Positions 1-64,000 of a stretch of DNA of 64,000 nucleotides are shown here, piece after piece. Under the pieces are notes generated by a model, which did no database searches, was not told the DNA's origin, and worked only from the letters and a program-made list of their open reading frames with translations. The translations under genes and the position numbers were made by a program. This stretch comes from Vibrio fluvialis (GTDB lineage Bacteria > Pseudomonadota > Gammaproteobacteria > Enterobacterales > Vibrionaceae): positions 2,108,001-2,172,000 of the forward strand of contig NZ_UHIP01000001.1 in the NCBI RefSeq assembly GCF_900460245.1, written 5' to 3'. Every line of letters starts with the position of its first letter. The stretch's first letter is position 1.

Positions 1-719
1 ACTGCGTCGACTTTATCCGCACCTCTGATGATGCCATGATCGACTTCATCTGTGACAACAGCGACGTAGTAACTAAAGTCACGTTAGCACCAGAAAACAA
101 TAAAGCGGAGCACATTGAGAAGCTCGCTAAAGCTGGCATTGTCGTTTCCATCGGTCACACCAACGCCACTTACGCAGAAGCCCGTCAAGGCTTCGAAGCT
201 GGTATTACGTTTGCCACTCACCTGTTCAATGCAATGACCCCGATGGCCGGTCGTGAACCGGGAGTTGTCGGTGCCATTTACGATACTCCGGATGTCTACA
301 CTGGCGTCATCGCAGACGGTTTCCATGTTGATTACGCCAACATTCGAATCGCGCACAAAATTAAGGGCGAAAAGCTCGTATTAGTGACCGATGCCACAGC
401 TCCTGCAGGCGCTGAAATGGATTACTTTATTTTTGTCGGTAAGAAAGTATATTACCGAGAAGGCAAGTGTGTTGATGAAAATGGCACGCTTGGCGGCTCA
501 GCCCTTACCATGATTGAAGCAGTTCAAAACACGGTTGAGCATGTCGGCATCGCTTTAGATGAAGCTCTACGGATGGCTACTTTGTATCCAGCAAAAGCAA
601 TTGGGGTTGCTCATAAACTGGGTCGTGTCAAAAAAGGCATGATCGCCAACCTCACTGTTTTTGACCGTGACTTCAACGTGAAAGCGACTGTGGTTAACGG
701 ACAATACGAGCAAAAGTAA
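1..719 (+). CDS. nagA: N-acetylglucosamine-6-phosphate deacetylase, 3' part
   Basis: Removes the acetyl group from GlcNAc-6-phosphate, giving glucosamine-6-phosphate and acetate in the cytoplasm; part of amino-sugar and chitin-monomer catabolism. Reading is open from base 3, so the 5' end lies outside the window; 238 residues are visible of a usual length near 380. Amidohydrolase motifs are present: [16 protein letters not shown] (metal-binding histidines) and VTDATAPAG with the catalytic aspartate. The stop is two bases before the nagC start, so the two are cotranscribed. The name is secure because of motif order and the following nagC. Confidence 0.95.
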
Positions 720-721
720 TA

Positions 722-1936
722 ATGAATGGCGGACAAATAGGTAACGTAGATCTAGTTAAGCAGCTAAATAGCGCTGCGGTTTATCGATTAATTGACCAAC
801 AGGGTCCAATTTCTCGAATCCAGGTTGCCGATGTAAGTCAGCTCGCTCCGGCCAGTGTGACTAAAATTACCCGCCAACTTCTTGAACGCGGCCTCATCAA
901 AGAGGTCGCCCAACAAGCTTCCACAGGCGGCCGCAGGGCCATCTCTCTGACCACGGAAGTTGAACCTTTTCATTCGGTCGCAGTACGTCTTGGCCGCGAT
1001 TACATTCAACTCAGCCTTTTCAATCTTGGTGGAAAAGAGCTGGCGTTTGCTTCCTATGAGTTTCACTACACTAACCAGCCTCAGCTTATCGAAGGCCTAG
1101 TGAGTCACCTCAAAGATTTCATTGCCCAGCAAAGCCAACTTATCGACCAGTTGATTGCCATTGGTATCGCATTACCTGGTCTGGTCAACCCTGAAACTGG
1201 TGTTGTGGAATACATTCCAAACGTCGATGTGGATGCACTGGCATTAGGCGACATTATTCGTGAACAATTCCATGTGGAATGTTTTGTCGGCAACGACGTA
1301 CGTGGAATGGCGTTAGCCGAGCATTATTTTGGCGCCAGCCAAGACTGTCAGGACTCGATTCTGGTCAGCGTGCATCGCGGTACTGGCGCAGGGATTATTG
1401 TTAACGGCCAGGTATTTCTAGGTTCCAATCGCAACGTTGGGGAGATTGGCCACATTCAGATCGATCCACTTGGTGAACAGTGTCAGTGTGGTAATTTTGG
1501 TTGCCTTGAGACCGTGGCAACCAACCCAGCTATCGTTTCACGCGTGAAGAAACTCATCGCTCAAGGTTACGAATCGAGCTTATCCGAACTGAAAACCATC
1601 GCTATCGAAGATATTTGTCAGCATGCTAATGCTGGCGACGAGTTGGCCAAGCAAGCTTTAGTTCGTGTCGGCAACCAACTGGGTAAAGCGATTGCGATTA
1701 CAATTAACCTGTTCAACCCTCAGAAAATTGTCATTGCTGGCCAGATTACCGATTCTCCGGACATCATCTTTCCGGCCATTTTGCGCAATGTGGAAAATCA
1801 GTCGCTGAAAACATTCCATCGCCATTTGCCGATCGTAACATCGCAAATCGACAAGCAGCCAACCATCAGCGCGTTTGCAATGATAAAACGCGCCATGCTG
1901 AATGGAGTTCTGTTACAAAAATTGCTTGAAGATTAA
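722..1936 (+). CDS. nagC: NagC, ROK-family repressor of amino-sugar genes
   Basis: DNA-binding repressor that releases its operators when GlcNAc-6-phosphate binds. The 404 residues fit the usual length (about 406). An N-terminal winged helix-turn-helix covers roughly residues 12-75 and a ROK sugar-kinase-like domain follows. The ROK zinc site is intact: GEIGH (His244) and CQCGNFGC (Cys254, Cys256, Cys261). The start lies two bases after nagA, which implies translational coupling and autoregulation with the nag operon. Mlc is the closest alternative, but the nagA linkage favours NagC. A perfect 11-bp terminator follows. Confidence 0.93.
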   Translation: MNGGQIGNVDLVKQLNSAAVYRLIDQQGPISRIQVADVSQLAPASVTKITRQLLERGLIKEVAQQASTGGRRAISLTTEVEPFHSVAVRLGRDYIQLSLFNLGGKELAFASYEFHYTNQPQLIEGLVSHLKDFIAQQSQLIDQLIAIGIALPGLVNPETGVVEYIPNVDVDALALGDIIREQFHVECFVGNDVRGMALAEHYFGASQDCQDSILVSVHRGTGAGIIVNGQVFLGSNRNVGEIGHIQIDPLGEQCQCGNFGCLETVATNPAIVSRVKKLIAQGYESSLSELKTIAIEDICQHANAGDELAKQALVRVGNQLGKAIAITINLFNPQKIVIAGQITDSPDIIFPAILRNVENQSLKTFHRHLPIVTSQIDKQPTISAFAMIKRAMLNGVLLQKLLED

Positions 1937-1959
1937 TCAGGTGATTGTTCTATAATATT

Positions 1960-1995
1960 GGGCCGTATCTCTATGAAGATACGGCCCTTTTTATT
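1960..1995 (+). terminator. Rho-independent terminator after nagC
   Basis: GGGCCGTATCT and AGATACGGCCC form a perfect 11-bp stem around the loop CTATGA, followed by TTTTTATT. It closes the nagAC transcript only about 20 bases before the antiporter start, so the next gene must get its promoter from within this short gap or from read-through. Confidence 0.93.
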
Positions 1996-2015
1996 ACAAA
2001 AATATAAGAAACGTT

Positions 2016-3602
2016 ATGGATCTGATTTTTATATCTGCTGCGTTCATCGTTGGTTTCGTTGCGCTCAAACTTCATTTACCTCCGCTGGTCGGATTCCTGA
2101 TTGCTGGTTTCGGACTGAAACTTTACGGCTTCGAGTCTAACGAAACGATCTCGATGCTCGCCGATCTCGGTGTGACGCTGATGCTGTTCACTATCGGCTT
2201 AAAACTGGACATCAAAACGCTGCTCGAAAAAGAGATATGGGCGGGAGCAACGATTCACAATATCGTTTCAACAGCGGTCTTTACACTCGCTTTAGTTGCC
2301 TTTAAGTTCCTTGGCCTCGATAGCCTGAGTTCTGTTCCTTTCAGCAGTTTACTATTGCTCGGTTTTGCACTTTCCTTCTCCAGCACTGTATTTGCAGTAA
2401 AGTCGTTGCAAGAAAAGGGAGAAATGAATTCAACCTATGGCACGCTAGCGATAGGTATTCTGGTCATGCAGGATATCTTTGCCGTCATATTCCTCACCGC
2501 TTCGACGGGAAAATTGCCTGAATGGTACGCGATTGGATTGTTCATTCTGCCATTCCTTCGTCCATTGTTATTCGAGCTTCTTGACTGGGTAGGCCACGGC
2601 GAAATGCTGATCCTGCTCGGTATTTTCCTTGCCCTCGTGGTGGGTGCGGGATCATTCGAACTGGTAGGTATGAAACCTGACTTAGGGGCGTTGATTCTCG
2701 GCCTAATGCTTGCCAAACATCGCAAAGCGTCCGAATTGTCCAAAGCCTTGTTCAATCTCAAAGAGCTGTTTCTGGTTTGCTTCTTCCTTAATATCGGTTT
2801 GTCTGAAGAGCCAACACCGACTGGTTTCGTGCTGGCGTTATTGCTCCTCATTCTGCTACCGATCAAAGGGGCGTTGTACTTCTGGGTGATCAACAAGTTC
2901 CATTTCAGAGTGCGAACCTCGCTCTTGGCCTCCCTGTCATTGTTTAACTTCAGTGAGTTTGGTCTGATTGTCGGCGGACTGGCGTTTAAGATGGGGTGGT
3001 TACCCGGCGACATTTTGGTCGCACTGGCGATCTCTGTCTCGCTTTCGTTTATTCTGGCAGCCCCACTCGGACGCAAAGGCCACGCAATTTATCAACGTTC
3101 TTCGCATTGGTTTCATGAGTATCTCCCAGATGAGCTCCATCAACGCGACAAGCTTATCAATCCAGGCAACGCACAGGTATTGATTCTCGGTATGGGGCGT
3201 ATCGGTACTGGTGCTTATGAAGAACTACATCACCGATATGGACCGATATCTCTCGGTGTGGAACTGCGTGAAGACGCGGCTCAGGGACATCGTGAAGAGG
3301 GGCGCAACGTCATCAGCGGCGATGCGACTGACCCTGATTTTTGGGAACGAATTCTGGATACAGGTCAGGTGAAAATGGTGCTATTGGCAATGCCCCACCA
3401 TCAGGCAAACCAGATTGCACTTTCACTGCTTAAAAAACGCCATTTTAAAGGTCAGATAGCAGCGATTGCCGAGTATCCTGACCAAATGGAAAATCTGATC
3501 GAAGAGGGAGCGCATGCAGCGTTCAACATCTACAGTGAGGCAGGTACCGGCTTTGCTCGCCACGTATGCGAACAGTTAAAACCCACATTCATCCGCTATT
3601 GA
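2016..3602 (+). CDS. CPA2-type cation:proton antiporter with C-terminal NAD-binding (TrkA-N) domain
   Basis: Predicted inner-membrane monovalent cation/proton exchanger of the KefB/YbaL type. The first 370 or so residues form about a dozen hydrophobic segments typical of the Na+/H+ exchanger fold. A Rossmann nucleotide-binding domain begins near residue 390 with GMGRIG and contains the GDATDP element used by TrkA-N/RCK domains to sense NAD(H). Length 528 is shorter than KefB/KefC (about 600-620), nearer YbaL-like proteins. No KefF/KefG accessory gene is adjacent, so glutathione gating cannot be inferred. The substrate ion is not determinable from sequence. Confidence 0.85.
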   Translation: MDLIFISAAFIVGFVALKLHLPPLVGFLIAGFGLKLYGFESNETISMLADLGVTLMLFTIGLKLDIKTLLEKEIWAGATIHNIVSTAVFTLALVAFKFLGLDSLSSVPFSSLLLLGFALSFSSTVFAVKSLQEKGEMNSTYGTLAIGILVMQDIFAVIFLTASTGKLPEWYAIGLFILPFLRPLLFELLDWVGHGEMLILLGIFLALVVGAGSFELVGMKPDLGALILGLMLAKHRKASELSKALFNLKELFLVCFFLNIGLSEEPTPTGFVLALLLLILLPIKGALYFWVINKFHFRVRTSLLASLSLFNFSEFGLIVGGLAFKMGWLPGDILVALAISVSLSFILAAPLGRKGHAIYQRSSHWFHEYLPDELHQRDKLINPGNAQVLILGMGRIGTGAYEELHHRYGPISLGVELREDAAQGHREEGRNVISGDATDPDFWERILDTGQVKMVLLAMPHHQANQIALSLLKKRHFKGQIAAIAEYPDQMENLIEEGAHAAFNIYSEAGTGFARHVCEQLKPTFIRY

Positions 3603-3610
3603 TAATTAAG

Positions 3611-3637
3611 AAAAAAGGAGCTTAAGCTCCTTTTTTT
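3611..3637. terminator. Terminator after the antiporter gene
   Basis: AAAAAAGGAGC-TTAA-GCTCCTTTTTTT; the A-run and T-run let it work in both directions, but the only gene ending here is the rightward antiporter. Confidence 0.9.
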
Positions 3638-3780
3638 CATCTGTTTTGCTGTCTTTTTCACCAAAAACTAAACGTCATTCACCAATTTAGTTTATAAATT
3701 AAATAAAATTCACCACAATGACTTTTCTTTAAACTTTTTAATACTTATGGGTTGCCTTTTTTAATCAAAGTGGCAAATTG

Positions 3781-3810
3781 AAGTCATCTGATTAAAAGTC
3801 GTCTAATTAA
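3781..3810 (+). repeat. 15-bp imperfect tandem direct repeat in the asnB leader
   Basis: AAGTCATCTGATTAA (3781-3795) is followed directly by AAGTCGTCTAATTAA (3796-3810), 13 of 15 positions identical. The repeat ends one base before the GGAAAG ribosome-binding site of asnB, so it lies in the untranslated leader or promoter-proximal region. Function is unknown. Confidence 0.8.
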
Positions 3811-3820
3811 GGAAAGTTGT

Positions 3821-5485
3821 ATGTGTTCTATCTTCGGTATTTTAGACATTAAAAGTGACGCCGCCACACTTCGCCCTGTGGCTTTGGAAATGTCTAAAAA
3901 ACTTCGTCACCGTGGCCCGGACTGGTCAGGTATCTACGCATCAGACCGCGCAATTCTTGCTCACGAACGTCTGGCCATCGTAGGTCTGAATAGTGGCGCG
4001 CAACCTCTTTATAGCCCAGATAGAAAACTTATCCTTGCGGTAAACGGCGAGATCTATAACCACAAAGAAATCCGTGCACGCTACGCAGGTAAGTATGAAT
4101 TTCAAACCGATTCTGACTGTGAAGTGATTCTGGCCCTGTATCAGGATAAAGGCGCAGATTTGCTGGAAGAGCTAAACGGTATCTTTGCTTTCGTTCTGTA
4201 CGACGAAGAAAAAGACGAGTATCTGGTCGGTCGCGACCACATCGGTATCATTCCGCTGTACCAAGGTCACGATGAACACGGCAACTACTATGTGGCTTCA
4301 GAAATGAAGGCTCTGGTTCCAGTATGTAAAACCATCAGCGAATTTCCTCCAGGCTGTTCATACAGCTCAAAAGATGCGGAACCAAAACGTTACTACACCC
4401 GTGATTGGAACGAATTTGACGCAGTCAAAGACAACGTCAGCAGTAAAGAAGATCTGACCAAGGCGTTGGAAGATGCGGTTAAACGTCAGCTGATGACCGA
4501 CGTACCTTACGGCGTATTGTTATCTGGTGGCCTAGATTCATCGATCACATCAGCAATCGCAAAACGTTTTGCGGCAATGCGTATCGAAGATGATGAGAAA
4601 TCCGCAGCATGGTGGCCACAATTGCACTCGTTTGCTATCGGTCTTGAAGGCGCGCCTGACCTGAAGGCCGCGCGTGAAGTCGCAGACAAACTAGGCACGG
4701 TTCACCATGAAATGACGTACACCGTTCAGGAAGGTCTGGATGCGATTCGTGACGTGATCTACCACATCGAAACCTATGATGTAACGACAATCCGTGCGTC
4801 TACGCCAATGTTCCTGATGGGCCGTAAGATCAAAGCTATGGGTATCAAAATGGTACTCTCCGGTGAAGGTGCAGACGAAATCTTCGGTGGTTACCTATAC
4901 TTCCACAAAGCACCAAACGCGAAAGAGTTCCACGAAGAGACGGTGCGTAAACTGCTGGCTCTGAATATGTTTGACTGCGCCCGTGCAAACAAATCTCTGG
5001 CTGCCTGGGGGGTGGAAGGTCGTGTACCATTCCTGGACAAAGAGTTCATCGACGTTGCAATGCGCCTAAACCCAGCAGACAAAATGTGTGGCAACGGCAA
5101 AATGGAGAAACACATTCTGCGTGAATGCTTCCAACACTATCTACCAGATTCAATCGCGTGGCGTCAGAAAGAGCAGTTCTCTGATGGCGTAGGCTACAAC
5201 TGGATTGATACTCTGAAAGCCACGGCAGAAGCGAAAGTGACCGATCAACAGATGGAAACGGCGAAATTCCGCTTCCCTTACAACACGCCAACCACCAAAG
5301 AAGGTTACGTGTACCGCGAAATTTTTGAAGAATTGTTCCCACTGGAATCAGCGGCGCGCTGTGTACCAGGAGGCCCTTCAGTCGCGTGTTCATCGGCAAA
5401 AGCAATCGAGTGGGATGAATCATTCAAAAACTGTATCGACCCATCAGGTCGAGCAGTGAAAGCCGTTCACAACGAAGCATACTAA
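3821..5485 (+). CDS. asnB: Asparagine synthase B (glutamine-hydrolysing)
   Basis: Makes asparagine from aspartate, ATP and glutamine in the cytoplasm. The start gives MCSIFGI, which places the nucleophilic Cys2 of class II glutamine amidotransferases right after the removed methionine. The synthetase half has the PPi-loop SGGLDSS near residues 234-240 and the GEGADEIFGGY motif. The 554 residues match the enterobacterial AsnB length. A GGAAAG ribosome-binding site precedes the start. It appears monocistronic, with its own terminator. Confidence 0.97.
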   Translation: MCSIFGILDIKSDAATLRPVALEMSKKLRHRGPDWSGIYASDRAILAHERLAIVGLNSGAQPLYSPDRKLILAVNGEIYNHKEIRARYAGKYEFQTDSDCEVILALYQDKGADLLEELNGIFAFVLYDEEKDEYLVGRDHIGIIPLYQGHDEHGNYYVASEMKALVPVCKTISEFPPGCSYSSKDAEPKRYYTRDWNEFDAVKDNVSSKEDLTKALEDAVKRQLMTDVPYGVLLSGGLDSSITSAIAKRFAAMRIEDDEKSAAWWPQLHSFAIGLEGAPDLKAAREVADKLGTVHHEMTYTVQEGLDAIRDVIYHIETYDVTTIRASTPMFLMGRKIKAMGIKMVLSGEGADEIFGGYLYFHKAPNAKEFHEETVRKLLALNMFDCARANKSLAAWGVEGRVPFLDKEFIDVAMRLNPADKMCGNGKMEKHILRECFQHYLPDSIAWRQKEQFSDGVGYNWIDTLKATAEAKVTDQQMETAKFRFPYNTPTTKEGYVYREIFEELFPLESAARCVPGGPSVACSSAKAIEWDESFKNCIDPSGRAVKAVHNEAY

Positions 5486-5490
5486 GAAAA

Positions 5491-5516
5491 AAAAGGCGCC
5501 TTGAGCGCCTTTTTTC
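5491..5516. terminator. Terminator between asnB and rfaH
   Basis: AAAAGGCGC-CTTGA-GCGCCTTTTTT. The stem with A- and T-runs serves asnB directly and may also serve the convergent rfaH transcript, which ends about 30 bases away. Confidence 0.9.
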
Positions 5517-5549
5517 GTTCAATCATTTATCAAATACCAAGACTGTCCG

Positions 5550-6053
5550 CTACTTTTTAAAATCGAGATGTTTGTTATCGATACTCAAAGCGACAGGCTG
5601 GCTGATCATTTTGACCAGCATGATAGAACGGGTTTCACCATCCGGTTCCTGATAAATTGCCTTCAAGCCACAGAATTGCCCACCTTTCACTTCGATTTCT
5701 TGACCTGGCTTTGGCAGCTCAACACTCGGTGTTTCACTCTTCGCCGAAGACTCTAACTGCTTAAGGTCATAAATCAGATCGCCTTGCAGCTCTTTGGGTT
5801 CAGAGCCGAAACGAATGAAGTCGGAGACACCGCGAGTTGAGCGGACAGTTGTAAAACTCGGTCCGACATTAAAGTCAAACCGCACAAACATATAAGATGG
5901 AAACAGCGGCTCTTTAACCGTCTGACGCTTGCCACGACGAATCTTCTCTACTTCGATCTCTGGGTAAAAACACTCTACTCCCTGATTTTCAAGGTGCATT
6001 TTTGCTCTTAATTGTTCACCTCGTTTACAGTACAGCAAATACCAACGTTTCAT
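5550..6053 (-). CDS. rfaH: RfaH, operon-specific transcription antiterminator
   Basis: NusG paralogue that is recruited to RNA polymerase paused at ops elements and prevents Rho termination in long operons, commonly LPS or capsule genes. The 167 residues agree with RfaH (162 in E. coli). The N-terminal NGN domain begins MKRWYLLYCKRGEQ and contains FPSYMFVRFD; a KOW-type C-terminal domain starts after the linker near residue 112. The N-terminal KRGEQLRAKMHLENQG pattern is RfaH-like rather than NusG-like. No target operon with a convincing ops site lies in the window. Confidence 0.93.
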   Translation of the reverse strand: MKRWYLLYCKRGEQLRAKMHLENQGVECFYPEIEVEKIRRGKRQTVKEPLFPSYMFVRFDFNVGPSFTTVRSTRGVSDFIRFGSEPKELQGDLIYDLKQLESSAKSETPSVELPKPGQEIEVKGGQFCGLKAIYQEPDGETRSIMLVKMISQPVALSIDNKHLDFKK

Positions 6054-6451
6054 TTCTTATCAACTCTTTTCCAATTGGTCGCGATTTTTAGCCGAAAATC
6101 ACTACTTAATACCAATATATGAATTTGTAACATCGTAAAGGCAAAGTGTAACCAAATATGAAATTTTAGTTTTCACAAAAAGTTAACTTCATCATCTACG
6201 CGTAACACTTTGCATTTCAATTAGTTAGACAAAACAGTTCATAAAACAACCAAATAACGCTATTGCAGCCTTATCATCTTGGATGTATACGTACCTGCCA
6301 AATAAAAAACTTCAATGCATTACATTAACCAAAATAATACTCTTAACGAGAATTTATAACATACACCTCTATCTTAATAGGCACTCCTTGTTTATCTCGA
6401 ACTGAAGACGCGGGGAGTCGCCAAGATAAGGTTGATTACAGGAAGCTCTTT
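6054..6451. other. Divergent promoter region of rfaH and the peptide transporter (398 bp)
   Basis: AT-rich stretch without a credible coding frame. It must hold the promoters of both divergent genes. A 9-bp inverted pair, GCAAAGTGT (6141-6149) and ACACTTTGC (6205-6213), is present but such a pair is expected by chance at this length. The transporter has a GGAAG-type ribosome-binding site close to 6441. I recognise no riboswitch or known operator. Confidence 0.6.
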
Positions 6452-7936
6452 ATGTCTGACTTGAATATATTCAAGCAACCTAAATCATTCTATCTGATTT
6501 TTTCTATCGAATTCTGGGAACGTTTCGGTTTTTACGGGATGCAAGCCATCCTGACCGTTTACCTAGTAAAAATTCTGGGTATGAATGAGTCATCATCATT
6601 TGTCCTGTTCGGTGCATTTTCCGCTTTAGTTTATGGTTTCGTCGCGGCGGGTGGCTGGATCGGCGACAAAGTGATTGGTACCAAACGAGCAATCACGCTG
6701 GGTGCCATTATCCTGATGATCGGTTACGTCTTACTGGGTATGTCGACCACCAAAGACCACTTCGGCGGCGAAACTCTGATTTACATCGCAATGGGCTTTA
6801 TCACTGTTGGTAACGGCCTGTTCAAAGCGAACCCTTCAAGTCTGCTGGCCAAAGTTTATCCTGAAAACGACCCTCGTCTCGATGGCGCCTTCACCATGTA
6901 TTACATGGCGATCAACTTGGGTTCATTCTTCTCGATGATCATCACTCCAATCGTGGCAGAACGTGCAGGTTACGGCCTGGCATTTGGTGTGAGTGCCATT
7001 GGTCTGGCAATCACAGCCGTCAACTTCATCATTTGCCAAGGTATGCTGAAAAGTGTCGGCTCTCCGGCTGACCTGAAACCAGTGAACAAAAGCTACTTGC
7101 TGGCAGTAATCATCGGCTCAATCATCGCAAGCTTTGTATGTAGTTACCTCCTACAAAACCTATCGCTGGCACACGGCATCCTGGTTATTGCTGGCCTGAC
7201 CATCGTTAGCTTCTACTTTAAGGAAGCGTTCTCTATCACAGGTCTAGAACGCCAGAAAATGCTGGTTGCATTTGTATTGATGCTGCAAGGTATTGTGTTT
7301 TTCGTACTCTACTTCCAGATGCCAACATCACTGAACTTCTTTGCGATTCACAACGTAAGCCACGATATTCTCGGCTTTAACGTTGAACCAGAGCAATTCC
7401 AGGCACTGAACCCATTCTGGATCATGCTGGCCAGCCCGGTACTGGCGATGATATACGGCAAACTGGGTGACCGTCTGGCAATGCCATTCAAATTCGCTAT
7501 CGGTATGGGCTTGTGTGCGCTGTCATTCCTAATCCTGTCTTGGGGAGCTAACTTTGCCAATACAGATGGCATCATCAGTTCGAACTGGTTGATCCTGTGC
7601 TACGCATTCCAATCTATTGGCGAACTACTGGTTTCCGGTTTAGGTCTGGCGATGGTCGCTCAATTGGTCCCACAACGTATGATGGGGTTTGCGATGGGCA
7701 TGTGGTTCCTGACCTCAGCAACCGCTGCTGTGATCGCGGGTTGGGTAGCAAGTCTGACATCAGTACCTTCGCACATTGCGTCATCAACTGAGTCTTTGGC
7801 TATTTATGGCGACGTGTTCGGTAAGATTGGTTACGCAACGGCTGCAATCACTGTGATTACTTTCCTGATTGCACCAAAGCTGGCGAAAATCTGCCGCGGT
7901 GAAAACGAAACTGCTCTGGAAACAGCGCAAGCGTAA
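6452..7936 (+). CDS. Proton-dependent di/tripeptide transporter (POT family)
   Basis: Inner-membrane symporter importing di- and tripeptides with protons. The family signature EFWERFGFYGMQAIL, containing the ExxERFxxYG motif of the first helix, is at residues 21-35, and the second family motif FTMYYMAINLGS is near residue 148. The 494 residues and twelve to fourteen hydrophobic segments fit DtpA/DtpB-like proteins; which of the paralogues it is cannot be told from sequence alone. Monocistronic, with a strong terminator after it. Confidence 0.93.
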   Translation: MSDLNIFKQPKSFYLIFSIEFWERFGFYGMQAILTVYLVKILGMNESSSFVLFGAFSALVYGFVAAGGWIGDKVIGTKRAITLGAIILMIGYVLLGMSTTKDHFGGETLIYIAMGFITVGNGLFKANPSSLLAKVYPENDPRLDGAFTMYYMAINLGSFFSMIITPIVAERAGYGLAFGVSAIGLAITAVNFIICQGMLKSVGSPADLKPVNKSYLLAVIIGSIIASFVCSYLLQNLSLAHGILVIAGLTIVSFYFKEAFSITGLERQKMLVAFVLMLQGIVFFVLYFQMPTSLNFFAIHNVSHDILGFNVEPEQFQALNPFWIMLASPVLAMIYGKLGDRLAMPFKFAIGMGLCALSFLILSWGANFANTDGIISSNWLILCYAFQSIGELLVSGLGLAMVAQLVPQRMMGFAMGMWFLTSATAAVIAGWVASLTSVPSHIASSTESLAIYGDVFGKIGYATAAITVITFLIAPKLAKICRGENETALETAQA

Positions 7937-7963
7937 TCTCGCTGATAAGCCTCTTATCTTGCT

Positions 7964-7994
7964 AAAAAGCCTCAGCAACTGCTGAGGCTTTTTT
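7964..7994. terminator. Bidirectional terminator between the peptide transporter and hemH
   Basis: AAAAAGCCTCAGC-AACT-GCTGAGGCTTTTTT, a 13-bp arm hairpin with A- and T-runs, positioned between two convergent genes. Confidence 0.94.
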
Positions 7995-8038
7995 ATTCGT
8001 ATCGATTTTCACGACGGGTTTTACTTGAAGTTAGCGCT

Positions 8039-9001
8039 CTAGAGCATTTCTTCCACCAGCTTAGCCATCATCTGAATATGGCTGGCTGAAGCGTTAAGAC
8101 ACTCGATGTAGTGGAAGGCTTCCCCACCCGCATGCAGGAAAATCTCCTGATTTTGTTCAGAGATTTCTTCGAGAGTTTCCAGACAATCCACCGAAAATGC
8201 TGGGCAGAGAATATCCAGTTTTTTGATCCCCTTGGCGGGTAAGTCTTCCATCGTTTTATCCGTGTAAGGTTGTAACCACTCTTCTTTCCCGAACTGAGAC
8301 TGGTAAGTCATCATAACTTTATCATCCGCCAGCCCTAACTCTGTTGCCAACAATCGGGTGGTTGCAGCACAGTGCAGCGGATAAATGTCACCATTGTCCG
8401 CATAACGTTTCGGAATACCGTGATAAGAACAAACCAACAGGTCGCCCTGACCATTTTCCTCCCACGACTGGCGCACCTTTTCTGCCAATGCCCGGATGTA
8501 TAGCGGATGATCATGATAGTCACGCACAAAATGCAGCTCTGGTACCAACGAGACCTTCTTCATTGCCTTCGCCAGACCATCAAACACGGCAGCTGTGGTG
8601 GTACCGGAATATTGTGGATAGAGCGGCAACACAATGATGGATTCCACCCCTTGTTGTTGCAGACGTTCTACCCCACTTTGCAAGCTTGGTGCACCGTAAG
8701 TCATACCCAGTTCGACGGGCACGTTTAGCAGTTGTTTCAGACCCGCTTGCTGGCGCTTGGAGTAGACCATCAGCGGCGATCCCTCCTCCATCCAGATGCT
8801 TTGATAAAGCTTGGCAACTTTAGGCGAGCGAATAGGCAGAATGATACCGTGCAAAATCGGGCACCACAGCCAACGACTCATATCTACCACGCGATGATCA
8901 TGGAGAAATTCACCGAGAAACCGTTTAACAGCAGGCGCAGTCGGCGCTTCCGGGGTGCCAAGATTAGCTAACAAGACACCGTATTTTTTGTTTTTTTGCA
9001 T
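8039..9001 (-). CDS. hemH: Ferrochelatase
   Basis: Inserts ferrous iron into protoporphyrin IX, the last step of haem synthesis, at the inner face of the membrane. An in-frame extension reaches 9079, but the start at 9001 ([20 protein letters not shown]) has AGGA upstream and gives 320 residues, the family length. The catalytic histidine lies in [10 protein letters not shown] and the metal-binding glutamate in [15 protein letters not shown]. It lies 3' of adk on the same strand but is separated from it by the adk terminator, so it has its own promoter in the roughly 110-base gap. Confidence 0.95.
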
Positions 9002-9113
9002 AGCTTCCTGTCGAGTTGTTTTTAGCTGCGGCTTGAGCTCGCAGAGCGTAAGACATTGTCTGCCACCAAGGCAAAACACGGTCGTTGTACGCGAAATCCG
9101 CGGAAAAAGTTCA

Positions 9114-9139
9114 TAAAAAAAGCGACCTTACGGTCGCTT
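9114..9139 (-). terminator. Terminator of adk
   Basis: On the minus strand AGCGACC-GTAA-GGTCGCT is followed by seven T. It separates adk from downstream hemH. Confidence 0.9.
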
Positions 9140-9184
9140 AACTATAACAAAATTCTTAAAAAATTTGATAATAGGTATTATCTA

Positions 9185-10138
<954 letters not shown>

Positions 10139-12046
10139 TTATTCCACCTTAGTCAAAAGCTGGTTGATCGCGGTAACAAACTGCGACGGGTCTTCCATTG
10201 AGCCTCGTTCAGCCAGCATTGCTTGCCCCAGTAGGACCTCAACCCAACGGCCAAAGGCTTGCTGGTCTGGTTCATCAGCCATGCGTTTCACCATCGCATG
10301 TTCTGGGTTGATCTCCAGAATGTATTTCACTTCCGGAACCGCCTGACCAGCTGCTGCCAACAGTTTGGCCATCTGAGTCCCCATCTCAAAGTCATCAGTG
10401 ACCACAACCGCAGGTGTCGATGCCAACTTGAACGTGGTACGCACGTCTTTAACCCGCTCGCCGAGATACTCTTTCACGCGTTCAACAACGGATTTAAATT
10501 CCTGTTCGGTTTCTTTGTGTTTCTCTTTTTCCGCTTCGTCTTCAAACTTGCTCAGATCCAAGCCCGCTTTGGTAATGGACTGGAACTGTTTGCCATCAAA
10601 CTCGGTCAAGTAGTTCATCAGCCACTCATCGATGCGATCGTACATCAGGATCACTTCAATGCCTTTGGCTTTAAACTGCTCTAAGTGAGGGCTGTTTTTC
10701 GCGGCGGCATAACTGTCGGCAGTCAGATAGTAAATCTTGTCCTGGCCTTCTTTCATGCGCTCGACATAGGCATTCAGGCCGACATTTTGTTCAGCCGCAT
10801 CGCTGTGTGTCGATGCAAAGCGCAACAGGCCAGCCACTTTCTCGCGGTTGGCGAAGTCTTCCGCCGGGCCCTCTTTCAGTACCAGACCGAACTCTTTCCA
10901 GAAGCTGAGGTATTTCTCTTCATCGTTCGAGGCCATACGCTCCAGCATGGTCAGAACACGTTTGGTACAAGCGTTGCGCAGCGATTGCGTGATTTTGTTG
11001 TCTTGCAGGATCTCACGCGACACGTTGAGCGGTAAATCGTTCGAGTCAATCAGGCCACGTACGAAACGCAGGTAAGAAGGCATGAACTGCTCAGCGTCAT
11101 CCATGATGAATACGCGCTGCACGTAAAGTTTCAAGCCATGTTTATGATCACGGTTGTACATATCCCACGGCGCTTTCGCCGGAATGTACAGCAAGCTGGT
11201 GTAATCGTTTTTACCTTCAACCTTGTTGTGGCTCCAAGCCAGCGGTTCAGCAAAGTCGTGAGAGACGTGTTTGTAGAACTCTTGGTACTCTTCGTCACTG
11301 ATTTCTGATTTGGAACGAGTCCACAGCGCTTGCGCTTTGTTGATCTGTTCCCACTTGGTCTCGCCACTCTCTTTGCCGTCTTCATCCAGTACGTTTGACT
11401 GAATATAAACCGGAATCCCAATGTGGTCAGAGTACTTAGAAATCACATCGCGCAGACGCCATTCGGACAGAAACTCTTTTCCTTCATCACGCAGATGAAG
11501 AATGATATCGGTACCACGATTGGCCTTGGTAATCGTCTCAACGGTGTACTCACCTTCACCTTTGGAGTACCATTGCACGCCTTCATCAGCCGTTAAACCA
11601 GCGGCACGTGTGCGGACAGTGACCGCGTCGGCCACGATGAATGCGGAGTAGAAACCTACACCAAACTGACCAATCAGCTGCGAATCTTTTGACTGTTCTT
11701 CAGATAATTTTGAGAAAAATTCAGCCGTACCTGACTTGGCAATGGTGCCCAAATGTTCAATGACGTCTTCACGACTCATACCAATACCGTTATCAGAGAT
11801 AGTGATGGTATTGGCGTCCGTATCAAACGACAGCTTTACACCCAAGTCTGCGTCGCCGTCATACAGTTCCGGTTTTGACAGGGCTTGAAAACGTAACTTA
11901 TCTGCCGCGTCGGAAGCGTTGGAAATCAGCTCTCGCAGGAAGATCTCTTTGTTGGAATACAAAGAGTGAATCATCAGATGAAGTAGTTGCTTAACTTCAG
12001 ATTGAAAACCACGAGTTTCTTTGTTTGTCATTGCAGTTTCGCTCAT
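10139..12046 (-). CDS. htpG: HtpG, bacterial Hsp90 chaperone
   Basis: ATP-dependent cytosolic chaperone that acts as a dimer on late-folding clients with DnaK. The 635 residues are full length. The GHKL ATPase N-domain shows [21 protein letters not shown] and [11 protein letters not shown]. The conserved middle domain contains the catalytic arginine region ([11 protein letters not shown]) and the C-terminal dimerisation domain is complete. It is divergent from toxR and preceded by a good sigma-32 promoter, consistent with heat-shock control. Confidence 0.97.
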
Positions 12047-12121
12047 ATTAACTCCATAGCATCATTTCGGTTCCCCATGTCAGAGAACAAAAGGGGTATG
12101 AGGAACATCGATTTGGTATTA

Positions 12122-12149
12122 ACATGTGGATTACGAATGTAAATTCAAG
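12122..12149 (-). promoter_or_regulatory. Sigma-32 (heat shock) promoter of htpG
   Basis: Read on the minus strand: -35 CTTGAA (12149-12144), a 14-base spacer, and -10 CCACATGT (12129-12122), close to the RpoH consensus CTTGAA-N13-17-CCCCATNT. It lies about 75 bases upstream of the htpG start. In V. cholerae a heat-shock promoter in the same htpG-toxR gap is known to affect toxR expression. Confidence 0.8.
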
Positions 12150-12161
12150 GTCAAAAACCAT

Positions 12162-12188
12162 AAAAACACTGTTTTTTGTGTTTTTTTT
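12162..12188 (+). promoter_or_regulatory. AT-only hairpin followed by an eight-T run upstream of toxR
   Basis: AAAAACAC (12162-12169) pairs with GTGTTTTT (12178-12185), and T continues to 12188. It resembles a weak terminator on the toxR strand, about 140 bases before the toxR start, but the stem is nearly all A-T and may simply be promoter-region DNA. Confidence 0.35.
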
Positions 12189-12326
12189 GATTATCCTCTA
12201 TCCGTATTTTTATCAAGGAAGATAAAAGCCCGTCAGTTCAAAAGTCGTATTTTAATTTGTTAACAAGGAAGACAATCTGGGTAGTTGATAGTCCAAGCTC
12301 TAATACTAATTAAAAAGAAGATATCG

Positions 12327-13190
12327 ATGAGTAACACAGGCACAAAGTTCATTCTTGCTGATAGATTTACTTTCGACCCAACGAGCAATTCGCTAGTAGA
12401 CAAAGACGCTGATAACGAGAATGTTCGTCTTGGAAGTAATGAAAGCCGTATTCTGTTAATGCTTTCTCAACGCCCTAATGAAGTGATCACCCGCAACGAA
12501 CTTCACGATTTCGTGTGGCGTGAACAAGGTTTTGAAGTCGACGACTCCAGCCTGACTCAAGCCATCTCAACCCTACGTAAAATGCTGAAAGACTCGACCA
12601 AGTCGCCTCAGTTTGTGAAAACGGTTCCAAAACGTGGTTATCAGTTGATCGCGACCGTCGAAAGCGTTCAGCTCGATGCAAGTAAAGATCCTGATGCCAT
12701 CGAGCAGTCAGATGAGTCTTACTCAAGTGCCGTATCCTCTTCAGAACTTGTCAGTCAAGCTGCTGTTTCTGAAGCAGTTATTACTCAGACGTCGCCTTCT
12801 GTAGACTCGACACCTGCGGCACCAAAACCACGAATGGATCTGTTCACTAAATTGATTCTGTTGGTTGCCGTCATACTGCCTATTTGTGTCATTTTGTTTA
12901 CGACGCCTTCGCAGTCTAAATTTCGACGCTTGGCAGTGTTCAACGATGTGATTGTCAGCACGCCAATCAATCACCCGGATCTCACGTCGTGGCTGCCGCT
13001 GATTGAAAGCTGCGTAAGAAAATATGGTGAAATGCACACCGGCGAACTGGCCCCCAAAGAAGTCATTGCAACGGGCGGACACAGTAACCAACTGGTGTTG
13101 AATTACATTCACACGCCTCAGTTCTCAGGCGAAAACATCACCTTGAGAATCTTCGCTAACCAAGAAGATGTGAGTAAGATTTGCCAATGA
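12327..13190 (+). CDS. toxR: ToxR, membrane-anchored transcription regulator
   Basis: Inner-membrane one-component regulator that controls porin and, in pathogens, virulence genes, responding to bile and osmolarity. Start chosen at 12327 (MSNTGTKFILADRF) behind an AAAGAAG site; an upstream in-frame codon at 12285 would add 14 unlikely residues. Of 287 residues, an OmpR-type winged helix covers about 25-110 (SNESRILLMLSQ ... VKTVPKRGYQL), a variable proline-rich tether follows, one membrane helix lies at about 174-193, and the periplasmic domain has two cysteines (near 229 and at 286) that pair in homologues. Confidence 0.96.
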   Translation: MSNTGTKFILADRFTFDPTSNSLVDKDADNENVRLGSNESRILLMLSQRPNEVITRNELHDFVWREQGFEVDDSSLTQAISTLRKMLKDSTKSPQFVKTVPKRGYQLIATVESVQLDASKDPDAIEQSDESYSSAVSSSELVSQAAVSEAVITQTSPSVDSTPAAPKPRMDLFTKLILLVAVILPICVILFTTPSQSKFRRLAVFNDVIVSTPINHPDLTSWLPLIESCVRKYGEMHTGELAPKEVIATGGHSNQLVLNYIHTPQFSGENITLRIFANQEDVSKICQ

Positions 13191-13201
13191 AGAGTCATAC
13201 C

Positions 13202-13723
13202 ATGAACCGTAAATTCGCCTCTTTCCTGCTGTTTATCTCTGCTGCGTTCAGTGCTTGGTTCTACTGGGGCAGCGATCTTAAAATCGAACAGGTTCTGACC
13301 TCCCGAGAGTGGCAATCCAAAATGGTCACCCTGATTGGCAATAAGCAGCAGAACGATTCGGTCGGCCCTCTACGCCGCGTGGACATGACTTCCAACGTCA
13401 AATACTTGCCGAACGGCACTTACGTGCGAGTATCGATCGTCAAGCTGTATGCGGTTGATAAAACGGTGCCGGAGGACGTGATCAATATTTCCGAATCGGG
13501 CGACTGGGACGTCAGTGACAATTATCTGCTGGTATCACCCACTGAATTTAAAGACGTTTCATCAACACAGAGCAAAGACTTTACGCCACAACAACTCGAC
13601 CTGATCACCCAACTGTTTAAGATGGATTCAGAACAGAGCCGTCGCATTGACATTGTGAACGAGAAAACGCTGCTACTCACCAGCCTGAATCACGGTTCGA
13701 CGGTGCTGTTTAGTAACGGTTAA
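13202..13723 (+). CDS. toxS: ToxS, periplasmic partner of ToxR
   Basis: Stabilises ToxR and takes part in bile-salt sensing through the ToxR periplasmic domain. Start chosen at 13202 (MNRKFASFLLF), with AGAG seven bases upstream, giving 173 residues as in V. cholerae ToxS. Start codons at 13187 (overlapping the toxR stop as ATGA) or TTG 13181 are in frame and possible. One N-terminal membrane anchor (residues 5-20), then the conserved YWGSDLKIEQVL segment. Directly downstream of toxR and surely cotranscribed. Confidence 0.94.
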   Translation: MNRKFASFLLFISAAFSAWFYWGSDLKIEQVLTSREWQSKMVTLIGNKQQNDSVGPLRRVDMTSNVKYLPNGTYVRVSIVKLYAVDKTVPEDVINISESGDWDVSDNYLLVSPTEFKDVSSTQSKDFTPQQLDLITQLFKMDSEQSRRIDIVNEKTLLLTSLNHGSTVLFSNG

Positions 13724-13738
13724 CCGCAAAGAAATGAT

Positions 13739-13777
13739 GTTTGCGAGCAATGCAACTTGAATTTTTCGCTCGCAAAC
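13739..13777 (+). repeat. Hairpin between toxS and the SelW-like gene
   Basis: GTTTGCGAGC (13739-13748) and GCTCGCAAAC (13768-13777) are perfect 10-bp arms around a 19-base loop. No T-run follows, so it is not a standard terminator; it sits just before the downstream gene's ribosome-binding site (GAAGGA). It could be a transcript 3' end, a processing site or an operator. Confidence 0.75.
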
Positions 13778-13793
13778 TGACGAGAAGGACATC

Positions 13794-14072
13794 ATGGATA
13801 AAGCTAAGATTGATATCTACTACTGCCGCCAATGCAACTGGATGTTGCGTTCAACCTGGCTCACGCAGGAATTGCTGCACACTTTCAGTGAAGAAATTGA
13901 AACCGTGAGTTTGCATCCCGATACTGGCGGTCGATTCGAAATCTTCTGCAACGGCGTGCAAATCTGGGAACGAAAACAGGACGGTGGCTTTCCAGAGGCT
14001 AAAGAGCTCAAACAACGCGTGCGCGATTTGATTGATCCCGAACGCGACCTTGGTCACTCAGACCGAAAGTAA
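13794..14072 (+). CDS. Rdx/SelT-SelW-SelH family protein (Cys form)
   Basis: Small thioredoxin-like-fold protein of the SelW family; the biochemical role in bacteria is not established. The 92 residues carry CRQC at residues 11-14, the CxxC (CxxU in selenoproteins) redox motif after the first strand, and the GGRFEIFCNG turn typical of the family. Both motif positions are cysteine codons, so no selenocysteine is needed. It follows toxRS on the same strand after a hairpin; a promoter of its own is possible. Confidence 0.85.
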   Translation: MDKAKIDIYYCRQCNWMLRSTWLTQELLHTFSEEIETVSLHPDTGGRFEIFCNGVQIWERKQDGGFPEAKELKQRVRDLIDPERDLGHSDRK

Positions 14073-14084
14073 GCAATGAATATT

Positions 14085-14110
14085 TTAAGGGCACCCATCG
14101 GTGCCCTTAA
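14085..14110. terminator. Bidirectional hairpin between the SelW-like gene and yfcE
   Basis: TTAAGGGCACC-CATC-GGTGCCCTTAA, a perfect 11-bp stem between convergent genes. The T-run is short in both directions, so efficiency may be modest. Confidence 0.75.
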
Positions 14111-14116
14111 TTGTCT

Positions 14117-14668
14117 TTACGCGCGAGTATCGGTTTGAGCAATGACATCGCCATCAAAGCTGCACACCTCAATGATACCGTGACGAAAACGGCCAAAACT
14201 GGCGGCAAAACCATTACGGGGAAAAGTCACGGATCCCGGATTAAACAGGTAGTTATGTGGTTGTTTTTCCGCTACCGGCACATGGGTGTGTCCGTGCACC
14301 AGTACATCCCCCTCTTTAAGGGGTGGTAGCTTATTCTGGTTGTACAGATGTCCGTGAGTGAGAAACAAACGCTGCCCAGACTCCAGAATGACCCAGGCGT
14401 AGTCCGCCATCATCGGAAACGTCAGTAACATCTGGTCGACTTCACTGTCACAATTTCCCCGCACCGCAATAATGCGATCAGCAAATGCATTGAGCCGCTC
14501 AGCGACAGCTGGCGGATTGTAACCTTCTGGAATGGGGTTTCTCGGCCCATGATTAAGAATATCACCCAGTAAAACCAGCGTATCGGCACCCGATTGCTGA
14601 TACGCTAGCAAGACGCGTTCGGTGGCTGGCAGTGAACCGTGTAGATCTGAAGCAAAAAATAATTCCAT
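14117..14668 (-). CDS. yfcE: YfcE-like metallophosphodiesterase
   Basis: Calcineurin-like phosphoesterase; E. coli YfcE hydrolyses phosphodiesters in vitro with manganese, with no known physiological substrate. The 183 residues carry the five metal motifs in order: SDLHG, LLGDILNHGPRN, VRGNCD, LTHGH and VHGHTHVP. It lies 45 bases downstream of the CBS protein on the same strand, so it may be the last gene of the DUF1538-PII-CBS block, or be expressed separately. Note that yfcH, its genomic companion in some species, lies only 3 kb away. Confidence 0.92.
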   Translation of the reverse strand: MELFFASDLHGSLPATERVLLAYQQSGADTLVLLGDILNHGPRNPIPEGYNPPAVAERLNAFADRIIAVRGNCDSEVDQMLLTFPMMADYAWVILESGQRLFLTHGHLYNQNKLPPLKEGDVLVHGHTHVPVAEKQPHNYLFNPGSVTFPRNGFAASFGRFRHGIIEVCSFDGDVIAQTDTRA

Positions 14669-14713
14669 TGCACACCTCTCGAATTAAACCCTGAGATTGT
14701 ACGGTTTATGGTG

Positions 14714-15121
14714 TTATTCGTCATCTCTCGCCATGCCGTTGATCACGATATTGTTGTAACTGACCATGCCAATCACTTTACCATGTTCAATGACTGGCGC
14801 CCGGCTGATCCCAAATCGTTCAAACAGCCGCGCGCAATATTTGACGTTCATATCCGGCGAAACCGTCAGCGCTGGCTTGGTCATGATTTCGTAAATGTTG
14901 GTACGCTTTGGTGAGCGGTTTTTGGCCAACACTTTCTTGGCGATATCGTTCATCAACACAATGCCAAATTCGTCATCTTCGTGACGTTTGTTGACGATCA
15001 AGGCTTTTACCTCGTACTTTTTCGCCAGACAGATCCCTTCATGAACCGTGGTTAAACCGTCCACCATCACGTAGGTATTTGCCATCACGTCGCGCACATG
15101 GATTTTGTCTTCACGATTCAT
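14714..15121 (-). CDS. CBS-domain-pair protein of the DUF1538 block
   Basis: The 135 residues consist of one tandem CBS pair (Bateman module), the kind of domain that binds AMP, ATP or S-adenosylmethionine. Typical features: VRDVMANTYVMVDGLTTVHEGI in repeat one, and IYEIMTKPALTVSPD with SRAPVIEHGKVIGMVSYNN in repeat two. There is no other domain, so it must act on a partner. Its ATG overlaps the stop of the upstream PII gene by 4 bases. Inference: it is a second ligand sensor of the neighbouring membrane proteins. Confidence 0.85.
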   Translation of the reverse strand: MNREDKIHVRDVMANTYVMVDGLTTVHEGICLAKKYEVKALIVNKRHEDDEFGIVLMNDIAKKVLAKNRSPKRTNIYEIMTKPALTVSPDMNVKYCARLFERFGISRAPVIEHGKVIGMVSYNNIVINGMARDDE

Positions 15122-15471
15122 AGGTTGTCCTCGACTACTTTGGTTAATGTTGCCACCTGATGCGCCACTCCCACGGCATCCTCAATGTCGATTTGAATAG
15201 CGATGCCCTGCCCGGATTCCTGATCAAACTCGCCCACTTCACAAATTGTCTCCAGAATGTGACGCGACAAATGCTCTTCCACCATCAGCAGCACCACGTC
15301 TTTCTGCACCTCCAACGTCAAACCAAAGAAGGTGCGTTTTTTATTCAGTCCCTCTCCGCGAGCGTTATTGATAACAGTTGCACCAGTCGCCCCGGCATTA
15401 CGCGCGGCGTCGAGCACGACATCAGTTTTGCTGTCTTCAACAAAGGCGAGTATCAGTTTAAACCTCATCAT
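15118..15471 (-). CDS. Divergent PII-family signalling protein
   Basis: The 117 residues have the PII ferredoxin-like pattern ([24 protein letters not shown] with GATGATVINNARGEG), but the classic T-loop tyrosine region and the B-loop of GlnB/GlnK are absent: the middle is NKKRTFFGLTLEVQKDVVLLMV. It is therefore not GlnB or GlnK. Its start lies inside the 3' end of the upstream DUF1538 gene (14-base overlap) and its end overlaps the CBS gene. PII proteins commonly gate membrane transporters, so regulation of the DUF1538 pair is the most likely role (inference). Confidence 0.82.
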   Translation of the reverse strand: MMRFKLILAFVEDSKTDVVLDAARNAGATGATVINNARGEGLNKKRTFFGLTLEVQKDVVLLMVEEHLSRHILETICEVGEFDQESGQGIAIQIDIEDAVGVAHQVATLTKVVEDNL

Positions 15472-16252
15472 CTTGCTCCTTTAGATTCGCTTTTTGATTA
15501 AGCCATTGAGTGATTTGTGCATATCCCATCACCGACATCATCGGGAATAGACTGGCAAAGGCGATGAGGCCAAAGCCATCAATCATCGGATTACGTCCCG
15601 GAACCGTCGACGCCAGTCCCAGCCCCAACGCTGCCACTATCGGTACGGTGACCGTCGATGTGGTGACGCCACCAGAATCGTACGCCAGCGGTACAATCAG
15701 CTTCGGCGAGTAAAACGTTTGAATGACCACCACGATATAGCCCGCGATGATGTAGTACTGAATGGGGTCACCGACCACAATCCGATAACTGCCGAGAGCA
15801 ATACCACACGCGACTCCCAGTGCAACCGCTATCCGTAAACCATTCACTTGAATCGCACCACCGGATACCTGATTGGCTTTGATAGCAACCGCTATCAAAG
15901 AGGGTTCGGCTATCGTGGTACTGAAACCAATCAGAAAGGCGAACAGATAAACCCAGTAATAATCCCCCCACTGCAACGTCTGTCCGACACTGAGTCGGAA
16001 CTCTTCAAGAAACTCAGGGTCAGTCAGCTGGCGCGCCATCGTTTTACCCAGCGGAAACAGCGCCAGTTCCAGACCAAGTAAAAACAGCGACAAGCCAAGA
16101 ATCACGTAACCAAAACCAATCAACACTTTTACGGGATTAGTCAGCGGTTTTCTCAGCACCGCAAACTGAAAGCCGAAAATAATCACCGCGATGGGGACAA
16201 TATCCAGAATGGTGGAAAGTAACGTGTCGAAAAAATCTTGTCCGTCGATCAT
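15458..16252 (-). CDS. DUF1538 membrane protein, second of a pair
   Basis: 264-residue polytopic membrane protein. The family hallmarks are clear: TTIAEPSL (residues 112-119), [10 protein letters not shown] (191-200) and [21 protein letters not shown] (219-239). It is a paralogue of the next protein with the same motif order. From memory, a DUF1538 pair in a Halomonas species (UmpAB) was reported to act as a two-component Na+(Li+,K+)/H+ antiporter; assignment here is by family only. The start overlaps the upstream paralogue's stop by 4 bases, indicating tightly coupled translation and a likely heteromeric complex. Confidence 0.88.
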
Positions 16253-16983
16253 GTCACCACCATGCCAAATACCATGACGAACATCATCGGCAGCAGCGAT
16301 GCAAACGCGATCAAGCCAAAGCCATCCAACATAGGATTCCGCTCTTTAATCGATGACGCTAACCCGACACCCAATGCCGTCACCAGCGGCACGGTAATGG
16401 TTGATGTCGTGACACCACCCGAATCGTAGGCAATACCGATGATCGATTCGGGCGCAAACGCAGTCAGGATCACCACGCCGACATAGCCAAACGCAATCAT
16501 GTAGTGAATCGGCCATCCTCTCAGGATCCTCAGTACGCCAATCACAATCGCAAGGCCCACCGATACCGCCACAGTCACCCTCAACCCTTGTGCATAATCG
16601 TGCCGAGCCAGAGGGGTGTCTGCAATCATTCCGCCTTGTGAGGCAACCTTTGCCGCTTCTTCTGCCACCGCGGTCAGCGCGGGTTCCGCAATGGTGGTTC
16701 CGAATCCGAGACAGAAAGCAAAGACTAACAACCAGAATAAGCTACCTTTGCGGGCAAAAGCCTGAGCCATGGACTCTCCGATCGGAAACAGCCCCATTTC
16801 CAGGCCAAAGATGAAAAAAGTGAGCCCGAGCACCACCAGCACCAATCCACTCAGCACGCTCAGCAAATGCGGTAGCGGCTCCTGCAACACAAACAGCTGG
16901 AAAAAAGCAATCACCAGCACAATCGGCATCAAGTCGCGCAAACTGCCCAACATCGCTTTGAGTAATGCTAACGCCCCAGCCAT
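16249..16983 (-). CDS. DUF1538 membrane protein, first of a pair
   Basis: 244 residues from the start at 16983, which has GGAG five bases upstream; an in-frame codon at 17046 would add 21 polar residues without a good ribosome-binding site. Motifs match the partner: TTIAEPAL (96-103), [10 protein letters not shown] (186-195) and [21 protein letters not shown]. It is the promoter-proximal gene of the leftward block of two DUF1538 genes, PII and CBS. The promoter should lie in 16984-17169, shared with divergent yfcH. Confidence 0.88.
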
Positions 16984-17169
16984 AGTCGCTCCGATACAAT
17001 TCCTTACACTTATAATGGCAAAGGATAAATCCACGTGATGTGACACGCTTTACGGGGTGGGTAAAAAGTCATCAAAGGTTAAAAAACAGAATGTTGGCAC
17101 TTAGCAAAGATTCCCTTAAGCTGATCCTCAGGCAGCGGCAGCTATACTTAAGCGAAGCAAGGAGGCGAC

Positions 17170-18084
17170 ATGAAAATATTGATCACTGGTGGTACAGGCT
17201 TTATCGGCCGAGAGCTGATAAAACTACTCATGACCCATGATTTGGTCGTCTTAACCCGCAATGCCGCTCAGGCCAAAGCAAAGTTGGCCCATATCCAGAA
17301 TGAGAGGCTCGATTTTCTGGAAAGCTTAGAAGAGCTGCACGATCTCAATACGTTCGATGCGGTCATCAATCTCGCCGGTGAACCCATTGCCGATAAACGT
17401 TGGACCAGTGCGCAAAAACAGCGAATTTGTGACAGCCGATGGAAGCTGACCGAAAAACTGGTGGAATTGATTCATGCCAGTGCAAAGCCACCTCAAGTAT
17501 TAATCAGCGGTTCGGCCGTCGGCTATTACGGCGATCAGCAAGATCATCCGTTTGACGAAAGTCTGCAGGTCAAATCGAGCCGCTTTTCCCATCATGTGTG
17601 TGAAACCTGGGAAGAGATTGCCCTCCATGCGCAGTCGGACCGCACCCGCGTATGCCTGCTTCGCACCGGAGTTGTACTGGCCCCCGAAGGTGGCGCGTTG
17701 AAAAAAATGTTACCGCCCTATCGATTAGGTCTTGGTGGCCCAATTGGCAATGGCCAACAGTATATGCCTTGGATACACATGTGCGACATGGTGCGGGGTA
17801 TCGTGTTTCTGCTGGAAACGGAACATGCTCAGGGCGCCTTTAATCTGTGCGCGCCACATCCGGTCAGCAATTTGATCTTCAGCCGCAGCTTAGCTGCCAC
17901 GCTCAAAAAGCCACACGTGCTCACTACCCCTCAATGGGCCATTCGCCTGTTGATGGGAGAAGCCAGTGAATTGCTTTTTGACAGCATTCGCGCCAAACCC
18001 AAAAAACTAACGGAACTGGGGTTTCAGTTCACTTACTCTCGAATCGACCCCGCCCTGAAGCATTTACTTCAGCATCAGGCTTGA
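17170..18084 (+). CDS. yfcH: YfcH-like NAD(P)-dependent epimerase (TIGR01777 family)
   Basis: Extended short-chain dehydrogenase fold of unknown substrate. The 304 residues start MKILITGGTGFIG, the N-terminal dinucleotide-binding GxxGxxG, and contain INLAGEPIADKRW, SGSAVGYYGD (active-site YxxxK is replaced, as in the family) and the C-terminal DUF1731 stretch. A strong AAGGAGG site lies 6 bases before the ATG. Followed at 23 bases by another dehydrogenase, so the two are probably one transcript. Confidence 0.9.
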   Translation: MKILITGGTGFIGRELIKLLMTHDLVVLTRNAAQAKAKLAHIQNERLDFLESLEELHDLNTFDAVINLAGEPIADKRWTSAQKQRICDSRWKLTEKLVELIHASAKPPQVLISGSAVGYYGDQQDHPFDESLQVKSSRFSHHVCETWEEIALHAQSDRTRVCLLRTGVVLAPEGGALKKMLPPYRLGLGGPIGNGQQYMPWIHMCDMVRGIVFLLETEHAQGAFNLCAPHPVSNLIFSRSLAATLKKPHVLTTPQWAIRLLMGEASELLFDSIRAKPKKLTELGFQFTYSRIDPALKHLLQHQA

Positions 18085-18107
18085 TCGCATTCTGACTTGG
18101 ATATTTC

Positions 18108-18935
18108 ATGACTCGTTCAATATTAATCACCGGCTGTTCTTCCGGCATTGGCTACATGGCCGCCACACAACTCCACCAACGCGGCTATCAGGTGATTGCT
18201 TCCTGCCGCCATCTTAAGGACGTCGAACGTCTCAAGGCTGAAGGCCTCACCTGCATTCAACTCGACCTCAGTGATGAGGAAAGTATTCGCGCAGGCGTAG
18301 AACAAGCTCTCACATTCTCGGCGAATAAACTGGATGCGGTGTTTAACAATGGTGCTTACGGCCAACCGGGAGCATTAGAAGATTTACCAACGGAAGCTCT
18401 GCGCGCTCAGTTTGAAACCAACTTCTTTGGCTGGCATACCCTGACCACGGCTTTGCTCCCCCACTTTCGTCAGCAAGGTCACGGACGGATAGTGCAGAAC
18501 AGCTCAATTCTGGGCTTTGCCGCGATGAAATACCGCGGCGCGTACAACGCATCCAAGTTTGCCCTTGAAGGCTGGACAGATACCCTTCGGCTGGAATTGC
18601 GAGAGAGCGGCATTCACATCAGCTCAATCGAACCCGGCCCGATTGAAACCCAATTTCGCGCCAATGCTCTGGTGGCGTTCAAGCGTTGGATACCCGTCGA
18701 CAACTCTGTACACGCTCAGCAATATCACGCCCAGCTGGCCAGATTAGGCAATGACAAATCCAACAATGCGTTTGTTCTTCCCGCTGAAGCTTGCCTAGCG
18801 CCACTCCTGCATGCTCTGGAATCCCCGCGTCCGCGCCTGCGTTACCGCGTGACAACACCAACAAAAATCTTTGCGGTGTTAAAACGTCTTCTTCCCGGAC
18901 GAACTTTGGACAAACTGCTGAACAAAGCAGCGTAA
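18108..18935 (+). CDS. Short-chain dehydrogenase/reductase
   Basis: Classical SDR of 275 residues: cofactor motif TGCSSGIGY near the N-terminus, FNNGAYG (NNAG equivalent), catalytic serine in NSSILG and YNASKFALEG with the Tyr-x3-Lys pair. The IEPGPIETQF loop follows. Substrate is unknown; the closest named relatives are YbbO-type aldehyde/retinal-like reductases. Likely cotranscribed with yfcH. Confidence 0.9.
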   Translation: MTRSILITGCSSGIGYMAATQLHQRGYQVIASCRHLKDVERLKAEGLTCIQLDLSDEESIRAGVEQALTFSANKLDAVFNNGAYGQPGALEDLPTEALRAQFETNFFGWHTLTTALLPHFRQQGHGRIVQNSSILGFAAMKYRGAYNASKFALEGWTDTLRLELRESGIHISSIEPGPIETQFRANALVAFKRWIPVDNSVHAQQYHAQLARLGNDKSNNAFVLPAEACLAPLLHALESPRPRLRYRVTTPTKIFAVLKRLLPGRTLDKLLNKAA

Positions 18936-18986
18936 AATTATAATTTTGTCATTAATGCGTAACATTTCGATGCCATGATGAAGCTC

Positions 18987-19006
18987 GAAGTGAACAATTT
19001 CACTTC
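18987..19006. promoter_or_regulatory. 20-bp perfect palindrome, operator-like
   Basis: GAAGTGAA-CAAT-TTCACTTC, perfect 8-bp arms with a 4-base centre, 52 bases after the SDR stop and 41 bases before the mini-ORF start. No T-run follows. It may be an operator for the short downstream transcript, or a weak terminator of the SDR gene. The regulator is unknown. Confidence 0.65.
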
Positions 19007-19047
19007 ACCTTAACTGATTCTTTAGCGTTGCATTGGATAAGAGATTT

Positions 19048-19113
19048 ATGACATTAAACCAATGGAATTGGCTCAGTGTTGGTGTGGCACTGACACTCTT
19101 CATGATTTTATAG
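19048..19113 (+). CDS. Candidate 21-residue membrane peptide
   Basis: ATG at 19048, stop TAG at 19111. The peptide is polar-aromatic at its start (MTLNQWNW) and hydrophobic after that (LSVGVALTLFMIL), the form of a single-pass micro-membrane protein such as CydX or MgtS, though I recognise no homologue. GGATAAGAG precedes the start at a workable spacing, a palindrome lies upstream, and a strong terminator follows 30 bases after the stop. The unit as a whole could instead be a small RNA. No known function. Confidence 0.5.
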   Translation: MTLNQWNWLSVGVALTLFMIL

Positions 19114-19144
19114 AACATCTTTGCTTGCTGGCTCTACGGAGCAT

Positions 19145-19172
19145 ACAAAAGCCGCCGTCGTGCGGCTTTTGT
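19145..19172 (+). terminator. Terminator after the mini-ORF
   Basis: ACAAAAGCCGC-CGTCGT-GCGGCTTTTGT, an 11-bp stem whose last bases are T-rich. It lies between the SDR gene and cnoX and would define a short transcript of its own. Confidence 0.85.
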
Positions 19173-19256
19173 GTTTGCAGCTTATTCCGCCAAACCTTGT
19201 GTTTTCAAATCACGCCCCCATTTATCTAGAAAAGCGCAAGCGTACAAGGAATCATC

Positions 19257-20111
19257 ATGCAATCACCTCATATTACTGACGTAACCCAACACAACTTTCG
19301 CGAAGTGATAGAACGTTCGGCCTCCACGCCCATCCTGTTCTATTTCTGGGCACCGATGAGTGACGAAAGCGCTCAACTTATTCCAGCGCTACAACAGCTT
19401 ACTCAGCAATATGACGGTGCTTTCCAACTGGCACAATTGAACTGTCAGGAAGAGCAAGCCATCGCAGCACAATTTGGCATTCAGGCGTTGCCTACGATCG
19501 CGCTGTTCATTAACGGCCAGCCGGTCGATGGTTTGGGTGGCCCGCAGCCGATTGCCGCCATTCAAGAGATGCTTGACCGCCATTTACCAAGCCAAGACGA
19601 ACGAACCTTGCAACAGGCGCTGACTCTGGTTCAAAACCAGCAGCAGGCTCAGGCGCTGCCACTGCTTCTGTCCTTGAGTGATGAATGGAAACGTAAAGGT
19701 GATGCGAAGCTGGCATTAGCCGACTGCTTCCTTGCAACCCAGCAATTCGAAGCGGCTAAAGCTGAGCTCGCCGCCATACCACTGGAATACCAGGACGGCT
19801 ACTACAAGAGTTTGGTGGCCCGCCTGGAACTGCATGAGCAAGCGGCTGACAGCCCGGAAATTCAGGCGCTGGAAAGTACATTTGCACAAGACAATTCCAA
19901 CGCAAAAGTAGCGATTGAATTAGCCACTCAATATCATCAGGTGCAACGTGACGAGGAAGCTCTTGAGCTACTGTGGTCGTTCCTCAAGCGCGATCTGAAT
20001 ACACTTGATGGCGATATGAAGAAGATCTTTATGGACATCCTTAACGCGCTTGGCCAGAGTAATAGCACAGCCAGCCGCTATCGCAGACAGCTTTATTCGT
20101 TGCTTTATTAA
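19257..20111 (+). CDS. cnoX: CnoX (YbbN), thioredoxin-fold co-chaperone
   Basis: Cytosolic holdase that passes clients to GroEL and DnaK. 284 residues, same as E. coli; N-terminal thioredoxin domain (1-110) then TPR-like repeats to the C-terminal SRYRRQLYSLLY. Where thioredoxins have WCGPC this protein has WAPMSDES: the E. coli SxxC motif (Cys38 as I remember it) is SxxS here, while Cys63 (LAQLNC), the residue reported to trap substrates, is kept. Its neighbours qmcA and nfeD follow in the same order as ybbN-qmcA-ybbJ relatives in enterobacteria. Confidence 0.92.
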   Translation: MQSPHITDVTQHNFREVIERSASTPILFYFWAPMSDESAQLIPALQQLTQQYDGAFQLAQLNCQEEQAIAAQFGIQALPTIALFINGQPVDGLGGPQPIAAIQEMLDRHLPSQDERTLQQALTLVQNQQQAQALPLLLSLSDEWKRKGDAKLALADCFLATQQFEAAKAELAAIPLEYQDGYYKSLVARLELHEQAADSPEIQALESTFAQDNSNAKVAIELATQYHQVQRDEEALELLWSFLKRDLNTLDGDMKKIFMDILNALGQSNSTASRYRRQLYSLLY

Positions 20112-20137
20112 TAAAATTATTCGTTACATCATACAGT

Positions 20138-20166
20138 TAAGGCAGGTTATTCCTGCCTTATTTTTT
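20138..20166 (+). terminator. Terminator of cnoX
   Basis: TAAGGCAGG-TTATT-CCTGCCTTA followed by six T. Confidence 0.92.
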
Positions 20167-20259
20167 GGATCAACACGAAGATTCGGTCACATTACGTTGT
20201 GACTCCAGCGGTTATCATTCACACTTTAGCCATTAATAAAAACCATCTAAGGAAACGTC

Positions 20260-21189
20260 ATGGCAATAGATTCATTAGTCGCAATTGGTGTATTCGTCTT
20301 CGTTGTGATTTCATTTATCGCATCGGCAGTGAAAACCGTACCCCAAGGTAATAACTGGACCGTTGAACGCTTTGGGCGCTATACCCACTCTCTGAAACCT
20401 GGCCTAAACATCATCATTCCGTTTATCGACAGTATCGGACGCAAGATCAACATGATGGAGCGAGTTCTCGATATACCCGCGCAGGAAGTGATCAGTAAAG
20501 ACAACGCGAATGTAGTGATTGATGCCGTGTGTTTTGTTCAAGTCATCGACGCCGCGAAAGCCGCTTATGAAGTCAATGATCTGGAGAATGCGATCCGTAA
20601 CCTGACGTTGACCAATATGCGTACGGTGTTGGGTTCGATGGAACTCGACGAGATGCTCAGTCAGCGTGACATGATCAACACTAAACTGTTATCGATTGTC
20701 GACCAAGCGACCAATCCTTGGGGCGTGAAAGTCACCCGTATAGAAATCAAAGATGTACAGCCACCAGCTGATTTGACCTCTGCAATGAATGCGCAGATGA
20801 AAGCAGAACGTGAAAAGCGGGCATCCATTCTGGCTGCAGAAGGGGTTCGTCAGGCAGAAATTCTGCGAGCTGAAGGTCAGAAACAGTCTGAGATCCTGCG
20901 TGCCGAAGGTGAAAAGCAAGCTGCAATTCTGCAAGCCGAAGCGCGTGAACGTGCAGCTGAGGCCGAAGCAAAAGCAACCGAAATGGTGTCCAACGCGATC
21001 GCAAAAGGCGATATGCAGGCCGTCAACTACTTTATCGCTCAAGGCTATACTGAAGCGTTAAAATCGATCGGCCAGGCAGAAAACGGAAAGATCATCATGT
21101 TGCCACTCGAAGCCACTGGCTTAATGGGCTCTGTTGCGGGAATCGCTGAAATGTTTAAACAATCTGGTACGAAGAAGGTGGACCTTTGA
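20260..21189 (+). CDS. qmcA: QmcA, SPFH/band-7 membrane protein
   Basis: Membrane-anchored SPFH (stomatin/prohibitin/flotillin) protein that forms large oligomeric rings; in E. coli it affects FtsH-dependent proteolysis and microdomains. 309 residues: N-terminal hydrophobic anchor (8-25), SPFH domain starting [15 protein letters not shown], then a coiled coil of four near-identical 9-12-residue blocks of the type RAEGxKQxxIL (about residues 190-230), and a C-terminal hydrophobic patch. Translation is coupled to nfeD by an overlapping TTGA. Confidence 0.94.
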
Positions 21190-21644
21190 TTGACTGGCTA
21201 CTCGAACTCAACCACTGGCACTGGCTGGCATTAGGGCTTGCATTGCTGGCAGCCGAACTGCTAGGAACAGCCGGGTACTGCTTATGGCTGGGCGTGTCGG
21301 CTCTGCTCGTCAGCGCCATCCTGCTGGTTGTTCCTGTCAGCTGGCAGTTACAATGGTCCTCGTTTGCGGCCTTCTCTCTGATTACCACCTGGTTATGGTG
21401 GCGCCGCCAACTGAGCAATGACAAACGCAGCGACGCAGGACGAACACTTAACCAGAAGCAAAAACAGCTAATCGGACAAACCGCCGTTGTCAGAGACGAT
21501 GTCGATGCGGGCCAATTTCGTCTAGCGCTGGGCGATACCACTTGGCTCGCAGAGTGCCAAGAACCGTTGCATGCAGGTCAGCGAGTGACTGTCGTTGATG
21601 TCGACGGAACGATACTGAAAGTCGAGCCCAAGAAAATCAGCTGA
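21186..21644 (+). CDS. NfeD-like membrane protein (YbbJ)
   Basis: Partner of SPFH proteins; the two are encoded together across bacteria. 152 residues with three or four membrane helices in the first 75 and a C-terminal OB-fold ([21 protein letters not shown]). The start is TTG at 21186, overlapping the qmcA stop (TTGA), with GGTGG five bases upstream; there is no better ATG. YbbJ of E. coli is of the same length and layout. Confidence 0.9.
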
Positions 21645-21660
21645 TTGCTGCTTGAGAATA

Positions 21661-21683
21661 AAAAAGGCCTTAAGGCCTTTTTT
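21661..21683. terminator. Bidirectional terminator between nfeD and cueR
   Basis: AAAAAGGCC-TTAA-GGCCTTTTTT between convergent genes; it touches the last codon of cueR. Confidence 0.9.
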
Positions 21684-22089
21684 ATTTATGCTGACAACAG
21701 TGTCCTTTAAGGTCATCAATGATGGGACAGTCGCTGTTTTCATCGCCAGGACATTCACGAATCCACTCTTCCAGCTGATCTTTAATTAAGGTTAACTCCT
21801 GAAGCTTTTGTGTGACTTGTTTGAGTTTAACTTGAGCCCGTTCTTTGACCGCTGAGCTTGTCCGTTCTGGGTCATTCGCCAGTGCCAGCATCGCTTTGCA
21901 CTCATCGAGGGTAAAACCAACACGTTTACAGCGTGCAATCAATAACAGATCATCCACATGGCGCTGCCCGTAGTTTCGGTACCCATTCTCTGAGCGCAGT
22001 GGTGGCTGAATGAGACCTTTTTCCTCATACAGACGGACTGATTTTGCTGTCAATCCTGTTTTCTTCGCCACTTCACTAATGTTCATCAT
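21682..22089 (-). CDS. cueR: CueR, Cu(I)-responsive MerR-family activator
   Basis: Senses Cu+ (also Ag+, Au+) and activates copper-export genes by untwisting the promoter spacer. MerR helix-turn-helix MNISEVAKKTGLTAKSVRLYEEKGLI is at the N-terminus, then the dimerisation helix, then the metal loop CPGDENSDC. With the second Met as start, the two cysteines are at 112 and 120 as in E. coli CueR; the first Met (22089) is also possible. A Cys-Cys-rich tail (GHCCQHK) follows. No copA or other target gene is next to it in this window. Confidence 0.93.
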   Translation of the reverse strand: MMNISEVAKKTGLTAKSVRLYEEKGLIQPPLRSENGYRNYGQRHVDDLLLIARCKRVGFTLDECKAMLALANDPERTSSAVKERAQVKLKQVTQKLQELTLIKDQLEEWIRECPGDENSDCPIIDDLKGHCCQHK

Positions 22090-22106
22090 TGCATTCTCTC
22101 AACAAC

Positions 22107-22132
22107 AAAAAAGGCATGGTCAACACCATGCC
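22107..22132 (-). terminator. Terminator of the lipoprotein gene
   Basis: On the minus strand GGCATGGT-GTTG-ACCATGCC followed by TTTTTTG; it separates the lipoprotein gene from cueR. Confidence 0.92.
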
Positions 22133-22153
22133 TCTTCTTATCTTAGTTGGCAA

Positions 22154-22960
22154 TTATTCTTGGCTGATCAACCAAGATAAAATGGCCGCCTTTTGCGTCT
22201 TATCAGCTTTCTCATACCAGTAAGCCATCATTTCCAAAGGTTTACTGTCGGTTGTCATCGCCTGTTTAACTTCAGAGCGGTTACTGAATGCCCAATCAGC
22301 AAACTGCTTCTGATCCGCGGCGGTGCCTTCGTTAAACCAATATTGCACCATTTCCTCAGACTTACTGGCTGGTGCCTCATTGAGGATCTGAGGAGCCGCG
22401 ATAACTGGCTGCTTATTATTGAGTACAAACTGTGCTTCCTGCTCGGCAGCGTCAAAATAGGCTTTCGGTACCCAGAATTGAATTTGGTTTTTGTTGGTTT
22501 TAGAGGACAACGAAAATTCTACGTTGTCACTGTCTAACTGAGACAAATAAACAGAATTTAACGGGAACTGGAACCACTGTGTAACAGTGCAGTGTTCAGT
22601 GCAGGTTTCTGCTAATGGTCGGTAGTTATTCAGTGTATACTTCTTGCCGCCTAGGGTGACACTATCAAACTGATCATAGTTTTTAAAATAGGTAACATTC
22701 ATATCAATGTAGGATTCGCTAACTTTAGTCTCAGCTGTTTTCGGAAAATTACCCACATAGTACAAATTAGATTTTACAATATCAGCACCCGTTATCGCTT
22801 TGGCATCAGGCGTGATGTCTTTAGTAATAACTTGTACATAGTTATGTCTTTCCTTCACCGACTTTGCCACATCATCAAATGAACTAGAACTGTCAAGACT
22901 ACTGCATCCAACCATCAGCATGACTGTGGAAAATACCAAGGTAGTTCTAAAATGCTTCAT
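22154..22960 (-). CDS. Unrecognised lipoprotein, 268 residues
   Basis: Signal peptide MKHFRTTLVFSTVMLMVGC with lipobox LMVGC, so Cys19 would be lipidated; Ser at +2 suggests outer-membrane sorting. A cysteine pair (120, 124) could form a short disulfide loop. The C-terminus holds an internal repeat: EEMVQYWFNEGTAADQKQFADWA (about 202-224) resembles LEMMAYWYEKADKTQKAAILSW (about 242-263). I recognise no family. It lies downstream of the porin gene on the same strand behind a hairpin, so it may share part of the porin transcript. Confidence 0.85.
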   Translation of the reverse strand: MKHFRTTLVFSTVMLMVGCSSLDSSSSFDDVAKSVKERHNYVQVITKDITPDAKAITGADIVKSNLYYVGNFPKTAETKVSESYIDMNVTYFKNYDQFDSVTLGGKKYTLNNYRPLAETCTEHCTVTQWFQFPLNSVYLSQLDSDNVEFSLSSKTNKNQIQFWVPKAYFDAAEQEAQFVLNNKQPVIAAPQILNEAPASKSEEMVQYWFNEGTAADQKQFADWAFSNRSEVKQAMTTDSKPLEMMAYWYEKADKTQKAAILSWLISQE

Positions 22961-22983
22961 ACATAATTTCCTGTGTGCTTAGT

Positions 22984-23010
22984 CAAACACCGGCACAAGG
23001 CCGGCGTTTG
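22984..23010 (-). terminator. Hairpin downstream of the porin gene
   Basis: In the minus-strand RNA CAAACGCCGGC pairs with GCCGGTGTTTG (one G-U pair) around a 5-base loop. No U-run follows, so it may protect the 3' end of the porin mRNA or only partly terminate before the lipoprotein gene. Confidence 0.6.
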
Positions 23011-23040
23011 AGTTTTGATTGAGAAAGACAGCGGTTTTGA

Positions 23041-24051
23041 TTAGAAACCGTATTCAATACCTAGACGAACAAACGCAGTTTTGTCATCGGCATTGTATGC
23101 ATCATGCTGACCCACTCGAAGATAAGGGACGAAACCGTTTTTCACGTACATCAGCTGCGCTGATAGCACTTCATCTTCGTCACCCAGTTTGTTGCCATCA
23201 ACTTTTGATTCCAGGTTCGCTGCGTAACCGAGTTTGAAGCCCCATGGACCATTCCAGTATTGGCCGATGATTGAGTACTGGCCTTGCTTCGCTTCTTGTC
23301 CAGCGTATGCATCGTGCTTAGATTCACCTTCGTTGTATTTGTAAGCACCTGCCAAGCCGAAACCTGCTGGTAGAGGAAGTTCAAAACCTACGATGTAAGC
23401 AGTAGAATCGATCGAGCCACCACCATATTTAGAGTTTGATTCAAAGCCACCGTGCAGCGTTACGATGTCAGCGACATTGTAGTGAACCGCAGCACCAACG
23501 TGATCAGAGTCTTTTGTTGAAGTATCGCCACGACCCACAGAAACGTTAAATGTCAGACCGCCAAAAGCTGGAGAATCATAGCGAGCAATATCACCTTTAC
23601 GGTCGTAGTGAGCTTTCACATCACCACCCCAGTCGAACACACGTCCTAGACCTGGGTTTGAGTAAGGCCAGTCAACAATTTCGTACAGAGGAGTCAGCAT
23701 GCGACCAAAACGTACTTTACCCCAGTCACCTTGTAGACCTAGGAAAGTATCACGAGCGCCTAGTGTAGAACCTGTACCATCTTCACCCACGTAACCAGAT
23801 TCGATCTGCATGAAAACATTCAGGTTTTCAAACATGTCTTTACTTGCGCGGAAACCGATACGTGATTCGTTTTCATAGTCGTAACCGCTGCTGTCTTCTT
23901 GGTAGATAACAGAGATAGCCGCGACACCGTATGCTTGAACGTTGAAATCAGAAAGAACACCAATTTGACCTGTCTCGCTCGCCGCGAATGCGCTAGTTGA
24001 AGCGATAGCCACTGCCGCACCTAATAGGGTACGTTTAAACATTTTGTCCAT
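23041..24051 (-). CDS. Outer-membrane general porin
   Basis: Gram-negative trimeric porin. Signal peptide MFKRTLLGAAVAIASTSAFA (the in-frame MDK before it may be untranslated), then a 16-strand-type beta-barrel sequence with alternating aromatic/glycine segments, the RDTFLGLQGDWGKVRFGRM signature of the constriction region, and a C-terminal phenylalanine (RLGIEYGF) needed for barrel assembly. It is neither OmpU-like at its N-terminus nor obviously OmpT. By position it matches a V. cholerae porin gene that has been discussed as a chitoporin, from memory; the sequence alone does not prove chitin selectivity. Confidence 0.9.
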   Translation of the reverse strand: MDKMFKRTLLGAAVAIASTSAFAASETGQIGVLSDFNVQAYGVAAISVIYQEDSSGYDYENESRIGFRASKDMFENLNVFMQIESGYVGEDGTGSTLGARDTFLGLQGDWGKVRFGRMLTPLYEIVDWPYSNPGLGRVFDWGGDVKAHYDRKGDIARYDSPAFGGLTFNVSVGRGDTSTKDSDHVGAAVHYNVADIVTLHGGFESNSKYGGGSIDSTAYIVGFELPLPAGFGLAGAYKYNEGESKHDAYAGQEAKQGQYSIIGQYWNGPWGFKLGYAANLESKVDGNKLGDEDEVLSAQLMYVKNGFVPYLRVGQHDAYNADDKTAFVRLGIEYGF

Positions 24052-24485
24052 GGAAAACTCCTAAAAATAGATATAGCTGTTTTGTTATTCCCTCCCCCAA
24101 AGTTGGCCGCCGAGGGGAAGAAAATTTTCCTTACCAGAGTCTCTGTTCGATCCTCTTAAGTTTCTGCATACACCGGGTGTATCCATAGTGATAAGACTAA
24201 CTTCGCCCTTTAAAACATCAATGAGAACTTAATTTTTGACTAAAAAAATATGAGCCATGACAAACTTTACCCAAGTAAGTGATCGAGATCTAAATCTTAT
24301 TTCTAGTTTGAATGAAAAATATTATTTAAAATAAAATCAATAATTTATATAAATACAAAGATCGATTTTGTTGAAGTGCGTCGCATGAGGAACATTGCCA
24401 TAATGACAAGTAAAGCGATAACTGCTTACCAGGGATGAGATACAGTAGCAAAAACGGAAAATAGCTGGCAGGTTATTTTTTTACA
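24052..24485. other. Non-coding region upstream of the porin gene (about 430 bp)
   Basis: AT-rich, with no credible gene. It should hold the porin promoter and leader on the minus strand. The porin leader contains a G/C-rich block (24091-24117) that could fold near the ribosome-binding site, and a palindrome at 24168-24182. Short frames such as one at about 24258 lack a ribosome-binding site. Confidence 0.6.
24168..24182. promoter_or_regulatory. 15-bp palindrome upstream of the porin gene
   Basis: ATACACC-G-GGTGTAT, perfect 7-bp arms with one central base, about 120 bases upstream of the porin start. It has the shape of a repressor operator, but no known consensus fits; chance is possible. 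Confidence 0.45.
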
Positions 24486-24516
24486 ATAAAAAACCCCAGA
24501 CATTACTGCCTGGGGT
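24486..24516 (-). terminator. Terminator of ligA
   Basis: On the minus strand ACCCCAG ... CTGGGGT (7-bp stem, 10-base loop) followed by a T-run (A-run 24486-24492 on the plus strand). Confidence 0.85.
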
Positions 24517-24538
24517 GTTCAATATATGGTCAAATAAC

Positions 24539-26600
<2,062 letters not shown>

Positions 26601-26613
26601 TAAATCAATTTTA

Positions 26614-27477
26614 TTACGCTTGTGCGGTTCTGGCGCGAAAATCGGTAATCTGCTTTCTGTAGGCCGCCAGACGATCCGGCGTCATCAGATTACGGGCATC
26701 ATCCAGTACATTCGCGCCAAGGTCATCGGCCACTTGCTGCGCTGTTTTCAGCATCAGCTTAAAGTTCTGATCTGGTTCGCCAAAACATGGCAGCGTCATA
26801 AAGAACGAAATACCTTTTGTGGTGAACTCTGCCGGATCATCGTGCTTGAGCGTGCCTGGATGCATCATGTTCGCAACACTAAACAACACTTTACCCGTTC
26901 CAGACAAATCGGCGTGACGGTGGAAAATATCCATTTCGCCGTACAGCAGACCATTTTGTTGCAAGCTATCAAACAGTTTAGTGCCGACAAACGGTTCATT
27001 ACCCGCGCAATGTACATTGAGCACGATGACCTGCATTTCTTCTTCAGCCGGTTGCTCAGCCACAGTTGCGGCTGGTTCGTCGATTTTCACTTCGTCGACG
27101 ATGCCCGCTTCTGATGCTTCTTCTTTGCTTGCCGAAAACGCCGGCACATCATCAATTTCAGGCTCAGGCGTTTTGACCGTTGGTTCGTCAGTATCCACCG
27201 TTTCGTAGCCCGAAATCAGAGGATCGACTTCCGACGACTCATCGAGACCGAAATCAGGTTGTTTTCGGTCTTTACGAATAATTTCGTAATCATCTTCCGG
27301 TGCAAACGATCGAGAAGCAACCACATCGTCTGCTTCTGGTTCTACATCTATTCTGCCCAGCGGTTTATCACCAAACTTAGATTTCCCTTCTTTTTTACTG
27401 GTCCATAGACCATGAAATAGCAAAGCGGCTATCGCTAGCGCGCCAACAATAATGAGTACGAATCGCAATTCCTGCAT
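26614..27477 (-). CDS. zipA: ZipA, FtsZ anchor of the divisome
   Basis: Bitopic inner-membrane protein that tethers and bundles Fts[22 protein letters not shown] is the N-terminal membrane helix with outside N-terminus; a charged acidic/proline linker (about 35-135) follows and the C-terminal FtsZ-binding domain starts near residue 145 ([12 protein letters not shown]). Length 287 agrees with Vibrio ZipA (E. coli 328). Divergent from cysZ. Confidence 0.95.
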
Positions 27478-27717
27478 CTTAAACTCTCAGTTTCTCGATT
27501 TTTGATGTCTGAGCTTCAACGCTTGTCGTGACGTCTGCCAAGGTAGGTTTTATCGGCTTATCGGGATACTCTACCAAAAGTCTTACCCTATTTAGAACAA
27601 CTTAATGTTAGAAGTTGCATGTATGGCGTGATTTTTACCAAGCTTTTAATCCTTGGTCGCTTCGATACAATAGACAATCACTTACGTTAAATTAGCCCAT
27701 TGTGTACGGAATATACT

Positions 27718-28464
27718 ATGCAAGCTCAACAACGCTCAGGTTTAGGCTACTTCTTTTACGGGTTCGATATCGCCGTTTCTCCCGGGATTCGTCGCTTTGT
27801 CCTGATGCCATTGCTAACCAACATTCTGCTGGTTGGTGGCGCGCTTTACTACCTGTTTTCTCATCTTGATAGCTGGATTAATGACTGGATGGGCCAAATC
27901 CCTGACTGGCTATCCTGGCTCAGCTATATTCTTTGGCCTTTATTGGTGATTACCATTCTAGCGACGTTCTCCTATTTCTTCAGCACTCTGGCAAACTTTA
28001 TCGCTGCGCCGTTCAATGGCCTGCTAGCCGAAAAAGTAGAAGAAAAACTGACCGGTAAAAAAGTCAATGACGATGGCGTGCTGGCGGTAGTTAAAGATGT
28101 GCCACGCATTATGGCGCGTGAATGGCGCAAACTCGTGTATGTACTGCCAAAAGCGATTGGTCTGTTCATTCTGCTGCTTATCCCAGCTTTGGGTCAAACA
28201 TTGGGGCCGATTTTGTGGTTCATTTTCACGGCTTGGATGTTGGCTATTCAGTACTGCGATTATCCATTCGATAATCACAAAGTTGCCTTTAATGACATGC
28301 GTAACAGTTTGAAACAAAAGCAGGGTAAAGCCTACACGTTTGGTATGCTGGTTTCTGTGTTGACAACGATTCCGGTCGTCAACCTGCTTGTGATGCCTGT
28401 TGCGGTCTGTGGTGCGACCGCCATGTGGGTTAACGAATTCAGAGGGCAATATGTGAACCAATAG
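27718..28464 (+). CDS. cysZ: CysZ, sulfate transport protein
   Basis: Inner-membrane sulfate permease feeding cysteine synthesis. 248 residues from ATG 27718, with GGAA seven bases upstream; an in-frame TTG at 27700 adds six residues. Four hydrophobic segments and the conserved ending near [12 protein letters not shown] match the family (E. coli 253). It directly precedes cysK, the enzyme using the reduced sulfur. Confidence 0.94.
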
Positions 28465-28466
28465 TC

Positions 28467-28492
28467 ATTTCAGCAGCGCAAGCTGCTGAAAT
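28467..28492 (+). terminator. Hairpin after cysZ
   Basis: ATTTCAGCAGC-GCAA-GCTGCTGAAAT, perfect 11-bp stem with a GNRA-like loop; the following tract is only moderately T-rich, so termination may be partial. Confidence 0.7.
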
Positions 28493-28507
28493 CTATTTCA
28501 AACCTAT

Positions 28508-28592
28508 AAGTTATAACTTTTTAATCCTTTTACCTTTTTCATCGAGCACATATGCTCTATCGGTATCCACTAATGTATCGACATATCGATAC
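28508..28592 (+). promoter_or_regulatory. Three palindromes in the cysK promoter/leader
   Basis: AAGTTATAACTT (28508-28519), GAGCA-CATA-TGCTC (28544-28557) and GTATCGA-CATA-TCGATAC (28575-28592). The last two share the centre CATA. In addition GGTATC (28562-28567) can pair with GATACC (28588-28593), excluding the third hairpin. The third lies 30 bases before the cysK start. A CysB-type site is expected here but I cannot identify one. Confidence 0.6.
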
Positions 28593-28621
28593 CAAAACGT
28601 GCGTAATGAAGGAACATCACA

Positions 28622-29590
28622 ATGAGCAAAATCTACGAAGACAACTCTCTGACCATTGGTAACACACCACTGGTTCGCCTGAACAAAGTCAGCAAAGGCA
28701 AAGTACTGGCTAAAATCGAATCACGTAACCCAAGCTTCAGCGTGAAATGCCGTATCGGTGCCAACATGATTTGGGATGCTGAGAAACAAGGCAAACTAAA
28801 ACCAGGTATTGAACTAGTTGAGCCAACCAGTGGTAACACAGGTATTGCTCTGGCCTTCGTTGCAGCAGCTCGCGGTTACAAATTAACGCTAACAATGCCT
28901 GAGTCAATGAGCCTTGAGCGTCGCAAACTACTTAAAGCACTGGGTGCTAATCTGGTACTAACTGAAGCAGCGAAAGGGATGAAAGGCGCAATTTCAAAAG
29001 CAGAAGAAATTGTGGCAAGCAATCCGGAAAAATACCTGCTACTGCAACAGTTCGACAACCCAGCGAACCCTGCTATTCACGAAAAAACGACAGGTCCTGA
29101 AATTTGGGAAGCCACTGACGGTCAAGTAGACGTATTCGTTGCTGGTGTTGGTACTGGTGGTACATTGACAGGTACTAGCCGCTACATCAAAGGCGAGAAA
29201 GGCAAAGCCATCATCTCTGTTGCCGTAGAACCAGCTGAATCTCCTGTGATTAGCCAAGCACTTGCTGGCGACGAAATCAAACCTGCTCCACACAAAATTC
29301 AGGGTATCGGCGCGGGTTTCATCCCGGGTAACCTCGATTTAGAGCTCATTGACCGCGTAGAAACCGTGACATCAGACGAAGCGATCGAGATGGCTCGTCG
29401 TCTGATGGAAGAGGAAGGTATTCTGGCTGGTATTTCATCAGGCGCAGCAGTGGTTGCAGCAAATCGCCTTGCAGAACTTCCTGAATTTGAAGGAAAAACC
29501 ATTGTAACTGTACTACCAAGCTCTGGTGAACGTTACTTGAGCACTGCCCTGTTTGCAGGCATTTTCACAGAGAAAGAAAACCAACAGTAA
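28622..29590 (+). CDS. cysK: Cysteine synthase A
   Basis: PLP enzyme, O-acetylserine + sulfide to cysteine. 322 residues; the PLP lysine lies in [11 protein letters not shown] (residue 42), the substrate loop in [11 protein letters not shown] and the phosphate-binding loop in [10 protein letters not shown]. The [10 protein letters not shown] motif and length favour CysK over CysM. GAAGGAA precedes the start. Strong terminator after it. Confidence 0.96.
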
Positions 29591-29616
29591 CCTGTGGTGA
29601 AATCAATTTTTCGTTT

Positions 29617-29643
29617 AAAAAAGCCCCATTCAGGGGCTTTTTT
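29617..29643 (+). terminator. Terminator of cysK
   Basis: AAAAAAGCCCC-ATTCA-GGGGCTTTTTT. Confidence 0.93.
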
Positions 29644-29890
29644 GTTGATCCTTGCCTCACCTTTGGTAATATCAGCCATGTTTTATTTCTAGCTTCAAAA
29701 TAAAGAAGCAGACAAGATTAGATTCGATGGCTCGAGTTCGCAAATGCGTGCAAAGGCGATTGGTTATTTTTAGACCAGTATCAGTTCTGACACGAAAAGC
29801 CCGTTACTGAACTAGCAGAAACGAGTGGTTACGGTTAAGCTAATTCTGGTTAACAAACTTACAAAAAATAAATTAATTGGGGTATAAAAC
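29644..29890 (+). other. Promoter region of ptsH
   Basis: About 250 non-coding bases between the cysK terminator and ptsH. GGGGTA near the ptsH start is the likely ribosome-binding site. In enterobacteria this region binds CRP and Mlc; I see no clear CRP palindrome here. Confidence 0.55.
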
Positions 29891-30148
29891 ATGTACGAGA
29901 AGCAAGTTGAAATCACTGCAGAAAACGGCCTTCACACTCGTCCAGCTGCACAGTTCGTTAAAGAAGCAAAAGCATTCGATGCGGACATTACTGTGACTTC
30001 TAACGGTAAAAGCGCTAGCGCAAAAAGCCTATTCAAGCTTCAGACTCTTGGCCTGGTTAAAGGCACTGTAGTGACTATCTCTGCAGAAGGTTCTCAAGCG
30101 AAAGAAGCGGTTGATCACCTAGTTGCTCTGATGGACCAACTTCACTAA
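29891..30148 (+). CDS. ptsH: HPr, phosphocarrier of the PTS
   Basis: Passes phosphate from EI to sugar-specific EIIA domains. 85 residues; His15 lies in NGLHTRPAA and Ser46 in [11 protein letters not shown]. First gene of the pts cluster; separated from ptsI by an unusually long 136 bases with a strong hairpin. Confidence 0.97.
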
Positions 30149-30163
30149 TTCGGTTCTTCCTTT

Positions 30164-30195
30164 CAAAGCCATTTTGCTCCCGCAAAGTGGCTTTG
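30164..30195 (+). terminator. 14-bp hairpin between ptsH and ptsI
   Basis: CAAAGCCATTTTGC-TCCC-GCAAAGTGGCTTTG: 14 pairs with one U-G, no T-run beyond GTTGG. It starts 15 bases after the ptsH stop. It may be the stable 3' end of a ptsH-only mRNA or an attenuator that keeps HPr more abundant than EI. Confidence 0.75.
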
Positions 30196-30284
30196 TTGGA
30201 AATAAACCAAAGAATACGCTAAATGTTATCGTTAGCGACGTCCATTTATCTCCCGTTTACAGTTGACCAATTTAAGGTAAGGCT

Positions 30285-32006
30285 ATGATTTCAGGCATCC
30301 TAGCATCTCCTGGTATTGCTATTGGTAAAGCACTACTACTTCAAGAAGATGAAATTGTCCTAAACACTAACACCATTTCTGATGCTCAAGTTGACGCTGA
30401 AGTTCAGCGCTTCTACGACGCGCGCAACAAGTCTGCAGCGCAACTAGAAGTGATCAAGCAAAAAGCACTTGAAACATTTGGTGAAGAAAAAGAAGCCATC
30501 TTCGAAGGCCACATCATGCTGCTTGAAGATGAAGAGCTAGAAGAAGAAATTTTAGCGCTCATCAAAGATGAAAAGCTGACAGCAGACAACGCAATTCACA
30601 CCGTGATTGAAGAGCAAGCAATGGCTCTTGAGTCTCTGGACGATGAATACCTTAAAGAGCGTGCAACGGATATCCGCGATATCGGTTCTCGTTTCGTTAA
30701 AAACGCTCTAGGCATCAACATTGTGTCACTTAGTGACATCAATGAAGAAGTAATTCTGGTGGCTTACGACCTGACACCTTCTGAGACTGCACAAATCAAC
30801 CTGAACTACGTTCTGGGCTTTGTGTGTGATATCGGCGGTCGTACCTCTCATACATCTATCATGGCTCGCTCTCTTGAACTGCCTGCGATCGTTGGTACCA
30901 ACAACATCACTGCGCAAGTGAAAAACGGCGACATGTTGATTCTGGATGCAATGAACAACAAGATCATTGTTAATCCAACTGACGCTGAGCTTGAAGAAGC
31001 CAAAGCAGTAAAAGCTGCGTTCCTGGCTGAGAAAGAAGAGCTGGCGAAGCTGAAAGATCTGCACGCAGAAACGCTAGACGGCCATCGTGTAGAAGTTTGC
31101 GGCAACATCGGTACAGTGAAAGACTGTGACGGCATCACCCGCAACGGCGGTGAAGGTGTTGGTCTGTACCGTACTGAATTCCTGTTCATGGATCGCGACG
31201 CACTGCCGACTGAAGAAGAACAGTATCAGGCATACAAAGAAGTTGCGGAAGCGATGGAAGGTCAAGCTGTCATCATCCGTACTATGGACATCGGCGGCGA
31301 CAAAGACCTGCCGTATATGGACCTACCAAAAGAAATGAACCCGTTTCTGGGCTGGCGTGCAGTACGTATCAGCTTGGATCGTCGTGAAATTCTGCGTGAC
31401 CAGCTACGTGGTATTCTGCGTGCATCAGCACACGGTAAACTGCGTATCATGTTCCCAATGATTATCTCTGTTGAAGAAATTCGTGCCCTGAAAGCAGCAA
31501 TCGAAGAGTACAAAGCAGAACTGCGTGCTGAAGGCTTGGCATTCGACGAAAGCATCGAAATCGGTGTAATGGTTGAAACACCAGCTGCTGCAGCTATCGC
31601 ACACCACCTGGCGAAAGAAGTGTCATTCTTCTCAATCGGTACCAACGACCTGACCCAGTATACGCTGGCCGTCGACCGCGGTAACGAAATGATTTCGCAC
31701 CTATACAACCCACTGTCTCCAGCGGTACTGACTGTAATCAAACAAGTGATTGATGCGTCACACGCTGAAGGTAAGTGGACAGGTATGTGTGGTGAGCTGG
31801 CTGGTGACGAGCGCGCAACCCTTCTACTGTTAGGTATGGGTCTGGATGAATTCTCAATGAGCGGCATCTCTATCCCTAAAGTAAAGAAAGTGATCCGTAA
31901 CTCTAACTTCGCTGAAGTGAAAGCGATGGCAGAAGAAGCACTTTCTCTACCGACAGCAGCAGAAATCGAAGCTTGCGTTGAAAAGTTCATCGCAGCGAAA
32001 GCTTAA
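30285..32006 (+). CDS. ptsI: Enzyme I of the PTS
   Basis: Autophosphorylates from PEP and phosphorylates HPr. 573 residues (E. coli 575). Active histidine in [13 protein letters not shown] (about residue 188); PEP-binding parts [23 protein letters not shown] and the catalytic CGE motif (TGMCGELAG). AAGGTAAGG precedes the start. Confidence 0.97.
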
Positions 32007-32028
32007 TAGTCTGTGAATACCAAAGACA

Positions 32029-32061
32029 TAGGCGACTAAAAGTAGTCGTCTATTGTTTTTG
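32029..32061 (+). terminator. Intra-operon terminator between ptsI and crr
   Basis: TAGGCGACTA-AAAG-TAGTCGTCTA (10 pairs with one G-U) then TTGTTTTTG. Moderate strength; it would let crr be expressed partly on its own, as known in E. coli. Confidence 0.7.
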
Positions 32062-32114
32062 ATTGGTATACTATACTTCGACAGAATAAATCTAAACGTT
32101 AGGAGCATGACACA

Positions 32115-32624
32115 ATGGGTCTGTTTGACAAACTTAAGAAGCTAGTCTCTGACGACAGCGCTGACGCGGGTGCAATTGAAATCATCGCACCTCTTTCTGG
32201 TGAAATTGTAAACATTGAAGACGTGCCAGATGTCGTGTTTGCTGAAAAAATCGTTGGTGATGGTATCGCTATCAAACCTGCGGGCAACAAAATGGTAGCT
32301 CCTGTTAACGGTACTATCGGTAAGATCTTCGAAACGAACCACGCGTTCTCTATCGAATCTGACGACGGCGTTGAGCTTTTTGTTCACTTCGGTATCGACA
32401 CTGTTGAACTGAAAGGTGAAGGCTTCAAACGTATCGCTGAAGAAGGTCAATCAGTGAAAGTGGGCGACACTATCATTGAATTCGATCTGGCTCTGCTGGA
32501 AGAGAAAGCGAAATCAACTCTGACTCCTGTTGTTATTTCTAACATGGACGAAATCAAAGAGCTGAACAAACTGTCTGGTTCTGTGACAGTTGGTGAAACT
32601 CCAGTTCTGCGTGTAACTAAGTAA
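32115..32624 (+). CDS. crr: EIIA-Glc (Crr)
   Basis: Glucose-specific IIA, also phosphate donor for trehalose in species whose TreB lacks an A domain, and regulator of adenylate cyclase and of inducer exclusion. 169 residues; phospho-histidine in [10 protein letters not shown] (His90) and the supporting His75 in [16 protein letters not shown] site upstream. It can serve the truncated TreB at the right end of the window. Confidence 0.97.
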
Positions 32625-32640
32625 TTTAGTCTGCATTCAT

Positions 32641-32671
32641 AAAAAAACGCTGCGATATCGCAGCGTTTTTT
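32641..32671. terminator. Bidirectional terminator between crr and ubiF
   Basis: AAAAAAACGCTGCG-ATAT-CGCAGCGTTTTTT, between convergent genes. Confidence 0.94.
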
Positions 32672-32687
32672 GTTTGTAGCTTTGTCA

Positions 32688-33839
32688 CTATAGTCCTAAT
32701 GCGTAGCGCAGAACTTGTTCTTTGACCGGGCCTGCATGTTCAGCGATTTTCAGCGCGGCATTACGAACCAACTTCAGCGGTGCCACATCATTACTAAACA
32801 CTTTATAGAAAAAATCCATCCCGGTTTGCATCAGTAAATTATCTGGGCGGCGTCGGCGCTCGTAACGCTGGAATTGAGCCAGTGTCAATACCTCCTGTCC
32901 TTGAGTTACTTCCAGCATCGCTGCCACATCTTTGAATCCCAAGTTAACGCCCTGCCCTGCCAGCGGATTGATGGTATGAGCAGAATCCCCGACCAATACA
33001 CATCGATTACGAACATAGCTTTGTGCATGACGACGCGTGAGCGGGAAAGAGCCGTGCTGCAGCACGGAGATATCACCGAGCTCTGCGGGAAAATGACTGA
33101 CAATCTCTTGTTTCAACTGCGTAGGATTCATTTGGCTCAATTGCTTAATACGCTGCGGTGCGTCATACCATACCAGCGACGCCTGATGTCCATTCAAAGG
33201 TAAGAACGACCGTGGGCCAGACGGAAAGAATTGCTGCCAGGTGACATCCTGCTGTGGTTTTTCGGTTTCAACGTTAATCAGCATGCAGTGCTGACGGTAA
33301 TCCCACGCCGTCACGCCAATACCAGCCAACTCTCGCACGCGCGAATTCGCGCCATCCGCGCCGATGATCCAGTCACAGTGCAGAACCGTGCCAGATTGCA
33401 GAGTCACAACGTGGGTATCACCAAAGGTAATGTCTTTTAACGTATCAGGGCAAAGCAGCGTCACATTGGGGTAATCGGCAAACTGTTCCCACAAACCCAA
33501 TTGGATCAGGCGGTTTTCCACCATGTAACCCAACTGCTCTAACCCCAACGATTCACTGGAAAATCGCGTACGACACTCTGGGTGGTCCCACGTTTCCAAA
33601 CCGCGATAAGGGCATACCCGTTTAGAGGCAATCGCGTCCCAAGCTCCCAAAGAGGTCAGCAGATCAACCGAGGTTTGAGAAATGGCAGAAATGCGCACAT
33701 CCATCGGTTGCGATTCGTCATAAGGTTGAGGCTCAAATCCTTCGACCACGGCCACTCGACGGCCCTGTTTGGCAAATCCAATCGCGGCAGCGGCACCGAC
33801 CATTCCGCCGCCAATTACCACAATGTCAAAATCGTTCAT
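32688..33839 (-). CDS. ubiF: UbiF-like FAD monooxygenase of ubiquinone synthesis
   Basis: Hydroxylates the ring C6 of demethoxyubiquinol precursor. 383 residues: FAD dinucleotide fold IVVIGGGMVGAAAA, the DG motif WIIGADGANSRVRE and the second FAD motif VLVGDSAHTINPLAGQGVN. UbiH and UbiI are relatives; UbiF is preferred because it is divergent from miaB, as in enterobacteria. Confidence 0.88.
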   Translation of the reverse strand: MNDFDIVVIGGGMVGAAAAIGFAKQGRRVAVVEGFEPQPYDESQPMDVRISAISQTSVDLLTSLGAWDAIASKRVCPYRGLETWDHPECRTRFSSESLGLEQLGYMVENRLIQLGLWEQFADYPNVTLLCPDTLKDITFGDTHVVTLQSGTVLHCDWIIGADGANSRVRELAGIGVTAWDYRQHCMLINVETEKPQQDVTWQQFFPSGPRSFLPLNGHQASLVWYDAPQRIKQLSQMNPTQLKQEIVSHFPAELGDISVLQHGSFPLTRRHAQSYVRNRCVLVGDSAHTINPLAGQGVNLGFKDVAAMLEVTQGQEVLTLAQFQRYERRRRPDNLLMQTGMDFFYKVFSNDVAPLKLVRNAALKIAEHAGPVKEQVLRYALGL

Positions 33840-34135
33840 CGTTACTACTTCTGTTTTGGCTGAGCTACACGCAAGTTATTGTACGTAGCGGGACTTTTTT
33901 TGCGAACGATTTTGTTAAAAAACCTTGGTCCAAGCAGGGTAAAAAGCCAGAAGCCACAATGGTTGCAAGAGATTTAGCCCGATCACTGGTCACTGAAAGT
34001 TGAAAGCAGTACAATACGCCGCTTACCGTCGAGAAGGCGGCTAAAATTTAGTCATCGACAAGCGATTTTCGGTGACTTTCTGGAAACATTGGGCGATTTG
34101 CTCCCTTAATTTAAACTAACGATCGAGCGAACAAC

Positions 34136-35560
34136 ATGAGTAAAAAACTGCTAATCAAAACCTGGGGCTGCCAGATGAACGAATACGATTCATCAAAAAT
34201 GGCCGACCTGCTTAACGCTACAAACGGCTATGAGCTGACCGAAGAGCCAGAGGAAGCAGACGTACTTCTACTTAACACCTGTTCGATTCGCGAAAAAGCG
34301 CAAGAGAAAGTATTCCACCAGCTTGGCCGTTGGAAAACGTTGAAAGATAAGAAGCCAGGCGTGGTGATCGGCGTAGGCGGCTGTGTGGCGACTCAAGAAG
34401 GCGACCACATTCGTGATCGCGCACCCTTTGTAGACGTTATCTTTGGCCCACAGACGCTACACCGTCTGCCAGAAATGATTAAACAGTCACAAACTGACGA
34501 TGCGCCGGTGATGGATATTTCTTTCCCGGAAATCGAAAAATTCGACCGTCTGCCGGAACCACGCGCAGAAGGCCCAACCGCCTTTGTCTCCATTATGGAA
34601 GGCTGTTCAAAATACTGCACATACTGCGTCGTGCCGTACACGCGTGGTGAAGAAGTGAGCCGTCCAATGGACGACGTGCTGTTTGAAATTGCACAACTTG
34701 CTGAACAGGGCGTCCGTGAAGTCAACCTGCTGGGTCAAAACGTGAACGCGTACCGTGGCCCAATGCACGATGGCACCATCTGTTCATTCGCAGAATTGTT
34801 GCGCCTCGTGGCCTCAATCGATGGCATCGATCGCATTCGCTTTACCACCAGCCACCCGTTGGAGTTCACTGACGACATCATCGCAGTGTACGAAGACACG
34901 CCAGAACTGGTGAGCTTCCTGCACTTGCCTGTTCAAAGCGGCAGCGATCGCATTCTGACGATGATGAAGCGTCCGCACACAGGCATCGAGTACAAGTCGA
35001 TCATTCGTAAGCTGCGTAAAGCGCGCCCGGATATTCAGATCAGTTCAGACTTCATCGTTGGCTTCCCTGGCGAGTCGGATAAAGACTTCCAAGACACCAT
35101 GAAGCTGATCCGCGATGTCGATTTTGACATGAGCTTTAGCTTTATCTTCTCACCGCGTCCGGGTACACCAGCGGCCGATTACCCATGTGATCTGTCTGAG
35201 GAAACGAAGAAAGAGCGTCTGTATGAACTGCAACAACAAATCAACGCCCAAGCCATGCGTTACTCTCGCCTGATGATGGGTACAGAGCAACGTATTCTGG
35301 TTGAAGGCCCTTCGAAGAAAAACCTGATGGAACTTCGTGGTCGTACAGAAAACAACCGTGTAGTAAACTTTGAAGGACCGGCAGAACTTATCGGCCAGTT
35401 CGTAGACGTGAAAATTGTCGATGTATTCCCGAACTCTTTACGTGGTGAACTCGTACGAACTGAGAAAGAAATGAACCTGCGTGTGGTCACTTCCCCATCG
35501 GAAATGATGGCCAAAACGCGTCGTGAGGATGAGCTGGGAGTCGCTACTTTTACTCCGTAA
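34136..35560 (+). CDS. miaB: MiaB, tRNA methylthiotransferase
   Basis: Radical-SAM enzyme that adds the 2-methylthio group to i6A37 of tRNAs. 474 residues: N-terminal UPF0004 domain with the auxiliary-cluster cysteines ([25 protein letters not shown]), radical-[18 protein letters not shown], and C-terminal TRAM domain. First gene of the miaB-ybeZ-ybeY-corC-lnt group. Four tRNA-Tyr copies downstream in the window are not i6A substrates that I can judge from here. Confidence 0.97.
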
Positions 35561-35578
35561 GCTCGTATAAACTGTCAT

Positions 35579-35604
35579 GGATGCCCGGTCGAAATCGGGC
35601 ATCC
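35579..35604 (+). repeat. 9-bp hairpin between miaB and ybeZ
   Basis: GGATGCCCG and CGGGCATCC pair perfectly around GTCGAAAT. No T-run, so it is likely an mRNA processing or stabilising element inside the operon. Confidence 0.75.
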
Positions 35605-35629
35605 GGATATGACACACTGAGAGGCTAAT

Positions 35630-36739
35630 TTGAGCAATAAAATCGTTACTTTAGAGATCAATCTCGAACCTTCAGACAACCGCCGTCTTGCCAGTCTGTG
35701 CGGCCCTTTCGATGACAATATCAAACATTTAGAACGTCGTTTACGCGTTGAAATCAATCATCGCAGTAACTATTTCACTATCGTCGGTAAAGCGCACACC
35801 GCTGCTGCTGCACTCGACATCATCAAAACCTTGTACGTCGATACGGCTCCTGTTCGTGGTGAAATTCCTGATATCGAACCAGAACAAATTCATCTGTCGA
35901 TCAAAGAATCCGGCGTCCTGGAACAAAACACCGAATCCGCTATTGCCCATGGCAAAGAAGTGTTCGTGAAAACCAAAAAAGGCGTGATCAAGCCGCGTAC
36001 GCCAAATCAGGCTCAGTATCTGGTGAACATGGTGACTCATGACATCACCTTTGGTATCGGTCCTGCGGGTACCGGTAAAACATATTTGGCGGTAGCGGCT
36101 GCGGTTGATGCTCTGGAACGTCAGGAAATTCGCCGTATTCTGCTGACCCGTCCAGCAGTTGAAGCAGGTGAAAAACTGGGCTTCCTGCCCGGGGACCTGA
36201 ACCAGAAAGTCGACCCTTACTTGCGCCCGTTGTACGACGCACTGTTTGAAATGTTAGGTTTTGAACGGGTTGAAAAACTGATTGAACGCAACGTCATTGA
36301 AGTCGCCCCGCTGGCGTACATGCGTGGTCGTACGTTGAACGATGCCTTCATCATTCTCGATGAAAGCCAGAACACCACGGTTGAACAGATGAAAATGTTC
36401 CTGACCCGTATCGGTTTTAACTCGCGCGCGGTCATTACCGGCGACGTGACTCAGATTGACTTGCCTCGCGGCGCAAAATCGGGGTTGCGCCATGCGATTG
36501 AAGTATTGAATGAAGTCGATGAAATCAGCTTCAACTTCTTCCTGGCCGATGACGTTGTTCGTCACCCTGTGGTTGCCCGGATAGTCAATGCGTACGAGAA
36601 ATGGGAAGCGCAAGACCAGAAAGAACGCAAAGAGTACGAGAAACGTCGCCGCGAAGAACGTGAGTCCAAATTGCTGGAAATGCAAAAAGCTGAACTAACG
36701 GCACCGCACAATGCATTAGAGGAATCTGGCGAGTCATGA
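35630..36739 (+). CDS. ybeZ: YbeZ, PhoH-like ATPase
   Basis: PhoH-family NTPase linked to YbeY in rRNA maturation. 369 residues: P-loop [11 protein letters not shown], Walker [12 protein letters not shown], and an [11 protein letters not shown] motif; charged C-terminal tail. The start is TTG at 35630, with GAGG five bases upstream; no ATG start fits. The stop overlaps the ybeY ATG. Confidence 0.94.
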
Positions 36740-37200
36740 GCATTGAACTCGATTTACAACTGGCCGTCGACAGTGGCGACGGCCTGCCAACATTTGAACA
36801 GTTTGCCATCTGGCTGCAAGCGGCCGTTGCTCCCTTCCAGCCTCAGGCGGAAGTAACAATTCGCATTGTGGATGAGCCGGAAAGCCATCAGCTCAATCTC
36901 GAATATCGCGGTAAAGATAAGCCAACCAACGTGTTGTCTTTCCCGTTTGAAGCGCCTCCGGGCATGGAGCTTGATCTGCTGGGTGACCTGATCATTTGTC
37001 GCCAGGTGGTTGAGCAGGAAGCAGTTGAGCAAAACAAGCCCCTGCTGGCACACTGGGCGCATATGGTTGTACATGGTAGTCTTCATCTGCTAGGTTATGA
37101 CCATATTGAGGATGACGAAGCTGAAGAGATGGAGTCCCTCGAAACGGAAATCATGCAAAATATGGGCTTTGAAGACCCGTATTTGGCTGAGAAAATCTAG
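36736..37200 (+). CDS. ybeY: YbeY, endoribonuclease of rRNA maturation
   Basis: Single-strand RNase needed for 16S 3'-end processing and ribosome quality control. 154 residues with the metal triad [11 protein letters not shown] (H-x3-H-x5-H). ATGA overlap with ybeZ shows coupled translation. Confidence 0.96.
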
Positions 37201-37278
37201 CTCACGCACCACAGAAAAATGTCGTGAGCTGGCATGTGAGCTATCACACATCTGATAGCGTTATTGAATAGAGTAACA

Positions 37279-38154
37279 ATGAACGAAGATAATTCGCAGA
37301 ATTCTGACGGTCCGAGTAGAAAGTCCTTCTTTGAACGCCTAGGTCAGTTATTTCAGGGAGAACCTAAGGATCGCCAAGAACTGGTTGACGTGATCCGCGA
37401 CTCTGAAGTCAATGACCTGATTGACCACGACACCCGCGACATGCTGGAAGGTGTCATGGAAATAGCTGAGATGCGTGTAAGGGATATCATGATTCCGCGC
37501 TCTCAGATGGTCACCATCGAACGTACAGATAATCTGGATTCGCTGGTTGCACTGATTACCGATGCTCAGCACTCACGCTACCCGGTGGTTAGTGAAGATA
37601 AAGACCATGTAGAAGGCATTCTGCTTGCGAAGGACTTACTTAAATACTTAGGTTCCAATAGCTCCCCGTTCAACATTGAAGAAGTGATCCGCCCAGCCGT
37701 GGTGGTTCCAGAAAGTAAACGCGTCGATCGCCTGCTAAAAGAGTTCCGTGAGGAACGATATCACATGGCGATTGTCGTAGATGAGTTCGGGGGCGTCTCT
37801 GGTCTAGTGACCATTGAAGACATTCTGGAAGAAATCGTTGGCGATATCGAAGATGAGTTCGACGACGAAGAGCAACTGGATATCCGTAAGCTCAGCAAAC
37901 ACACTTACGCGGTGAAGGCGCTGACCACCATCGAAGAGTTTAACAACACCTTCGGTACCCGCTTCAGCGATGAAGAGGTGGATACGGTAGGCGGATTGGT
38001 AATGACTGCTTTCGGTCACTTGCCAGCACGCGGTGAAGTGGTAGAAATTGATCGTTACAATTTTAAGGTCACTGCTGCAGACAACCGCCGAGTGGTTCAA
38101 CTTCAGGTAACCGTCCCCGATATGGAAACTCTTCCGGAGATCGCCGAAGAGTAG
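37279..38154 (+). CDS. corC: CorC (YbeX), CBS-domain cytoplasmic protein
   Basis: HlyC/CorC-family protein implicated in magnesium/cobalt efflux and, with YbeY/YbeZ, in ribosome metabolism. 291 residues from ATG 37279 (an in-frame TTG at 37264 is less likely): two CBS domains ([15 protein letters not shown] ... and [14 protein letters not shown]) and a C-terminal CorC/HlyC transporter-associated domain ([16 protein letters not shown]). No membrane helices are present. Confidence 0.93.
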
Positions 38155-38198
38155 TTCGAAGCTCCTCTTACTCTGTAAGAGCATCAGAAAAGTTGCAG

Positions 38199-39716
38199 AT
38201 GACGAATATTTTCAATCATCGCCTAATGCGGCCGCTTGCGGCCGCTTTTGTTGGCGCGCTTACCACCCTATCGTTTGCTCCCTATCAGATCTGGCCATTA
38301 GCCATTCTCAGCCCTTTCCTGCTATTGCTGTTATTAAACGGGCAGCCCCCCAAACGGGCGGCATGGATTGGTTATGCCTGGGGATTGGGCCAGTTTGGTT
38401 TCGGAATCAGTTGGGTACATGTCAGTATCGACACCTTTGGTGGCATGCCCAAAATTGCCAGCTTATTTTTGATGGGGCTATTAGTTGGCTACTTAGCCCT
38501 TTATTCCGCACTCTTTAGCTGGGCGCTCAATCGCTTTTTCCCGAAGCAGAACCGCAGCCGTTTATTACTGGCGACGCCTGCGCTCTGGCTGGTCTGCGAC
38601 TGGCTGCGTGGTTGGGTCATGACTGGCTTTCCCTGGTTGTGGCTCGGTTACAGCCAAATCGACAGCCCGTTGGCGAACTTCGCCCCGCTCGGCGGCGTTG
38701 AACTACTGACGCTGATAGTATTGCTGTGTGCAGGCGGCCTGGCGCTCGCTTGGCAGAAAAAAAGCGTTCTATTGCTTCTCATCCCAGCGGTTTTGTTTGC
38801 TGTTGGATTTGCGTTGAATGCCGCACAGTGGGTGACTCCACAACCGCAACGCACCACAAAAGTGGCGCTGATTCAGGGCAATATTGAGCAGGCTCTCAAA
38901 TGGTTACCCAGCCAACGCTGGCCGACCATCATGAAATATACTGATCTCAGTCGTCAGAACTGGGATGCCGATATCATCGTCTGGCCCGAAGCAGCAATTC
39001 CTGCGTTTGAATTTGAGATCCCGGCGTTTCTGCGCAATCTAGATACCGCCGCACGGATGAATCATAGCGCGCTCATTACGGGCATTCTCAATCAGGATGA
39101 CAATAAGCGTTATTTCAACAGCATATTGACGCTGGGTGAGAATCCGAGCGGTGATTATCACTACGATTTAGCGCAGCGTTTTCATAAGCACCATCTACTG
39201 CCCTTTGGTGAATTTGTGCCGTTTGAAAGCATTCTGCGCCCATTGGCTCCGTTCTTTAACTTGCCGATGTCTTCGTTCAGCGAAGGGGATTATGTTCAGC
39301 CGAACATCGTCGCCAATGGCCACGCGTTGGCTCCTGCGCTTTGTTACGAAATCATTTTCAATGAACAAGTTCGGGCCAATGTGACCGATGAGACTGACTT
39401 TCTGCTGACCTTGTCCAACGATGCCTGGTTTGGCCGCTCTATCGGCCCACTGCAGCATATGGAAATCGCGCGCATGCGCGCGCTGGAATTAGGTAAGCCG
39501 CTGATTCGTTCCACTAACAACGGTCTGACGGCGGTAACCGACTACAAAGGGCACATCACTCAGCAGCTACCTCAATTTGAAACGGGTGTGCTGCGTGCAG
39601 AAATGGTCCCAACCCGCGGTCAAACACCCTATCACGCGCTGGGTAGTTGGCCATTGTATGCATGGACACTGTTTGGCCTTATCGTGGCGCTGGTGATTCA
39701 ACGCCGTAAAGCATAG
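38199..39716 (+). CDS. lnt: Apolipoprotein N-acyltransferase
   Basis: Adds the third acyl chain to lipoproteins in the inner membrane, the step before Lol transport. 505 residues from ATG 38199. About six N-terminal helices, then a periplasmic nitrilase domain with catalytic Glu in [12 protein letters not shown], Lys in the [12 protein letters not shown] region and Cys in [10 protein letters not shown]. It ends the operon that begins with miaB. Confidence 0.96.
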
Positions 39717-39736
39717 CCTAACCGAACAGCACAACG

Positions 39737-39763
39737 AAAAAGAGTCCCATTGGGACTCTTTTT
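39737..39763. terminator. Bidirectional terminator between lnt and the YbeL-like gene
   Basis: AAAAAGAGTCCC-ATT-GGGACTCTTTTT between convergent genes. Confidence 0.93.
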
Positions 39764-39765
39764 AC

Positions 39766-40236
39766 TTAAGGCTTCAACGGTTGCCGACTGAACGCCGTGT
39801 TACCACAGCGAATGCAGGGCACAATTTCGGTCGGATGGTTGTATTCAACATGGTGTCCGCAGTTCTCACACACAAGAATACCAAGACCAATCATATCGCC
39901 GGCTTTGTACAATCCCTGATGTTCAAGATCTTGAAACAGCTCCACCCATTCCACTTTGGTTTTATCGGTGATCTCCAGCAGTCCCTGCCAAATAGAATTG
40001 GCAATCATCAAATAAAACGGACTACTTTTCTCTTCTTCATAGCTGTCCGCAAACTCTTTGAGATCCGATTTTACATACGCAGAAATCAGCGCCAGCTCAT
40101 CTTTTGTCAAGTCGTTTGCCGCGGCCACAACTTTACCGGATGTTTCCAGAATGTGGTCCACTTCTTCCGGACTTTGTTTCAGGGTTTCCACCACCTCTTC
40201 GAGTAAAGCTTCGTAACCCGTTTTTTGTTTTGGCAT
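39766..40236 (-). CDS. YbeL-like zinc-ribbon protein
   Basis: Cytosolic protein of unknown function. 156 residues: helical N-terminal part with charged residues and a C-terminal zinc ribbon, CENCGHHVEYNHPTEIVPCIRC (two CxxC knuckles, about residues 123-144). In E. coli its homologue ybeL lies beside leuS, as here; it is divergent from leuS. No function can be derived. Confidence 0.88.
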   Translation of the reverse strand: MPKQKTGYEALLEEVVETLKQSPEEVDHILETSGKVVAAANDLTKDELALISAYVKSDLKEFADSYEEEKSSPFYLMIANSIWQGLLEITDKTKVEWVELFQDLEHQGLYKAGDMIGLGILVCENCGHHVEYNHPTEIVPCIRCGNTAFSRQPLKP

Positions 40237-40357
40237 AAGTCACCTCTCTCAAACCCGATTGGCTATTGTTGTGCTCCCTTGCTTTAGGTATTCTATGACG
40301 ATCTATTAGTATCTGTTCAAACTGAACTCACAAATTCCAAGATAACCGGATATATCG

Positions 40358-42934
40358 ATGCAAGAGCAATACAACCCGCAAGACATTGAACAAAAAGTTC
40401 AACAGCATTGGGAAAGCAACAAGACCTTCGTTGTAAGTGAAGACCCAAATAAAGAAAAATTCTACTGTCTTTCTATGTTCCCGTACCCAAGCGGCCGACT
40501 GCACATGGGTCACGTGCGCAACTACACCATCGGTGATGTGGTTTCTCGTTTCCAGCGTCTGCAAGGCAAAAACGTCATGCAGCCAATCGGCTGGGATGCA
40601 TTCGGTCTACCGGCAGAAAACGCGGCGGTTAAAAACAACACCGCTCCGGCACCTTGGACTTACGAAAACATTGAATACATGAAAAACCAGCTGAAACTGC
40701 TGGGTTTCGGCTACGACTGGAATCGTGAATTCGCGACGTGCCGTCCTGAGTACTACCGCTGGGAACAAGAGTTCTTTACCAAACTGTACGAGAAAGGTCT
40801 GGTTTACAAGAAAACTTCTTCGGTTAACTGGTGTCCGAACGACCAAACCGTTCTGGCGAACGAACAGGTTGAAGACGGTTGCTGCTGGCGTTGTGATACT
40901 CCGGTTGAACAGAAAGAAATTCCTCAGTGGTTCATCAAGATCACTGCTTACGCACAAGAGCTGCTAGACGATCTCGACAACCTGGAAGGTTGGCCTGAAA
41001 TGGTGAAAACCATGCAGCGCAACTGGATTGGCCGTTCTGAAGGTGTGGAACTGAAGTTTGCCGTGAAAGATCAAGCGCAAGACTTGGAAGTCTACACCAC
41101 GCGTCCAGACACACTGATGGGCGTCACTTACGTAGGTATCGCAGCGGGCCACCCTCTCGCAACCGAAGCGGCGAAATCAAACCCTGAGCTGGCTACATTC
41201 ATCGAAGAGTGTAAAAACACCAAAGTTGCTGAAGCAGAACTGGCGACGATGGAGAAAAAAGGTATGGCAACGGGCCTTACCGCAATTCATCCATTGAATG
41301 GCCGTGAAGTTCCAATCTTTGTCGCGAACTTCGTGTTGATGGACTACGGCACAGGTGCGGTCATGGCCGTCCCAGCGCACGATCAACGTGACTTCGAATT
41401 TGCGACCAAATATAACCTGGATATCATTCCTGTCATTAAGCCACTTGATGGCAGCGAACTGGATATCTCAGAAGCGGCATACACCGAAAAAGGCGTACTG
41501 TTCGATTCCGGCGAATTCGACGGTCTGGAATTCCAAGCCGCTTTCGATGCCATTGCAGCGAAACTGGAAGCCGAAGGTAAAGGCGTGAAAACCGTCAACT
41601 TCCGTCTGCGTGACTGGGGCGTGTCTCGTCAACGCTACTGGGGCGCACCAATTCCAATGGTGACCACAGAAGACGGCGTTGTACATCCCGTACCCGCCGA
41701 CCAACTGCCAGTGATTCTGCCAGAAGATGTGGTCATGGATGGCGTCACCAGCCCAATCAAAGCGGATAAAGAGTGGGCGAAAACCACCTTTAACGGCGAA
41801 CCGGCACTGCGTGAAACCGATACTTTCGATACCTTCATGGAATCGTCTTGGTACTACGCGCGCTACTGTTCACCACAAGCAGACGACATTCTGGACCCAG
41901 AAAAAGCCAACTACTGGCTGCCAGTAGACCAATACATCGGTGGTATCGAGCACGCATGTATGCACCTGTTGTACTCACGCTTCTTCCACAAACTGCTGCG
42001 TGATGCTGGTTATGTGACTTCTGACGAGCCATTCAAGCAACTGCTGTGTCAAGGTATGGTTCTGGCTGATGCCTTCTACTACACCAATGACAAAGGTGGT
42101 AAAGAGTGGGTTTCACCAACCGAAGTGAAAGTTGAACGTGACGGTAAAGGTCGTATTACGACTGCGGTAGATTCACACGGTCGCAGCGTTGAACACTCAG
42201 GCATGATCAAAATGTCTAAGTCAAAAAACAACGGTATCGACCCACAAGAAATGGTCGACAAATACGGTGCCGACACCGTACGTCTGTTCATGATGTTTGC
42301 TTCACCAGCAGATATGACGCTGGAATGGCAAGAATCTGGTGTTGAAGGTGCAAACCGCTTCCTGAAACGTGTGTGGAAACTGGTTCGTGAACATACCGAA
42401 AAAGGCGAAGCAACTACGGTTGAGACTTCTGCACTGACTGGCGATCAAAAAGCGCTGCGTCGTGACGTTCACAAAACCATCGCGAAAGTAACCGATGACA
42501 TTGCACGTCGTCAGACCTTCAACACTGCTATTGCAGCCGTGATGGAGCTGATGAACAAGCTGGCTAAAGCACCTCAGGATGACGCACAAGATCGCGCGAT
42601 TCTGGATGAAGCCCTAAAAGCGATCACTGTGATGCTTTACCCAATTGCGCCACACATCTGTTTTGAAATGTGGGCAGCGCTGGGTCAGGCAGACATCGAC
42701 AACGCAACTTGGCCAACGTTTGATGAAGCTGCGCTGGTTGAAGATGAAAAACTGATCGTACTTCAGGTAAACGGTAAGCTGCGTGGCAAGTTGACTGTGT
42801 CTGCTGATGCAACCAAAGAACAAGTTGAAGAACTGGGCCTGAAAGACGAAAACGTGATGAAATTCACCGATGGTCTGACAATCCGCAAAGTCATCTATGT
42901 TCCAGGAAAACTGCTGAACATCGTTGCGAACTAA
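40358..42934 (+). CDS. leuS: Leucyl-tRNA synthetase
   Basis: Charges tRNA-Leu. 858 residues (E. coli 860). Class I signatures: HMGHVRNYT (HIGH) near residue 49 and MSKSKNNG (KMSKS) near 620; the large editing domain CP1 lies between, with [11 protein letters not shown] and [11 protein letters not shown]. Transcribed toward lptE; its mRNA ends in the alternative-hairpin region. Confidence 0.98.
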
Positions 42935-42952
42935 TTCCGTATATTACGGTCT

Positions 42953-43020
42953 GTAAACAGGGCTTCGCGCCCTGTTTACTTATCTCAGTTTATCGCTGTG
43001 GTGAACTGAGATAAGTAAAC
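42953..43020 (+). repeat. Two overlapping, mutually exclusive hairpins between leuS and lptE
   Basis: Hairpin 1: GTAAACAGGGC (42953-42963) with GCCCTGTTTAC (42969-42979), loop TTCGC. Hairpin 2: GTTTACTTATCTCAGTT (42974-42990) with AACTGAGATAAGTAAAC (43004-43020), a perfect 17-bp stem with a 13-base loop. The bases GTTTAC (42974-42979) belong to both, so the two structures cannot coexist. Neither is followed by a T-run. The second ends 24 bases before the lptE start. Confidence 0.9.
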
Positions 43021-43043
43021 CCAATTCATGAGAATAGAGCCCC

Positions 43044-43667
43044 ATGCGTTTGACACTGCCTTCCACCTTCAAGTTATCACTGGTTGTTCTGACCGCCACC
43101 CTGCTTAGTGCCTGCGGTTTTCATCTTCGTGGTGATTATGACGTTCCGGAGGAACTGAGCACCATGTCACTGACCAGCTATGACCAATACAGCACATTTA
43201 CCCGCATGGTAAAACGCCAGCTACGAATGAATGAGATCACCGTGGTGCAACCGGCTGAAGATGTACCTAACATTCATCTTTTAAGTGAAGGTACCGGAGA
43301 AAGAACATTATCTTTGTACCAAAACACTCGGGCCGCTGAAATTGAACTGACTTTTGTTGCGTCATATCGCGTGACAATTCCTAATCTGGGGGAAAAGACA
43401 TTTTCCACCAGCGTGACTCGCAGCTACTTGGATAACCCGTTAACCGCATTGGCAAAATCGGTTGAACGCGACATGATTGAAGACGAAATGCGCAAACTGG
43501 CCGCCAGCCAGATTGTACGTCAAATGGCTCGTCTCAAAGCAAACATTCATACCGGAACCATGGATGAACAGCCAGCGTCAAACGCGGTCAAACCAAGCGA
43601 AGACTACACCATCAACACAACCGAAACACAGGTTGCACCTTCGGCCAGCACGGCTGAAGTTCAGTAG
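43044..43667 (+). CDS. lptE: LptE, LPS-assembly lipoprotein
   Basis: Plugs the LptD barrel and helps place LPS in the outer leaflet. 207 residues; signal peptide with lipobox LLSACG, followed by the family start GFHLRGDYDVPEEL. A disordered tail rich in Ala/Pro/Ser/Thr after residue 175 is common in Vibrio. It is 8 bases from holA, as in enterobacteria. Confidence 0.95.
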   Translation: MRLTLPSTFKLSLVVLTATLLSACGFHLRGDYDVPEELSTMSLTSYDQYSTFTRMVKRQLRMNEITVVQPAEDVPNIHLLSEGTGERTLSLYQNTRAAEIELTFVASYRVTIPNLGEKTFSTSVTRSYLDNPLTALAKSVERDMIEDEMRKLAASQIVRQMARLKANIHTGTMDEQPASNAVKPSEDYTINTTETQVAPSASTAEVQ

Positions 43668-43675
43668 ATTTTATA

Positions 43676-44701
43676 ATGAGACTCTACGCTGACAAACTGG
43701 CCGATGCTCTGAACAGAACGCTGGCGCCAGTGTATCTTGTCTTTGGCAATGAACCTCTGCTGATCGAAGAATCGCGCAGCGCGATTGAGCGCAAAGCACG
43801 CGAGCAAGGCTTTGAAGAGAAACACCGTTTTAATCTTGATGCCAGTCTCGACTGGAACGAGGTCTACGATTGCTGTCAATCCATGAGCTTGTTCTCCAGT
43901 CGCCAAGTGATCGAACTGGAGATCCCGGAAGCTGGTATTAATGCTGCTGCGAGCAAAGAACTGGCCAACTTGGCACAGCATCTTAATCCCGATATTCTGC
44001 TGCTGATTGTCGGTACCAAGCTAACCAAAGCTCAGGAAAATACGGCCTGGTTTAAAGCCCTGATGAGTCAGGGCTGTCTGGTGAACTGTTTAACCCCGGA
44101 TATCAGCCGCCTACCACAATTTGTCGCCGCTCGTTGCCGGGCGCTGGGTCTGACTCCTGATGCCGAAGCGATTCAAATGCTGGCACAGTGGCATGAGGGC
44201 AATTTGTTTGCTCTGGCACAGAGCCTGGAGAAGTTGGCTCTGCTCTACCCAGACGGTCAACTGACGCTGATTCGCCTTGAAGAGTCGCTGAGCCGCAACA
44301 ACCACTACACCCCATTTCACTGGGTCGATGCTCTGCTTGAAGGCAAAGCCAATCGCGCGCAACGCATTTTGCGCCAACTGGCCGCTGAAGACGTAGAACC
44401 GATCATTCTGATGCGCACAGTCCAAAAAGAGCTGGTGCAACTGCTGCAGATGCGTCTGGCGATGAATCATCAGCCACTCGGCGCTATCTTTGACAAATAC
44501 CGCGTCTGGCAGAATAAACGCCCACATTGCTCTGCTGCGTTGCAGCGCTTATCGGTTCAACGTCTGCAACATTTACTTCAGCTGCTTGCTCAATGTGAAA
44601 TTGTCGCAAAAACTCAGTATGAGCAATCGCCTTGGCCATTACTGCATCAGTTGAGCCTCGAATGTTGCGTTGCGCAGGCAAACTTGCCTTTGCCTGCCTG
44701 A
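43676..44701 (+). CDS. holA: DNA polymerase III delta subunit
   Basis: Opens the beta clamp in the clamp-loader complex. 341 residues (E. coli 343). Starts MRLYADKLADALNRTLAPVYLVFGNEPLLIEES, with the beta-binding region SMSLFSSRQVIELEIP. AAA+-like fold without a working P-loop, as expected of delta. Follows lptE in the same transcript. Confidence 0.95.
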   Translation: MRLYADKLADALNRTLAPVYLVFGNEPLLIEESRSAIERKAREQGFEEKHRFNLDASLDWNEVYDCCQSMSLFSSRQVIELEIPEAGINAAASKELANLAQHLNPDILLLIVGTKLTKAQENTAWFKALMSQGCLVNCLTPDISRLPQFVAARCRALGLTPDAEAIQMLAQWHEGNLFALAQSLEKLALLYPDGQLTLIRLEESLSRNNHYTPFHWVDALLEGKANRAQRILRQLAAEDVEPIILMRTVQKELVQLLQMRLAMNHQPLGAIFDKYRVWQNKRPHCSAALQRLSVQRLQHLLQLLAQCEIVAKTQYEQSPWPLLHQLSLECCVAQANLPLPA

Positions 44702-44769
44702 AAGCGTGATATACTGCCGCGCTTTTGACAAAATCATTTTTATAGTTAGTTATCTCAGAGGAAATTCCC

Positions 44770-45087
44770 TTGCAACGTGAAGAATTAAAAGACTTTCTTG
44801 CAGACAAAGCCGACGATATGAAAGCGGTTGATATTGTAACCCTAGACGTACAAGGCAAATCCAGTGTCACTGATTACATGATCATTTGTACTGGCACGTC
44901 CAAAAGACACGTCTCTTCGATTGCCGATCATGTCGCGAGTGAAGCGAAAAAAGTCGGTGTTGAGCCACTGGGTATTGATGGCGAGAACGAAGGCGAGTGG
45001 GTTGTCGTCGATATGGGCACAACCATGCTGCACGTGATGCAGGAAGAGCATCGCGCCATGTACCAGTTGGAAAAACTCTGGGGCTGA
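44770..45087 (+). CDS. rsfS: RsfS, ribosomal silencing factor
   Basis: Binds L14 and blocks subunit joining in starvation. 105 residues with [24 protein letters not shown] and [10 protein letters not shown]. The start is TTG (44770), as in E. coli, with AGAGG nine bases upstream. The nadD gene, often next to it, is not seen here. Overlap/spacing of 2 bases to rlmH. Confidence 0.95.
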
Positions 45088-45089
45088 GC

Positions 45090-45560
45090 GTGAAGATTCA
45101 ATTGATTGCCGTCGGCACCAAAATGCCAAAGTGGGTGGAAGAAGGCTTCCAGGAATATCGCCGCCGCTTTCCTCACGACATGCCGCTGGAGCTGATTGAA
45201 ATTTCCGCTGGTAAGCGAGGCAAAAACGCTGATATTGCAAGAATTCTGCAAAAAGAAGGCGAAGCCATGCTGGCCGCCGTGCCAAAAGGCAACCGAATTG
45301 TTACTCTCGACATTCCAGGCAAACGCTGGGACACCGAACAACTGGCCGCTCAGCTGGAGAGTTGGAAAATGGATGCAAGAGACGTCTCTATTTTGATTGG
45401 TGGCCCAGAAGGGCTAGCTCCGGCGTGTAAAGCCGCCGCAGAACAAAGCTGGTCACTGTCGCCACTCACATTGCCGCACCCGCTGGTGCGCGTGGTCATG
45501 GCCGAGAGTCTGTACCGTGCCTGGAGCATTACAGCAAACCACCCTTATCACCGAGAATAG
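45090..45560 (+). CDS. rlmH: RlmH, 23S rRNA pseudouridine-1915 methyltransferase
   Basis: SPOUT methyltransferase that makes m3Psi1915. 156 residues from the GTG at 45090; an in-frame codon upstream (44997) lies inside rsfS and is rejected. Motifs: [16 protein letters not shown], the SPOUT knot [11 protein letters not shown] and the C-terminal [18 protein letters not shown], ending in the family HPYHRE. Confidence 0.96.
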
Positions 45561-45566
45561 ACACTG

Positions 45567-47450
45567 ATGTTACGTAAGCGTAGCCCTATTCGAGACTACC
45601 TGGCTGAAGCGCGGTTATTTCGTAACCGTGCTGTCGTGTCTTTTGTGGGGATTGTCTTGATGATGGGTATTCTGGTTGCCAACCTGTATAACATTCAGGT
45701 CAATCAGTATCAGGATTACAAAACCCGTTCCAACGATAACCGCATTAAAGTGGTACCGATTGCGCCTAACCGGGGTCTGATCTATGACCGGAATGGTGTG
45801 TTACTGGCCGAAAACCGCCCTGTTTTTAGTCTGGAGATCATTCCAGAAAAAGTGAAAAACATGGACGAGACCATCGCCCGCTTACAACAGATTCTCACGA
45901 TTACTCCCGAACAAATTGCTGCATTTGAAAAAGAGCGCCGCCAGACACGCCGCTTTAACTCAGTGCCGCTGTTAACTCAACTGACCGAAGAAGAAGTCGC
46001 GAAATTCTCCGTTCAACAATACAAATATCCCGGTGTTTCCGTCAGCGCAAACCTCAAGCGTTACTACCCATACGGTGAAGTACTGACCCACGTGATCGGT
46101 TATGTCTCTAGAATTAATGATCGCGATATCGAACGCTTAGTCCGCGAAGGTAAAGAAGCCAATTATCAAGCCACCCGCGATATCGGTAAGCTCGGTATTG
46201 AGCGCTACTACGAAGACTTGCTGCACGGGGAGGCCGGCTATCAGGAAGTCGAAGTGAACAGCCGGGGACGCGTGATTCGTACTCTGAAATACGTTCCGCC
46301 AACCCCGGGCAAAGACATTGTTCTCAACCTCGATATTAAGCTGCAACTTTACGTGCACAGCCTGTTCAATGGTCGTCGTGGTTCAGCGGTAGTGCTCGAT
46401 CCAAAAGACAACGGCGTGCTGGCGATGGTATCAAGCCCAAGTTACGATCCGAATGCTTTTGTGCACGGTATTTCTGGTAAGGAATACAGTGAGTTACTCA
46501 ACGATAAAGACCGTCCGCTGGTAAACCGCACCACGCTGGGTATTTATCCTCCAGGTTCGACCGTCAAACCATTTATTGCTGTTTCTGCCTTGGAAGAAGG
46601 CGTGATCACGCCGAATACCACTCGAAACGATCCGGGTTACTGGCGCATTCCGAATTCAAAAACCCGGCCATTCCGCGATTGGCTGCGCTGGGGTCACGGT
46701 AAGGTGGATATCATCAAAGCACTGGAAGAATCGGTGGATACCTTCTTTTATCAGATTGCTTATGATATGGGCATTGATCGTCTGTCTGATTGGATGATGA
46801 AATTTGGCTTCGGGGATTACACGGGTATTGATATCACCGAAGAGAGTAAAGCCAACATGCCGACCCGTGACTGGAAAATGGCCCGTCACCGCACACCTTG
46901 GTATCAGGGTGACACGATTCCTGTGGGTATCGGTCAGGGTTACTGGACGGCAACGCCAATGCAGCTTGCGAAAGCAACCTCTGTTTTGGTGCATCACGGA
47001 AAAGTAATTGCACCGCACTTACTGCGTTCTACCATCAATAATGGCGAAGAATTCTCCACCCAAAAAGAAACCGAATACGTGACTTACCCACCGATTACCG
47101 GTGTACCGGATAAGTACTGGAATATGGCGATTGAAGGAATGTATCTGGTCAACCACGGTAAACGCGGAACGGCGCGGCGCGCTTTCCAAGGCCTGCAATA
47201 CAAGAGTGCAGGCAAATCCGGTACTGCACAGGTATTTGGTCTGGCAGAAGGCCAGGAGTACAACGCCGACGAACTGGCCGAACATCTGCGTGACCACGCA
47301 CTGTTTACCGGGTTTGCGCCAGTCGACGATCCAAAAGTGATTGTGACCATCGTACTGGAGAACGCCGGTGGCGGTTCAAGCAACGGTGCTCCGGTGGTAA
47401 GACAAATCTTTGACCGTGTCATTTTGGGTAACGGCGAGGCAGACAAATAA
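45567..47450 (+). CDS. mrdA: Penicillin-binding protein 2 (rod-shape transpeptidase)
   Basis: Class B PBP that cross-links peptidoglycan in the elongasome. 627 residues: N-terminal membrane anchor (about 22-42), dimerisation domain, transpeptidase domain with SxxK in PPGSTVKPF, SxN-type SVDTFF and KSGTAQ. Starts 6 bases after rlmH, and its TAA overlaps the rodA ATG. Confidence 0.97.
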
Positions 47451-48571
47451 TGAAAATGGATCCCTCAACAGGTCAAAACCGGGCGTTCTTTGAGCGTTTA
47501 CACATCGACTTGCCATTATTGCTTGGCCTGCTGGTCGTGATGGGCTTTGGTCTGGTTGTCATGTACAGCGCCAGTGGTCAGAGTCTGGAAATGATGGATC
47601 GCCAGGCAATGCGTATGGTATTGGCGTTAACCGTGATGATCGGTCTTGCTCAGTTGCCGCCGCGTACATACGAGCGTCTGGCTCCGGTGCTGTTTTTCGT
47701 GGGTGTGGCGTTATTACTCGGCGTTCTGTTGTTTGGTGAAGTGTCTAAAGGCGCACAGCGATGGCTGAACCTGGGGTTTGTGCGCTTTCAGCCCTCGGAA
47801 CTCCTCAAACTGGCCGTGCCGCTGATGGTTGCGCGCTTTATCGGTAAGCGCCCGCTTCCACCCAGCTTCCAGACACTGGTACTGTCCATGGTGATGGTAT
47901 TCGTGCCCACCATTTTGATCGCTAAGCAGCCAGACCTGGGGACTTCCATTCTGATTGCGGCATCAGGGATCTTCGTGATCTTTCTTGCCGGGATCAGTTG
48001 GAAAATCATCTTTGCCGCCGCAGTGGCGGTGGGCGCATTTATTCCGGTGTTGTGGTATTTCCTGATGCATGAATATCAGAAGACACGCGTCAGAACCCTT
48101 TTCAACCCGGAATCCGATCCTCTTGGTGCTGGTTATCACATCATTCAGAGTAAAATTGCCATCGGTTCAGGCGGCGTAGTTGGCAAAGGTTGGCTACACG
48201 GCACACAATCTAACCTAGAATTCCTTCCTGAACGACATACTGACTTTATCTTTGCAGTTATCGCGGAAGAATGGGGCATGATAGGCATTCTTGCACTGCT
48301 GACGGTGTACTTGTTTATCATCGGCCGAGGCCTGTATCTGGCCAGCAATGCGCAAACCGCTTTTGGCCGTATGATGGCTGGCAGTATTGTGCTGAGTTTC
48401 TTCGTTTACGTTTTCGTAAACATCGGTATGGTAAGCGGTATTCTGCCGGTAGTGGGTGTGCCACTTCCATTGATCAGTTATGGCGGTACGTCTATGGTTA
48501 CCCTCATGGCCGGTTTTGGCATTCTGATGTCAATCCATACCCATAGAAAAGCGTTTTCAAAGGCAAACTAA
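47450..48571 (+). CDS. rodA: RodA, SEDS peptidoglycan glycosyltransferase
   Basis: Polymerises lipid II with PBP2 in lateral wall growth. 373 residues with ten membrane segments; FtsW/RodA signatures in [28 protein letters not shown] and [13 protein letters not shown]. Start overlaps the mrdA stop (TAATG) and its own stop overlaps rlpA the same way, implying coupled expression. Confidence 0.96.
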
Positions 48572-49359
48572 TGAAGCATTCCACGCTCCTATTCAGTTTA
48601 TGTTCTGTCGCCATTCTGGCCGGATGTAGTTCGTCTTCAGGCCGTTATGACATCAAAGATGACATCGCGCCGGATGCTCCACTTTCCGTCGATCATATTG
48701 AAGATGCCAATCCGCAGTACGAACCATATAGTCTGGGCGGTAACAAAGATTACACTTTGCGCGGCAAGAACTATCAGATCGTCAAAGACACCAAGGGATT
48801 CAAAGAACGTGGTCAGGCATCCTGGTACGGCAAAAAGTTTCATGGTCACCTGACGTCAAACGGTGAAATTTACGACATGTATTCCATGACGGCGGCACAC
48901 AAAACCCTGCCGCTTCCCACCTACGTCAAAGTGACTAATCTGGACAACGGCAAATCGACCATTGTCCGGGTCAATGACCGCGGGCCTTTCCATGACGGAC
49001 GCATTATTGATTTAAGTTACGCAGCCGCGTATAAACTTGGCGTCGTGCAAACCGGGACGGCCAACGTTGAAATCGAGACCATTGCAGTCGCGAAACAAAC
49101 TACGGCTAAACCCAAAGTTGGCGCTCCTCAGTACATCATTCAGGTGGCATCTTCACAAAATGAAGAAAGAGTGCGAACTTTAGCGCAAAATCTTGGTCAA
49201 AGCTTATCGGTGCAAAGTTTTGTCGAAAGTGTTAATGGTAGTCACCGGCTCTTTCTCGGGCCTTTCAGTGATTACACCCTGACGCAGGACACCTTGGAAA
49301 AGGTGAAAACGCGGGGTTATGACACCGCCTTTATAAAAAAGCACCCCGTCGCGCAATAA
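48571..49359 (+). CDS. rlpA: RlpA, septal/lateral lytic transglycosylase-type lipoprotein
   Basis: Outer-membrane lipoprotein that acts on denuded glycan strands (shown in Pseudomonas; in E. coli the activity is not seen). 262 residues: lipobox ILAGCSS, DPBB barrel ASWYGKKFHGHLTSNGE ... RVNDRGPFHDGRIIDLSYAAA (catalytic Asp), and a C-terminal SPOR domain (QYIIQVASSQNEERV). Overlaps rodA as TAATGA. Confidence 0.95.
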   Translation: MKHSTLLFSLCSVAILAGCSSSSGRYDIKDDIAPDAPLSVDHIEDANPQYEPYSLGGNKDYTLRGKNYQIVKDTKGFKERGQASWYGKKFHGHLTSNGEIYDMYSMTAAHKTLPLPTYVKVTNLDNGKSTIVRVNDRGPFHDGRIIDLSYAAAYKLGVVQTGTANVEIETIAVAKQTTAKPKVGAPQYIIQVASSQNEERVRTLAQNLGQSLSVQSFVESVNGSHRLFLGPFSDYTLTQDTLEKVKTRGYDTAFIKKHPVAQ

Positions 49360-49367
49360 TGACCACT

Positions 49368-49402
49368 CAAACCTGACCAGCTAAGCATTCGGGTCTGGTT
49401 TG
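49368..49402 (+). repeat. Imperfect hairpin between rlpA and dacA
   Basis: CAAACCTGACC and GGTCTGGTTTG pair in 10 of 11 positions around a 13-base loop. No T-run; possible 3' end of the rlpA message. Confidence 0.5.
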
Positions 49403-49456
49403 GGAAGTCGTTTCTGTTAAGATAATGGACAATTAAACACACAATTCGCATTCATC

Positions 49457-50632
49457 ATGAAAAAAACCATCCTAAATTCTGTTCTAGCGTCTTCAATAGC
49501 GCTTTCCGCTACGTTCTCAAGCACGACCCTCGCTTCTCCTGTCGTCATTCCAGATGCGCCACAGATCGCTGCGAAAGGTTTTGTACTGATTGACTATCAT
49601 TCAGGCAAAGTTCTTGCCGAAAAAGAAATGAACACCAAGCTGTCACCAGCCAGCTTGACCAAAATGATGACCAGTTACGTAATTGGTCAGGAATTAAAAC
49701 GCGGCAACATCTCGAACGATGATGACGTGACTATCAGCCGCAATGCATGGGCGAAGAACTTCCCAGATTCTTCCAAAATGTTCATTGAAGTTGGCACCAC
49801 CGTCAAAGTGCGCGATCTGAACCAGGGCATCATCGTTCAATCTGGTAACGATGCCTGTGTGGCAATGGCCGAACACATCGCAGGTTCGGAAGATGCATTC
49901 GTGGATCTGATGAACGCGTGGGCCAACACTCTGGGTATGAAAGATACTCATTTTGCCAACGTCCACGGCCTAGACAACCCGAACCTGTACTCAACCCCGT
50001 ACGACATGGCTCTGCTGGGTCAAGCACTGATCCGCGACGTACCAAACGAGTATAAGATTTACTCGGAGCAGAAATTTACCTACAACGGCATTACCCAGTA
50101 CAACCGTAACGGCCTGCTGTGGGATAAAAGCATGAACGTGGACGGTATCAAAACCGGTCACACCAGCAACGCAGGGTACAGCCTGGTCAGCTCAGCGACC
50201 GAAGGCAAGATGCGCCTAATCGCTGTTGTGATGGGTACCAAAGACATGAATGCACGTAAGTCAGAAAGCAAAAAGCTGCTGAGTTACGGTTTCCGTTTCT
50301 TTGAAACTGTTGCACCACACAAAGCGGGCGAGACTTTCGTTGATGAGAAAATCTGGATGGGCGACAAGTCAACGGTCGCGCTGGGTGTGAATGAGGACAC
50401 TTACGTGACTCTGCCACGCGGCCAGGCAAAAGATCTGACTGCCAGCTTCGTCCTTGAAAAAGAGCTGAAAGCCCCAATTAAGAAAGGTGATGTAGTCGGT
50501 AAGCTGTACTACCAGCTTAACGGTGAAGACGTTGCGCAATACCCTCTGATGGCATTGGAAGATGTTGAAGAAGGTGGTCTGTTCAGCCGTCTGTGGGACT
50601 ACATTGTTCTATTGTTCAAAGGCTTATTCTGA
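49457..50632 (+). CDS. dacA: DacA-type D-Ala-D-Ala carboxypeptidase (PBP5/6)
   Basis: Removes the terminal D-Ala of peptidoglycan stem peptides. 391 residues with a signal peptide cleaved near 26, the serine motif SPASLTKMMT, SGND and KTGHTSNAGY, the PBP5 C-terminal domain and an amphipathic C-terminal helix (LFSRLWDYIVLLFKGLF) that tethers it to the membrane. It is next to the elongasome genes. Confidence 0.96.
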   Translation: MKKTILNSVLASSIALSATFSSTTLASPVVIPDAPQIAAKGFVLIDYHSGKVLAEKEMNTKLSPASLTKMMTSYVIGQELKRGNISNDDDVTISRNAWAKNFPDSSKMFIEVGTTVKVRDLNQGIIVQSGNDACVAMAEHIAGSEDAFVDLMNAWANTLGMKDTHFANVHGLDNPNLYSTPYDMALLGQALIRDVPNEYKIYSEQKFTYNGITQYNRNGLLWDKSMNVDGIKTGHTSNAGYSLVSSATEGKMRLIAVVMGTKDMNARKSESKKLLSYGFRFFETVAPHKAGETFVDEKIWMGDKSTVALGVNEDTYVTLPRGQAKDLTASFVLEKELKAPIKKGDVVGKLYYQLNGEDVAQYPLMALEDVEEGGLFSRLWDYIVLLFKGLF

Positions 50633-50649
50633 TCCACTGAGATCGACCC

Positions 50650-50675
50650 AAAAAGCCGCCTTGGGCGGCTTTTTT
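50650..50675 (+). terminator. Terminator of dacA
   Basis: AAAAAGCCGCC-TTG-GGCGGCTTTTTT. Confidence 0.93.
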
Positions 50676-50752
50676 GTTAACTTGAGATCCCATTCGATTG
50701 ACTGTACTATTCGTCACCGTTTTTATCGAATACCCAACTTGGAGTTTCCAAT

Positions 50753-51031
50753 ATGTTAAACATCAACTCTGATGCAAAATTGAAAGACCTGCTTGAGTTC
50801 CCGTGTTCATTCACTTACAAAGTGATGGGCCACGCGAAACCTGAATTGCCAGAGCTTGTGTTGGAAGTTATTCAGCGTCACGCTCCAGGTGACTACAGCC
50901 CACGTGTCAAACCAAGTGGCAAAGGTAACTACCACTCTGTGTCTATCACCATCACTGCAACCTCAATTGAACAGGTAGAAATCCTGTACAAAGAACTGGG
51001 CGATATCGAAATCGTTCGCATGGTGCTGTAA
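50753..51031 (+). CDS. ybeD: YbeD (DUF493) small protein
   Basis: 92-residue ferredoxin-like (ACT-like) protein of unknown role, normally found between dacA and lipB. Features: [11 protein letters not shown] near the N-terminus and [22 protein letters not shown]. Its conserved position suggests a link to lipoylation or wall genes, but no function is proven. Confidence 0.92.
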
Positions 51032-51074
51032 GTTTTATTTATCTGTAATTATTTGATAAATTCAATTTTTTTTG

Positions 51075-51097
51075 AAAGCAGCCCGAGGCTGCTTTTT
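51075..51097 (+). terminator. Terminator of ybeD
   Basis: AAAGCAGCC-CGA-GGCTGCTTTTTG, preceded by a T-rich tract. Confidence 0.88.
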
Positions 51098-51185
51098 GTT
51101 TATGTATCATAAAGTTAAAATAGTTACATAAAATTTATGGTCAAAAAGTTAATCGTCATGAGTAGTTCAATCTGCTTAAGACGTT

Positions 51186-51191
51186 TATAAT
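51186..51191 (+). promoter_or_regulatory. Likely -10 box of the lipB promoter
   Basis: A perfect TATAAT lies 33 bases upstream of the lipB start; the -35 position is poor (TTCAAT at a short spacing). Confidence 0.4.
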
Positions 51192-51223
51192 CCAAACACT
51201 TTATATATCACTGACGGACTTCG

Positions 51224-51883
51224 ATGATGGATAACCAGCTTGTTGTCAGACGATTAGGTCGACAGGATTACCATCCTGTTTGGCAGGCCATGCATGACTT
51301 TACCGACCAGCGTGATGATTCAACACGTGACGAAGTCTGGCTTGTGGAACACAACCCCGTATTCACTCAGGGTCAGGCCGGCAAGGCTGAACACCTTCTT
51401 AATACTGGCGATATCCCCGTGGTTCAAAGCGATCGTGGCGGCCAAGTCACCTATCACGGCCCCGGTCAGATCGTCGCCTACTTTCTGATCAACTTACGTC
51501 GTAAAAAGCTGGGTGTCCGAGAGCTCGTCACTGATATTGAGAACCTCGTAATTAATACGTTAAAAGCTTACAATATCGACTCTGCCGCTCGCCCGGATGC
51601 TCCAGGCGTTTATGTCGATGGTAAAAAAATCTGCTCACTCGGCCTGCGTATTCGCAAAGGCTGCTCGTTCCATGGTTTAGCGCTCAACGTCAACATGGAT
51701 CTCTCTCCGTTTCTGCGTATTAACCCATGTGGTTATCAGGGAATGGAAATGGTTCAAGTGAGCAATTTAGGTGGACCGACTCGTATCGAAGATGTCGAGC
51801 AACAACTCATAAAAGAACTCGTCAGCCTGTTCGGTTACGAGGAAGTAGAATTCAGCACAGAAGCACCTGTCATAGGTAAATAG
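51224..51883 (+). CDS. lipB: Octanoyltransferase
   Basis: Transfers octanoyl from acyl carrier protein to E2 and GcvH lipoyl domains. 219 residues; [16 protein letters not shown], the lysine in [18 protein letters not shown] and the catalytic cysteine in [13 protein letters not shown]. Followed by lipA three bases later, the standard pair. Confidence 0.97.
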
Positions 51884-51886
51884 AGC

Positions 51887-52852
51887 ATGAGCAAACCGAT
51901 CCAAATGGAAAAAGGCGTTAAATATCGTGACGCCGACAAAATGGCATTAATTCCAGTTAAAAACATGCCTGCGGAGCAGAAACAAGTGCTGCGTAAACCG
52001 GAATGGATGAAAATCAAACTGCCAGCAGACAGCCAACGCATTCAGGACATCAAGGCCGCAATGCGTAAGAATAACCTTCACTCTGTATGTGAAGAGGCGT
52101 CTTGCCCTAACCTGGCCGAATGTTTCAACCACGGCACTGCAACCTTTATGATTCTGGGTGCTATCTGTACCCGCCGCTGCCCATTCTGTGACGTTGCCCA
52201 TGGCCGCCCTCTGACTCCTGATGCAGAAGAGCCAAAGAAACTGGCCCAAACAATCAAAGACATGAAGCTGAAATACGTGGTGATCACTTCGGTTGACCGT
52301 GATGATCTGCGTGATGGCGGCGCTCAGCACTTTGCCGACTGTAACCGTGAAATTCGTGCCCTGAACCCAGAGATTCGCATTGAAACTTTGGTTCCGGATT
52401 TCCGTGGCCGTATGGATGTGGCGTTGGATCTGCTAAAAGATAACCCGCCAGATGTGTTCAACCACAACCTGGAAACGGCACCGCGCCTGTACCGTAAAGC
52501 TCGCCCTGGTGCGAACTACAAATGGTCGCTGGAACTGCTGCAAAAATTCAAAGAGATGCACCCAGAGGTTCCGACCAAATCTGGCCTGATGATGGGCTTG
52601 GGTGAGACCAAAGAAGAGATCATTGAAGTGCTGAAAGATCTGCGTGCACACGGCGTGACTATGCTGACGCTGGGTCAGTATCTGGCACCGAGTCGTCACC
52701 ACCTGCCCGTTGAGCGCTATGTTCCGCCAGCTGAGTTTGATGAACTGAAAGACATCGCGCTGGAACTGGGCTTCACTCACGCCGCTTGTGGCCCGTTTGT
52801 CCGCTCTTCTTACCATGCAGATATGCAAGCGAAAGGTCTGGAAGTGAAGTAA
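51887..52852 (+). CDS. lipA: Lipoyl synthase
   Basis: Radical-SAM enzyme that inserts two sulfurs into the octanoyl chain. 321 residues; auxiliary-cluster cysteines [12 protein letters not shown], radical-[13 protein letters not shown], and the C-terminal RSSYHAD that ligates the auxiliary cluster. Cotranscribed with lipB. Confidence 0.98.
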
Positions 52853-52871
52853 TCACTTACTCGATTGAACG

Positions 52872-52894
52872 AAAGCCGGCGACTGCCGGCTTTT
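52872..52894 (+). terminator. Terminator of lipA
   Basis: AAAGCCGGC-GACT-GCCGGCTTTT. Confidence 0.9.
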
Positions 52895-53139
52895 CTTTTA
52901 TCTGCGGTGAGCAGATGCTCAACAAGCGTGTAGCACTTTTTGTACTGGTATCAGAAAAGCAGTGCCAGCCTTCACTCCCACCAGCATCAGCTTGAGGTTG
53001 ATAGCTAAAATGGTCTAAACTTTGGGCTAACTACCCAAAACTACTCGGAATTATAGGTAGCAAGCTGACATAACACTGTTGGTAAACCGTTAAATCCGAA
53101 CAAACGGGATATGCGTCTCGCACTATAAGGATCAAGATA

Positions 53140-53466
53140 ATGAAAAAACTGAGCCTGCTGGCCATGCTGGCAGTAGCCGTCGCGTCTGGTTGTTCATCCA
53201 ATACTACGCAAGACAACTTCCGTGAAGCCTCTTTCGAACTGTGCAATACCGAAGTAAACATTTACTCAGTCAGTGATGATGGCAAAGTGCGAATCGTGTG
53301 TGCCGACGGCGCTAAATTTGCGCTTCAGAGTGAGAATACGCTGGAGACCATGCGTCAGATTAATATCGATTACTGTGACGGTGAAGGATTGGGTAAATTC
53401 AGCGAGAGCAGCAGCTACTACCTGTTCAAATGTAAATCTGGCACCCTGCTCAGCATCGCGAAATAA
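53140..53466 (+). CDS. Unrecognised small cysteine-containing lipoprotein
   Basis: 108 residues; signal peptide MKKLSLLAMLAVAVASGC with lipobox VASGC (Cys18), Ser at +2, so outer-membrane retention is likely. Mature part has cysteines at about 35, 54, 79 and 98, evenly spaced enough for two disulfides. AAGGATCAAG precedes the start. No family recognised. Stands alone between lipA and glyA with a shared terminator. Confidence 0.82.
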   Translation: MKKLSLLAMLAVAVASGCSSNTTQDNFREASFELCNTEVNIYSVSDDGKVRIVCADGAKFALQSENTLETMRQINIDYCDGEGLGKFSESSSYYLFKCKSGTLLSIAK

Positions 53467-53491
53467 AAAAGGCCTGCATTGCAGGCCTTTT
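53465..53491. terminator. Bidirectional terminator of the lipoprotein and glyA
   Basis: AAAAAAGGCCTGC-ATT-GCAGGCCTTTT; it begins inside the lipoprotein stop codon. Confidence 0.92.
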
Positions 53492-53508
53492 CCGTTATTC
53501 GATTCCGC

Positions 53509-54759
53509 TTATGCGTAAACTGGCAGGCGCTTACAGATATCCAGAACTTTCTGTTTCGTCGCTTCAATTACCGCTTGGTCATTGATGTTGTCCAGAACGT
53601 CACACATCCAGTTTGCCAGATTCTTCGCGTCTTCTTCAGTGAAACCACGACGAGTGATAGCCGGCGTACCCACACGAATACCAGAAGTCACAAATGGGCT
53701 ACGTGGATCGTTTGGCACTGAGTTTTTGTTTACGGTGATGTTTGCTGCACCCAGCGCAGCATCCGCTTCTTTACCCGTGATGTCTTTGTCGATCAGATCA
53801 ACCAGAAATAGGTGGTTTTCAGTACCGTTTGATACGATCTTGTAGCCACGCTCTTGGAACTGAGCAACCATCGCTTTTGCATTTTTCACAACGCGCTGTT
53901 GGTAAGCTTTGAATTCAGGTTCCATCGCTTCTTTGAACGCTACCGCTTTACCCGCGATAACGTGCATCAGAGGACCACCCTGACCGCCAGGGAATACTGC
54001 TGAGTTCAGCTTTTTGTACATCTCTTCGCCAGCGTTTGACAGGATCAAACCGCCACGTGGACCAGCCAGTGTTTTGTGCGTTGTTGTCGTAACAACGTGT
54101 GCGTAAGGGATTGGCGTTGGGTAAACACCCGCCGCAATCAGACCCGCAACGTGTGCCATATCAACAAACAGGTAAGCGTCGACTTTATCTGCGATTTCGC
54201 GCATGCGTTTCCAGTCAACGATTTGCGAGTACGCTGAGAAACCACCGATGATCATCTTAGGTTTGTGCTCAAGTGCCAGCGCTTCCATTTCGTCGTAGTT
54301 GATTTGGCCCGCTTCGTCGATACCGTAAGGAATAACGTTGTAGTGTTTACCAGAGAAGTTCACAGGTGAACCGTGAGTCAGGTGACCACCGTGTGCCAGG
54401 CTCATACCCAGAACCGTATCGCCAGGATTCAGCAGGGCCATGTACACCGCGCTGTTTGCCTGAGAACCTGAGTGTGGCTGTACGTTCGCGTATTCACAGC
54501 CGAACAGTTTACACGCACGGTCAATCGCCAGAGATTCAGCTTTGTCGACGTACTCACAGCCGCCGTAGTAACGCTTGCCTGGGTAACCTTCAGCGTATTT
54601 GTTTGTCAGCTGAGAACCTTGCGCTTCCATTACACGTGGGCTGGTGTAGTTTTCTGAAGCGATAAGCTCAATGTGTTCCTCTTGGCGAAGAGTTTCTTCT
54701 TGGATTGCTGCGAATAGCTCCGCATCGTAATCAGCGATATTCATATCACGCTTTAGCAT
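53509..54759 (-). CDS. glyA: Serine hydroxymethyltransferase
   Basis: Serine + THF to glycine + methylene-THF, main source of one-carbon units. 416 residues; PLP lysine in [14 protein letters not shown], substrate loops [11 protein letters not shown] and [14 protein letters not shown]. Purine-linked control is suggested by a PurR box upstream. ATG at 54759 starts [15 protein letters not shown]. Confidence 0.98.
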
Positions 54760-55102
54760 CTGTATCTCCTGACTCAGATTTATCTGAAATTAGCTAAAAA
54801 CCACACAATGACCCAACGCAAACGTTTTCGTCACCTCTTTGGCGCGCATTCTACATAATTTGATCTTCATCATAAAGCCCAAATTGCAGAAAATATCATG
54901 CAGTTTTTTCATAGTGACTGACGAAGTATTTCATCCCGAGGGGTTCAGGCAGATCCTACCTCATCAAAGTGTCAATTTTATGCTTTACACCCTGTAAAGC
55001 GGCAATTACATAGGTTTACCTCAATTTCGCTTCACTAGCTACCGAAAATGTCCGCTTTTCATTACTATGCGCGCCATTCTCAGCCTTTAATTTATATATT
55101 TG
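54760..55102. other. Divergent regulatory region of glyA and the YitT gene (343 bp)
   Basis: Non-coding; contains the PurR box of glyA, and leaders of both genes. No other recognisable element and no credible short gene. Confidence 0.6.
54816..54831. promoter_or_regulatory. PurR operator of glyA
   Basis: ACGCAAACGTTTTCGT is an exact match to the enterobacterial PurR consensus ACGCAAACGTTTTCGT, 57 bases upstream of the glyA start. PurR is known to repress glyA in E. coli. Confidence 0.9.
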
Positions 55103-55705
55103 ATGGAAAAACACACACGCAAAGAGGACTGGATTGCGATCCTGACTGGCACCTTTCTGGTTGCCCAAGGCGTTTTCTTTCTGCAGGCAGGTCAATTATT
55201 GACTGGCGGCACAGCCGGACTGGCACTTTTGATGACCCATTTTCTGCCTTGGTCGTTTGGCTGGCTCTATTTTATTGCTAACTGCCCATTCTATTTATTA
55301 GCCTGGAAACGCTTTGGCCGCCATTTCGCTGTCAACACGGCCATTTCTGGTGCTCTGGTCGCACTTTTTACTGACCATTTGTCGATGTTTATCACTTTCG
55401 ACAATATCAACGAAGTTTACTGCGCCCTATCTGGCGGACTGCTGATGGGACTGGGCATGTTAATTCTGTTCCGTCATCGCGCGAGTTTAGGCGGATTTAA
55501 CGTGCTGTGTCTGTTTATTCATGACAAATTCGGCATTTCCGTCGGCAAAAGCCAGATGGCGATCGACTGCCTGATTCTGTTGGTGTCGTTCTTCTTCGTA
55601 TCACCTTGGATCATTCTGCTGTCGATTTTTGGTGCCATCGCACTCAACCTTGTGCTGGCGATGAACCATAAACCAACGCGCTATACTGTGACCTACCATC
55701 GCTAA
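55103..55705 (+). CDS. YitT-family membrane protein
   Basis: 200-residue polytopic inner-membrane protein (five or six helices) of the YitT/DUF161 family, no proven function. Typical elements: LLTGGTAGLALL, SGGLLMGLGMLILFRHRASLGGFNVL with the conserved GG and RHRASLGG. Start ATG 55103 (TTG at 55100 in frame). It lacks the C-terminal DUF2179 domain found in longer relatives. Confidence 0.85.
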   Translation: MEKHTRKEDWIAILTGTFLVAQGVFFLQAGQLLTGGTAGLALLMTHFLPWSFGWLYFIANCPFYLLAWKRFGRHFAVNTAISGALVALFTDHLSMFITFDNINEVYCALSGGLLMGLGMLILFRHRASLGGFNVLCLFIHDKFGISVGKSQMAIDCLILLVSFFFVSPWIILLSIFGAIALNLVLAMNHKPTRYTVTYHR

Positions 55706-55724
55706 CCGCTTTACATACAGAGTC

Positions 55725-55752
55725 AAAAAAGCCCGCCGAAGCGGGCTTTTTT
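55725..55752. terminator. Bidirectional terminator between the YitT gene and vexH
   Basis: AAAAAAGCCCGC-CGAA-GCGGGCTTTTTT between convergent genes. Confidence 0.94.
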
Positions 55753-55753
55753 A

Positions 55754-58700
55754 TTATTCGTGGGTTTGACGCGATTTGACGTCGTAGCCCAGCTCGCGGT
55801 GCAACTCGGCTTCGATATGCCCCGGCGCTTGTGTCGAGCGAGATATCAACTGGTACATCGCAGGAATGACAAACAGCGTCACCAAGGTTGAAAAGCCCAT
55901 ACCGAAGAAAATCACCGTACCGACGGATATGCGGCTTTCATAGCCCGCTCCGGTAGAGAGGAGCAGCGGCACTGATCCTGCCAGCGTGGTGAACGCCGTC
56001 ATCAGAATCGGACGCAGGCGCCTTGCCGACGCATCCACAATTGCTTTTTCGAACGCCAAACCTCTGTCTCGCAGCTGGTTGGCAAATTCAACAATCAGAA
56101 TACCGTTCTTGGTCACCATACCAATCAGCATGATCATACCGATCTGGCTATAGATGTTCATCCCCTGCCCCATAAGCGTCAGGCCAATGAAACCACCAAA
56201 TACGCCCATCGGTACGGTAAACATCACCACCAGCGGGTTGATAAAGCTTTCAAACTGCGCCGCCAACACCAGATAGGCCACCAGCAAAGCCAAGGCAAAG
56301 ACGATAGCCACGCTCGACTGGTTCTCTTTAAAGTCTTTCGATTCACCGGAATAGCTGACCGAGATGTCACTTGGCAGCACTTCCAACGCCTTCTGATCAA
56401 GAAAATCCAACGCTTGTCCCAATGTATAACCGTCTGCGAGGTTGGCAGTAATCGTGATCGCTTTCTGTTTGTTGTAGTGCGCAAGGCGAATCGAAGATGC
56501 GACTTCCTCAATCTTGGTCACCGTATCAAGCGTCACCAGATCACCGGAAGCCGTACGCATGTATATCTGCGTCAGATCCGCTGCGTTATTAAAGCTGTTC
56601 TCATCACCACGCAGATACACATCGTACTCTTCACCTCGGTCGATAAACGTCGTTACGCTCTTACCACCCAGCATCACTTCCAACGTATCGGAAATATCCT
56701 GCACACTGATGCCCAGTTCCGCTGCACGCTGACGATCAACAGTGACCACCAACTCCGGTGTTTTCTCCGAATAGTTGATATCTACGCCTGTCATCATTGA
56801 TGATTTGGCCGCTTCGGCTTCCAGCAGCTCCGCCCAGTGTCTTAACTCGTTGTAATCTGAACCACCGAGAACAAATTGCACTGGCTCATTGGAACCACCG
56901 CGGAATCCCGGCATAAACGGAATCACGCGCACATCCGGAATACCCGCCAGCGCTTTACGCACTTTACCCAGCGCTTCCTGAGCCGTGACGCTGCGTTCAT
57001 TCCAGTCGTCCAGAATCATGATCACAAAGCCAGTCTGGTCACCCGCATTGCCCCCAAACGCCGGAGATTGAATGCTAAACGACTTGAGGAAGCCTTTGCC
57101 AAGCATTGGCATCAGCCGCTCTTCAACCAAATCCATGTTGGCAGCCATGCGGTTATAACTGGTGGCATCAGCGCCGCGGACAAATGCGAAGATCACCCCA
57201 CGGTCTTCCGATGGCGTTAGCTGCGCAGGCACCATCTGATTGAGTCCGTAACTGCCGCCGACACACGCCAGAATCACGACTGGCGCGGCCCATTTCCATT
57301 TCAGCGCTTTTTGTAATGCCGCGCGATAACCGCTTTCCAGCTTACCGAACAGAAAATCGACCGCCTTGTTAAAGCCGTTCGGCTTCACGTTCGCTCTGAG
57401 GATTTTGCTGCCCAAAACTGGCGTGAGCGTCAGTGCAATCAGCGAGGAGAAGATCACCGACATCGCCAGCAGCACCGAGAATTCGGTAAACAGCAACCCG
57501 ACCATACCGTCCATAAACGAGATCGGCAAAAACACCATCACCAGCACTAACGTAGTGGCAATCACCGCAAAGCCGACTTCACGCGCGCCTTTGTAGGCCG
57601 CCATCAAAGGCTTCTCGCCCTGCTCAATATGGTGATAAATGTTTTCCATCACAACGATCGCATCGTCAACCACCAGGCCGATGGAGAGGATCAAAGCCAT
57701 CAGGGTTATAAGGTTGATGGAGAAACCAAAATAATACGCAGCGATAAAGGAGGAAATCAGCGATACGGGCACAGTAATGGCCGGAATCAATGTCGCTCGG
57801 GCCTGGCCAATAAAGATGTACAGCACCAGGATCACCAGCCCGCCAGTAATAAACAGTGTGCTGTAGACCTCCTCTATCGAACGCTCGATAAATACGGTGG
57901 AGTCATAATCGATGGCTAAACGTGTCCCTTTCGGCAGGAACTTTTGAATCTTGTTCACTTCTTCATGTACGCGTTTGGCAACATCCAGTGGATTGGCGTC
58001 CGACTGCGGCACAATCCCCATACTGACGTTTACCACACCATCACTTTTGAAGGTCGAGTTCTCGTTCTCTGCGCCAATGAACACATCGGCGACATCTTTC
58101 AGGTAAATTGAGGTACGATCGCTGGCGTGTTTCACCACCAGATACTGAAAATCACGAGGCGTACGATACGTTCGAGCTGTGCGGACGGACATCACGGTGG
58201 AATCGTTGCGCACTTCACCGCCCGGACTTTCAATATTTTCCCGGCGCAGTGCACTGGAAATATCCGCGGTTGTCACTCCGCGACCGGCCATCAGTTCGGG
58301 CTTCAACCGTACATACATCACTTTGTACAGACCACCGGAAATATCAACCGAGCTCACACCGGAGATCAGACTGAACCGGTCCGCCAATACGCGTTCGATA
58401 TAATCGGTCAGTTGAGTTCGGTCCATCACCGAAGAACTGAGGTTGATGTAAACCGACGCTTCCCCTGAGCCATTATTTTTAAACACCTGCGGATCATCCG
58501 CTTCATCCGGCAGGTTGCGCTGCGCTCTGGCGACCGCATCGCGCACATCACTCACGCCAGTATTGAGGTCATAACCCAGTTCAAACGTAATGGTGATCCG
58601 CGAACTGCCGTTGCGGGTAACCGAAGAAATTTCATCGATACCACTGATCCCGGCCAACTGATCTTCCAGCACTGACGTGATCTGGTTTTCAATGATCGTG

Positions 58701-58867
58701 GCCGAAGCGCCATCGTAACGAGTGGTGACGGACACCACCGGACTTTCAATGTCCGGCATTTCCCGCACCGATAATTTAGAAAAAGAGACGAAGCCAAACA
58801 CGCACAGCAGCATACTGAGCACAACAGCGGCGACTGGTCTCTTTACGGAGACGTCAGACAACCACAT
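55754..58867 (-). CDS. vexH: RND multidrug efflux pump, inner-membrane subunit
   Basis: Proton-driven exporter working as a trimer with the periplasmic adaptor and TolC. 1037 residues, full length, twelve membrane helices and two large periplasmic loops; the proton relay aspartates lie in GLVVDDAIVVMENI near residue 405. Multidrug (HAE1) type rather than metal type. The name follows the V. cholerae vexGH pair, which by memory lies beside the tre genes as here; equivalence is inferred. Its start overlaps the adaptor stop. Confidence 0.88.
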   Translation of the reverse strand: MWLSDVSVKRPVAAVVLSMLLCVFGFVSFSKLSVREMPDIESPVVSVTTRYDGASATIIENQITSVLEDQLAGISGIDEISSVTRNGSSRITITFELGYDLNTGVSDVRDAVARAQRNLPDEADDPQVFKNNGSGEASVYINLSSSVMDRTQLTDYIERVLADRFSLISGVSSVDISGGLYKVMYVRLKPELMAGRGVTTADISSALRRENIESPGGEVRNDSTVMSVRTARTYRTPRDFQYLVVKHASDRTSIYLKDVADVFIGAENENSTFKSDGVVNVSMGIVPQSDANPLDVAKRVHEEVNKIQKFLPKGTRLAIDYDSTVFIERSIEEVYSTLFITGGLVILVLYIFIGQARATLIPAITVPVSLISSFIAAYYFGFSINLITLMALILSIGLVVDDAIVVMENIYHHIEQGEKPLMAAYKGAREVGFAVIATTLVLVMVFLPISFMDGMVGLLFTEFSVLLAMSVIFSSLIALTLTPVLGSKILRANVKPNGFNKAVDFLFGKLESGYRAALQKALKWKWAAPVVILACVGGSYGLNQMVPAQLTPSEDRGVIFAFVRGADATSYNRMAANMDLVEERLMPMLGKGFLKSFSIQSPAFGGNAGDQTGFVIMILDDWNERSVTAQEALGKVRKALAGIPDVRVIPFMPGFRGGSNEPVQFVLGGSDYNELRHWAELLEAEAAKSSMMTGVDINYSEKTPELVVTVDRQRAAELGISVQDISDTLEVMLGGKSVTTFIDRGEEYDVYLRGDENSFNNAADLTQIYMRTASGDLVTLDTVTKIEEVASSIRLAHYNKQKAITITANLADGYTLGQALDFLDQKALEVLPSDISVSYSGESKDFKENQSSVAIVFALALLVAYLVLAAQFESFINPLVVMFTVPMGVFGGFIGLTLMGQGMNIYSQIGMIMLIGMVTKNGILIVEFANQLRDRGLAFEKAIVDASARRLRPILMTAFTTLAGSVPLLLSTGAGYESRISVGTVIFFGMGFSTLVTLFVIPAMYQLISRSTQAPGHIEAELHRELGYDVKSRQTHE

Positions 58868-59916
58868 TATTGCTTACCTTTTTCAAGCGGTTGACCGGAA
58901 GTATCCACTTCAGTCACCGTTGCGCCATCGCGCATGTTGACGATGCCCTGCACCACAATCTGCTGACCAATATTGAGGCCATCTTCAATGACCACTTCAT
59001 TTTCAATACGGGCACCCAGATGCACTTCGGTGCGGGTCGCTTTATGGTTGTCACCGACCACGTAAACAAAACGTTTAGTGCCCGAGTATTCGAGTGCCTG
59101 CACAGGAATAATAGGCGCGTTGATCGGTTCAAAGTCGAGTTTGGCTGAAATCAGCATGCCCGGCTTAAGTAAACGCTCTTTGTTGTTAAAATGAATGCGC
59201 ACCCGCAGATTGAGCGTTTCCTGATTGATACGTGAATCAATCCCTACCACGCTGCCTTCAAACACTTGGCCGGGCCAGGCGTTGGTTTCTCCCAGCACTT
59301 TCATGCCACGTTTGATTTTCGACAGGTAACGTTCAGGAACTTGTAGGTCAAGTTGCATCAAAGAGAGATTATCCAAGGTCAGCAACTCATTCCCGGCACT
59401 GACCATTTTACCCCGGCTAAAATCAATGAAGCCGACCGTGCCATCAAACGGAGCCGTGATGCGAAGATCGTCCAGATTCGCTTTTGCGGCATCCAAACGC
59501 GCCTGAGCAATTTCTACACTGGCTTTTTGCGCATCGATTTCAGTTTGGGTAATCGCATTGCGTTTGACCAAGCGCTCGAACTCGGTCAGTTTACGTTGTT
59601 CGTCACGCAGATAGGCGTTGGCTTCATTCACTGCGGCACGTGACTTATCGTCATTTAATTGCACCAACAATTGGCCTTTTTTCACCTGCTGATTGGCCCG
59701 GACAGCAATCGTATCGACTTTACCAGTCACTTCCGGTGAGATGTTGACGGATTGTTCGGCCTTAAGTTTGCCGACCAAAGAAAGGGTTTGCGAAACCTGG
59801 TGCGTCTGCACAGATTCAATCACCACAGGAATCGCTTTGGCAGCGCCGGCGGCGAAGGCTACTGGATAGAAAAATGTAGCCGCCAGCGTTACAGAGAAAA
59901 GTATTGTTTTTTTCAT
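58867..59916 (-). CDS. vexG: RND efflux periplasmic adaptor
   Basis: Links the RND pump to TolC. 349 residues from ATG 59916, which begins a signal sequence (MKKTILFSVTLAATFFYPVAFA); an in-frame GTG at 59940 adds eight residues. No lipobox is seen, so it is probably membrane-anchored or soluble. Order: barrel-sandwich (EVTGKVDTIAVRANQQVKKGQLL), alpha-hairpin (about 90-150), lipoyl second half (ITAPFDGTVGFI), beta-barrel. First gene of the leftward pair. No outer-membrane TolC partner is adjacent. Confidence 0.88.
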   Translation of the reverse strand: MKKTILFSVTLAATFFYPVAFAAGAAKAIPVVIESVQTHQVSQTLSLVGKLKAEQSVNISPEVTGKVDTIAVRANQQVKKGQLLVQLNDDKSRAAVNEANAYLRDEQRKLTEFERLVKRNAITQTEIDAQKASVEIAQARLDAAKANLDDLRITAPFDGTVGFIDFSRGKMVSAGNELLTLDNLSLMQLDLQVPERYLSKIKRGMKVLGETNAWPGQVFEGSVVGIDSRINQETLNLRVRIHFNNKERLLKPGMLISAKLDFEPINAPIIPVQALEYSGTKRFVYVVGDNHKATRTEVHLGARIENEVVIEDGLNIGQQIVVQGIVNMRDGATVTEVDTSGQPLEKGKQ

Positions 59917-60099
59917 AGTAAGGTTCAGAAAAGAGGTCACTTTTTATATTGTAACCCCTAATCTTTTTTTTGAACGTCAAGGAACGTAAAGATAGGGCTG
60001 AAACTGTAAGTAACACTGTGATTTACTCCAGCAAAACGCTAATTTATTGGCTTCTTTGACGAAAAAGGCAGCATTCAATTCAAAAAGACAAAAAAAGGG

Positions 60100-60127
60100 T
60101 TTACAGAGGGAGCGAGTTTGATAAGAT
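60100..60127 (+). promoter_or_regulatory. Stable-RNA promoter of the tRNA-Tyr array
   Basis: -35 TTTACA (60100-60105), 16 bases, -10 TAAGAT (60122-60127), then a GC-rich discriminator GCGCTCCGC, and an A-rich UP-like stretch before it. This is the style of a stringently controlled tRNA promoter. It sits 58 bases before the first tRNA. Confidence 0.75.
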
Positions 60128-60184
60128 GCGCTCCGCACTTGAGTGATGCGTTGGGAAAACGTCGCTTAAGTATAAAAATCCCCT

Positions 60185-60269
<85 letters not shown>

Positions 60270-60338
60270 TATTCTTCTCACTAGAGAAAAACTTGATTGA
60301 TGATGTTGGGAAAACGTCAGTTAAGTATAAAAACCCCT

Positions 60339-60423
<85 letters not shown>

Positions 60424-60492
60424 TATTCTTCTCACTAGAGAAAAACTTGATTGACGATGTTGGGAAAACGTCAGTTAAGTATAAAAATCCCT

Positions 60493-60577
<85 letters not shown>

Positions 60578-60646
60578 TATTCTTCTCGCTAGAGAAAAAC
60601 TTGATTGGCGATGTTGGGAAAACGTCAGTTAAGTATAAAAACCCCT

Positions 60647-60731
<85 letters not shown>

Positions 60732-60740
60732 TACACTGAA

Positions 60741-60766
60741 AGCCAGCTCATCGAGCTGGCTTTTTT
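60741..60766 (+). terminator. Terminator of the tRNA-Tyr array
   Basis: AGCCAGCTC-ATC-GAGCTGGCT followed by six T, ten bases after copy 4. Confidence 0.94.
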
Positions 60767-60803
60767 GTTGCCTGTTATTTGAATCGCAATAACTACATCC
60801 CAT

Positions 60804-60826
60804 AAAAAAGCCCCGCGTCGCGGGGC
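60804..60826 (-). terminator. Terminator of treC
   Basis: GCCCCGC-GAC-GCGGGGC on the minus strand, then TTTTTT; 17 bases after the treC stop. Confidence 0.92.
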
Positions 60827-60842
60827 GTATCAAGGTTGAATC

Positions 60843-62534
60843 TTATCGGGGGGATTCAATCAGGATGATGCGGGTTTCGTACGGTCGAAGAATCTGATGA
60901 ACTGAGACATTGTGTTCAGTTATGTCGGCATAGTTACCGAGCAGATAACGCGCCTGGCCGAGATCCAGCTCAGCGGGCAGCACGCATTCACTCTCTTGTC
61001 CGTAATAGTTGTTCAGACAGACTAAGGTCTGCGTTGCGGACTGGCGTTGATAAGCAAAGAGCTCGCTATGCTCGGGCAGAAGATCGCGATAATCACCGTG
61101 CGTAATGACCGGCACTTCTTTTCTCAGCGCAATCAAACGCTGGTAAAAATAAAACACCGAGTCTGGATCAGCGACCGCCTGCTCAGCATTAATATCGCGA
61201 TAGTTGCCTGCCACCGCAAGCCAAGGCGTGCCTTGCGTAAAGCCCGCTTGAGGTTTGGCATTCCACTGCATCGGCGTGCGTGAGTTATCCCGCGACTTCT
61301 GCGCCAAAATCGCCATCATCTCCTCATGGGAAGTCGTGCCCTGATTGACCATGATGTCGTACATATTGATGCTTTCCACATCGCGGTACTGATCGATGGA
61401 CGTGTAACCGGGGTTAGTCATGCCGATTTCTTCGCCCTGATAGATGTATGGCGTGCCTTGCATCATGTGCACGGACGCCGCCAGCATTTTGGCCGACAGT
61501 TCACGATATTCTTTGTCATTCCCCAGGCGGCTGACCACGCGCGGCTGATCGTGGTTACACCAGAACAGCGCTCCCCACCCTTTACCATTGAGGCCCGTCT
61601 GCCAATGATTGAAAATCTGCTTGAGTTGCAGAAAATCAAACGGCGCGCGAGTCCACTTATCACCGTTCGGATAGTCAACTTTGAGATGGTGGAAGTTAAA
61701 CACCATCGACAGCTCTTTGCCGTCCAGCGATGAATACTGCTGGCAATGTTCTAAGGTGGTTGATGACATTTCTCCCACCGTCACGCTGCCATAACGCTGG
61801 AACACTTCGCGACTGATCTCTTGCAGATATTCATGCACACGCGGCCCATCGGTGTAAAAACGGCGGCCATCACCAAGGACATCGTTGGCAAAATCTTGTT
61901 GCTTGGAAATCAGGTTAATTACATCGAGACGAAAACCGTCCACACCTTTTTCCGCCCAGAACGCGATGATGTCTTTCACCTCCTGACGAACTTTCGGGTT
62001 TTCCCAGTTCAAGTCCGCCTGCTCTTTAGCAAACAGATGCAGATAATATTCGTTGGTCGCTTCATCCAGCGCCCAAGCACTGCCACCAAACTTAGACTGC
62101 CAATTGTTCGGCTCAGCGCCATTGATTGGCGCCTTCCAAATGTAGTAATCGCGATACGGGCTGGCTTTATCTCCCAGCGCCGACTGGAACCAAGCGTGTT
62201 CGGTCGACGTATGGTTGACCACAATGTCCATGATGATGCGAATGCCTCGGGCATGCGCTTGCTCCAGCAGGCGGTCAAAATCCGCCATGGTGCCAAACTC
62301 AGGGTTAATCGCATAATAGTCGGAAATGTCGTAGCCATTATCGATCATCGGTGACTGATACACCGGCGTCAGCCAGATGGCGTCGATGCCCAGTGTTTTG
62401 AGGTAATCCAGCTTAGTGATGATGCCCGGAATATCACCGGTGCCTTTGTCTGTACTGTCACAGAAACTTTTCGGATAGATTTGATAAATCGCCGCGGTCT
62501 TCCACCAGTTGGCGTCCGTTAATTGTGTCGTCAT
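60843..62534 (-). CDS. treC: Trehalose-6-phosphate hydrolase
   Basis: Cytosolic GH13 enzyme splitting trehalose-6-phosphate to glucose and glucose-6-phosphate. 563 residues (E. coli 551). (beta/alpha)8 motifs: IMDIVVNHTS, GFRLDVINLI (nucleophile Asp), VGEMSST (acid/base Glu) and WCNHDQPRVVSR. Downstream of treB across a 66-base gap with a hairpin, one operon. No trehalose repressor gene is in the window. Confidence 0.95.
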   Translation of the reverse strand: MTTQLTDANWWKTAAIYQIYPKSFCDSTDKGTGDIPGIITKLDYLKTLGIDAIWLTPVYQSPMIDNGYDISDYYAINPEFGTMADFDRLLEQAHARGIRIIMDIVVNHTSTEHAWFQSALGDKASPYRDYYIWKAPINGAEPNNWQSKFGGSAWALDEATNEYYLHLFAKEQADLNWENPKVRQEVKDIIAFWAEKGVDGFRLDVINLISKQQDFANDVLGDGRRFYTDGPRVHEYLQEISREVFQRYGSVTVGEMSSTTLEHCQQYSSLDGKELSMVFNFHHLKVDYPNGDKWTRAPFDFLQLKQIFNHWQTGLNGKGWGALFWCNHDQPRVVSRLGNDKEYRELSAKMLAASVHMMQGTPYIYQGEEIGMTNPGYTSIDQYRDVESINMYDIMVNQGTTSHEEMMAILAQKSRDNSRTPMQWNAKPQAGFTQGTPWLAVAGNYRDINAEQAVADPDSVFYFYQRLIALRKEVPVITHGDYRDLLPEHSELFAYQRQSATQTLVCLNNYYGQESECVLPAELDLGQARYLLGNYADITEHNVSVHQILRPYETRIILIESPR

Positions 62535-62567
62535 GACGTAAACTCACTTACCTGAAATCAGAAATAG

Positions 62568-62590
62568 CAGAGCGGCCAACGGCCACTCTG
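62568..62590 (-). repeat. Hairpin between treB and treC
   Basis: In the treB-to-treC RNA CAGAGUGGCC pairs with GGCCGCUCUG around GUU (one U-G), just after the treB stop. No U-run follows; probably an intercistronic stabilising stem that lowers treC relative to treB, or marks the 3' end of treB mRNA. Confidence 0.7.
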
Positions 62591-62600
62591 AAAAAAAGGG

Positions 62601-64000
62601 TTAGGCTTCTGCCGCGGTCAGCTGGCCTTTGGTTTGCGCACGCTTGTACATGAACAGCGTCAGCACAATCGGCACAGCAATCGCCACCAACATCGCCATC
62701 AAGAACACCATCCAGTACTGAGGCTGAATCGACAGAATACCCGGTAAACCACCGACACCTATCCCGTTCGCCATCACACCAAAGCTGCCACAGATGGCCG
62801 CCGCCAGCGCGCTACCAATCATTGCGCTCAGCATCGGGAATTTGTATTTGAGGTTGATGCCGTACATCGCAGGTTCCGTCACCCCCAGATAAGCTGAAAT
62901 CGCCGCCGGAACCGAAATATCGCGTTCGCCCTCTTTCTTACTGATCAGGATGATGCCAACCACAGCAGATGCCTGCGCAATGTTGGACAGCGCAATCAGT
63001 GGCCAAATCGGCGTGCCGCCCAAATCCTGCATCAATTGCAGATCCACCGCGTTGGTGGTGTGGTGAATACCAGTAATCACCAATGGCGCATATAGGAAGC
63101 CAAACACCATCGAACCCAGCACAGCAAAGTCACCTGTCATGGCCGCTTTCGCCGCAAACGCCACGCCATCGCCCAGCACGCGACCAAATGGTCCGATAAA
63201 GGCATGGGCGAGAATCACCGAAAGAATGATGGACACAAACGGCACCACCACCAGATACAAATAGGCCGGTACGATGCGCTTCAGGTTGGTCTCGATAAAC
63301 GCCAGTACCACGCCCGCCAGAATGGCCGGGATCACCTGCGCCTGATAGCCCACTTTTTCAATCACAAACCAGCCGAAATCCCACACTTCCGGCACCTGCT
63401 TACCAATCAGGTAGGCATTCATCAGTTGTGGCGACACCAAAGTAATCCCCAGTGTGATGCCCAGAATGGGCGTCCCGCCGAGCTTTTTCACCGTCGACCA
63501 ACACACACCTACTGGCAAGAAGAAGAAGATAGCTTCACCGATCAACCACAGGAAAGAGTGAACACTGGCCCAAAACTGACTGATTTCGACCAGAGTTTTG
63601 CCATCGAACATACGAATGTCGCCGATGACGTTACGAAAACCGAGAATCAAACCACCGGTAATGATGGCAGGCAGCAGCGGCACAAAAATTTCAGCCAAAT
63701 GGGAAATGCCACGCTCGAGAATGTTCATGTTCTGACGCGCCGCGAGCTTGGCTTCATCTTTAGACGCGCCACTTTGTCCCGTCAGTTCAAGTAACACCTT
63801 GTAGACTTCATCAACTTCAGTGCCAATCACGACCTGAAACTGGCCGGCGTTGGTAAAGCAGCCTTTGACCAGATTCATCGCTTCCAGCTGTTTAATATCG
63901 GCTTTGCCCGGCTCATTAAGCACAAAACGCAGCCGTGTCAGGCAGTGCGTTACGCTGGCAATGTTTTCATTGCCACCGACCAGCTCAATAAGACGCGCAA
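62601..64000 (-). CDS. treB: Trehalose PTS permease IIBC, 5' end outside the window
   Basis: Imports and phosphorylates trehalose. Reading stays open to the window end, so the N-terminus is missing; about 466 residues are visible of a usual 470-480. The IIB phosphorylation cysteine lies in THCLTRLRF (codon 63942-63944). Then comes the IIC glucose-superfamily channel with GGLILGFRNVIGDI and PAIITGG. There is no IIA part; phosphate must come from EIIA-Glc (crr). Confidence 0.95.
   Translation of the reverse strand, partial: ARLIELVGGNENIASVTHCLTRLRFVLNEPGKADIKQLEAMNLVKGCFTNAGQFQVVIGTEVDEVYKVLLELTGQSGASKDEAKLAARQNMNILERGISHLAEIFVPLLPAIITGGLILGFRNVIGDIRMFDGKTLVEISQFWASVHSFLWLIGEAIFFFLPVGVCWSTVKKLGGTPILGITLGITLVSPQLMNAYLIGKQVPEVWDFGWFVIEKVGYQAQVIPAILAGVVLAFIETNLKRIVPAYLYLVVVPFVSIILSVILAHAFIGPFGRVLGDGVAFAAKAAMTGDFAVLGSMVFGFLYAPLVITGIHHTTNAVDLQLMQDLGGTPIWPLIALSNIAQASAVVGIILISKKEGERDISVPAAISAYLGVTEPAMYGINLKYKFPMLSAMIGSALAAAICGSFGVMANGIGVGGLPGILSIQPQYWMVFLMAMLVAIAVPIVLTLFMYKRAQTKGQLTAAEA

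Follow-up and report, generated by a model that had tools for sequence, protein, structure and literature searches.

The closest described counterpart of the locus analyzed here is UmpAB of Halomonas zhaodongensis, which, according to its original report (PMC5484666), is likewise encoded by paired, overlapping DUF1538 paralogues, each predicted to possess seven membrane segments. As stated there, UmpA and UmpB form a heterodimer exchanging Na+, Li+ and K+ for H+ with an optimum at pH 9, co-immunoprecipitate, and carry out antiport in vesicles, with a K0.5 given for each of the three cations. The UmpAB homologues named in the report already include the pairs of V. ezurae and V. xiamenensis, and no regulator is described in it (its main text contains neither PII nor P-II nor CBS). 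DUF1538 is also one of the Pfam families that PMC13255231 tabulates as being tied to growth pH. P-II and CBS are absent from that paper, as well as from PMC12093952 and PMC10030654.

Membrane transporters accompanied by PII proteins are, on the other hand, known: a PII-fold gene adjoins a membrane transporter gene in AmtB-GlnK, and a transporter and a divergent PII are encoded within a single operon in SbtA-SbtB (PMC8352866). That paper relates that SbtB senses cAMP versus AMP, that its T-loop enters the SbtA cleft from the cytosol as the GlnK T-loop enters AmtB, and that an inhibitory effect of SbtB on SbtA was seen in E. coli, with a report cited there finding SbtA control in vivo to be independent of SbtB. 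Transporter-PII operons as such are, then, nothing new; the locus presented below differs from those described in its transporter family, in its PII subfamily and in having a CBS partner. No link of UmpAB/DUF1538 with PII or CBS was found in the literature searched, most subscription papers lying outside it, and within these bounds the remark of a preliminary description of this DNA that the regulatory half appears undescribed holds.

The cassette and its surroundings

The window, i.e., the whole stretch of 64,000 nucleotides of Vibrio fluvialis DNA that was analyzed, contains four real open reading frames at the positions the preliminary description had assigned to them, all on the minus strand. 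These are an umpA-like gene (16249..16983; PF07556 at 4.7e-70 and 228.4 bits, NF041627 at 381 bits and E 1.8e-114), an umpB-like gene (15458..16252; PF07556 at 7.8e-68 and 235.6 bits, NF041628 at 355.5 bits and E 1.4e-106), a gene of a DUF1538-linked subfamily of the PII superfamily (15118..15471 or 15468; P-II, PF00543, at 2.4e-10) and a gene for a stand-alone CBS pair (14714..15121; PF00571 at 2.8e-16). The umpA-like gene is taken to start at the ATG at 16983, preceded by GGAG at 16992-16989, with the open frame extending further up to a GTG at 17046. The junction overlaps of 4, 14 and 4 bases given previously are correct for the starts assumed at the time; the PII gene, however, which has an AGGAG at 15480-15476, probably starts at its second ATG (15468), resulting in a product of 116 aa and an umpB/PII overlap of 11 bases. 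An 11-base overlap is also what 12 of the 22 loci named Vibrio among those compared show when the longest starts are taken mechanically, the other ten being different.

Both membrane proteins exceed the PF07556 cut-off (22.6 bits) with the profile covered almost fully, and theirs is the one DUF1538 pair that a genome-wide search retrieved. In NCBIfam they match best to UmpA and UmpB, subunits of a Na,Li,K/H(+) antiporter, without reaching the respective equivalog cut-offs (381 vs 490 bits for NF041627 and 355.5 vs 500 for NF041628), so that the pair is filed here as UmpAB-like rather than as an equivalog; the UmpA equivalog cut-off was likewise reached in none of 74 chosen genomes and in none of 20 genomes of the family of G309. 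The genome holds three PF00543 genes, of which the two outside the cassette are GlnB/GlnK-like and have the usual motifs.

Starting 45 bases beyond the end of the CBS gene, a yfcE-like phosphodiesterase gene (14117..14668, minus strand; NF006988 at 255 bits vs a cut-off of 117) may share the cassette transcript in the window. It was considered as a fifth cassette member and rejected for not being conserved, a yfcE homologue (E 1e-20) being found in 24 of the 80 best-scoring loci vs 0 of the 80 loci of the gammaproteobacterial set (both sets are defined below). Located 3' of it is a terminator-like stem of 11 pairs (14085..14110), a possible end of the minus-strand transcript; it has the longest stem among five such sites, and since 3.6 would be expected in shuffled sequences, such a site is weak by itself. 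Further along the window, a Trans_reg_C regulator gene followed by toxS (12285-13723) lies near the cassette, and the two are presumably toxRS, with toxR assigned by its position. This landmark fits a Vibrio, and Vibrio is also where the closest named PII proteins come from. Four tandem tRNA-Tyr genes, all on one strand and 154 bases apart, are found at 60185-60731.

Conservation of the gene order

PF07556 was present in 125 of the 369 gammaproteobacterial genomes sampled (that of the window included), and a set of 80 loci was drawn from 97 of these 125 genomes, with 16 loci whose match seemingly lay near a contig end and a same-genus duplicate (G169) being left out. Using profiles grown from the window proteins, PII was detected in 79 of the 80 loci and CBS in 77; in 77 loci the DUF1538 gene(s), PII and CBS are adjacent and on one strand: 67 of these have two DUF1538 genes, eight a single fused DUF1538 gene of about 500 aa, and two an extra gene. 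The overlap of PII and CBS is exactly 4 bases in 57 of the 77. As for the three exceptions, the contig ends 142 bases past the DUF1538 pair in one (L109), a second DUF1538 gene lies downstream of PII and is followed by the contig end in another (L084), and PII is present with CBS being absent in the third (L107). The preliminary description had proposed looking for this gene order in other genomes, and its retention there in 77 of 80 loci, always on the same strand, excludes a chance arrangement.

A second set consisted of the 80 best-scoring matches of a scan of named genomes (and is, as such, not a random draw), which came from Gammaproteobacteria or from unplaced Proteobacteria/bacterial MAGs and overlaps the first set at least once (L036 = L163). 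PII and CBS follow DUF1538 in 79 of these best-scoring loci, and in the exception (L190) the contig runs on for another 666 bases, which contain no PII. When neighbouring open reading frames of at least 100 aa and at most 3.5 kb away were clustered (E 1e-10, 50% coverage), no further family was common to more than 18 of the 80 loci of the gammaproteobacterial set. Five neighbours from the window, namely yfcE, yfcH, the Rdx gene, the SDR gene and a gene at 19257 labelled thioredoxin-like by eye, had no match in any of those 80 loci at 1e-20, and had matches in 19 to 32 of the 80 best-scoring ones. With PII present in 79 of 80 loci in either set, the overlaps lead us to infer that the PII gene belongs to the transporter operon.

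Some individual loci depart from the common layout. In L085 a transposase-like open frame (judged by eye; 3904-5158) is located between umpB and PII, breaking the overlap, with PII and CBS kept; L203 shows the order PII-CBS-fused DUF1538; and L207 is a broken DUF1538-PII locus containing DUF1538 pieces, one of them PII-like at its C-terminal end, and after these a PII open reading frame of its own.

Co-occurrence of DUF1538 and PII

Among 118 genomes of the genus (own genome included) searched with PII profile A2 (E 1e-6) and PF07556 (E 0.001), DUF1538 and PII were each found in 94, and these were the identical 94 genomes. At the class level, for which 185 genomes were taken as G000-G184 (as inferred from the numbering), DUF1538 was found in 58 and PII in 57, with both in 56 of the 59 genomes having either. 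Two of the remaining three (G003 and G144) have divergent PIIs adjoining DUF1538 (L192, L193) that the strict profile had missed. The last, G098, was weighed as a counter-example and set aside: among the 185 it is the sole genome with PII and no DUF1538, and its locus (L211), which carries both PII and CBS, has no more than 120 bases of contig upstream of PII. The possibility raised in the preliminary description that PII mostly occurs without DUF1538 is, therefore, not what was found, given 94 of 94 genomes in the genus, 56 of 59 in the class and an explanation for each of the other three. Adjacency was verified in the fetched loci, some fragmented genomes (e.g., G032) having both genes on different contigs. 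As neighbouring genes are often lost together, joint presence or absence speaks for linkage rather than for contact, and the joint loss of DUF1538 and PII may reflect mere gene neighbourhood.

The membrane pair and its predicted topology

The positive-inside rule relates basic residues to the cytosolic side of a membrane protein. Lysines and arginines were compared in 137 UmpA-UmpB pairs (136 distinct), the window pair showing the same charge bias, over loop ranges that were picked after inspection of the profile. They are more numerous at the N-terminus of UmpA than at that of UmpB in 135 of the 137 pairs (with 2 ties), in the first loop of UmpB than in that of UmpA in 137 of 137, and in the C-terminal tail of UmpB than in that of UmpA in 136 of 137 (with 1 tie), while the summed charge score is opposite in sign in all 137. 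Under the positive-inside rule, this bias would place UmpA as N-in/C-out and UmpB as N-out/C-in, and the existence of natural fusions of the halves together with an odd segment number also implies an opposite orientation, as long as the linker stays on one side of the membrane. The two are, thus, predicted to be antiparallel, with the basic C-terminal tail of UmpB in the cytosol beside the soluble partners. A model of a natural DUF1538 fusion (L101) has no clearly resembling fold in the PDB.

The heteromeric DUF1538 ion transporter put forward in the preliminary description is supported by Halomonas UmpAB (PMC5484666), and the ORF lengths given in that paper also bear on whether the two soluble proteins are needed. 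The 4.2-kb Halomonas clone holds ORFs of ~323 (truncated), 402, 254 and 271 codons, i.e., ~3.76 kb, which leaves ~0.44 kb spare where PII and CBS would need ~0.75 kb. By this arithmetic, the antiport seen with UmpAB in E. coli KNabc occurred without both regulators, and PII and CBS are not needed for transport as such.

The PII and CBS proteins

The window PII belongs to the PII superfamily by its PF00543 score, which is over the cut-off, and by its PII fold; in a Foldseek search, CPII (5d4n) and SbtB (6mm2) ranked behind GlnK1. At the positions of GlnB Y51, Q39, K90, R101 and R103, the functional residues of GlnB/GlnK, it has V, N, I, G and A, respectively, so none of the five residues defining the GlnB/GlnK class is found in it. 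A survey of 159 such PII sequences (157 distinct) yielded the same picture: the K90 position is I in 147 and basic in none, that of R101 is G in all 159 and basic in none, that of R103 is basic in 2, that of Q39 is Q in 13, and that of Y51 is Y in none. The protein had been described as divergent, which is borne out by these replaced ligand residues and by what appears, from the alignments, to be a subfamily separate from GlnB/GlnK, and as being without the T-loop or the B-loop, which stands in part: the T-loop region has five residues fewer and is without GlnB Tyr51 and, in the window, Gln39, and the B-loop has I for K90 but keeps G87 and G89. The subfamily possesses a short conserved loop of its own, R-G-x-G...T-F-x-G-L. 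As the phosphate-binding lysine and arginines of GlnB are missing, sensing is predicted not to be of the GlnB-style ATP/2-oxoglutarate kind. Compared with AmtB-GlnK, the transporter is unrelated and Tyr51, Lys90, Arg101 and Arg103 (in the window also Gln39) are not kept; compared with SbtA-SbtB, the transporter is again unrelated, and the CGPxGC motif of some SbtBs is absent from the window PII.

CBS-CP12 of cyanobacteria, which binds AMP, has a structure (5nmu) that is the nearest solved relative of the cassette CBS protein, matching the window protein at 1.1e-24 over residues 8-127 and the family profile at 1.7e-36. Pfam matches the second CBS motif alone (residues 77-126), the first being supported by the CBS-CP12 alignment, which encompasses both motifs, and the protein is, therefore, a CBS pair as had been proposed. 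In contrast to CBS-CP12, it has no CP12 tail and sits in an antiporter operon. The window protein has D59, presumably the ribose-binding Asp of the first motif, as do 149 of 157 sequences, whereas position 124, its presumable counterpart in the second motif, is D in 92 of 157 and N in 34 of 157, the window protein among the latter.

Fusions, tandem and multi-unit PII variants

Thirteen loci encode long fused DUF1538 proteins of 583-731 aa (the frame being split in L201), and PII units lie beside the fusion in all 13; CBS was found by profile in none of them, with more than 3.6 kb available beyond PII in nine. A tandem pair of different PII genes follows the fused DUF1538 in L197 and L204 and, outside the class, in L227 and L228. 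In four loci (L193, L198, L201 and L205) the place of PII beside the fused DUF1538 is taken by a protein of 384-405 aa, the Pfam scores of which range from 20.1 (below the cut-off) to 45.5 bits. These proteins were scanned for PII units with a broad profile and filters off, the E-values referring to these four sequences only: three PII-like stretches were seen in L205 (27.7, 43.2 and 24.7 bits) and in L193 (8.2, 50.3 and 10.6 bits), the first two were clear (20.7 and 41.8 bits) and the third was not in L201, and the middle one alone was clear (60.4 bits) in L198. The L205 protein is, thus, likely a single-chain pseudo-trimer of PII, and the same is inferred from their sequences for those of L193, L198 and L201.

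Among 20 loci from other Pseudomonadota outside the class, PII was found in 17 and CBS in 6, the three without PII even by the broad profile (L221, L224 and L225) having a DUF1538 pair. Apparent fusions of the cassette domains were considered as proof of contact, and this was dropped: the four DUF1538-PII fusions and, among the best 120 of 319 matches, the PII-CBS fusions (P0125, P0176 and P0187) are all single sequences, and most fusions appear by eye to be products of a frameshift or a deletion, the UmpB-PII ones P0121, P0122 and P0124 being seemingly frame-shifted and P0123 alone reading cleanly.

Discussion

We favour, with a probability of roughly 0.62, a reading of the cassette sequences in which they encode an antiporter of the UmpAB type, exchanging Na+, Li+ and K+ for H+ and probably built from two antiparallel paralogues, along with two proteins likely to regulate it post-translationally, namely the PII protein and the CBS pair. 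UmpA (N-in) and UmpB (N-out) would enclose the ion path as an inverted pair, and a PII trimer would dock on the cytosolic face of UmpAB and lower or gate antiport, the likely contacts being the short conserved PII T-loop (RGEG...TFFGL) and the basic UmpB tail. Gating of the antiporter by PII would most likely resemble that of AmtB by GlnK, with SbtB being thought to gate SbtA likewise. PII would sense a ligand other than ATP/2-oxoglutarate in the GlnB manner, the CBS pair, with CBS-CP12 as its nearest relative, would add an adenylate (AMP/ATP) reading, and proton-consuming cation export would, in this way, be tuned to the energy or cation state of the cell. PII being near-constant and CBS the more dispensable partner, it is PII that is likely in direct contact with the antiporter; and with UmpAB being active on its own, the role of PII would be that of a brake or gate and not of a component needed for transport. 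The activity in E. coli of UmpAB alone (PMC5484666) and the three of 20 outside-class loci without PII both argue against an obligatory lid.

The same two observations would also suit PII and CBS proteins that are co-expressed with the antiporter and act elsewhere, on a cytosolic enzyme or a transcription factor controlling the operon, as an output of ion-stress sensing rather than as part of the transporter, all the more so as transporters are not the only targets of PII proteins, which also regulate many enzymes and transcription factors (PMC4285133). This is nevertheless unlikely to be the case, as PII is retained beside even the most distant fused DUF1538 with no other neighbour being widely common, and as its only occurrence without DUF1538 in the 185 class genomes is the G098 one next to a contig end. 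Equally improbable, in our opinion, is that the true substrate is some other small solute (e.g., an anion, as with SbtA), the metabolism of which PII would sense, and that the antiport in E. coli is a side activity: Na+/H+ antiport has also been reported for several unrelated families (MFS, RDD and UPF0118), no solved structure clearly resembles the DUF1538 pair, and transporters of ammonium and of bicarbonate are known to have a PII at their side, but the vesicle antiport with K0.5 values for three cations (PMC5484666) and the place of DUF1538 among the growth-pH-tied families (PMC13255231) speak for the cations. Least probable of all are PII and CBS as assembly or stability factors holding the half-transporters together instead of ligand-driven switches, for which tight gene overlaps (which favour co-translational assembly) and the lost GlnB phosphate ligands could be cited, since UmpA and UmpB co-immunoprecipitate without either (PMC5484666) and the widely kept D59 of the CBS protein suggests a retained ligand site.

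Returning to the regulated antiporter, a bolder version of it can be sketched from the sequences, albeit tentatively and with more doubt than belief: a new transporter fold, absent from the PDB, in which the antiparallel DUF1538 paralogues would be plugged by a dedicated PII trimer as AmtB and SbtA are, PII representing a novel ligand class devoid of the phosphate site of GlnB and accompanied by a CBS-CP12-like adenylate sensor, with three unequal PII units joined into a single-chain pseudo-trimer in one lineage, and nucleotide state directly gating cation/proton exchange.

DUF1538 is found in about a third of the gammaproteobacterial genomes sampled, yet the functional study in the literature searched treats two proteins only. 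Should PII and CBS be its controls, the antiporter family would possess a metabolic switch of its own, perhaps overlooked because, by the arithmetic on the published ORF lengths, the original Halomonas clone had no room for both genes. With the multi-unit PII chains, the PII sites could be mutated one by one, as those of a homotrimer cannot. If true, the proposal would link Na+/K+ and pH balance with nucleotide state and would offer a simple system of two to four proteins in which to ask how unrelated transporters came to be gated by PII proteins.
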